Assembly (NCBI GenBank): GCA_029239935.1
Contig: JARBTY010000028.1
Span: 1 to 22,375 of the forward strand
Origin: Clostridia bacterium
GTDB taxonomy: Bacteria; Bacillota_A; Clostridia; Lachnospirales; Cellulosilyticaceae
Direction: 5' to 3'
Length of the DNA stretch: 22,375 bases
Positions within the stretch are counted from its first letter, which is position 1. Each line of letters begins with the position of its first letter. Positions 1 to 22,375 of the stretch are shown piece after piece. The position numbers were made by a program, and so were the translations under genes. The notes beneath the pieces were generated by a model. That model ran no database searches and was not told the origin of the DNA. It was given only the letters and a program-made list of their open reading frames with translations.

Positions 1-155
1 GCATCTACAAGAGTATCCGCTAATTTTTTAACCTTTTCCTGCGGCAAACTAATAATATGGAAGGCAAGTCTTTGGGCAGATTTGCTTCCTATTCCCGGCA
101 GTCTTGATAACTCCTCAATAAGGGCTATCATTTTATCGCCATAATACCCACTCAC
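1..155 (-). CDS. recR: Recombination protein RecR, N-terminal part (cut by window edge)
   Basis: The reverse strand from GTG at 155 encodes about 51 residues and runs off the window. The visible part has the RecR N-terminal helix-hairpin-helix region, with LIEELSRLPGIGSKSAQRLA followed by a LAFHI segment, which is conserved across the family. The zinc finger and Toprim domains lie outside. RecR acts with RecO and RecF in loading RecA at single-strand gaps. The GTG start overlaps the ybaB stop by one base (TAGTG), and an AGGAGG lies nine bases upstream inside the ybaB end, so it should be translationally coupled. The order dnaX-ybaB-recR is the usual one in Firmicutes. Identity is firm despite the truncation. 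Confidence 0.93.
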   Translation of the reverse strand, partial: MSGYYGDKMIALIEELSRLPGIGSKSAQRLAFHIISLPQEKVKKLADTLVD

Positions 156-484
156 TAGAATAAACCTCCTGTTGGAAGTCCTCCCGTTACTTTGCCCATT
201 TCTTTTTGTGAATACTCTTCTGCTTGGCGAAGTGCTTCATTTACTGCTGTTAAAACTAAATCCTCCAGGGTTTCTATATCCTCTGGATCTACTACTTCTT
301 CTTTGATTTTAATGGCCTTAACCTCTTTTTTACCTGTAACCGTGACTTCTACCATACCGCCGCCTGATGTGGCTGTAATGACTTTTTCTTCAAGTATAGC
401 TTGTGTCTCCTCCATTTGTTTTTGCATTTTTTGTGCTTGCTTCATAAGTTGTTGCATGTTTGGCATACCACCAAAATTTTTCAT
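155..484 (-). CDS. ybaB: YbaB/EbfC-family nucleoid-associated protein
   Basis: A 109-residue protein of normal length for the YbaB/EbfC family, small dimeric DNA-binding proteins found beside dnaX and recR. A Met/Gln-rich N-terminal helix (residues 1-35, NMQQLMKQAQKMQKQM) is followed by a GGGMVEVTVTGKKEV strand region, a VVDPEDIETLEDL segment typical of the family, and a Gly-rich tail. It lies 12 bases after dnaX; its AGGAGG overlaps the dnaX TAG stop, which implies coupled translation. Its own stop shares one base with the recR start. The chromosomal role in Firmicutes is poorly defined; nucleoid binding and links to recombination are known for the family only. Confidence 0.95.
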   Translation of the reverse strand: MKNFGGMPNMQQLMKQAQKMQKQMEETQAILEEKVITATSGGGMVEVTVTGKKEVKAIKIKEEVVDPEDIETLEDLVLTAVNEALRQAEEYSQKEMGKVTGGLPTGGLF

Positions 485-496
485 ATTTTATTCCTC

Positions 497-2107
497 CTAA
501 TTTTTAAGTTCTATATTAAAATTTATTTTAGCAGCTACATTTTTTAGGATAGAAGCCATGTCTTTTATATCTTCTGTCTGTTCCGGATGTGAACCATAAA
601 CCTCTATACATTTGGAGGCATACTCATCTGCATGTATAGGTCTTACCCTTACCTCTTTGCCAGCAATCTCATTAATTGCTTTTTTAAGTTCCTCCAAATG
701 GGCATTAACACCTACGTCCATCCCTTGTTTATAGACAATATAGAAAATATCCTCTTCTACAAAACCAGCTTCCGTTGTCTCAAAGATAGACCATGCTGCT
801 CTTCCCAGTTTAGCTTTTATTTCCGGCCACTTTTTGATAAGTATCCGTATGTCCTCAGACACGGCTTTAGGAAGCCTTGCTGGAATCACTTCTTTAGAAG
901 ATCCTAAGTTTTGAACGGGTACAGCCGGTGCTGCTTTTAGGCCTTCTTCAATTAATTTCTCTAGCTTTTGCTCCAAAAACTGCATCTTAGCCATCATACT
1001 TTCTGGTGAAGTATCCATCTGCACTTCTGAAAGTTTAAGAATGGCTACCTCTAAGAGAATTCTGGGGGACAGGGCATTTCTAAGCTCATATTCCAGCTGT
1101 CCAAAATGCTTAATATAACGCATCAGTTCATTGATTTGTAGCTCCTGTGCCTGCTCCTTAAGCCTTGTAATATATTCACTGCTATAGTCTAACACACTCG
1201 CTGTTCCATTTGTAGTCTTAGCCACCAATAAATTACGACTATGCTCTAAAAGATCTCCTGCAAACTGTCTGATGCTTTTGCCTTGACGGTTCACTGCTTC
1301 ACATAGCTCCAGTGCTTTTTTGGTATCCTGTGCTATTATAGCATAAATCATGTCAAATAATATACTGCTGTCCACTGCTCCCACCATATAAAGTATTTTA
1401 TCAAAAGTGATGGTTTCATCAAAATAAAATGACATACTTTGCTCTAGGATACTTAAGGCGTCACGCATACCACCTTCTGCAAGCCGTGCAATATAGTTCA
1501 GGGCTTTAGCTTCTATATCCACCTTTTCCTTTTGCATATACACGGCCAATCGCTCTTCAATCTCTTGAGCAGACAACCTTTTAAAATCAAACCTTTGGCA
1601 TCTTGAAAGAATAGTAACAGGTATCTTTTGCGGATCTGTGGTTGCTAGGATAAATATCACATGGGCTGGGGGCTCCTCAAGGGTTTTAAGAAGCGCATTA
1701 AATGCTCCTGTTGAAAGCATATGTACCTCATCTATAATATAAACCTTATATTTTCCCACAGCTGGTGTGTATTTAACCTCTTCATTGATCTCACGGATAT
1801 TATCAACTCCATTATGAGAGGCTGCATCTATTTCTATAATATTAATCCCTGAGCCATCTTGTACTTTTTGACATGCCGAGCATACACCACAGGCTGATCC
1901 ATGCACCGGTGCTTCGCAGTTGACCGCCCGCGCAAAGATCTTGGCGATAGTGGTCTTACCTGTCCCCCTACTTCCGCAGAGCAAATAAGCATGAGCTACA
2001 CGCTGGGTGTTGATTTGATTAGTAAGGGTCCTGACAATATGCTCTTGTCCTACCACATCGTCAAAAATAAGAGGCCTGTATTTTCGATATAAAGCTAAAT
2101 AACTCAT
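497..2107 (-). CDS. dnaX: DNA polymerase III subunit gamma/tau (clamp loader)
   Basis: The 536-residue protein is the clamp-loader ATPase that helps place the beta clamp at primer junctions. Visible features are the N-terminal ALYRKYRP motif, a Walker A GSRGTGKT (residues 45-52), four zinc-ligand cysteines (C64, C73, C76, C79), a Walker B IIDEVHML with D126-E127, sensor-1 ATTDP, and the SRCQRFDF arginine-finger region. A divergent C-terminal segment from about residue 370 would contact the polymerase, as in tau. The start is supported by AAGGGA eight bases upstream and by an extended -10 promoter. It is the first gene of the dnaX-ybaB-recR unit. I see no in-phase -1 slippage heptamer, so a separate gamma form is not predicted. 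Confidence 0.97.
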   Translation of the reverse strand: MSYLALYRKYRPLIFDDVVGQEHIVRTLTNQINTQRVAHAYLLCGSRGTGKTTIAKIFARAVNCEAPVHGSACGVCSACQKVQDGSGINIIEIDAASHNGVDNIREINEEVKYTPAVGKYKVYIIDEVHMLSTGAFNALLKTLEEPPAHVIFILATTDPQKIPVTILSRCQRFDFKRLSAQEIEERLAVYMQKEKVDIEAKALNYIARLAEGGMRDALSILEQSMSFYFDETITFDKILYMVGAVDSSILFDMIYAIIAQDTKKALELCEAVNRQGKSIRQFAGDLLEHSRNLLVAKTTNGTASVLDYSSEYITRLKEQAQELQINELMRYIKHFGQLEYELRNALSPRILLEVAILKLSEVQMDTSPESMMAKMQFLEQKLEKLIEEGLKAAPAVPVQNLGSSKEVIPARLPKAVSEDIRILIKKWPEIKAKLGRAAWSIFETTEAGFVEEDIFYIVYKQGMDVGVNAHLEELKKAINEIAGKEVRVRPIHADEYASKCIEVYGSHPEQTEDIKDMASILKNVAAKINFNIELKN

Positions 2108-2155
2108 GTATTTTCCCTTCTGTAAAAATCTATTATTTCTTTATCTGTATGCAAT

Positions 2156-2164
2156 ATTATACCA
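2156..2164 (-). promoter_or_regulatory. Extended -10 promoter of the dnaX operon
   Basis: On the reverse strand this reads TGGTATAAT: a perfect -10 hexamer (2156-2161) with the TGn extension just upstream (2162-2164). The -35 region at normal distance is poor, as is common with extended -10 promoters. It would give a leader of roughly 42 bases before the dnaX ATG at 2107. This is a pattern match only. Confidence 0.6.
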
Positions 2165-2235
2165 CAAAATGAACATTCCTAACACAGCTTTATATTTTTC
2201 TGTATGCTCACTTATCTGAAAATCCTTTAAAATTT

Positions 2236-2277
2236 ACCCCCGTTACTTTCAGCTATACTGCCAAAAGTGACGGGGGT
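2236..2277 (-). terminator. Stem-loop after the pentapeptide-repeat gene
   Basis: The arms 2236-2249 and 2264-2277 form a 14-base-pair stem with a single G-T wobble and a C5/G5 base block; the loop can form a further CAG/CTG stem. It lies 37 bases past the stop of the minus-strand gene at 2314 and before the dnaX promoter. There is no clean T run on either side, so it may be a weak terminator or an mRNA 3'-end stabiliser. Confidence 0.45.
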
Positions 2278-2313
2278 GATTGACTTTAACTTATAACTTT
2301 CTGTTTATCTATC

Positions 2314-2970
2314 TTAAATAAGACCTTCTGCTTCATAACGCTGCAGTTCTTTGATTATATAACTGAGTGTGCAGAAATCTTTATCAGTGTTTCTTTTTAC
2401 AAGACCTAACCCTTTGATTAAAGTTTCTTCATCAAATTTTTCTAACAGAATCATCATACTAATAGGGTTAATTGCCCCCTCTTTTGTATCCAATACTCTT
2501 GCAAACTTGATATAGTCATTTTTCATAATTGAGTTGAAGGCACTCTCAAGCCTTTTGCTGACTTCAAACTCTGGCATTTCCTCAAATACTTTAATCTCTG
2601 GATTTGATAAGTCTAAATGGATTGCCCGGCTTATATCTGTCCCTACAAAAATAACCTTTTCAAACACTGCCCCCTCAAAGTCTACACCTTCTAAATTTAC
2701 AGAATCAAAAAGCGTATTTACAAATTGAGCTTGCTTGAATTTGCTGTTTTTAAGATTTGTTGCCACAAACTCTGTTGATTCAAATGTAGCTTCTGAAAAA
2801 TTGCAGGACTTAAACTGTGCACCTCTTAGACTTGTATGATTAAAGTTCGCATTTGAAAAATCACAATTAAAACAGTTGCTTCTTCTTAAATCCTTGTACA
2901 TAAAATCCTGATTTGTTTTTTTTCTATTACTATAGTTAATCTGATCATTTACTCTTTTACTTATAGCCAT
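2314..2970 (-). CDS. Pentapeptide-repeat protein of unknown function
   Basis: About 218 residues. Roughly residues 25-120 are pentapeptide repeats of the A(D/N)LXX / (S/T)XF type, visible as CNFSEATFESTEFVATNL and VNLEGVDFEGAVF, which should form a right-handed quadrilateral beta helix. Residues 130-218 are non-repetitive and probably helical (FEVSKRLESAFNSIMKNDYI). No signal peptide or membrane segment is seen, so it is probably cytoplasmic. The frame opens at TTG 2982, but GGAGG at 2976-2980 sits five bases before ATG 2970, so I choose 2970. Some pentapeptide proteins (Qnr, MfpA) mimic DNA and protect gyrase. This array is shorter and carries a tail, so no such role is claimed. It appears monocistronic. 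Confidence 0.82.
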   Translation of the reverse strand: MAISKRVNDQINYSNRKKTNQDFMYKDLRRSNCFNCDFSNANFNHTSLRGAQFKSCNFSEATFESTEFVATNLKNSKFKQAQFVNTLFDSVNLEGVDFEGAVFEKVIFVGTDISRAIHLDLSNPEIKVFEEMPEFEVSKRLESAFNSIMKNDYIKFARVLDTKEGAINPISMMILLEKFDEETLIKGLGLVKRNTDKDFCTLSYIIKELQRYEAEGLI

Positions 2971-3036
2971 CATTACCTCCAACTAAAATATTTTGCAGTA
3001 CTTAGAATAGATGTATATTTCCCGCAGCATCTCAAT

Positions 3037-3072
3037 AAAAAACTCCTATATCAAAAGATATAAGAGTTTTTT
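3037..3072 (-). terminator. Intrinsic terminator of the tRNA-fMet gene
   Basis: The arms 3037-3052 and 3057-3072 pair through an AAAA loop. On the minus-strand RNA the only irregular position becomes a G-U pair, and the stem ends in a T6 tract. On the plus strand the same position is a C-A mismatch, so the structure favours termination of the leftward tRNA transcript 14 bases beyond its 3' end. Confidence 0.85.
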
Positions 3073-3085
3073 CACAATTATAGAA

Positions 3086-3158
3086 TAGCGGGGGCAGGAT
3101 TCGAACCTACGACCTTTGGGTTATGAGCCCAACGAGCTGCCAGCTGCTCCACCCCGCG
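3086..3158 (-). tRNA. Initiator tRNA-fMet (CAU)
   Basis: The reverse strand folds into a complete cloverleaf: acceptor CGCGGGG/CCCCGCT, D stem GAGC/GCTC, anticodon stem TTGGG/CCCAA with loop CTCATAA (anticodon CAT), T arm with TTCGAAT, and discriminator A. Three consecutive G-C pairs at the base of the anticodon stem (GGG/CCC) and an unpaired 1-72 position mark it as the initiator rather than elongator Met or Ile-CAU. The 3' CCA is not encoded; the next bases are TTC. Position 72 is U here, so the mismatch is C-U and not the usual C-A. Confidence 0.96.
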
Positions 3159-3184
3159 ACATTTTTTTCTTTTCCACAAGAACT

Positions 3185-3213
3185 AGGATATCATACTTCT
3201 TAAGTTATGGCAA
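3185..3213 (-). promoter_or_regulatory. Promoter of the tRNA-fMet gene
   Basis: On the reverse strand TTGCCA (3208-3213) and TATCCT (3185-3190) are separated by 17 bases, and the -10 is preceded by TGA, giving an extended -10 (TGATATCCT). The predicted transcript would start about 20 bases before the mature tRNA 5' end. The -10 hexamer is only 4/6. Confidence 0.5.
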
Positions 3214-3243
3214 CCCCTTTATTTCATTTATCCCGTATTACAC

Positions 3244-3267
3244 CTCTTTTTAGGGCTCTAAAAAGAG
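3244..3267. repeat. Perfect 10-bp inverted repeat, role unknown
   Basis: CTCTTTTTAG (3244-3253) and CTAAAAAGAG (3258-3267) are separated by GGCT. It lies between the pst operon end and the tRNA promoter. No T run follows on either strand, so it is not a standard terminator. The rest of the 190-base gap (3159-3351) holds the tRNA promoter and the operon-end hairpin; nothing else is recognisable. Confidence 0.4.
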
Positions 3268-3303
3268 AGTTATGGTACCTATTTCTAAACTATAAATCAT
3301 TAA

Positions 3304-3338
3304 AGAGACCCAGTATCATCAAAGTCTACTGAGTCTCT
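3304..3338 (-). terminator. Terminator-like hairpin at the end of the pst operon
   Basis: The arms AGAGACCCAGTA (3304-3315) and TACTGAGTCTCT (3327-3338) pair with a loop of 11 bases. The single irregular position is a G-U on the minus strand. It starts 13 bases after the lipoprotein stop and is followed leftward by TTTAATGATTTAT, a broken T tract. It is the likely 3' end of the pst transcript. Confidence 0.65.
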
Positions 3339-3351
3339 GCTCTATTTTATT

Positions 3352-3855
3352 TTAGTCTATTAAAATGACCTCCATAATAATTTTACTTTTTCCCTCTCCA
3401 TCTGCTAAAAACTGGATGACAGCACTTAATCCGTTTTTCGCTCTTTCTATAGTCATCGTTTCACCCTCTTTTTCATTACTCACAACATAACTTGGTGCTT
3501 CTGCATAGATATCACTATAATATCTATAGGCATCTTCCGGCGCCAAATTGACACTTTGGGTGACATTAAAAATCATTTTATCTGCTTCCTCTTTGCTTTC
3601 ACCTTGTATAATCTGTGCCCCGTCTATTATAGGCACATAGCTTATCGGGAAATTATCTGGTATTGGAATAGACTCCCCTAACGTAGAAGTCTCTATCCGT
3701 TCCATGATTTCTTCCGATGTCGTTTCACTTTTAGCCTCCTCATTACTCTGTACTGCGGCTGGCTGTACTGCTGCTTCGCTCGCAGTAGATTCGCTTTGTG
3801 CGCATCCTGTAAGTAGTAGTGTTAATACAATCGTTCCTATAAAAAGCTTTTTCAT
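3352..3855 (-). CDS. Small lipoprotein of unknown function, last gene of the pst operon
   Basis: A 167-residue protein with a classical lipoprotein signal peptide: charged MKK, a hydrophobic stretch, and the lipobox LLTGC with lipidated Cys18. A low-complexity Ser/Ala/Glu/Gln linker (about 19-50) follows, then a globular domain (about 55-167) containing IPIPDNFPISYVPIIDGAQI and a C-terminal beta-rich part. It should sit on the outer face of the membrane. I do not recognise the globular domain. The gene begins 24 bases after pstB with AAGGAG nine bases before ATG and precedes the operon terminator, so it should be co-expressed with phosphate uptake. An accessory role near PstS or the permease is inference from position alone. 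Confidence 0.8.
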   Translation of the reverse strand: MKKLFIGTIVLTLLLTGCAQSESTASEAAVQPAAVQSNEEAKSETTSEEIMERIETSTLGESIPIPDNFPISYVPIIDGAQIIQGESKEEADKMIFNVTQSVNLAPEDAYRYYSDIYAEAPSYVVSNEKEGETMTIERAKNGLSAVIQFLADGEGKSKIIMEVILID

Positions 3856-3879
3856 ACTGATTTCTCCTTGTCTTTTAGC

Positions 3880-4653
3880 TTAACTAAATTTTCCGCTTAA
3901 ATAATTTTGTGTCAGTTCTTTGTGGGGGCTTGTAAAAATCTTGTCACACGTATTATATTCTATAAGTTCTCCTTCATAGAAAAAACCTACATAATCCGCT
4001 ATACGAGCTGCTTGTTCCATATTATGGGTTACTATTACAATAGTATATTCTTTCTTGAGTTCTTCCAGCAAATCTTCAATTTTCATAGTCGATATAGGGT
4101 CTAGCGCAGAGCATGGCTCATCAAAAAGTATAATTTGCGGCTCTATCGCCAATGCCCTTGCTATACATAACCGCTGCTGCTGTCCCCCAGACAGTTTTTC
4201 TGCATTGGTCTGTAAGCGCATTTTTACCTCCTCATAAATATGGGTTTCTTCCAACACTTTAAGTATGATTTTATCTACCTGTTTTTTGGGCATGCCGGGG
4301 ACTTTTTCTAAAATAGGCATGCTTAGATTATCATACACACTTGTTCTAAAAGGATTTGGCATTTGAAATACAAGACCTATCTTTCTCCGTAGGCTTATTA
4401 AATACTCTTGTTTGTTAGAACTGTAGATATCTTCTTCATCAACTAAGATATTCCCAGTCAGTTTAAAATCCTTTATAAAATCATTCATGCGATTAATAGA
4501 CTTTAAAAGTGTGGTTTTACCGCACCCCGATGGTCCAACAAAAGCTGTGATGGCATTTTTTCTAATAGTCATATTTATATTTTTAAGTGCAGGATAAGTC
4601 CCATAAAATACATTCACATCTTTTATATGAATACTTGCTAAATGCTCATTCAT
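3880..4653 (-). CDS. pstB: Phosphate ABC transporter ATP-binding protein PstB
   Basis: A 257-residue ATPase of typical PstB length that powers phosphate import by the PstSCAB system. It has Walker A GPSGCGKTT (K46), Q-loop VFQMPNPF (Q97), the PstB-type signature LSGGQQQR (154-161), Walker B IILFDEPCSALDP (D178, E179) and the switch histidine in VTHNM. The motif SINRMND near residue 52 is characteristic of PstB. Its ATG overlaps the pstA stop (TAATG), so translation is coupled. A second ATG four codons in would also serve. No phoU follows pstB; an unknown lipoprotein gene does. Confidence 0.97.
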   Translation of the reverse strand: MNEHLASIHIKDVNVFYGTYPALKNINMTIRKNAITAFVGPSGCGKTTLLKSINRMNDFIKDFKLTGNILVDEEDIYSSNKQEYLISLRRKIGLVFQMPNPFRTSVYDNLSMPILEKVPGMPKKQVDKIILKVLEETHIYEEVKMRLQTNAEKLSGGQQQRLCIARALAIEPQIILFDEPCSALDPISTMKIEDLLEELKKEYTIVIVTHNMEQAARIADYVGFFYEGELIEYNTCDKIFTSPHKELTQNYLSGKFS

Positions 4654-5591
4654 TATTTATCTTCTCCTTCTAGGGCTTGTGATTTACCTATTAAATCAAC
4701 AAGAAAATTAAGTACAATGATGATAATGATTAGGAACAACGAGGCACTAAAAGCTACTTGAGGCATATTCCCTTCGCCTGCTGGTGATGTGTAATAAATA
4801 TAAGACGTTAATGTGGAGCCTGTATTGGTCAAAGTGCTCCACCAATTTTTAGCGCTATACCATGGTTGCATACCAGTCATTCTTAGTGTCCCACCTAATG
4901 TAAGCCATACGATAGCTGTATCCCCAATGATGCGCCCCATCCCTAAAATGATTGCTGTCACAATGCCTTTTTGAGCAGCTGGCAAAAGAACCTTTACGAT
5001 CGTATACCTTTTGCTAGCCCCCATAGCATAAGAAGCTTCCATATAAGCATTAGGCACCGCTCTGATGGCTTCAATACATGTTTTCGTGACATATGGAAGA
5101 ATCATGACTGCCATAGTCATTCCTGCCACTAAAAAGGATCTGCCAAAGGCTTTTTCAAGCCCAGGTACATTTTCTACTTTACTGCTTAAGAATGCAAATA
5201 TAGGATTTGAAAAAATAGCAAGTCCAAATATAGCAATAACAATGGTTGGCACCCCTGAAAGCACATCAATAGCCAGCCTGAAGAAACTGGCTATGATTCC
5301 TTTCTTAGCATAATGAGTAAGATAAATAGCTGATAGAAGCCCCCACGGAAAAGCTATTAATATCCCTATAATAGTCAAAAGAAACGTTCCTATGATGGGA
5401 GTACTTATACCACCTCCTGCTTCTTCATTAAAGGTAGGATTGGGTTCCGTTGTGAGAAAACTCCAACTAAACTTTTCTGCTCCTTCTATACCTATGTAAA
5501 TAATGATTCCAAAACATATAGCCATTGTAATAAGTGCACATGCCCAGCATAAATTCTTATAGATAGTGTTCTGAAGAAGATATTTTCTCAT
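4653..5591 (-). CDS. pstA: Phosphate ABC transporter permease PstA
   Basis: A 312-residue membrane protein with about six hydrophobic segments, beginning with one at roughly residues 14-36. It carries the PstA loop TTEPNPTFNEEAGGGISTPI near residue 45 and the inner-membrane coupling region EASYAMGASKRYTIVKVLLP (EAA motif), which contacts PstB. A C-terminal membrane segment is rich in Ile. It forms the channel with PstC. The ATG at 5591 lies inside the 3' end of pstC (35-base overlap) and has AAAGGAG seven bases upstream. The stop overlaps the pstB start. Length and motifs match the family. Confidence 0.97.
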   Translation of the reverse strand: MRKYLLQNTIYKNLCWACALITMAICFGIIIYIGIEGAEKFSWSFLTTEPNPTFNEEAGGGISTPIIGTFLLTIIGILIAFPWGLLSAIYLTHYAKKGIIASFFRLAIDVLSGVPTIVIAIFGLAIFSNPIFAFLSSKVENVPGLEKAFGRSFLVAGMTMAVMILPYVTKTCIEAIRAVPNAYMEASYAMGASKRYTIVKVLLPAAQKGIVTAIILGMGRIIGDTAIVWLTLGGTLRMTGMQPWYSAKNWWSTLTNTGSTLTSYIYYTSPAGEGNMPQVAFSASLFLIIIIIVLNFLVDLIGKSQALEGEDK

Positions 5592-6597
5592 CTAATTTCT
5601 CCTTTCTGCTCCCTTTGCTTGTTACCAGATACTCAACCACTTTAGTCGATAAACTCAAAACGACACTTGTTAAAAGCAGTACTGCTGCACAGGCAAATAA
5701 AGCTGATTCAATGGCCGGTATACTCATCGCTTCTGATTTATTGACAATAGCTGAAGAAAGGGTAAGGATCGGTGTCAGAAAAAAAACACCCCCATGGACT
5801 AACTGAGGCACATTACTAATTCCCCCGCATACCATCGATAAAGCAATAGCTTCCCCCGTCCCGCGACCTGCCGCTAAGATGACTCCGGCCATGATTCCTG
5901 ATTTTGCTGCCGGCAGCATCACCTTCCATACCACCTTCCAGTGTGAATACCCTAATGCAAAAGCTGCCTCTCTATACATCTTTGGAACTGCCTTAACAGC
6001 GTCTACCGCTAATATAGTTATAAAGGGAAGTATCATCATAGTTAAAATAATAATACCTGCAAGCAAACTCTTGCCATCTAACTGCATTTGTAAAAGTGGG
6101 TCAGAGATATACTTGATTTGCATTTCTGTTGTTATAAACCACCTATTAATCAATGGCACCATCGTCATAAGCCCTACAAGTCCATAAATGATAGAAGGTA
6201 CACAGGCTAATAGCCTTACAACTGAGGATAAAAAACTTCTTAATCTATAAGGTGCAAATTCACAGATAACAATGGCCGTCCCTATCCCTATCGGCACTGC
6301 CAGTAAAAGGGCACCCAAAGTCGTTAAAAGTGTCCCAGCGATTAGTCCTAACCCTCCAAATACATAACTCTGCTCTTCTGCACCGGCATTAAAGGCAGTA
6401 GAGATTTGCTCAGAAAATCCACCTTCTGTCAAAAAACCTATGCCGCTGGCCCTAAAGACTTCAAAACTTTGCTGCAAGATAAAAATAAATATGAACATCA
6501 AAACAACAGCACAAAGTGCTGTAAATATAAATAAACTGATTTCAAAAATATGATCCTTTAACTTTTCTTTAAACTTATGTCTGTTATATTTGTCCAT
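5557..6597 (-). CDS. pstC: Phosphate ABC transporter permease PstC
   Basis: A membrane protein of about 346 residues, partner of PstA. It has an N-terminal membrane segment (about 20-45), a FEVFRASGIGFLTEGGF external region typical of PstC, further segments, and the EAA coupling loop EAAFALGYSHWKVVWKVMLP. The frame is open further upstream to 6639, but AAGGGG six bases before ATG 6597 fixes that as the better start. The last 35 bases overlap pstA in another frame, and the C-terminal tail (KISSSEHYL) is hydrophilic. The start is 149 bases after pstS, a gap that contains a stem-loop likely to adjust relative expression. Confidence 0.96.
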   Translation of the reverse strand: MDKYNRHKFKEKLKDHIFEISLFIFTALCAVVLMFIFIFILQQSFEVFRASGIGFLTEGGFSEQISTAFNAGAEEQSYVFGGLGLIAGTLLTTLGALLLAVPIGIGTAIVICEFAPYRLRSFLSSVVRLLACVPSIIYGLVGLMTMVPLINRWFITTEMQIKYISDPLLQMQLDGKSLLAGIIILTMMILPFITILAVDAVKAVPKMYREAAFALGYSHWKVVWKVMLPAAKSGIMAGVILAAGRGTGEAIALSMVCGGISNVPQLVHGGVFFLTPILTLSSAIVNKSEAMSIPAIESALFACAAVLLLTSVVLSLSTKVVEYLVTSKGSRKEKLDEKISSSEHYL

Positions 6598-6632
6598 ATA
6601 TGACCCCTTCATGATATAAAACATAGACTGTA

Positions 6633-6678
6633 AGGGCACGAGACAGGACCTTTTCTGGTTATCCCACCTCGTGCTCCT
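6633..6678 (-). promoter_or_regulatory. Stem-loop between pstS and pstC
   Basis: GCACGAG/CTCGTGC plus AGG/CCT after a one-base bulge give a 10-base-pair stem (arms 6633-6642 and 6668-6678) with a 25-base loop. No T tract follows leftward. Such hairpins after the binding-protein gene usually protect the upstream mRNA or let only some transcripts continue, giving more binding protein than permease; this role is inferred. Confidence 0.55.
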
Positions 6679-6746
6679 ATGCTTAAAAGACTATTCTAAG
6701 ACATCTGTATACTAATTTATTTGAGCGATTTCTGACGCACTTAAAA

Positions 6747-7904
6747 CTAATTAATTGGAAGATAATCTTCTGAAACAAGGATTTGTTGACCTTTTGTGCT
6801 TCTTATGTAATTAATATATTTTGCAGTTACACCTGTTGGACTTCCTTTTGTTACTAACAGAAGCGGACGTACATAAGGATATTTTCCTGAAAGTGCATTA
6901 TCCTGTGTTGCCGCAATACCTTCTACACTTACACCATGTACCGTTTTATCTAAATACCCCATTGATACAAATCCAATAGCATTATCACTTTTTGCAACAG
7001 CCTGTAATAAAAGCTGAGTGGAGTTATGTGGTGTTGCATAACTTGGAATAGGCTCTTTTGTAAGAGGAGCCATTGCTAATTCATCAAATGCTGCCAGTGT
7101 GCCTGATCCTGTTTCCCTTGTTTGAATAAAGATTGCAGCATCTTTGCCGCCTATCTCTTTCCAATTTTTAATTTTTCCGCTGAAAACATCTGCTATTTGC
7201 TGTTTAGTTAAAGTTTTTAAAGGATTATTTTTATTCACGATCACTGCAATGGCGTCTCTGCCAATAACAATTTCATTAAGACTTTTTTCTGATTCTTTTA
7301 ATTCTCTTGAAGCACAACCAATATTAAATGTCCCATCACTGGCACCTTTAATACCTGCACCTGAGCCGCCTCCTGCTACACTGATAGATAATCCTGTGTT
7401 TTTCTTATTTAAGATATCTGCTACTTGCTGTGTAATAGGCTGAACAGTTGTTGAGCCTCCCACCTTAATAGTACCTTTCATATCTGAGAAATAAGTGATA
7501 TCTATATTGTTGGCTTTTTTATCAAAATCTATTTTTGCTCCAAAAGCTTCTCCGATAAAACGTAGTGGAACAAATACTCTTCCATTTACTGTTTTAGCCG
7601 GTACATCTAACGTTTTAGCTTGACCATTTACTTTAGCATTTTTAGATCCAATAGTAAGTTCAATCTGTTTATCAGCTGAGTCAATCTTAACGTTATTGCC
7701 ACTTGCAGTAACTATTCCCCCTAGTCCCTGTGCAATAAATTTTACCGGCACAAGAGTTGTACCATTTTCTACTAAAGGCGATACATCAAAGTTGATGGGT
7801 GAACCATCGATTTTAGCTGTCATATGAGTTGCTCCAAATGTCAAAGTTGAAAACATCATAAATGAAGCCATTAAAAGTGTTGATATCTTTGCTAGTTTTT
7901 TCAT
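6747..7904 (-). CDS. pstS: Phosphate-binding protein PstS with N-terminal copper-amine-oxidase-like stalk domain
   Basis: A 385-residue secreted protein. Residues 1-25 are a signal peptide (MKK, hydrophobic core, TFGA) with no lipobox cysteine. Residues about 30-135 hold two copies of the copper-amine-oxidase N-terminal-like fold (LVPVKFIAQGLGG and FVPLRFIGEAFGA are the paired marks). Residues about 138-385 are the phosphate-binding domain with VGGSTTVQPI, GGGSGAGIKG, NNPLKTLTKQQIADVFSGKI and TRETGSGT, characteristic of PstS. It should capture phosphate outside the membrane and pass it to PstC/PstA. Most Gram-positive PstS proteins are lipoproteins; this one may instead be held by its stalk domain. 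AGGGAGG lies ten bases before the ATG, and a PhoP-box-like promoter precedes it. Confidence 0.93.
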   Translation of the reverse strand: MKKLAKISTLLMASFMMFSTLTFGATHMTAKIDGSPINFDVSPLVENGTTLVPVKFIAQGLGGIVTASGNNVKIDSADKQIELTIGSKNAKVNGQAKTLDVPAKTVNGRVFVPLRFIGEAFGAKIDFDKKANNIDITYFSDMKGTIKVGGSTTVQPITQQVADILNKKNTGLSISVAGGGSGAGIKGASDGTFNIGCASRELKESEKSLNEIVIGRDAIAVIVNKNNPLKTLTKQQIADVFSGKIKNWKEIGGKDAAIFIQTRETGSGTLAAFDELAMAPLTKEPIPSYATPHNSTQLLLQAVAKSDNAIGFVSMGYLDKTVHGVSVEGIAATQDNALSGKYPYVRPLLLVTKGSPTGVTAKYINYIRSTKGQQILVSEDYLPIN

Positions 7905-7950
7905 CTCAAAAAAACCTCCCTTTATTTGTTAAGCTTAGTTTCTCTTATTT

Positions 7951-7990
7951 GTATTAAAAGAAGGAGATATTTGTGTTAAGTATGTGTTAA
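7951..7990 (-). promoter_or_regulatory. pst promoter with two PhoP-box-like TTAACA repeats
   Basis: On the reverse strand TTAACA occurs at 7985-7990 and again at 7974-7979, an exact 11-base period. The second copy lies 17 bases before TAATAC (7951-7956), a possible -10, so it also doubles as a -35 (TTGACA 5/6). TT(A/C/T)ACA direct repeats with about 11-base spacing are the known binding pattern of the phosphate-starvation regulator PhoP in Bacillus. Expected regulation: induction under phosphate limitation. I see only two clear repeats. Confidence 0.7.
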
Positions 7991-8041
7991 TTTTTTAAAT
8001 ATTCAACCAAGAATTATGTATTCTTAATAATTTAGTTATTT

Positions 8042-8078
8042 AAAAAGCACTATACCCCAAAGAGGTACAGTGCTTTTT
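8042..8078 (-). terminator. Intrinsic terminator of the 46-codon gene
   Basis: The arms AAAAAGCACT (8042-8051) and AGTGCTTTTT (8069-8078), extended inward by TACC/GGTA, form a hairpin whose single irregular position is a G-U only in the leftward transcript. A T5 tract ends the stem. It begins one base after the stop codon at 8080, so it belongs to the small minus-strand gene. It also insulates that gene from the pst promoter downstream. Confidence 0.85.
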
Positions 8079-8079
8079 A

Positions 8080-8220
8080 TCAGTGATTATTCTTTTCATT
8101 TTTATTCCAATGTTTTTTAAAATCAGTACTTTGTGTGCCTGGATCCTTCTCCAGACCACTTTTACTTCTGCTCTTTTGAGAGCCTTGCTGTGGAATATTG
8201 TGTTTAGTTACTTCATCCAT
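8080..8220 (-). CDS. Small hydrophilic protein, 46 residues, unknown function
   Basis: The ATG at 8220 is preceded by GAGGTG seven bases upstream, and the frame stays open for 46 codons to TGA, followed at once by a terminator. The protein starts MDEVTKHNIPQQGSQKSRSK and continues with GLEKDPG and a C-terminal WNKNEKNNH; it is rich in Lys, Asn, Gln and Ser, with a single Trp, no Cys and no hydrophobic core. It looks intrinsically disordered. Composition and length recall minor small acid-soluble spore proteins, and the divergent neighbour is the sporulation-type gene ytaF, but I cannot assign it to a family. That it is a gene is well supported; that it is a spore protein is a guess. Confidence 0.72.
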   Translation of the reverse strand: MDEVTKHNIPQQGSQKSRSKSGLEKDPGTQSTDFKKHWNKNEKNNH

Positions 8221-8249
8221 GTGTTTTCACCTCATTATTTATGATTTTC

Positions 8250-8268
8250 AAAGATAGCATCTATCTTT
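8250..8268. repeat. 8-bp inverted repeat in the divergent region before ytaF
   Basis: AAAGATAG (8250-8257) and CTATCTTT (8261-8268) flank CAT, followed on the plus strand by two more Ts. It looks like a small terminator, but no plus-strand gene precedes it; it would lie in the leader of the small minus-strand gene or serve as an operator. A second inverted repeat, AAAGTAAA (8302-8309) and TTTACTTT (8328-8335), lies closer to ytaF. Confidence 0.35.
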
Positions 8269-8330
8269 TTATGGCTATTTATTCATCTCATCCTGTCAAT
8301 CAAAGTAAATTTTCATATCAAAACAAGTTT

Positions 8331-8357
8331 ACTTTTTACATTTTTTACCATAGTATA
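8331..8357 (+). promoter_or_regulatory. Possible mother-cell sigma-K-like promoter of ytaF
   Basis: AC at 8331-8332, 16 bases, then CATAGTATA at 8349-8357 fits the published SigK pattern AC-N16/17-CATANNNTA. The same stretch contains TATACAAT, which could be a vegetative -10 without a good -35. The pattern is short and the region AT-rich, so chance is quite possible. Confidence 0.3.
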
Positions 8358-8389
8358 CAATAGACTCACTCACTTAAGAGGTAATTGTT

Positions 8390-9013
8390 ATGTTAGAATC
8401 TTTTCTTTTAGTTGTTTCACTCTGCGTAGATGCCTTAGTCGCTGGGTTTGCCTATGGTGCCAATAAAATCAAAATTCCTTTTTTATCTGGTACAGTACTT
8501 ACTTGTATCTCTACTTTATTTCTAATCATTTCACTTTCTTTAGGTGCCCTCATTAAAGATATGATACCTATGGGTCTAGCGCCTTTTATATGTTTTGCTA
8601 TTCTTATTTTTTTAGGGGTAGGTAGACTCTTTGAAGGTCTTATTAAAGGCTTTTTGACCAAAACAGCCTCATCACCCCATGACATAGAGTTTACACTTTT
8701 TGACTTCAAACTAATTTTTAATGTTTATGCCGATGCTACTTTAGCTGATGTCGATCATTCTAAAGTGCTTAGCACCAAAGAATCCATTTACCTTGGAATT
8801 GCTCTTTCCCTTGATAGTTTAGCTGTAGGCTTTGGAGCTGGATTCACCGCCGTTCATTTTTATGAAGTTGTTTTGTTATCTCTTATTCTCAATGCCTTAG
8901 CTCTACTCATTGGAGGTTTCTTAGGCAAAAGATTTGCTGATAAACTCTACACTGATTTATCTTGGGTCAGTGGTATTATTCTTATCCTATTAGCTGTATT
9001 AAAGCTCTATTAA
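8390..9013 (+). CDS. ytaF: YtaF-type sporulation membrane protein (MntP-like fold)
   Basis: A 207-residue membrane protein with two homologous halves of three helices each. Each half has the Asp-containing signature: VSLCVDALVAGFAYG at residues 8-22 and IALSLDSLAVGFGAG near 138-152. These are the marks of the MntP/YtaF group, whose members include Mn efflux proteins and the spore-former-specific YtaF. A hydrophilic insert (about 85-130, with DVDHSKVLSTKESI) separates the halves, as in YtaF and unlike the compact MntP. GAGGT lies seven bases before the ATG. It is monocistronic with a strong bidirectional terminator. Its exact biochemical role is not established; metal or cation transport during sporulation is a family-level inference. 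Confidence 0.85.
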   Translation: MLESFLLVVSLCVDALVAGFAYGANKIKIPFLSGTVLTCISTLFLIISLSLGALIKDMIPMGLAPFICFAILIFLGVGRLFEGLIKGFLTKTASSPHDIEFTLFDFKLIFNVYADATLADVDHSKVLSTKESIYLGIALSLDSLAVGFGAGFTAVHFYEVVLLSLILNALALLIGGFLGKRFADKLYTDLSWVSGIILILLAVLKLY

Positions 9014-9018
9014 CAAAT

Positions 9019-9067
9019 AAAAGAACTATTACTATAGTGTGTACAACACTTTAGCAATAGTTCTTTT
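9019..9067. terminator. Bidirectional terminator between ytaF and the chemoreceptor gene
   Basis: The arms AAAAGAACTATT (9019-9030) and AATAGTTCTTTT (9056-9067) are perfect complements. The stem continues inward with mismatches to GTGT/ACAC around a GTACA loop. T4 tracts lie at both ends, so it can end both the rightward ytaF transcript and the leftward chemoreceptor transcript. Confidence 0.88.
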
Positions 9068-9104
9068 AAGCCCTATTAATCTATCTTGAATAATACCATC
9101 TCAT

Positions 9105-10814
9105 CTAAATGGTAAAACCGCTAATCATCTGACTAAGCTCGTCTGCCAATACTCTTAATTCTTTAGAGCTGTCTGAGATTTCTTCAATAGAAGTGTCTTG
9201 AGTTAAAACAGCTGCTAAGGTTTGTTCTACACTGGCTGAGGTCTCTTCTGAAATAGCTGAGATTCTTTCTAATGATTCATTGACACTTTTTGTGCTTTCT
9301 TCAATAACATCTAAGTTTTTATCAATTGTCAAAGCTTTAGTTTCAATATTGTAAGCCTCTTTATTAATTTCTACAAACTCTTCTCCCGTACGTCTTATTT
9401 GTTTTGTACCTTCCTCTACTTCCTGATAACTCTTATTAAGTGCCAGAGCCACTGTCTTTGTTTCATCCTGAATGGCTTTGGTAATACTTTCTATATCTGA
9501 AACAGATAACTTCACTTGTTTTGCCAAATTCCCAATTTCACCAGCCACAACAGCAAAACCTCGACCCGCTTCTCCAGCCCTTGCTGCCTCAATTGATGCA
9601 TTTAATGCCAATAAATTAGTTTGTTCTGATATACTGCTGATAACATTTGTCAGAGAGGAAATGCCTTTGGAATGTTCCTCTAACTTACCGATCTTCTGCA
9701 CTGAGTCATTAACAATACTTTGAATGCTATTCATAATGTGCATGGATTTTTCCATACTTGCATTTCCTCGGTTAGATATGCTATTAAGTTCTTTGGATGC
9801 TCTTGAGAGTTCACGACTCTGACTATTGGCATCTATCACCTGTACGGTTAAAAGTTCGATATTATGTAAGATTTTATTTAAATCCTCTGCTTGGTCATTG
9901 ACCGCACTCGTCAGCTGTTCCATCGTTTCATTGATTTCATTACTATTGCTTCTTACCTGATGAGTTGAATGATTTAAATTTTCACCCTTTTGATTGAGCT
10001 TGCCTGATACTTCTCCCATCTCAAGAACAATAGCTTTTAAGGTGTCTAGCATCGTGTTAACAGACTCAGATAATAGACCAATTTCATCCCTGCTTGTAAT
10101 ATTAATTTTAGGGACATTAAGTCTTTTATCAGATATATCTTGATTGACCTTTACTAGTCCTTTCAGCTTTTTACTTACGTTTGAAGTTAATATATAGATC
10201 CATACAAAAGCTACAGTGATAGCTCCCAAAATCAATACGATAACAATAACACTGGTCTCTTTTAGTATGCTATATAAATTTGTATTTGCACTCTCTTTAT
10301 CCTTGTTAAACTTTTCAATAATCTGATCGTACATACTTATAATCTCAGTATTGATCGTTACATATTCTTTTCTGGCTGGAATAAACATACCTCTTAAGTT
10401 TCTGGCAACACCAAAAACAATCTCTTCGTCAAAAATGCTTTTCAACATATCCGTTCTGCCTATTGTTAACTCAATCTTTCTTTTACTCTCTTCATCTAAT
10501 AGAGTGGCTAATAGATTCTGTTGTTCTTTTTTAATTTCCTCAAACAGCTGATTGTATAAGTCAACTGTCTTCGTTTCACCAAAGGATACAAACTCAGAAA
10601 CAATGACATTCATCTCTAAATATTTTTTTTGCAGTTCAGCAATCTGCTGCACCTTGGCATCTTCTTCTGTTAAACGCATAATTTTTTGTTCAACTTCATG
10701 CATCTTAATATTTACTGCAAATATAACCCCTGCAAATATAAAAGCGCTTACAATAAGACTAATTTGATATTTTCTTATAAGTTTTATACTTTTCATCCCC
10801 AAATTTTTTTTCAT
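9105..10814 (-). CDS. Methyl-accepting chemotaxis protein
   Basis: A 569-residue transmembrane chemoreceptor. After a short basic N terminus there is a first membrane helix (about 16-36), an extracellular helical sensor of about 150 residues that resembles a four-helix bundle, a second helix (about 188-210, [20 protein letters not shown]), a HAMP linker with [13 protein letters not shown], and a long coiled-coil signalling domain. The hairpin tip has the conserved [20 protein letters not shown] followed by [11 protein letters not shown], which binds CheA and CheW. The ligand cannot be read from sequence. AGGAG precedes the ATG. It is a lone gene with a long AT-rich leader and no che or flagellar neighbours in view. 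Confidence 0.95.
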
Positions 10815-10920
10815 ATTTTTCTCCTGTTTCTAATAAATTTTAATAACTTTATTAAGATTAATTTGATAGCTTATGTTTGCTCTTTAACTCTAACATAATT
10901 CATCATTTTTTTTATAATCT

Positions 10921-10949
10921 ATTACATAAAATATATCATAAAATCACAA
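10921..10949 (-). promoter_or_regulatory. Possible promoter of the chemoreceptor gene
   Basis: On the reverse strand TTGTGA (10944-10949) and TGTAAT (10921-10926) are separated by exactly 17 bases, giving 4/6 and 5/6 matches to vegetative hexamers. The leader would be about 100 bases. I found no good SigD motility promoter at proper spacing in this very AT-rich stretch. The remainder of 10815-11032 shows only homopolymer runs. Confidence 0.4.
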
Positions 10950-11032
10950 AAAATAAAAGTTTTTATTCATTTTTTTGACAAAGATGCTATCTAATTTTTT
11001 TTTTGATGCTTTCTACACCTTTTTTAACCATT

Positions 11033-12064
11033 TTATAGTGTAAGAAGTTGCTTTATAAATACTTTTAAATCATCTTTACTATCCTCGTTTAATACCCATA
11101 TTGTTTTTAAATTTTGATCTTGGAGTTCAGTATGAATAATAGCCTCAAAATCCAGATGACTCTTTTCGTTTTTCATCTGTGTTTCTATATTTTCTAACCT
11201 CACCGACTGATCTAAAAACTTTTCGATGTACCTCTCACTTATCCTTTTATATTTCTTTTTAAAAATGATAGTTGCCCGGGAAATATAAAAGATTTTATAG
11301 CCATCCTCCAGTTTTTCTCCCATCAAAATTTTTTGTGTTGTTAAAACTGATGCTTTTTTTATATGGGCATAATGCAAATAGTTTATGTGCGCCATCATAT
11401 CCCGATACATAGAAGCTGTCTCAAACCTAAAATCTTCTGCGGCTGCTCTCATTTTACATTCCATTTCATTTAAAAAAATCTGCATCTCTTTCTTATTTGT
11501 AAATATGCCCAAAAGACACCTTTGATTTTCTTCAAACGCTTCTGGTATTATGGCTAATGGTAAAATATGATATGTAAAGATGTAAGTATCTTCCTTTTTA
11601 GATAAGGGATAAATATTTTCAAAGAACTTAATCAAATCCAATAGAATTTGTCTACTTTTATAAGGGCCAAAACAATTTTCTCCCTCTTTTTTATCTACTA
11701 CTGATATGAGTTTGTTCCTGCAGTTTTCTTCTATCCTCAAATATTTATACTTTTGGTCGTTTTTAAATTGAGCATTATACATTGGTTTTATTCTCTTAAT
11801 CAGTTCACACTCCAAAAGCTGTGCCTCCAGATGGGTATCTGTCACAATAATCTCTATATCCTGGATATGACCAACCATCCTCTTGATTTTTTCCCATTTA
11901 TGATCCGCAACGAAATAAGACCTCACCCGTGTCTTTAAGGTCTTACTTTTTCCGATATAGATAATATTACCCTTTGCATCTTTCATTTGGTATACTCCAG
12001 GTTTGGCTGGAATAGCTTTTATCTGCTTCTCTAAATCCTCCGAGATGTTTATCAATGGTATCAC
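11033..12064 (-). CDS. UvrC-like GIY-YIG nuclease lacking the C-terminal nuclease domain
   Basis: About 343 residues. Residues 20-105 form a UvrC-type GIY-YIG domain: KPGVYQMKDAKGNIIYIGKS with Tyr25, Tyr36, Arg46/48 and a Glu in EAQLLECELIKRIKPMYN. Near 200-228 is a UVR-type helical hairpin (AAAEDFRFETASMYRDMMAHI), which in UvrC contacts UvrB. The RNase H-like and helix-hairpin-helix parts of full UvrC (about 600 residues) are absent, and there is no stub of them. The layout recalls E. coli Cho, which makes only the 3' incision, but the ~115-residue tail differs. The frame starts at GTG 12064; TTG 12055 has a better ribosome site (AGGTG six bases before it), so the first three codons are uncertain. 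Confidence 0.82.
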   Translation of the reverse strand: MIPLINISEDLEKQIKAIPAKPGVYQMKDAKGNIIYIGKSKTLKTRVRSYFVADHKWEKIKRMVGHIQDIEIIVTDTHLEAQLLECELIKRIKPMYNAQFKNDQKYKYLRIEENCRNKLISVVDKKEGENCFGPYKSRQILLDLIKFFENIYPLSKKEDTYIFTYHILPLAIIPEAFEENQRCLLGIFTNKKEMQIFLNEMECKMRAAAEDFRFETASMYRDMMAHINYLHYAHIKKASVLTTQKILMGEKLEDGYKIFYISRATIIFKKKYKRISERYIEKFLDQSVRLENIETQMKNEKSHLDFEAIIHTELQDQNLKTIWVLNEDSKDDLKVFIKQLLTL

Positions 12065-12131
12065 CTGCCCGCTATTAATGTCCTATCTGTTTTTATATAG
12101 TATACAATAGTTATAAGGCAGTGAATACCAT

Positions 12132-12761
12132 TTACGCTTTTTCTTCTCTCCCAATTTTTTCCACCCTGTAACCGATTTCCCTATTGCTTTTTGTGTAACA
12201 TTCCTTTAGCATTTCTTGTCTTGAAAGCGTTTGTCCTCCTAGGGGACCCAGCGTTAACTGCCCACTATTATACTCATATTTTTCAAGAAGTCTTTCTTCC
12301 ATTTCATCTTGTGATGCCAGCGTATAATCATCTAATATATGCCTCAGATGAAATCCTGCCTCTTCTAATGCTCTTCCCAACAAAATACAGCGATGACACC
12401 TTATAGGATCCTGCATCGCTCCCATCAGGACTATCTTATATCCCTTTTTACATCCGTCCTTTAGCCGTTCTATTCCTTTCAAAAAATCTTTGTCTAAAAC
12501 AACTTTCTCAAAATCAGCATACCCTTCTTCTGTATAGAGAGTTTTGTCTTGCCTTTGGGCTGCAAACTCTTTTCCCATGTAGATATACATATACCCTTTA
12601 TTTCTAAGTGTTTCTCTAATAACCTCTTTATTAAACTGTATATTATATTTGGAATAAGGGGTTCCTCTGATATCAACTACACAGTTTATAGCATAAAATT
12701 TTAATCTGTCAACTAATTCATCTACTGAATAATTAGAGTGTCCTATTGTAAATATCTCCAT
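12132..12761 (-). CDS. DUF488 family protein
   Basis: A 209-residue cytoplasmic protein with the DUF488 marks: N-terminal IFTIGHSNYS, VVDIRGTPYSKYN near residue 29, and the Cys/His motif DPIRCHRCILLGRAL around residues 118-132. The family has no settled enzymatic role; the CHR motif suggests metal binding or catalysis. The start lies four bases after the stop of the EcsC-type gene, which suggests one transcript. The ribosome site is weak (AAGGGG about 12 bases upstream), so coupled reinitiation is likely. The C-terminal ~40 residues are basic and polar. It could work with the neighbouring GIY-YIG protein in a DNA-related task, but that is only suggested by adjacency. Confidence 0.88.
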   Translation of the reverse strand: MEIFTIGHSNYSVDELVDRLKFYAINCVVDIRGTPYSKYNIQFNKEVIRETLRNKGYMYIYMGKEFAAQRQDKTLYTEEGYADFEKVVLDKDFLKGIERLKDGCKKGYKIVLMGAMQDPIRCHRCILLGRALEEAGFHLRHILDDYTLASQDEMEERLLEKYEYNSGQLTLGPLGGQTLSRQEMLKECYTKSNREIGYRVEKIGREEKA

Positions 12762-12764
12762 CTC

Positions 12765-13493
12765 TTATTCTATCCCCTTGTACAGTATCCTCATATGATA
12801 GGCATACATAGCCGTAAGACTTAATCTATTGATAAATTTAGCATTAACATAAGCACCTACCAGAGCCCCAATACCTGGCACTAATTGTAAAAGCTTGGCT
12901 AAATCAATGTAATCTCTGTACTCTTGCTGAAAGGTTTTCCAGTCAAATTCCCCCAGGTCCCGAGGCAACATTTTTACATAATCATCCCAGTTTTCCATAT
13001 GAAAAAGTACTTCCTTTGTTTTTTCTTTGCTCGAAAAGGCTAATTGAAAAATATGCAGGATATAAAGCCGCTCTCTGTAATCTGCTGTATCAAATCCATA
13101 GATGGCAGCTATTTCATATAGAAATTTTATTTTAATACTAAGAAGCAGCGGAAAATCAGCAATCCCTAAAAAAATACCTCCTGCCCCCGTTCCGGCGCCT
13201 TCTACCATAGCCACTTTGCTATAGCTTTTTGTCTTTTCCTTTAAAAAATCATCTTTTTCGATCAATAAGAGATTTTCATAGGGTCTGCCCGTCGTATATT
13301 TAGATCCTGCTAACACGATTCTCGTCATATTTTTAATAGCTTCTGTCATCATTTGATGATATTTTTTAGGTAAAAATTCATTCACTCTATTTTGTGCTTC
13401 TTTAGCTGTTTTATCTATTAAAGAAGGTTTTTTATAGCATTTTTCTTTCCATTTCTTCAGCTGCTTTTCAGCCCGTTTATTATAAGTATCCAT
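12765..13493 (-). CDS. EcsC family protein
   Basis: A 242-residue protein of the EcsC family, named after the third gene of the Bacillus ecsABC locus. Family marks are VEGAGTGAGGIFLGIADFPL (about residues 95-115), a KFLYEIAAIYGFD segment, and a C-terminal LQLVPGIGALVGAYVNAKFI hydrophobic stretch that could be an amphipathic or membrane-inserting helix. The N terminus is highly basic (RAEKQLKKWKEK). Function is unknown; membrane association is inferred. AGGAG lies eight to ten bases before the ATG. There is no ecsAB in view, so this is a stand-alone copy next to DUF488. Confidence 0.85.
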   Translation of the reverse strand: MDTYNKRAEKQLKKWKEKCYKKPSLIDKTAKEAQNRVNEFLPKKYHQMMTEAIKNMTRIVLAGSKYTTGRPYENLLLIEKDDFLKEKTKSYSKVAMVEGAGTGAGGIFLGIADFPLLLSIKIKFLYEIAAIYGFDTADYRERLYILHIFQLAFSSKEKTKEVLFHMENWDDYVKMLPRDLGEFDWKTFQQEYRDYIDLAKLLQLVPGIGALVGAYVNAKFINRLSLTAMYAYHMRILYKGIE

Positions 13494-13534
13494 TTAGTCC
13501 TCTCCTTGCTTTTATACGCTTTCTTTGCCATGAG

Positions 13535-14023
13535 TCATCCTGTCATTTCAATCAAACTTTTATATAGGCCTGGTACTGAATCTTTAATGACAATGGCTCC
13601 TACAGTTTTTTTGTAAAAGTTAATGGCTTCCTCCGCACCACCAATAATAGCATACCCATAACCGCCTTCTTTCATCGCAAGCAGACACTGAATAAGAAGA
13701 ATTTTTCCTATTCCATAGCCTCTATAACCCTCAGATACACCTGTAGGACCAAAGAAGTTTTTTGCAGTGACCTCATAACATGCAAAACCAATAACTTTTT
13801 TATCTTTCACAGCAATAAAACAAGAAATAGGCTGGTTTGAGAAGGCTCCTTCGCACTCGCTAGCCCAGTTTTCATCAAATGTGTCCTTAACATACGCTAT
13901 AACTCTATGTCTGTCCGGTGCCAAAACCCTCTTGATATAAATCCCCTTATTCTCAAGCTCCTTGATCTCACTGCTTTGTTCTTTTAAATCATATAACTTG
14001 ACCAACATATCTGGCATACCCAT
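13535..14023 (-). CDS. GNAT family N-acetyltransferase
   Basis: About 160 residues with a GNAT fold. Strand beta-4 is seen in KVIGFACYEV, and the acetyl-CoA motif A is GVSEGYRGYGIGKILL (about residues 96-111, R/Q-x-x-G-x-G). The C-terminal AINFYKKTVGA motif B follows. The substrate is not evident. The frame begins at ATG 14023, but a run of five Gs ends right at that codon, so ATG 14017, six bases further on, is the likelier start. It follows another acetyltransferase gene by about 47 bases and is not closely similar to it, so this is not a simple duplication. Confidence 0.87.
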   Translation of the reverse strand: MGMPDMLVKLYDLKEQSSEIKELENKGIYIKRVLAPDRHRVIAYVKDTFDENWASECEGAFSNQPISCFIAVKDKKVIGFACYEVTAKNFFGPTGVSEGYRGYGIGKILLIQCLLAMKEGGYGYAIIGGAEEAINFYKKTVGAIVIKDSVPGLYKSLIEMTG

Positions 14024-14070
14024 CCCCCATTGTTATTCTTATTTTCTAAACATAAACCCCAAAAACCTTT

Positions 14071-14583
14071 TTACCTTATCCAATACCTTTGAACGATTTC
14101 TTCCTCTTCCATTACTTCATTTTCTAAAATGCCGCCATTTTTTATAATCGTTTTAGCAGAGGCTGTATTGTTTTTATCGCACGTTACTAATACTTCGTCA
14201 ATTCCTAACTTTTTCGCTATAGGCAAAGCCATCCCTAACATCAAAGAGGCGTATCCCTTTCCTCTTTCCGATGGACGTATGCCATATCCAATATGTCCGC
14301 CAAACTGAAACAAATATTCATTCAAACAATGTCTGATATTGATCGCTCCAAAAATTCTTTTGTTATTACAAACCAAAAAATAAGTATGGGCAGGCACCAA
14401 ATGCCCAGGACAAGTCTCCTTGTTTTCGATACTATAGGTATAATCAAGCCAAGATTTGTAATCCTTATCTAATAATCTCACAGCATAGGGAATGATGTCC
14501 TCACCATATGCTTCCCATTCAAAGATAAAATCATTATACTGCTCTTCCAATTCCTCTGAAGCTCTTATGAGTTCAAGTATCAA
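14071..14583 (-). CDS. GNAT family N-acetyltransferase
   Basis: About 170 residues. It has a GNAT core with FGAINIRHCLNEYL, then HIGYGIRPSERGKGYASLML, which holds the acetyl-CoA motif A (R-G-K-G-Y-A), and a CDKNNTASAKTIIKNGG motif B. This variant (IRPSERGKGYA with the Asn-rich CDxxNxAS) is common in uncharacterised Firmicutes acetyltransferases; the substrate is unknown. The frame opens with TTG 14592, but the AGGAG at 14593-14597 abuts it; TTG 14583, nine bases after that site, is the plausible start. It is divergent from the ABC exporter leader, about 95 bases from that promoter. Confidence 0.86.
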   Translation of the reverse strand: MILELIRASEELEEQYNDFIFEWEAYGEDIIPYAVRLLDKDYKSWLDYTYSIENKETCPGHLVPAHTYFLVCNNKRIFGAINIRHCLNEYLFQFGGHIGYGIRPSERGKGYASLMLGMALPIAKKLGIDEVLVTCDKNNTASAKTIIKNGGILENEVMEEEEIVQRYWIR

Positions 14584-14677
14584 CTCTACCAACTCCTTTT
14601 CTTAGCTTTATTTACAGACAATTCTATCATTATTTCAAGCCATATTCCAGTAAAAAGCCATAAAATCTTTCTTTTGC

Positions 14678-14707
14678 TTGACAATTGTATGTCCAATTAT
14701 ATATAAT
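14678..14707 (+). promoter_or_regulatory. Strong vegetative promoter of the ABC exporter leader
   Basis: A perfect TTGACA (14678-14683) and a perfect TATAAT (14702-14707) are separated by 18 bases. An overlapping TATATA gives a 16-base option. Transcription would start near 14714, about 33 bases before the leader-peptide ATG and 264 bases before the exporter gene. So strong a promoter ahead of a terminator suggests that control is mainly at read-through. Confidence 0.85.
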
Positions 14708-14746
14708 AGCCTCATGTTGAAATATTCTGAAAGGAGGTAGGAATAA

Positions 14747-14836
14747 ATGTTTAGAGATACTTTATATGTTCATCATACAATCAAATATATCCCTTACAAT
14801 AGCCCTGCCTCTTTAGGTCGCCGGCTATTGTCTTGA
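14747..14836 (+). CDS. Leader peptide of the ABC exporter operon, 29 residues
   Basis: The ATG at 14747 follows AAAGGAGG at near-ideal spacing. The peptide begins MFRDTLYVHHTIKYIPYN and ends LGRRLLS before TGA (14834-14836). It is too short to fold and lies wholly within the exporter mRNA leader. The last codons (CGC CGG CTA TTG) are unusual for an AT-rich genome and coincide with the right arm of an RNA stem, so sequence there seems set by RNA structure. The stop codon overlaps the GACC segment that can pair with the terminator. Residues 6-16 (LYVHHTIKYIP) resemble residues 6-15 of the ErmC leader (IFVISTVHYQ and following P). A regulatory peptide sensing ribosome stalling is the best reading. 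Confidence 0.78.
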   Translation: MFRDTLYVHHTIKYIPYNSPASLGRRLLS

Positions 14837-14839
14837 CCT
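14797..14839 (+). promoter_or_regulatory. Anti-terminator control segments in the exporter leader
   Basis: CAATAGCC (14797-14804) pairs perfectly with GGCTATTG (14823-14830), and the loop holds CCT/AGG (14808-14810 with 14815-14817). Overlapping this, AGGTC (14815-14819) can pair with GACCT (14835-14839), and TGACC (14834-14838) can pair with GGTCA (14879-14883), the left arm of the downstream terminator. These pairings exclude one another, as in attenuators. Which state wins depends on where a ribosome sits on the leader peptide. Confidence 0.6.
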
Positions 14840-14878
14840 TTTTATGTCTATTTGTCACACTTAGAACTTACACTTTAC

Positions 14879-14907
14879 GGTCATGGGGTATTCCTATGAC
14901 CTTTTTT
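14879..14907 (+). terminator. Intrinsic terminator (attenuator) before the ABC exporter genes
   Basis: GGTCATGGG (14879-14887) pairs with CCTATGACC (14893-14901), nine pairs including one G-T, around a five-base loop, followed by T6 (14902-14907). It lies after the leader peptide and 70 bases before the exporter's GTG. Nothing but the leader peptide lies between the promoter and this site, so its clear function is premature termination of the exporter transcript. Confidence 0.85.
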
Positions 14908-14977
14908 GTTGCATAATAATATGTTTTTTATATCCTGTGCGCTTGTAGAGTGTTTTATATTTAAAGGAGGACGTACC

Positions 14978-16714
14978 GTGCTTAGAATACTTAAATATGT
15001 TTGCAAATACCCTCTTATACTGTTGATCAGTTCATTATCTATGCTGATTGTGATAGCACTTGATAATCTTCTGCCCTATATTCAAATGATCTTAATAGAT
15101 GATGGCATCACAAAGGGCAAAACCCAGCTTGTTATGCCCCTCCTTATTGGGATGCTGGTGATTTCTCTTTTGAAGCCACTTCTTATCTTTATCAAAGATT
15201 ATCTTTATAATGTGATTGGGGTCAAAACCCATGAAGATTTAAAAAATGAACTTTTTCAGCATCTTCAATCTTTTGAGTTTTCCTATTTTGATCAGACCAA
15301 CACGGGTGAACTGATGACCCGGTTAGGAGAAGATATAGAAAACATTTGGCAGACTATAGGATTTGGTCTGAGGCTATTCATTGAAAATATCATCTACTTT
15401 ATCATAAGTACCGTAATTTTATTTACTCTTGATTATAGACTCGCAATAGCCTGTTTAGTTATTATGATTCCCATTGGCAGTATTGCCATAATCCTCGAGA
15501 GACGTTTTGGCATGTGTTATGGCAAAATCAGTGACCAAACTGCTCTGATTAATACAACTGCCCAAGAAAACATAGCAGGGGTAAGACTGGTTAAAGCTTT
15601 TGCCCGCGAGAAACATGAGATTCTTAAGTTCTTAAAGCTTAATAAGACCTACTATCATCTCAATATGGAACAAACAGAGGCCGTAGCAACGTACTTTCCA
15701 GTGATTGAATTTTTAAGCAATATTTCACTGGTTGTGATGATTATATTGGGTGGTTATTTTGTCTTGAAGGGTGAAATGACCTTTGGTACACTGATGGCAT
15801 TCAGCGGCTACATATGGAATCTGATATGGCCCATGCGTATGCTTGGATGGCTCATTGATATATTATCTAGAAACTCTGCTTCTGCTAAAAAAATCTTTGC
15901 TATATTAGACCGCCCCTCTAAGGTGCAGTCTCCACCTGATTGTTATGTGCCTGATAGGGTTCATGGGGTCATAACTTTTAAAAATGTCAGCTTTAAATAT
16001 CATGAAGAGAGCGTACTTAATAACATCCATCTAACAATCCCAAGAGGCAGTACTGTCGCTATAATAGGGACCACTGGTTCAGGTAAGACCTCTCTCCTTA
16101 GTTTAATCGGCAGATATTATGATGTTTGTGAAGGTTCGGTATTTGTTGATGATGTTGATGTGACCCGCTTCGACCTACAGGTTTTACGAAGTCATATGTC
16201 TATTGTGATGCAGGATACTTTCTTGTTTTCAGATACCATAGAAAATAATGTGAGGTTTGGTAAAGCTGATGCTTCTTTAGATGAAATAAAAGAGGCCTGC
16301 CACACTGCCTGCTGCCTGGATTTTATTACAAGCTTCGAAAAAGGTTTTTCTACAGAAATAGGGGAAAGGGGCATGGGTTTATCCGGCGGACAAAAACAGA
16401 GGATTTCTATTGCCCGTGCATTGATTAGAAAAGCTCCCATTCTTATTTTAGATGATGCCACCTCTGCCCTTGATACAGAAACAGAATACAGCTTACTGAA
16501 AAATCTCAAAACGCTTCAAAATGACACTACAACCCTCATCATTGCCCATCGCATCTCAGCGGTTAAAAATGCCGATCTCATTATTTTCTTAGAAAATGGT
16601 GAAATAAAGGAACAAGGAACCCACACTGAGCTCATCTCCCAAAAGGGCAGCTATTATGATATTTATGTTGAACAATTTAAGCAATTTGAAACCCTAGAAG
16701 AGGAGGCAATCTGA
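14978..16714 (+). CDS. Heterodimeric ABC multidrug exporter, first half (degenerate ATP site)
   Basis: About 578 residues: a six-helix ABC exporter membrane domain (about 1-310) and an ATPase domain (about 335-578). The ATPase has Walker A GTTGSGKTS (K370), Q-loop VMQDTFLF, signature LSGGQKQR, Walker B LILDDATSALD and H-loop IAHRIS. The catalytic Glu after Walker B is Asp493, as in BmrC/LmrC-type subunits, so its own site hydrolyses ATP poorly. The frame is open from 14906, but that overlaps the terminator; GTG 14978 has AAAGGAGG seven bases upstream and is the true start. It overlaps the next gene by one base (TGATG). Drug export is inferred from the family; the substrate is unknown. Confidence 0.92.
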   Translation: MLRILKYVCKYPLILLISSLSMLIVIALDNLLPYIQMILIDDGITKGKTQLVMPLLIGMLVISLLKPLLIFIKDYLYNVIGVKTHEDLKNELFQHLQSFEFSYFDQTNTGELMTRLGEDIENIWQTIGFGLRLFIENIIYFIISTVILFTLDYRLAIACLVIMIPIGSIAIILERRFGMCYGKISDQTALINTTAQENIAGVRLVKAFAREKHEILKFLKLNKTYYHLNMEQTEAVATYFPVIEFLSNISLVVMIILGGYFVLKGEMTFGTLMAFSGYIWNLIWPMRMLGWLIDILSRNSASAKKIFAILDRPSKVQSPPDCYVPDRVHGVITFKNVSFKYHEESVLNNIHLTIPRGSTVAIIGTTGSGKTSLLSLIGRYYDVCEGSVFVDDVDVTRFDLQVLRSHMSIVMQDTFLFSDTIENNVRFGKADASLDEIKEACHTACCLDFITSFEKGFSTEIGERGMGLSGGQKQRISIARALIRKAPILILDDATSALDTETEYSLLKNLKTLQNDTTTLIIAHRISAVKNADLIIFLENGEIKEQGTHTELISQKGSYYDIYVEQFKQFETLEEEAI

Positions 16715-18501
16715 TGGCTCGTAATACGATTCACAAAGATGAAGACACTACCCAAAGAAGTAAGACCCAGCTTACCCTAAGACTTCTTTCCTATCTTAAA
16801 CCTTATAAGCGTCAAACACTAGTCGCAGTGGCTCTAATGGTTGTTGCTATGATCTGTGGTCTTATCAATCCTTATCTTTTGAAGATAGCTATTGATACGC
16901 ATATCAAACAAAAAAATGTCTCAGGCCTTTTATGGATTGGTGTGATCCTTATTGTCATTAACCTACTAACTTGGCTTCTCTCTAAAATTCGTTTTCAGAT
17001 GGTCGCTAAAATAACCAACACCATGTTAGTAGATATTAGAGCAGAGCTATATACCCATATTCAAAAGCTATCCTTTAGCTTTTTTGACAGTAGGCCCGTA
17101 GGTAAAATATTAGCCCGGGTGATTGGAGATGTTAATGCGCTTCAAAATTTATTCAGCCAAGGCATTCAGTCCCTTGTTCCTGAACTTTTGACGCTTCTAT
17201 TCTCTGCAGTATTTATGTTTTTGCTCAATGTTAAACTTGCTTTAGCATGTGTTTTACTGTTGCCTTTTTTATCGATGGCTATGTTTTATATAGAGCTGTC
17301 TTCTCGTAAACGCTGGGATATACAGCGCAAAAAACGCTCTAACCTCAATGCTTTTACCCATGAGAATTTCTCTGGTATTAAAGTGGTTCAAGCGTTTGCT
17401 AGAAATAGGTCTACCGCTTTAACTTTTAAAGCCATGGTAAGTGAGCTTGTAGCTGCCTTTATACATGCTATTAGAATCAATGAGTTCTTCTGGCCTCTCG
17501 TCGATTTCTCTTGGGGAATCGGTACAGTTGTGGTCTTTTATATAGGTTATGGTCTTATAAAGACTCATGAAATTGAAATAGGGACTCTTTTAGCCTTTTC
17601 CATGTATGTCGGTATGTTTTGGCGCCCGCTCATGAATTTATCTAACTTTTACAGCACGCTCCTCACAAACTTTTCTGCTGCCGACAGAATCTTTGATATT
17701 TTAGATGTCCAGCCAGATTTAACTTCTGATTCAAACGCTCCTATTATGGCGCTCATTCAAGGTGAAGTGACTTTTAAAGACGTCTGCTTTTCATATGATG
17801 AAACAAGTGAAGTGTTAAAAAATGTAAACTTTACAGTGGCACCGGGTGAGAGAATTGCTTTAGTTGGCCCCACCGGTGGGGGTAAGACCACTATTGTCTC
17901 TTTAATCAGCCGCTTTTATGACCCTGACTCTGGGGAAGTTTTAATAGATGGCAAAAATATTAAAGACGTTAATTTAGAGTCCTTTCGCAGTCAGCTTGGC
18001 ATCATGCTGCAAGATACTTTTTTGTTTTCCGGAACCATTATGGAAAATATCCGTTATGGCAAATTAGATGCAACAGATGATGAAGTTATCGCTGCTGCTA
18101 AAGCTGTAGAAGCCCATGGACTTATCCTAAAAATGGAAAAAGGGTATGCTACAGAGGTCAATGAACGGGGATCAAGACTATCATTAGGTCAGAGACAGCT
18201 TATATCTTTTGCAAGAGCATTGCTTGCCAATCCCCGCATTCTTATATTAGATGAAGCTACGTCTAATATAGATACTCAAACGGAACGTTTAGTACAGCAG
18301 GGCATTGAAAAACTATTGTTTAACAGGACTTCTTTTGTTGTAGCCCATAGGTTATCTACTATACGGGATTGCGACAGAATCATGGTTATAGATGATCTTG
18401 GCATCAAAGAAAATGGCACCCACAAGGAGCTTATGGCTCAAAGGGGTACCTATTATGATTTATATATGACTCAATACCGCTTCCTTAAAGAAGGTGCGTA
18501 A
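16714..18501 (+). CDS. Heterodimeric ABC multidrug exporter, second half (catalytic ATP site)
   Basis: A 595-residue partner with a membrane domain (about 25-335) and ATPase domain (about 350-595). It has Walker A GPTGGGKTT (K391), Q-loop MLQDTFLF, Walker B LILDEATSNID with the catalytic Glu514 intact, and H-loop VAHRLS. Its signature is LSLGQRQL rather than LSGGQ. Paired with the first subunit this gives one consensus ATP site (this Walker A/B with the partner's LSGGQ) and one degenerate site, the BmrCD/LmrCD/TM287-288 pattern. AGAGGAGG lies eight bases before ATG, and the start overlaps the upstream stop. Both halves should be made in equal amounts. Leader attenuation likely governs both. 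Confidence 0.92.
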   Translation: MARNTIHKDEDTTQRSKTQLTLRLLSYLKPYKRQTLVAVALMVVAMICGLINPYLLKIAIDTHIKQKNVSGLLWIGVILIVINLLTWLLSKIRFQMVAKITNTMLVDIRAELYTHIQKLSFSFFDSRPVGKILARVIGDVNALQNLFSQGIQSLVPELLTLLFSAVFMFLLNVKLALACVLLLPFLSMAMFYIELSSRKRWDIQRKKRSNLNAFTHENFSGIKVVQAFARNRSTALTFKAMVSELVAAFIHAIRINEFFWPLVDFSWGIGTVVVFYIGYGLIKTHEIEIGTLLAFSMYVGMFWRPLMNLSNFYSTLLTNFSAADRIFDILDVQPDLTSDSNAPIMALIQGEVTFKDVCFSYDETSEVLKNVNFTVAPGERIALVGPTGGGKTTIVSLISRFYDPDSGEVLIDGKNIKDVNLESFRSQLGIMLQDTFLFSGTIMENIRYGKLDATDDEVIAAAKAVEAHGLILKMEKGYATEVNERGSRLSLGQRQLISFARALLANPRILILDEATSNIDTQTERLVQQGIEKLLFNRTSFVVAHRLSTIRDCDRIMVIDDLGIKENGTHKELMAQRGTYYDLYMTQYRFLKEGA

Positions 18502-18541
18502 GTAACAAGACGCCATCCCCACAGTCTTTCAAAAGCATCAT

Positions 18542-18595
18542 AACCCACGGCCACCTCTCCTACATCCAACCGCCAAGAAGAGGTGGCTATGGGTT
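18542..18595. terminator. Long imperfect inverted repeat between convergent genes
   Basis: Arms of 17 bases (18542-18558 and 18579-18595) match at 15 positions, with a GGCCACCTCT/AGAGGTGGCT core and a 20-base loop. The right arm includes the stop codon of the HAD gene. There is no T tract on either side, so it is not canonical, but its position at the ends of two facing genes suggests a bidirectional terminator or transcript-end block. The 85-base gap 18502-18586 has no other feature. Confidence 0.5.
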
Positions 18596-19246
18596 GATAG
18601 CTCCATACATAAATTCCTTGAGCTCAGAAATGCTCTCAAACACATGAAGCGGGTTTACTTTTCGCAGCTCCGCAGTATGAGCAAATTCTGCCCACGCTGC
18701 GGACAAACACGTGACATCGACTCTCTTGCATTCCGTGACATCTGAAACAGCATCACCGATATAATAAAATTCATCTGATTTTACTGAATATTTCTGCATG
18801 AGTAATAAAATAGACTCTGCCTTATTAGGCTTTTTTTCAGATCCTGTGGCTATTTCAATAAAAGCATCTTTTAGTCTTAGTTTTTCTAAAGTGATGTCAC
18901 AGCTTTTTTCCCCTTTTCCAGTAATCAATGCGACAATTATATGATTCTCTTGCAAAAAATTAATCAAATCACGGATACCTGGAAAGGGGTCTGGGCACAT
19001 GTCATGAAGCACTTCATAATATTGATAGAAGTCCTGTAATGCTTGTTCCCAATATTTTTTTACAACCTTTTTTACCATTCCGATTTCATTTAACCCAAAA
19101 GTCTCTATTACTTCTTTTTCTGTGATTTCATGACCTGCATAAGGTGACACCGCCTCACAAAATGCCTCAATACACATTGTAATAGAATCACACAGGGTAC
19201 CATCTAAGTCAAAAGCCACCATCTTAATCATGTCTTTCTTCCCCAT
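18587..19246 (-). CDS. HAD-superfamily hydrolase, phosphoglycolate-phosphatase-like
   Basis: About 214-219 residues with all four HAD motifs: VAFDLDGTLCDS (nucleophile and acid/base Asp), LITGKG (Thr), the Lys of KKPNKAES, and YIGDAVSDV (metal-binding Asps). A helical cap lies between motifs I and II, as in Gph/PGMB-type phosphatases. The substrate cannot be read from sequence; a phosphorylated small molecule is likely. Start choice is open: ATG 19246 (weak site, 23-base overlap with the acetyltransferase gene) or ATG 19231, with GGGGAAG nine bases upstream and an eight-base overlap (ATGATTAA). Either way it is translationally coupled to the upstream gene. The 3' end lies in an inverted repeat. 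Confidence 0.88.
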   Translation of the reverse strand: MGKKDMIKMVAFDLDGTLCDSITMCIEAFCEAVSPYAGHEITEKEVIETFGLNEIGMVKKVVKKYWEQALQDFYQYYEVLHDMCPDPFPGIRDLINFLQENHIIVALITGKGEKSCDITLEKLRLKDAFIEIATGSEKKPNKAESILLLMQKYSVKSDEFYYIGDAVSDVTECKRVDVTCLSAAWAEFAHTAELRKVNPLHVFESISELKEFMYGAINP

Positions 19247-19829
19247 TTATTTCTCTAATGACTCGGCAAGGATTACCAACAGCAACAGAATTATCGGGTA
19301 TATCTTTCCTTACTACACTTCCTGCGCCAATCACACAACCATTTCCTATTTTAACTCCAGGAAGTATAATGACACCTCCACCTATCCAGCATCCATCTCC
19401 AATTTCGACCGGAAATGCATAAGTGCGACAAAAATATTCTCCACTCTCCACTGACCAGTTCGGTGTCAGACGTTCTCTCAGCTCTACTGGATGCGTGGCT
19501 GTGTAAATCTGAACATTGGAAGCAAGGAGAACATTATCACCAATTGTTATTTTATTACAATCTACAAAAGTACAATTCATATTTATAGATACATTACTTC
19601 CAATGTAAATATTGCAGCCATAATCGCAGATAAAAGGTGTTCCCACAGATACATTTGTTCCGATACTTCCGAATAGATTCTCTAAAAGTTCTCTTCTTTC
19701 TGTTTTTTGACTATAACGTAGACCATTATAAGCTGATAGCAAATTGTTGCTGTTCTCTTTATATCCTAAAAATATTTCATCGTGGCAGTTGTAGTACTTT
19801 CCTGTCATGCATTTTTCCAGTTCTGTCAT
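19224..19829 (-). CDS. Maltose/galactoside-type O-acetyltransferase (hexapeptide repeat)
   Basis: A 201-residue enzyme of the Maa/LacA/NodL group that moves acetyl from acetyl-CoA to sugar hydroxyls. The N-terminal helical part (1-55) has the family's EKCMTGKYYNCHD segment. Residues 58-190 form a left-handed beta helix of hexapeptide repeats (IGTNVSVGTPFICDYGCNIY, IGDNVLLASN, IGDGCWIGGGVIILPGVKIG). His113 in TATHPVE is the expected catalytic residue. It is probably cytoplasmic; the natural substrate may be a free sugar or nucleoside. It is the first gene of a two-gene unit with the HAD phosphatase and is read from a promoter that sits inside the upstream terminator. Confidence 0.92.
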   Translation of the reverse strand: MTELEKCMTGKYYNCHDEIFLGYKENSNNLLSAYNGLRYSQKTERRELLENLFGSIGTNVSVGTPFICDYGCNIYIGSNVSINMNCTFVDCNKITIGDNVLLASNVQIYTATHPVELRERLTPNWSVESGEYFCRTYAFPVEIGDGCWIGGGVIILPGVKIGNGCVIGAGSVVRKDIPDNSVAVGNPCRVIREINGEERHD

Positions 19830-19858
19830 ATCTGAATCTTCCTTTCATTTTTAACTAA

Positions 19859-19887
19859 AGTATAAAAAACGGCCTGTTACTCATCAA
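19859..19887 (-). promoter_or_regulatory. Promoter of the acetyltransferase-phosphatase unit
   Basis: On the reverse strand TTGATG (19882-19887) and TATACT (19859-19864) are exactly 17 bases apart, 4/6 and 5/6 matches. The -35 lies in the loop of the upstream gene's terminator, and the first T of the -10 is the last T of its T tract. Leader about 22-25 bases to ATG 19829. Confidence 0.55.
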
Positions 19888-19901
19888 GTAACAAGCCGTT
19901 T
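19864..19901 (-). terminator. Intrinsic terminator of the MurR/RpiR regulator gene
   Basis: Arms 19867-19881 and 19887-19901 form a 15-pair stem around a CATCA loop; the single irregular position is G-U in the leftward RNA. A T6 tract follows leftward (19864-19869, overlapping the stem base). It starts six bases past the regulator's stop, so it is a clear Rho-independent terminator. Confidence 0.9.
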
Positions 19902-19906
19902 CTATT

Positions 19907-20620
19907 TTATATTCTTCTTGCAAGGACTTCTATTAGGAACAATACCGGCACCTGGGATGTGGCATTATATCCTCCATTTACGCGCTGCATATTCATGTTG
20001 TATGAAATATTCCAATCAGACATTTTAGAAATTGTACAGTTGGGCTGATTCGTTATACTCAATATTTTACTATTACAAGCTTGAAAATCTTTGATAAAAT
20101 CTACTATTTCTTTCGTCTCACCTGAAACCGAAAGTACGATAAGCACTGTTTTCTTTTTCTCTATATCGCTAACAGGATAATAGGGATCTTCTAAGCCTAT
20201 AGAGAATTTACCCAAAGTTGAAAAGTACCTAGATCCATATCTTGCTAGTGTTCCTGAGGAACCTAGGCCAACAAATACTACCATTTCTGCACTTCTAATC
20301 ATTTCAGCGCCTTGGCTGATTTTTGCTTCAAATGCGCTCGTGTTGCTTCCCTGAAAATAATGAAGCAGTCCCTGTAAATCGCTTTGGGGTGCAATGTTCG
20401 ATATTTCTTTTGTATTTTCCCTTAATTTGTTTTTGAACTCTGAGTAGTTATCACAATTCACTTTATTGCAAAACCTTAATATCGTAGATGTTGAAACATT
20501 CACTTCGCTGGCCAATTCACGGATTGTCATGAAGGGAATTTTATCGCAGTTTGATATAATATATTTATAAATTGAAATTTCAGTTTCGTTAAATTTTTGA
20601 ATAATATCATATGAAAACAT
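19907..20620 (-). CDS. MurR/RpiR-family transcriptional regulator with SIS domain
   Basis: About 237 residues. The N-terminal winged helix (1-75, with MTIRELASEVNVSTSTILRF) is the RpiR-type DNA-binding domain. Residues about 100-235 form a sugar-isomerase (SIS) domain with VVFVGLGSSGTLARYGSRYF and VLSVSGETKEIVDF, which normally binds a phosphosugar effector. The frame opens at ATG 20638 with no ribosome site; GAGG at 20630-20633 is nine bases before ATG 20620, so that is preferred. The gene is monocistronic. The adjacent acetyltransferase and HAD phosphatase both could act on sugars, so they may be in its regulon, but no operator is evident. The arsenite exporter on the other side is probably unrelated. 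Confidence 0.9.
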   Translation of the reverse strand: MFSYDIIQKFNETEISIYKYIISNCDKIPFMTIRELASEVNVSTSTILRFCNKVNCDNYSEFKNKLRENTKEISNIAPQSDLQGLLHYFQGSNTSAFEAKISQGAEMIRSAEMVVFVGLGSSGTLARYGSRYFSTLGKFSIGLEDPYYPVSDIEKKKTVLIVLSVSGETKEIVDFIKDFQACNSKILSITNQPNCTISKMSDWNISYNMNMQRVNGGYNATSQVPVLFLIEVLARRI

Positions 20621-20736
20621 ACTATTGATCCTCAACATTCTTTACAATAAGTTTAAGCTTAGACTTAGCGTAATTCTCGTTTATTTGCACTAATCATAGC
20701 ATAACCTATCACGAATGTCACGTTTGTTCAACACCA

Positions 20737-21804
20737 CTATTTTGCTGGTTCTGCTGCAAAATGGCCTCTTGTACTATTGGCAATTTTCACAAGCATCAGC
20801 ATAACAGGCACTTCTACCAGTACCCCAACAACTGTTGCCAGTGCAGCGCCTGACTGAAGCCCAAATAGTGATATGGCCACTGCAACCGCCAGTTCAAAGA
20901 AGTTGCTGGCACCAATCATCCCTGCTGGCGCTGCAATACTGTGAGGCAGTTTCCAAAGCTTTGCCCACATGTAAGCAATACCAAAGATTAAAAATGTCTG
21001 AATAGTAAGTGGTACAGCAATAAGTACAATATGAAGTGGATTATTTAAGATAATATCTCCTTGAAAAGAAAAGATAATAACAAGTGTCAGAAGTAATCCA
21101 ACAATCGTAACATTGTCAAATTTTTTCAAAAACACATTTTGGAAGTAATCCAATCCTTTTTTCTTAATCATCAGTGTTCTTGTGATATACCCAAATGCCA
21201 GTGGAATAACAACAAACAGTACAGTGGATAAAAGCAGTGTTCCCATAGGAACTGCTACATTCCCAACCCCTAATAAAAACGCTACGATAGGTGTAAATGC
21301 TATCAATATAATGAGATCATTCACTGCCACTTGTACAAGGGTATAAGCTGGATCCCCCTTGGTCAGATGGCTCCATACAAATACCATGGCTGTACAAGGT
21401 GCCGCTCCTAGGAGTACCGCTCCTGCTAGATATTCCTTCGCCAAATCTGGCGCAATCAAGCTGCCAAATACCACATAGAAGAAAAATGCTGCTATAGCAT
21501 ACATCGTAAAAGGCTTAATCAGCCAGTTCGTTACACAAGTTACCACAAGTCCTTTAGGTTTCTTGGTGGCACTGACAATACTTGTAAAGTCAATCTTTAA
21601 CATCATCGGATAAATCATCAGCCAAATCAGTATGGCCACCGGTATCGATACATTGTAATACTCAAAGTTACTTAATGTATTCGGAATCCCAGGTAAAAAC
21701 TGCCCTACCAAAATCCCTACCACAATACATCCTGCAACCCATAGGGTTAAATACTTTTCAAAAACGCCAAGACCTTTGCCTTTAGCCTCATTATTTTGTG
21801 CCAT
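20737..21804 (-). CDS. acr3: ACR3-family arsenite efflux permease
   Basis: A 355-residue membrane protein with about ten helices. It has GAAPCTAMVFVWSHLTKGDP, with the family's essential Cys (C137 here) in helix 4, IWLMIYPMMLKIDF in helix 2, and MIGASNFFELAVAVAISLFG with the conserved Glu in helix 9. These are diagnostic of ACR3 rather than ArsB. It exports arsenite (and possibly antimonite) by the proton gradient. GGAGGAGG precedes the ATG, 37 bases after the upstream reductase-rhodanese gene, so the two are co-transcribed. An ArsR repressor and ArsC would lie, if present, beyond the right edge. Databases also name this protein ArsB. Confidence 0.94.
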   Translation of the reverse strand: MAQNNEAKGKGLGVFEKYLTLWVAGCIVVGILVGQFLPGIPNTLSNFEYYNVSIPVAILIWLMIYPMMLKIDFTSIVSATKKPKGLVVTCVTNWLIKPFTMYAIAAFFFYVVFGSLIAPDLAKEYLAGAVLLGAAPCTAMVFVWSHLTKGDPAYTLVQVAVNDLIILIAFTPIVAFLLGVGNVAVPMGTLLLSTVLFVVIPLAFGYITRTLMIKKKGLDYFQNVFLKKFDNVTIVGLLLTLVIIFSFQGDIILNNPLHIVLIAVPLTIQTFLIFGIAYMWAKLWKLPHSIAAPAGMIGASNFFELAVAVAISLFGLQSGAALATVVGVLVEVPVMLMLVKIANSTRGHFAAEPAK

Positions 21805-21841
21805 TTCAAATCCTCCTCCATCTTCTTTTTGATGCTATCTT

Positions 21842-22375
21842 TTACTCTTTATGACCTTCTTTTGTTGCATGATAAAATTGGTGCCCGCCCGAAAGATTGT
21901 AAACTTCTTTAAACCCTTCATTAATCAATATGTTCTGCGCTGCATTACCCGTTACCCCCTTGTTGCAGTAGGTAACAGTTGGTATCTCTTTATCCAGCTT
22001 CTTTAGCTCTTCTCTCAGCTTATTGTGAGGCATACTGACTGCTGTTTCCACATGAGATGCTTCATATTGTTTCATGACTCTTGCATCAACAATCTGGAGC
22101 TTTTTGCCTTCTTTAAGGAGCTCTTTGGTCTCTTTGGCTGTTATAATAGGTCTATGCTGATTTAAAGCATTGTCCAGTATCATCCCCGTATAATGAACGG
22201 GATCCTTAGTCGTTGAAAAAGGGGGTGCATAGGCAAGGTCTAAATGGAAAAGTTCATCTACTTTTGCCCCATAGGTAATAAGCGCTGCAAAGACATCAAT
22301 ACGCTTATCCACCCCTTCATACCCTATGATTTGTACACCCAATAGCTTTTCTGTATTTTTATCTGCAATGGCTTT
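21842..22375 (-). CDS. FAD-dependent disulfide reductase with C-terminal rhodanese domain (5' part outside window)
   Basis: The visible 177 residues are the C-terminal end. The first ~75 match the dimerisation domain of CoA-disulfide/NADH-oxidase-type flavoproteins: LLGVQIIGYEGVDKRIDVFA, and HLDLAYAPPFSTTKDPVHY. Residues after ~90 are a rhodanese domain: LQIVDARVMKQYEASHVETA and the active loop TYCNKGVTGN with a Cys. The frame runs through the right edge; an apparent start at 22342 is an internal Leu codon. Such fusions reduce disulfides, polysulfides or CoA persulfides. Linked to acr3, it may serve in arsenic or thiol homeostasis. The operon order (this gene, then acr3) is seen directly; the flavin and NAD domains are inferred from the family. 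Confidence 0.9.
   Translation of the reverse strand, partial: KAIADKNTEKLLGVQIIGYEGVDKRIDVFAALITYGAKVDELFHLDLAYAPPFSTTKDPVHYTGMILDNALNQHRPIITAKETKELLKEGKKLQIVDARVMKQYEASHVETAVSMPHNKLREELKKLDKEIPTVTYCNKGVTGNAAQNILINEGFKEVYNLSGGHQFYHATKEGHKE

What the first reader, a model, noticed from the sequence alone, without database searches (positions are those of the whole stretch)
14678..14980. Ribosome-mediated attenuator controlling a heterodimeric ABC exporter
Seen: a consensus promoter, a 29-codon leader peptide behind AAAGGAGG, an internal stem (14797-14804 with 14823-14830), then a nine-pair terminator with T6 (14879-14907), then the exporter's own site and GTG (14978). The segments AGGTC, GACCT, GGTCA and ATGACC can pair in alternative ways. 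The leader stop codon (14834-14836) lies in TGACC, the segment that can pair with the terminator's left arm. A ribosome finishing the peptide would cover TGACC and allow termination; one stalled near codons 8-10 would leave the stem at 14797-14830 free to form and TGACC free to block the terminator. Established: B. subtilis bmrB-bmrCD is controlled this way by translation inhibitors. Inference: the exporter is induced by ribosome-targeting drugs.
Basis: partly seen in the sequence, partly recalled or inferred. Interest (0 to 1): 0.82.

Follow-up and report, generated by a model that had tools for sequence, protein, structure and literature searches.

The report
Ribosome-sensing RNA switch for drug pump
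In front of a two-part membrane export pump, a bacterial messenger RNA carries a short decoy gene whose ribosome-landing site can pair with a patch further inside it, so that a ribosome stuck on the decoy should free a strand that lets the pump genes be transcribed; the pairing is conserved by matching mutations in many related bacteria.

Summary

Missed part 1: the leader's Shine-Dalgarno site (14731-14741) pairs over 11 bp with an anti-SD inside the leader ORF (14804-14814). This anti-antiterminator is conserved with compensatory changes, also in Bacillales. The matching pairing is locus-specific in 70 loci (mean helix score 16.6 against 11.9 for permuted partners).

Folding: a ribosome on the leader SD switches the window RNA from T1 (0.97) to antiterminator (1.00). 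A ribosome only at codon 10 favours the antiterminator partly while strands emerge (0.38-0.74), then reverts to T1 (0.97), unless a second ribosome queues on the SD. The peptide drifts freely, so early arrest is sensed, not a peptide sequence. How terminator 2 is passed is unsettled; drug induction is inferred. Known kind (bmrCD, vmlR, cplR, rli53/59); a new conserved variant matching no Rfam family at its cut-off.

The parts
14678..14707 (+). sigma-A type promoter TTGACA-N18-TATAAT
   Evidence: 12/12 consensus; of 65 leaders tested, 51 have a >=10/12 site within 90 nt upstream of the SD, against 7% of shuffles
14731..14741 (+). leader Shine-Dalgarno AAGGAGGTAGG; strand a of the switch
   Evidence: pairs 11 bp with 14804-14814 (p 0.004); covaries across relatives
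14747..14836 (+). leader ORF, 29 codons, peptide not conserved
   Evidence: versus L001 13 codons differ, 12 non-synonymous, no indel
14797..14804 (+). antiterminator strand b (CAATAGCC)
   Evidence: pairs 8 bp with 14823-14830; homologous strand-to-terminator pairing is locus-specific in 70 loci (for the window and L001 that call scored T2, because my finder missed their T1)
14804..14814 (+). anti-SD (CCTGCCTCTTT), anti-antiterminator strand inside the leader ORF
14815..14843 (+). first terminator T1: AGGTC ... GACCT running into T5; overlaps the leader stop codon; weak in this lineage
   Evidence: -8.4 kcal/mol; forms 0.97 when the SD is free, 0 when the SD is masked
14823..14830 (+). strand c (GGCTATTG) in T1, partner of strand b
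14879..14907 (+). second terminator T2 with T6
   Evidence: -13.3 kcal/mol
14963..14970 (+). exporter ribosome-binding site AAAGGAGG
14978..16714 (+). ABC exporter half-transporter 1, 578 aa, GTG start; Walker B has Asp where the catalytic Glu is usual (ILILDDATSAL)
16714..18501 (+). ABC exporter half-transporter 2, 595 aa; canonical Walker B, non-canonical signature LSLGQ

Best explanation
A three-strand, ribosome-operated transcription attenuator. Strand a is the leader's own SD, strand b lies in the leader ORF (antiterminator segment overlapping an anti-SD), strand c is the 5' arm and loop of the first terminator. With no ribosome on the SD, a pairs with b and the terminators form (OFF). 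A ribosome that translates through covers b, and at the stop codon, 10-34 nt past the anti-SD, leaves b to re-pair with the SD (OFF). A ribosome arrested at or near the start, or queued behind an early stall, covers the SD but not b; b then captures c as it emerges, T1 cannot form, and RNA polymerase can proceed towards the exporter (ON). Shown by comparative sequence: a:b and b:c pairing. Shown by folding only: the switch on SD masking. Inferred: that drugs which arrest ribosomes early are the signal, that the exporter removes such drugs, and how T2 is passed.
For: a:b: 67 of 96 upstream regions (450 nt) carry an accepted SD:anti-SD helix (five of the 72 passing the filter were set aside by eye); looking up to 900 nt upstream gave clear ones in 6 of the other 29 (L097, L119, L135, L152, L176, L179), 73 of 96 in all. 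Leader chosen by SD alone, 44 of 78 are significant at p<=0.05. 63 distinct rows are 92.6% paired against 82.8% in shuffles and 38-56% when slid; 19 extra pair types against 13.1; 0 of 500 shuffles reach any of the three measures. Examples: GGAGGTAGG:CCTATCTCT, GGTGTGTATT:AATACGCACC, GGAGGTTT:AAACCTC, GGAGGTAAGA:TCTTACCTCT. b:c: mean helix score 16.6 against 11.9 (sd 0.41) with permuted partners, n=70; the same strand against T2 gives no signal (-4.82 against -4.95 kcal/mol, n=50), an internal control for kinship. Masking the SD raises b:c in 43 of 66 loci and lowers it in 0; masking the early ORF instead: 13 up, 5 down; masking after the anti-SD: 3 up, 5 down of 46. Window. RNA not peptide: 12 of 13 codon differences to L001 non-synonymous, and the anti-SD lies in at least two frames. 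Geometry: start to anti-SD 48-135 nt; anti-SD to stop 10-34 nt. Three Bacillales loci not used to derive the model (3 exporter-positive of 199 genomes) all have the a:b helix; one of them (L222) was folded and shows b:c on SD masking.
Against: No expression data. T2 wins at equilibrium in every complete window state tested (0.96-1.00). Across relatives T1 drops by more than 0.2 on SD masking in only 11 of 66 and T2 in 8 of 48, so the switch must be kinetic. A codon-10 or codon-5 mask that leaves the SD bare also favours b:c transiently (0.38-0.82), so SD occupancy is not the only way to tip it; and with nothing bound b:c still reaches 0.42 at end 14890. a:b and b:c overlap by only 1-3 bases in most loci, and in the MTLF-type clade they abut. 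23 of 96 upstream regions show no clear helix even with up to 900 nt searched, including the MKRILKYVTK clade, which keeps the exporter; L004 and L007 (54% and 50% identity) show no such leader either. The helix register was chosen as the best helix, which inflates raw pairing counts, and shuffles do not remove kinship. In the window T1 is short and its b:c pair is identical in L001, so covariation there rests on relatives.
Confidence: 0.8

Rival explanations
1. One reading: a ribosome stalled at defined codons 8-10 of the leader is the trigger, for example through a specific nascent peptide; SD pairing is incidental.
For: The stem 14797-14830 and TGACC pairing exist. A codon-10 mask alone favours the stem partly while strands emerge (0.38-0.74), and a codon-10 stall plus a queued ribosome switches fully.
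Against: A codon-10 mask alone returns to T1 0.97 once T1 is complete. The peptide is not conserved (12 of 13 codon changes non-synonymous). SD:anti-SD covaries.
Confidence: 0.1
2. Direct ligand-binding riboswitch or protein-bound attenuator; the short ORF is incidental.
For: Some ABC-transporter leaders have been proposed as possible riboswitches or protein targets (PMC2965389, section 9 read).
Against: No Rfam family reaches its cut-off; no conserved aptamer-like core was apparent, conservation is concentrated in SD, anti-SD and terminators; the ORF start and the anti-SD-to-stop spacing are kept.
Confidence: 0.05
3. Plain translational self-limitation of a small functional peptide, with ordinary terminators; the anti-SD only damps leader translation.
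For: SD:anti-SD pairing would also repress initiation on the leader (inference).
Against: Does not explain locus-specific strand-to-T1 pairing; the peptide is not conserved.
Confidence: 0.05

Closest known systems
Bacillus subtilis bmrB-bmrCD ribosome-mediated attenuator (PMC4191407, abstract and passages read)
   Same: ABC exporter (heterodimeric BmrC/BmrD); translated leader ORF; terminator, antiterminator and predicted anti-antiterminator; induced there by lincomycin, chloramphenicol and erythromycin, and dependent on bmrB translation.
   Different: There the terminator lies within a longer leader ORF with a GTG start, and the role of the anti-antiterminator was left unclear; the term Shine-Dalgarno does not occur in the text. 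Here the anti-antiterminator is SD:anti-SD, terminators are tandem, and subunit 2 scores closer to TM_0288 than to BmrD.
B. subtilis vmlR leader (PMC9226507, abstract and passages read)
   Same: A ribosome arrested on a uORF prevents an anti-antiterminator, so an antiterminator blocks the terminator.
   Different: uORF of 3 codons; its SD lies in a single-stranded region before the anti-antiterminator hairpin; controls an ABCF protein, with an extra hairpin over the main gene's SD.
C. difficile cplR and L. monocytogenes lmo0919 (rli53) leaders (PMC10201436 and PMC8079631, passages read)
   Same: uORF and anti-SD elements are named together in a figure legend (figure not seen); in cplR a 5' hairpin sequesters the uORF; induced by ribosome arrest. 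The SD/anti-SD principle may therefore already exist in this group.
   Different: 3-codon uORFs, ABCF genes (lmo0919 is called an ABC transporter in PMC8079631). Here 25-54 codons, anti-SD 48-135 nt into the ORF, tandem terminators, exporter operon.
Streptomyces are5sc and tiaA leaders (PMC12421871, passages read)
   Same: uORF ribosome-binding sites overlap antiterminator hairpins; ribosomes stall at the uORF start codon and transcription is induced.
   Different: ABCF genes; short uORFs (3 and 9 residues); no anti-SD inside a long leader ORF in the passages read.
L. monocytogenes rli59-lmo1652 (PMC8079631, passage read)
   Same: Small ORF and antibiotic-responsive terminator before an ABC transporter; responds to lincomycin, erythromycin, chloramphenicol.
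   Different: Mechanism not worked out in the passage; orthology of lmo1652 to this exporter was not tested.
S. pneumoniae patAB attenuator (PMC4319486, passages read)
   Same: Predicted terminator, antiterminator and anti-antiterminator before an ABC exporter.
   Different: No leader ORF is described in the passages read; predicted transcription start 67 bp before patA.

Membership tests
ribosome-mediated transcription attenuator | promoter, then a translatable leader ORF with SD, then an intrinsic terminator before the gene | tested here: met
   conserved in relatives
ribosome-mediated transcription attenuator | mutually exclusive terminator and antiterminator | tested here: met
   b:c versus T1, window fold and locus-specific pairing in 70 loci; for T2 not shown
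ribosome-mediated transcription attenuator | ribosome position decides the fold | tested here: inconclusive
   in-silico masking only
ribosome-mediated transcription attenuator | leader translation required, induction by ribosome inhibitors or starvation | not testable with these tools
   needs reporter assays and term-seq
bmrB-bmrCD system | exporter orthologous to BmrC/BmrD | tested here: inconclusive
   half-transporter 2 scores 402 bits to TM_0288 and 342 bits to YheH/BmrD; BmrC is not among the 60 best shown for half-transporter 1; no tree made
bmrB-bmrCD system | main terminator inside the leader ORF | tested here: not met
   main terminator 14879 starts 42 nt past the stop codon; only weak T1 overlaps the stop codon
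vmlR/cplR/rli53 type (3-codon uORF before an ABCF gene) | three-codon uORF and ABCF product | tested here: not met
   29 codons (25-54 in 67 leaders); product has ABC_membrane plus ABC_tran
known Rfam RNA family | match at or above gathering score | tested here: not met
   (best 21 bits to ar15, cut-off 40)
heterodimeric ABC exporter with one degenerate ATP site | paired half-transporters with complementary non-canonical motifs | tested here: met
   Walker B Asp in subunit 1, LSLGQ signature in subunit 2; meaning of the motifs recalled, not from a call

The most novel reading that the evidence does not exclude
A widespread, peptide-independent sensor of ribosome occupancy at a start site: the leader's SD is itself the sensing strand, so any agent that parks a ribosome at or near initiation turns the exporter on, whereas agents that stop ribosomes from loading should turn it off. 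In lineages with tandem terminators, antitermination passes on: the 3' arm released from T1 captures the 5' arm of T2 (a domino).
Probability: 0.3. Interest if true: 0.68.

Novelty: new variant of a known kind. Interest (0 to 1): 0.55.

Why it matters
It gives a concrete, covariation-supported wiring for a ribosome-operated switch on a multidrug-type exporter in Clostridia and Bacilli, with no Rfam match. It makes opposite predictions for drugs that freeze initiated ribosomes and drugs that stop loading, and it suggests why such leader peptides can drift freely while their SD does not. It also gives a search signature (GGAGGTAGG, 50-80 bases, CCTRYCTC) that hit once per genome in 28 of 206 genomes with no hit of the reversed control; 26 of the 28 fetched loci encode the exporter at 51-64% identity, one a 34% match over 122 residues, and one is a contig end.

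Tried and rejected
Leader-peptide-specific stalling as the conserved signal: rejected because of non-synonymous drift and frame changes. A broad regulon: the consensus pattern gave one hit per genome in 28 of 206 family genomes, 27 of them with the exporter or part of it; variants of the pattern were not searched. Class-wide, 13 of 341 genomes matched, while the reversed control gave 13 matches; five of the 13 are of the leader type (G003, G039, G082, G187, G529), the others I judged chance from their sequence. Viral contigs: 52 loci matched a near-identical pattern; by my ORF check none has a leader of the right geometry and none of the DNA held encodes the exporter at 1e-20. Plasmids: no exporter match at 1e-120. 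Rfam: nothing at gathering score.

Domino antitermination: T1 3' arm to T2 5' arm is locus-specific (-10.48 against -8.34 kcal/mol permuted, sd 0.31, n=50), and SD masking raises it in 20 of 48 loci and lowers it in none, but the opposite arms pair as well (23 stronger, 19 weaker, 1 equal of 43, p 0.66; seven of the 50 loci dropped as misassigned or unclear), so duplicated or co-drifting terminators explain it equally; kept only as a hypothesis. An equilibrium switch is rejected in favour of a kinetic one: T1 falls on SD masking in only 11 of 66. In some searches L001 was scored on its T2, because my finder missed its T1; it was folded by hand.

Rows dropped before counts: L004, L007 and L088-L090 (distant exporters), L005 (no upstream DNA), L081-L084, L086, L087 (repeats of L001-L004, L006, L008) and L101 (short upstream) before the 96; L131, L135, L150, L162, L166 by eye after (L131 may be real; L135 turned out to have a clear leader further upstream).
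Full report
What is there. Two further features matter more. The leader SD, AAGGAGGTAGG 14731-14741, is complementary over 11 bp to CCTGCCTCTTT 14804-14814 inside the ORF; this helix is in the minimum-energy fold and has p about 0.004 against shuffled ORF sequence. And AGGTC 14815 ... GACCT 14839, running into T5, is a short hairpin terminator (T1, -8.4 kcal/mol) whose loop side carries GGCTATTG, the partner of CAATAGCC.

The genes. Both downstream proteins are ABCB-type half-transporters (ABC_membrane plus ABC_tran). Subunit 1 has Asp at the catalytic Walker B position and subunit 2 a non-canonical LSLGQ signature, the pattern (recalled) of a heterodimer with one degenerate ATP site. Subunit 2 matches TM_0288 (402 bits) better than YheH/BmrD (342 bits). 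What it exports is not known.

Relatives. The nearest genome (L001, uncultured Clostridia, 84% identity) has the same layout. In the genome family of L003, 98 of 206 genomes have the exporter at E<=1e-150. I analysed 96 upstream regions of 450 nt or less: the window, 6 loci, 29 of the 30 loci, and 60 fetched; five of the 98 hits were not fetched. One search lists 75 of 96 with a candidate SD:anti-SD helix; a stricter filter kept 72; I set five of those aside by eye, leaving 67 of 96. On checking, a look up to 900 nt upstream gave clear SD:anti-SD leaders in 6 of the remaining 29 (L097, L119, L135, L152, L176, L179), so 73 of 96 in all; these six are not in the statistics below. The 23 others include one clade that keeps the exporter but has another conserved upstream ORF.

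Test of the SD:anti-SD helix. With the leader chosen by SD strength alone, 44 of 78 loci have a helix at p<=0.05 against dinucleotide-shuffled ORFs, where about 4 are expected (18 of 96 had no such ORF). In 63 distinct rows 92.6% of cells pair, against 82.8% when 3' letters are dealt anew and 38-56% when the register is slid; there are 19 further pair types against 13.1, and 7 columns with changes on both sides against 2.9; none of 500 shuffles reached any of the three. For columns 4-8, outside most of the ribosome-binding core, 0, 5 and 10 of 500 shuffles reach the three values. Shuffling does not remove kinship, and the register was chosen as the best helix; clade-level replacements such as GGAGGTTT:AAACCTC, GGTGTGTATT:AATACGCACC and GGAGGTAAGA:TCTTACCTCT are the most telling part.

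Test of the antiterminator. In 70 of the 72 loci (two had no terminator by my finder; three of the 70 were later set aside) the 12 bases before the anti-SD plus its first 5 pair with the first detected terminator's 5' arm and loop with mean score 16.6, against 11.9 (sd 0.41, maximum 13.1 of 2000) for permuted partners. For the window and L001 that terminator was T2. The same strand shows no such preference for the second terminator (-4.82 against -4.95 kcal/mol, n=50; first terminator -10.31 against -7.37), which is a control for shared ancestry. Examples: ATGGCAGCCC:GGGCTGCTGT, CAATAGTCC:GGACTATTG, TATTAATAATCCT:AGGGTTATTAATA.

Switching. For the window, folding of growing transcripts gives SD:anti-SD 0.98 and T1 0.97 with nothing bound (end 14843); with a ribosome-sized mask on the SD it gives b:c 1.00 and T1 0.00. 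A mask only at codon 10 gives partial b:c before T1 is complete (0.38 at end 14830, 0.74 at 14836, against 0.06 and 0.22 free) and then T1 0.97; a codon-5 mask is similar (0.82, then T1 0.95); a codon-3 mask, or a codon-10 stall with a second ribosome on the SD, switches fully. A ribosome at the stop codon covers T1 but T2 forms. Across 66 relatives SD masking raises b:c by more than 0.2 in 43 and lowers it in none; a mask of the early ORF raises 13 and lowers 5, a mask after the anti-SD raises 3 and lowers 5 of 46. T1 falls by more than 0.2 in only 11 of 66 and T2 in 8 of 48 at equilibrium. In four loci (L002, L008, L125, L137) I took the second listed hairpin as T1 by judgement.

What is sensed. 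Between the window and L001 the leader ORF is 71/90 identical without indels, yet 12 of 13 differing codons are non-synonymous, and the anti-SD lies in at least two reading frames among 67 leaders (45/20/2; a few of these are register artefacts of variant SDs). So the RNA strands, the start, and the spacing look selected, not the peptide. The anti-SD begins 48-135 nt after the start (median 66), beyond a ribosome at the start codon, and ends 10-34 nt before the stop (median 18), where a terminating ribosome would sit against it. This suits a general sensor of ribosome arrest near initiation. That drugs are the signal is inference from bmrCD, vmlR and cplR (papers read in part).

Second terminator. 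Fifty loci have at least two hairpins after the anti-SD. T1 3' arms pair with T2 5' arms of the same locus better than with others, and in the window TGACC is predicted to hold the T2 left arm (0.96 with the SD masked, 0.42 without) until the right arm is made. But the reverse arms pair equally well, and T2 wins at equilibrium, so a domino is possible, not shown.

Distribution. The consensus pattern hits 28 of 206 genomes of that family, once each, with no hit of the reversed control; 26 of the 28 loci encode the exporter at 51-64% identity, L204 a 34% match over 122 residues, and L201 ends before any gene. Class-wide, hits (13 of 341 genomes) equal the control count and five are of the leader type. 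In the order of L001, 4 of 146 genomes have the exporter at E<=1e-180; besides L001, L194 and L196 have the SD and leader pattern, L195 does not show it. Three of 199 Bacillales-order genomes have the exporter and all three have the SD:anti-SD helix and two hairpins with T runs, seen in the printed sequence. L004 and L007, more distant exporters, show no such leader.

Literature. Searches and the passages read did not show this element, but most subscription papers are not held. A figure legend in PMC10201436 names anti-SD elements in cplR and lmo0919 leaders, and in Streptomyces are5sc and tiaA the uORF ribosome-binding sites overlap antiterminator hairpins (PMC12421871), so the principle of an SD-based switch is probably not new. 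Other papers seen in passages only: PMC6310831 (hflXr), PMC8632094, PMC8079631, PMC4319486; PMC2965389 section 9 read whole.

Noticed in passing
L148, L150, L153, L157 (upstream of the exporter): A clade that keeps the exporter lacks a clear SD:anti-SD leader and has another upstream ORF with a conserved stretch (LLSRYRRKPLYL), perhaps a different leader or small protein.
   Followed up: no
6747-7904 minus: A PBP-like (PstS-like by context) protein carries an N-terminal Cu_amine_oxidN1 domain before PBP_like_2.
   Followed up: no
11033-12064 minus: A 343-aa protein with a GIY-YIG domain and no other Pfam match at 1e-5; UvrC-like in its N-terminal part by recall.
   Followed up: no
13535-14592 minus: Two GNAT acetyltransferase genes run divergently from the exporter operon.
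   Followed up: no
L167, L169, L170, L173-L175, L177, L178: A sister group uses a different SD extension (mostly GGAGGTTT:AAACCTC) and a single detected terminator AACACAGCTCTGAAT(A/G)GCTGTGTT; there the antiterminator (CTGTG:CACAG) abuts rather than overlaps the anti-SD.
   Followed up: partly
20737-22342 minus: SBF-family transporter (ACR3-like by recall) next to a rhodanese-domain protein.
   Followed up: no
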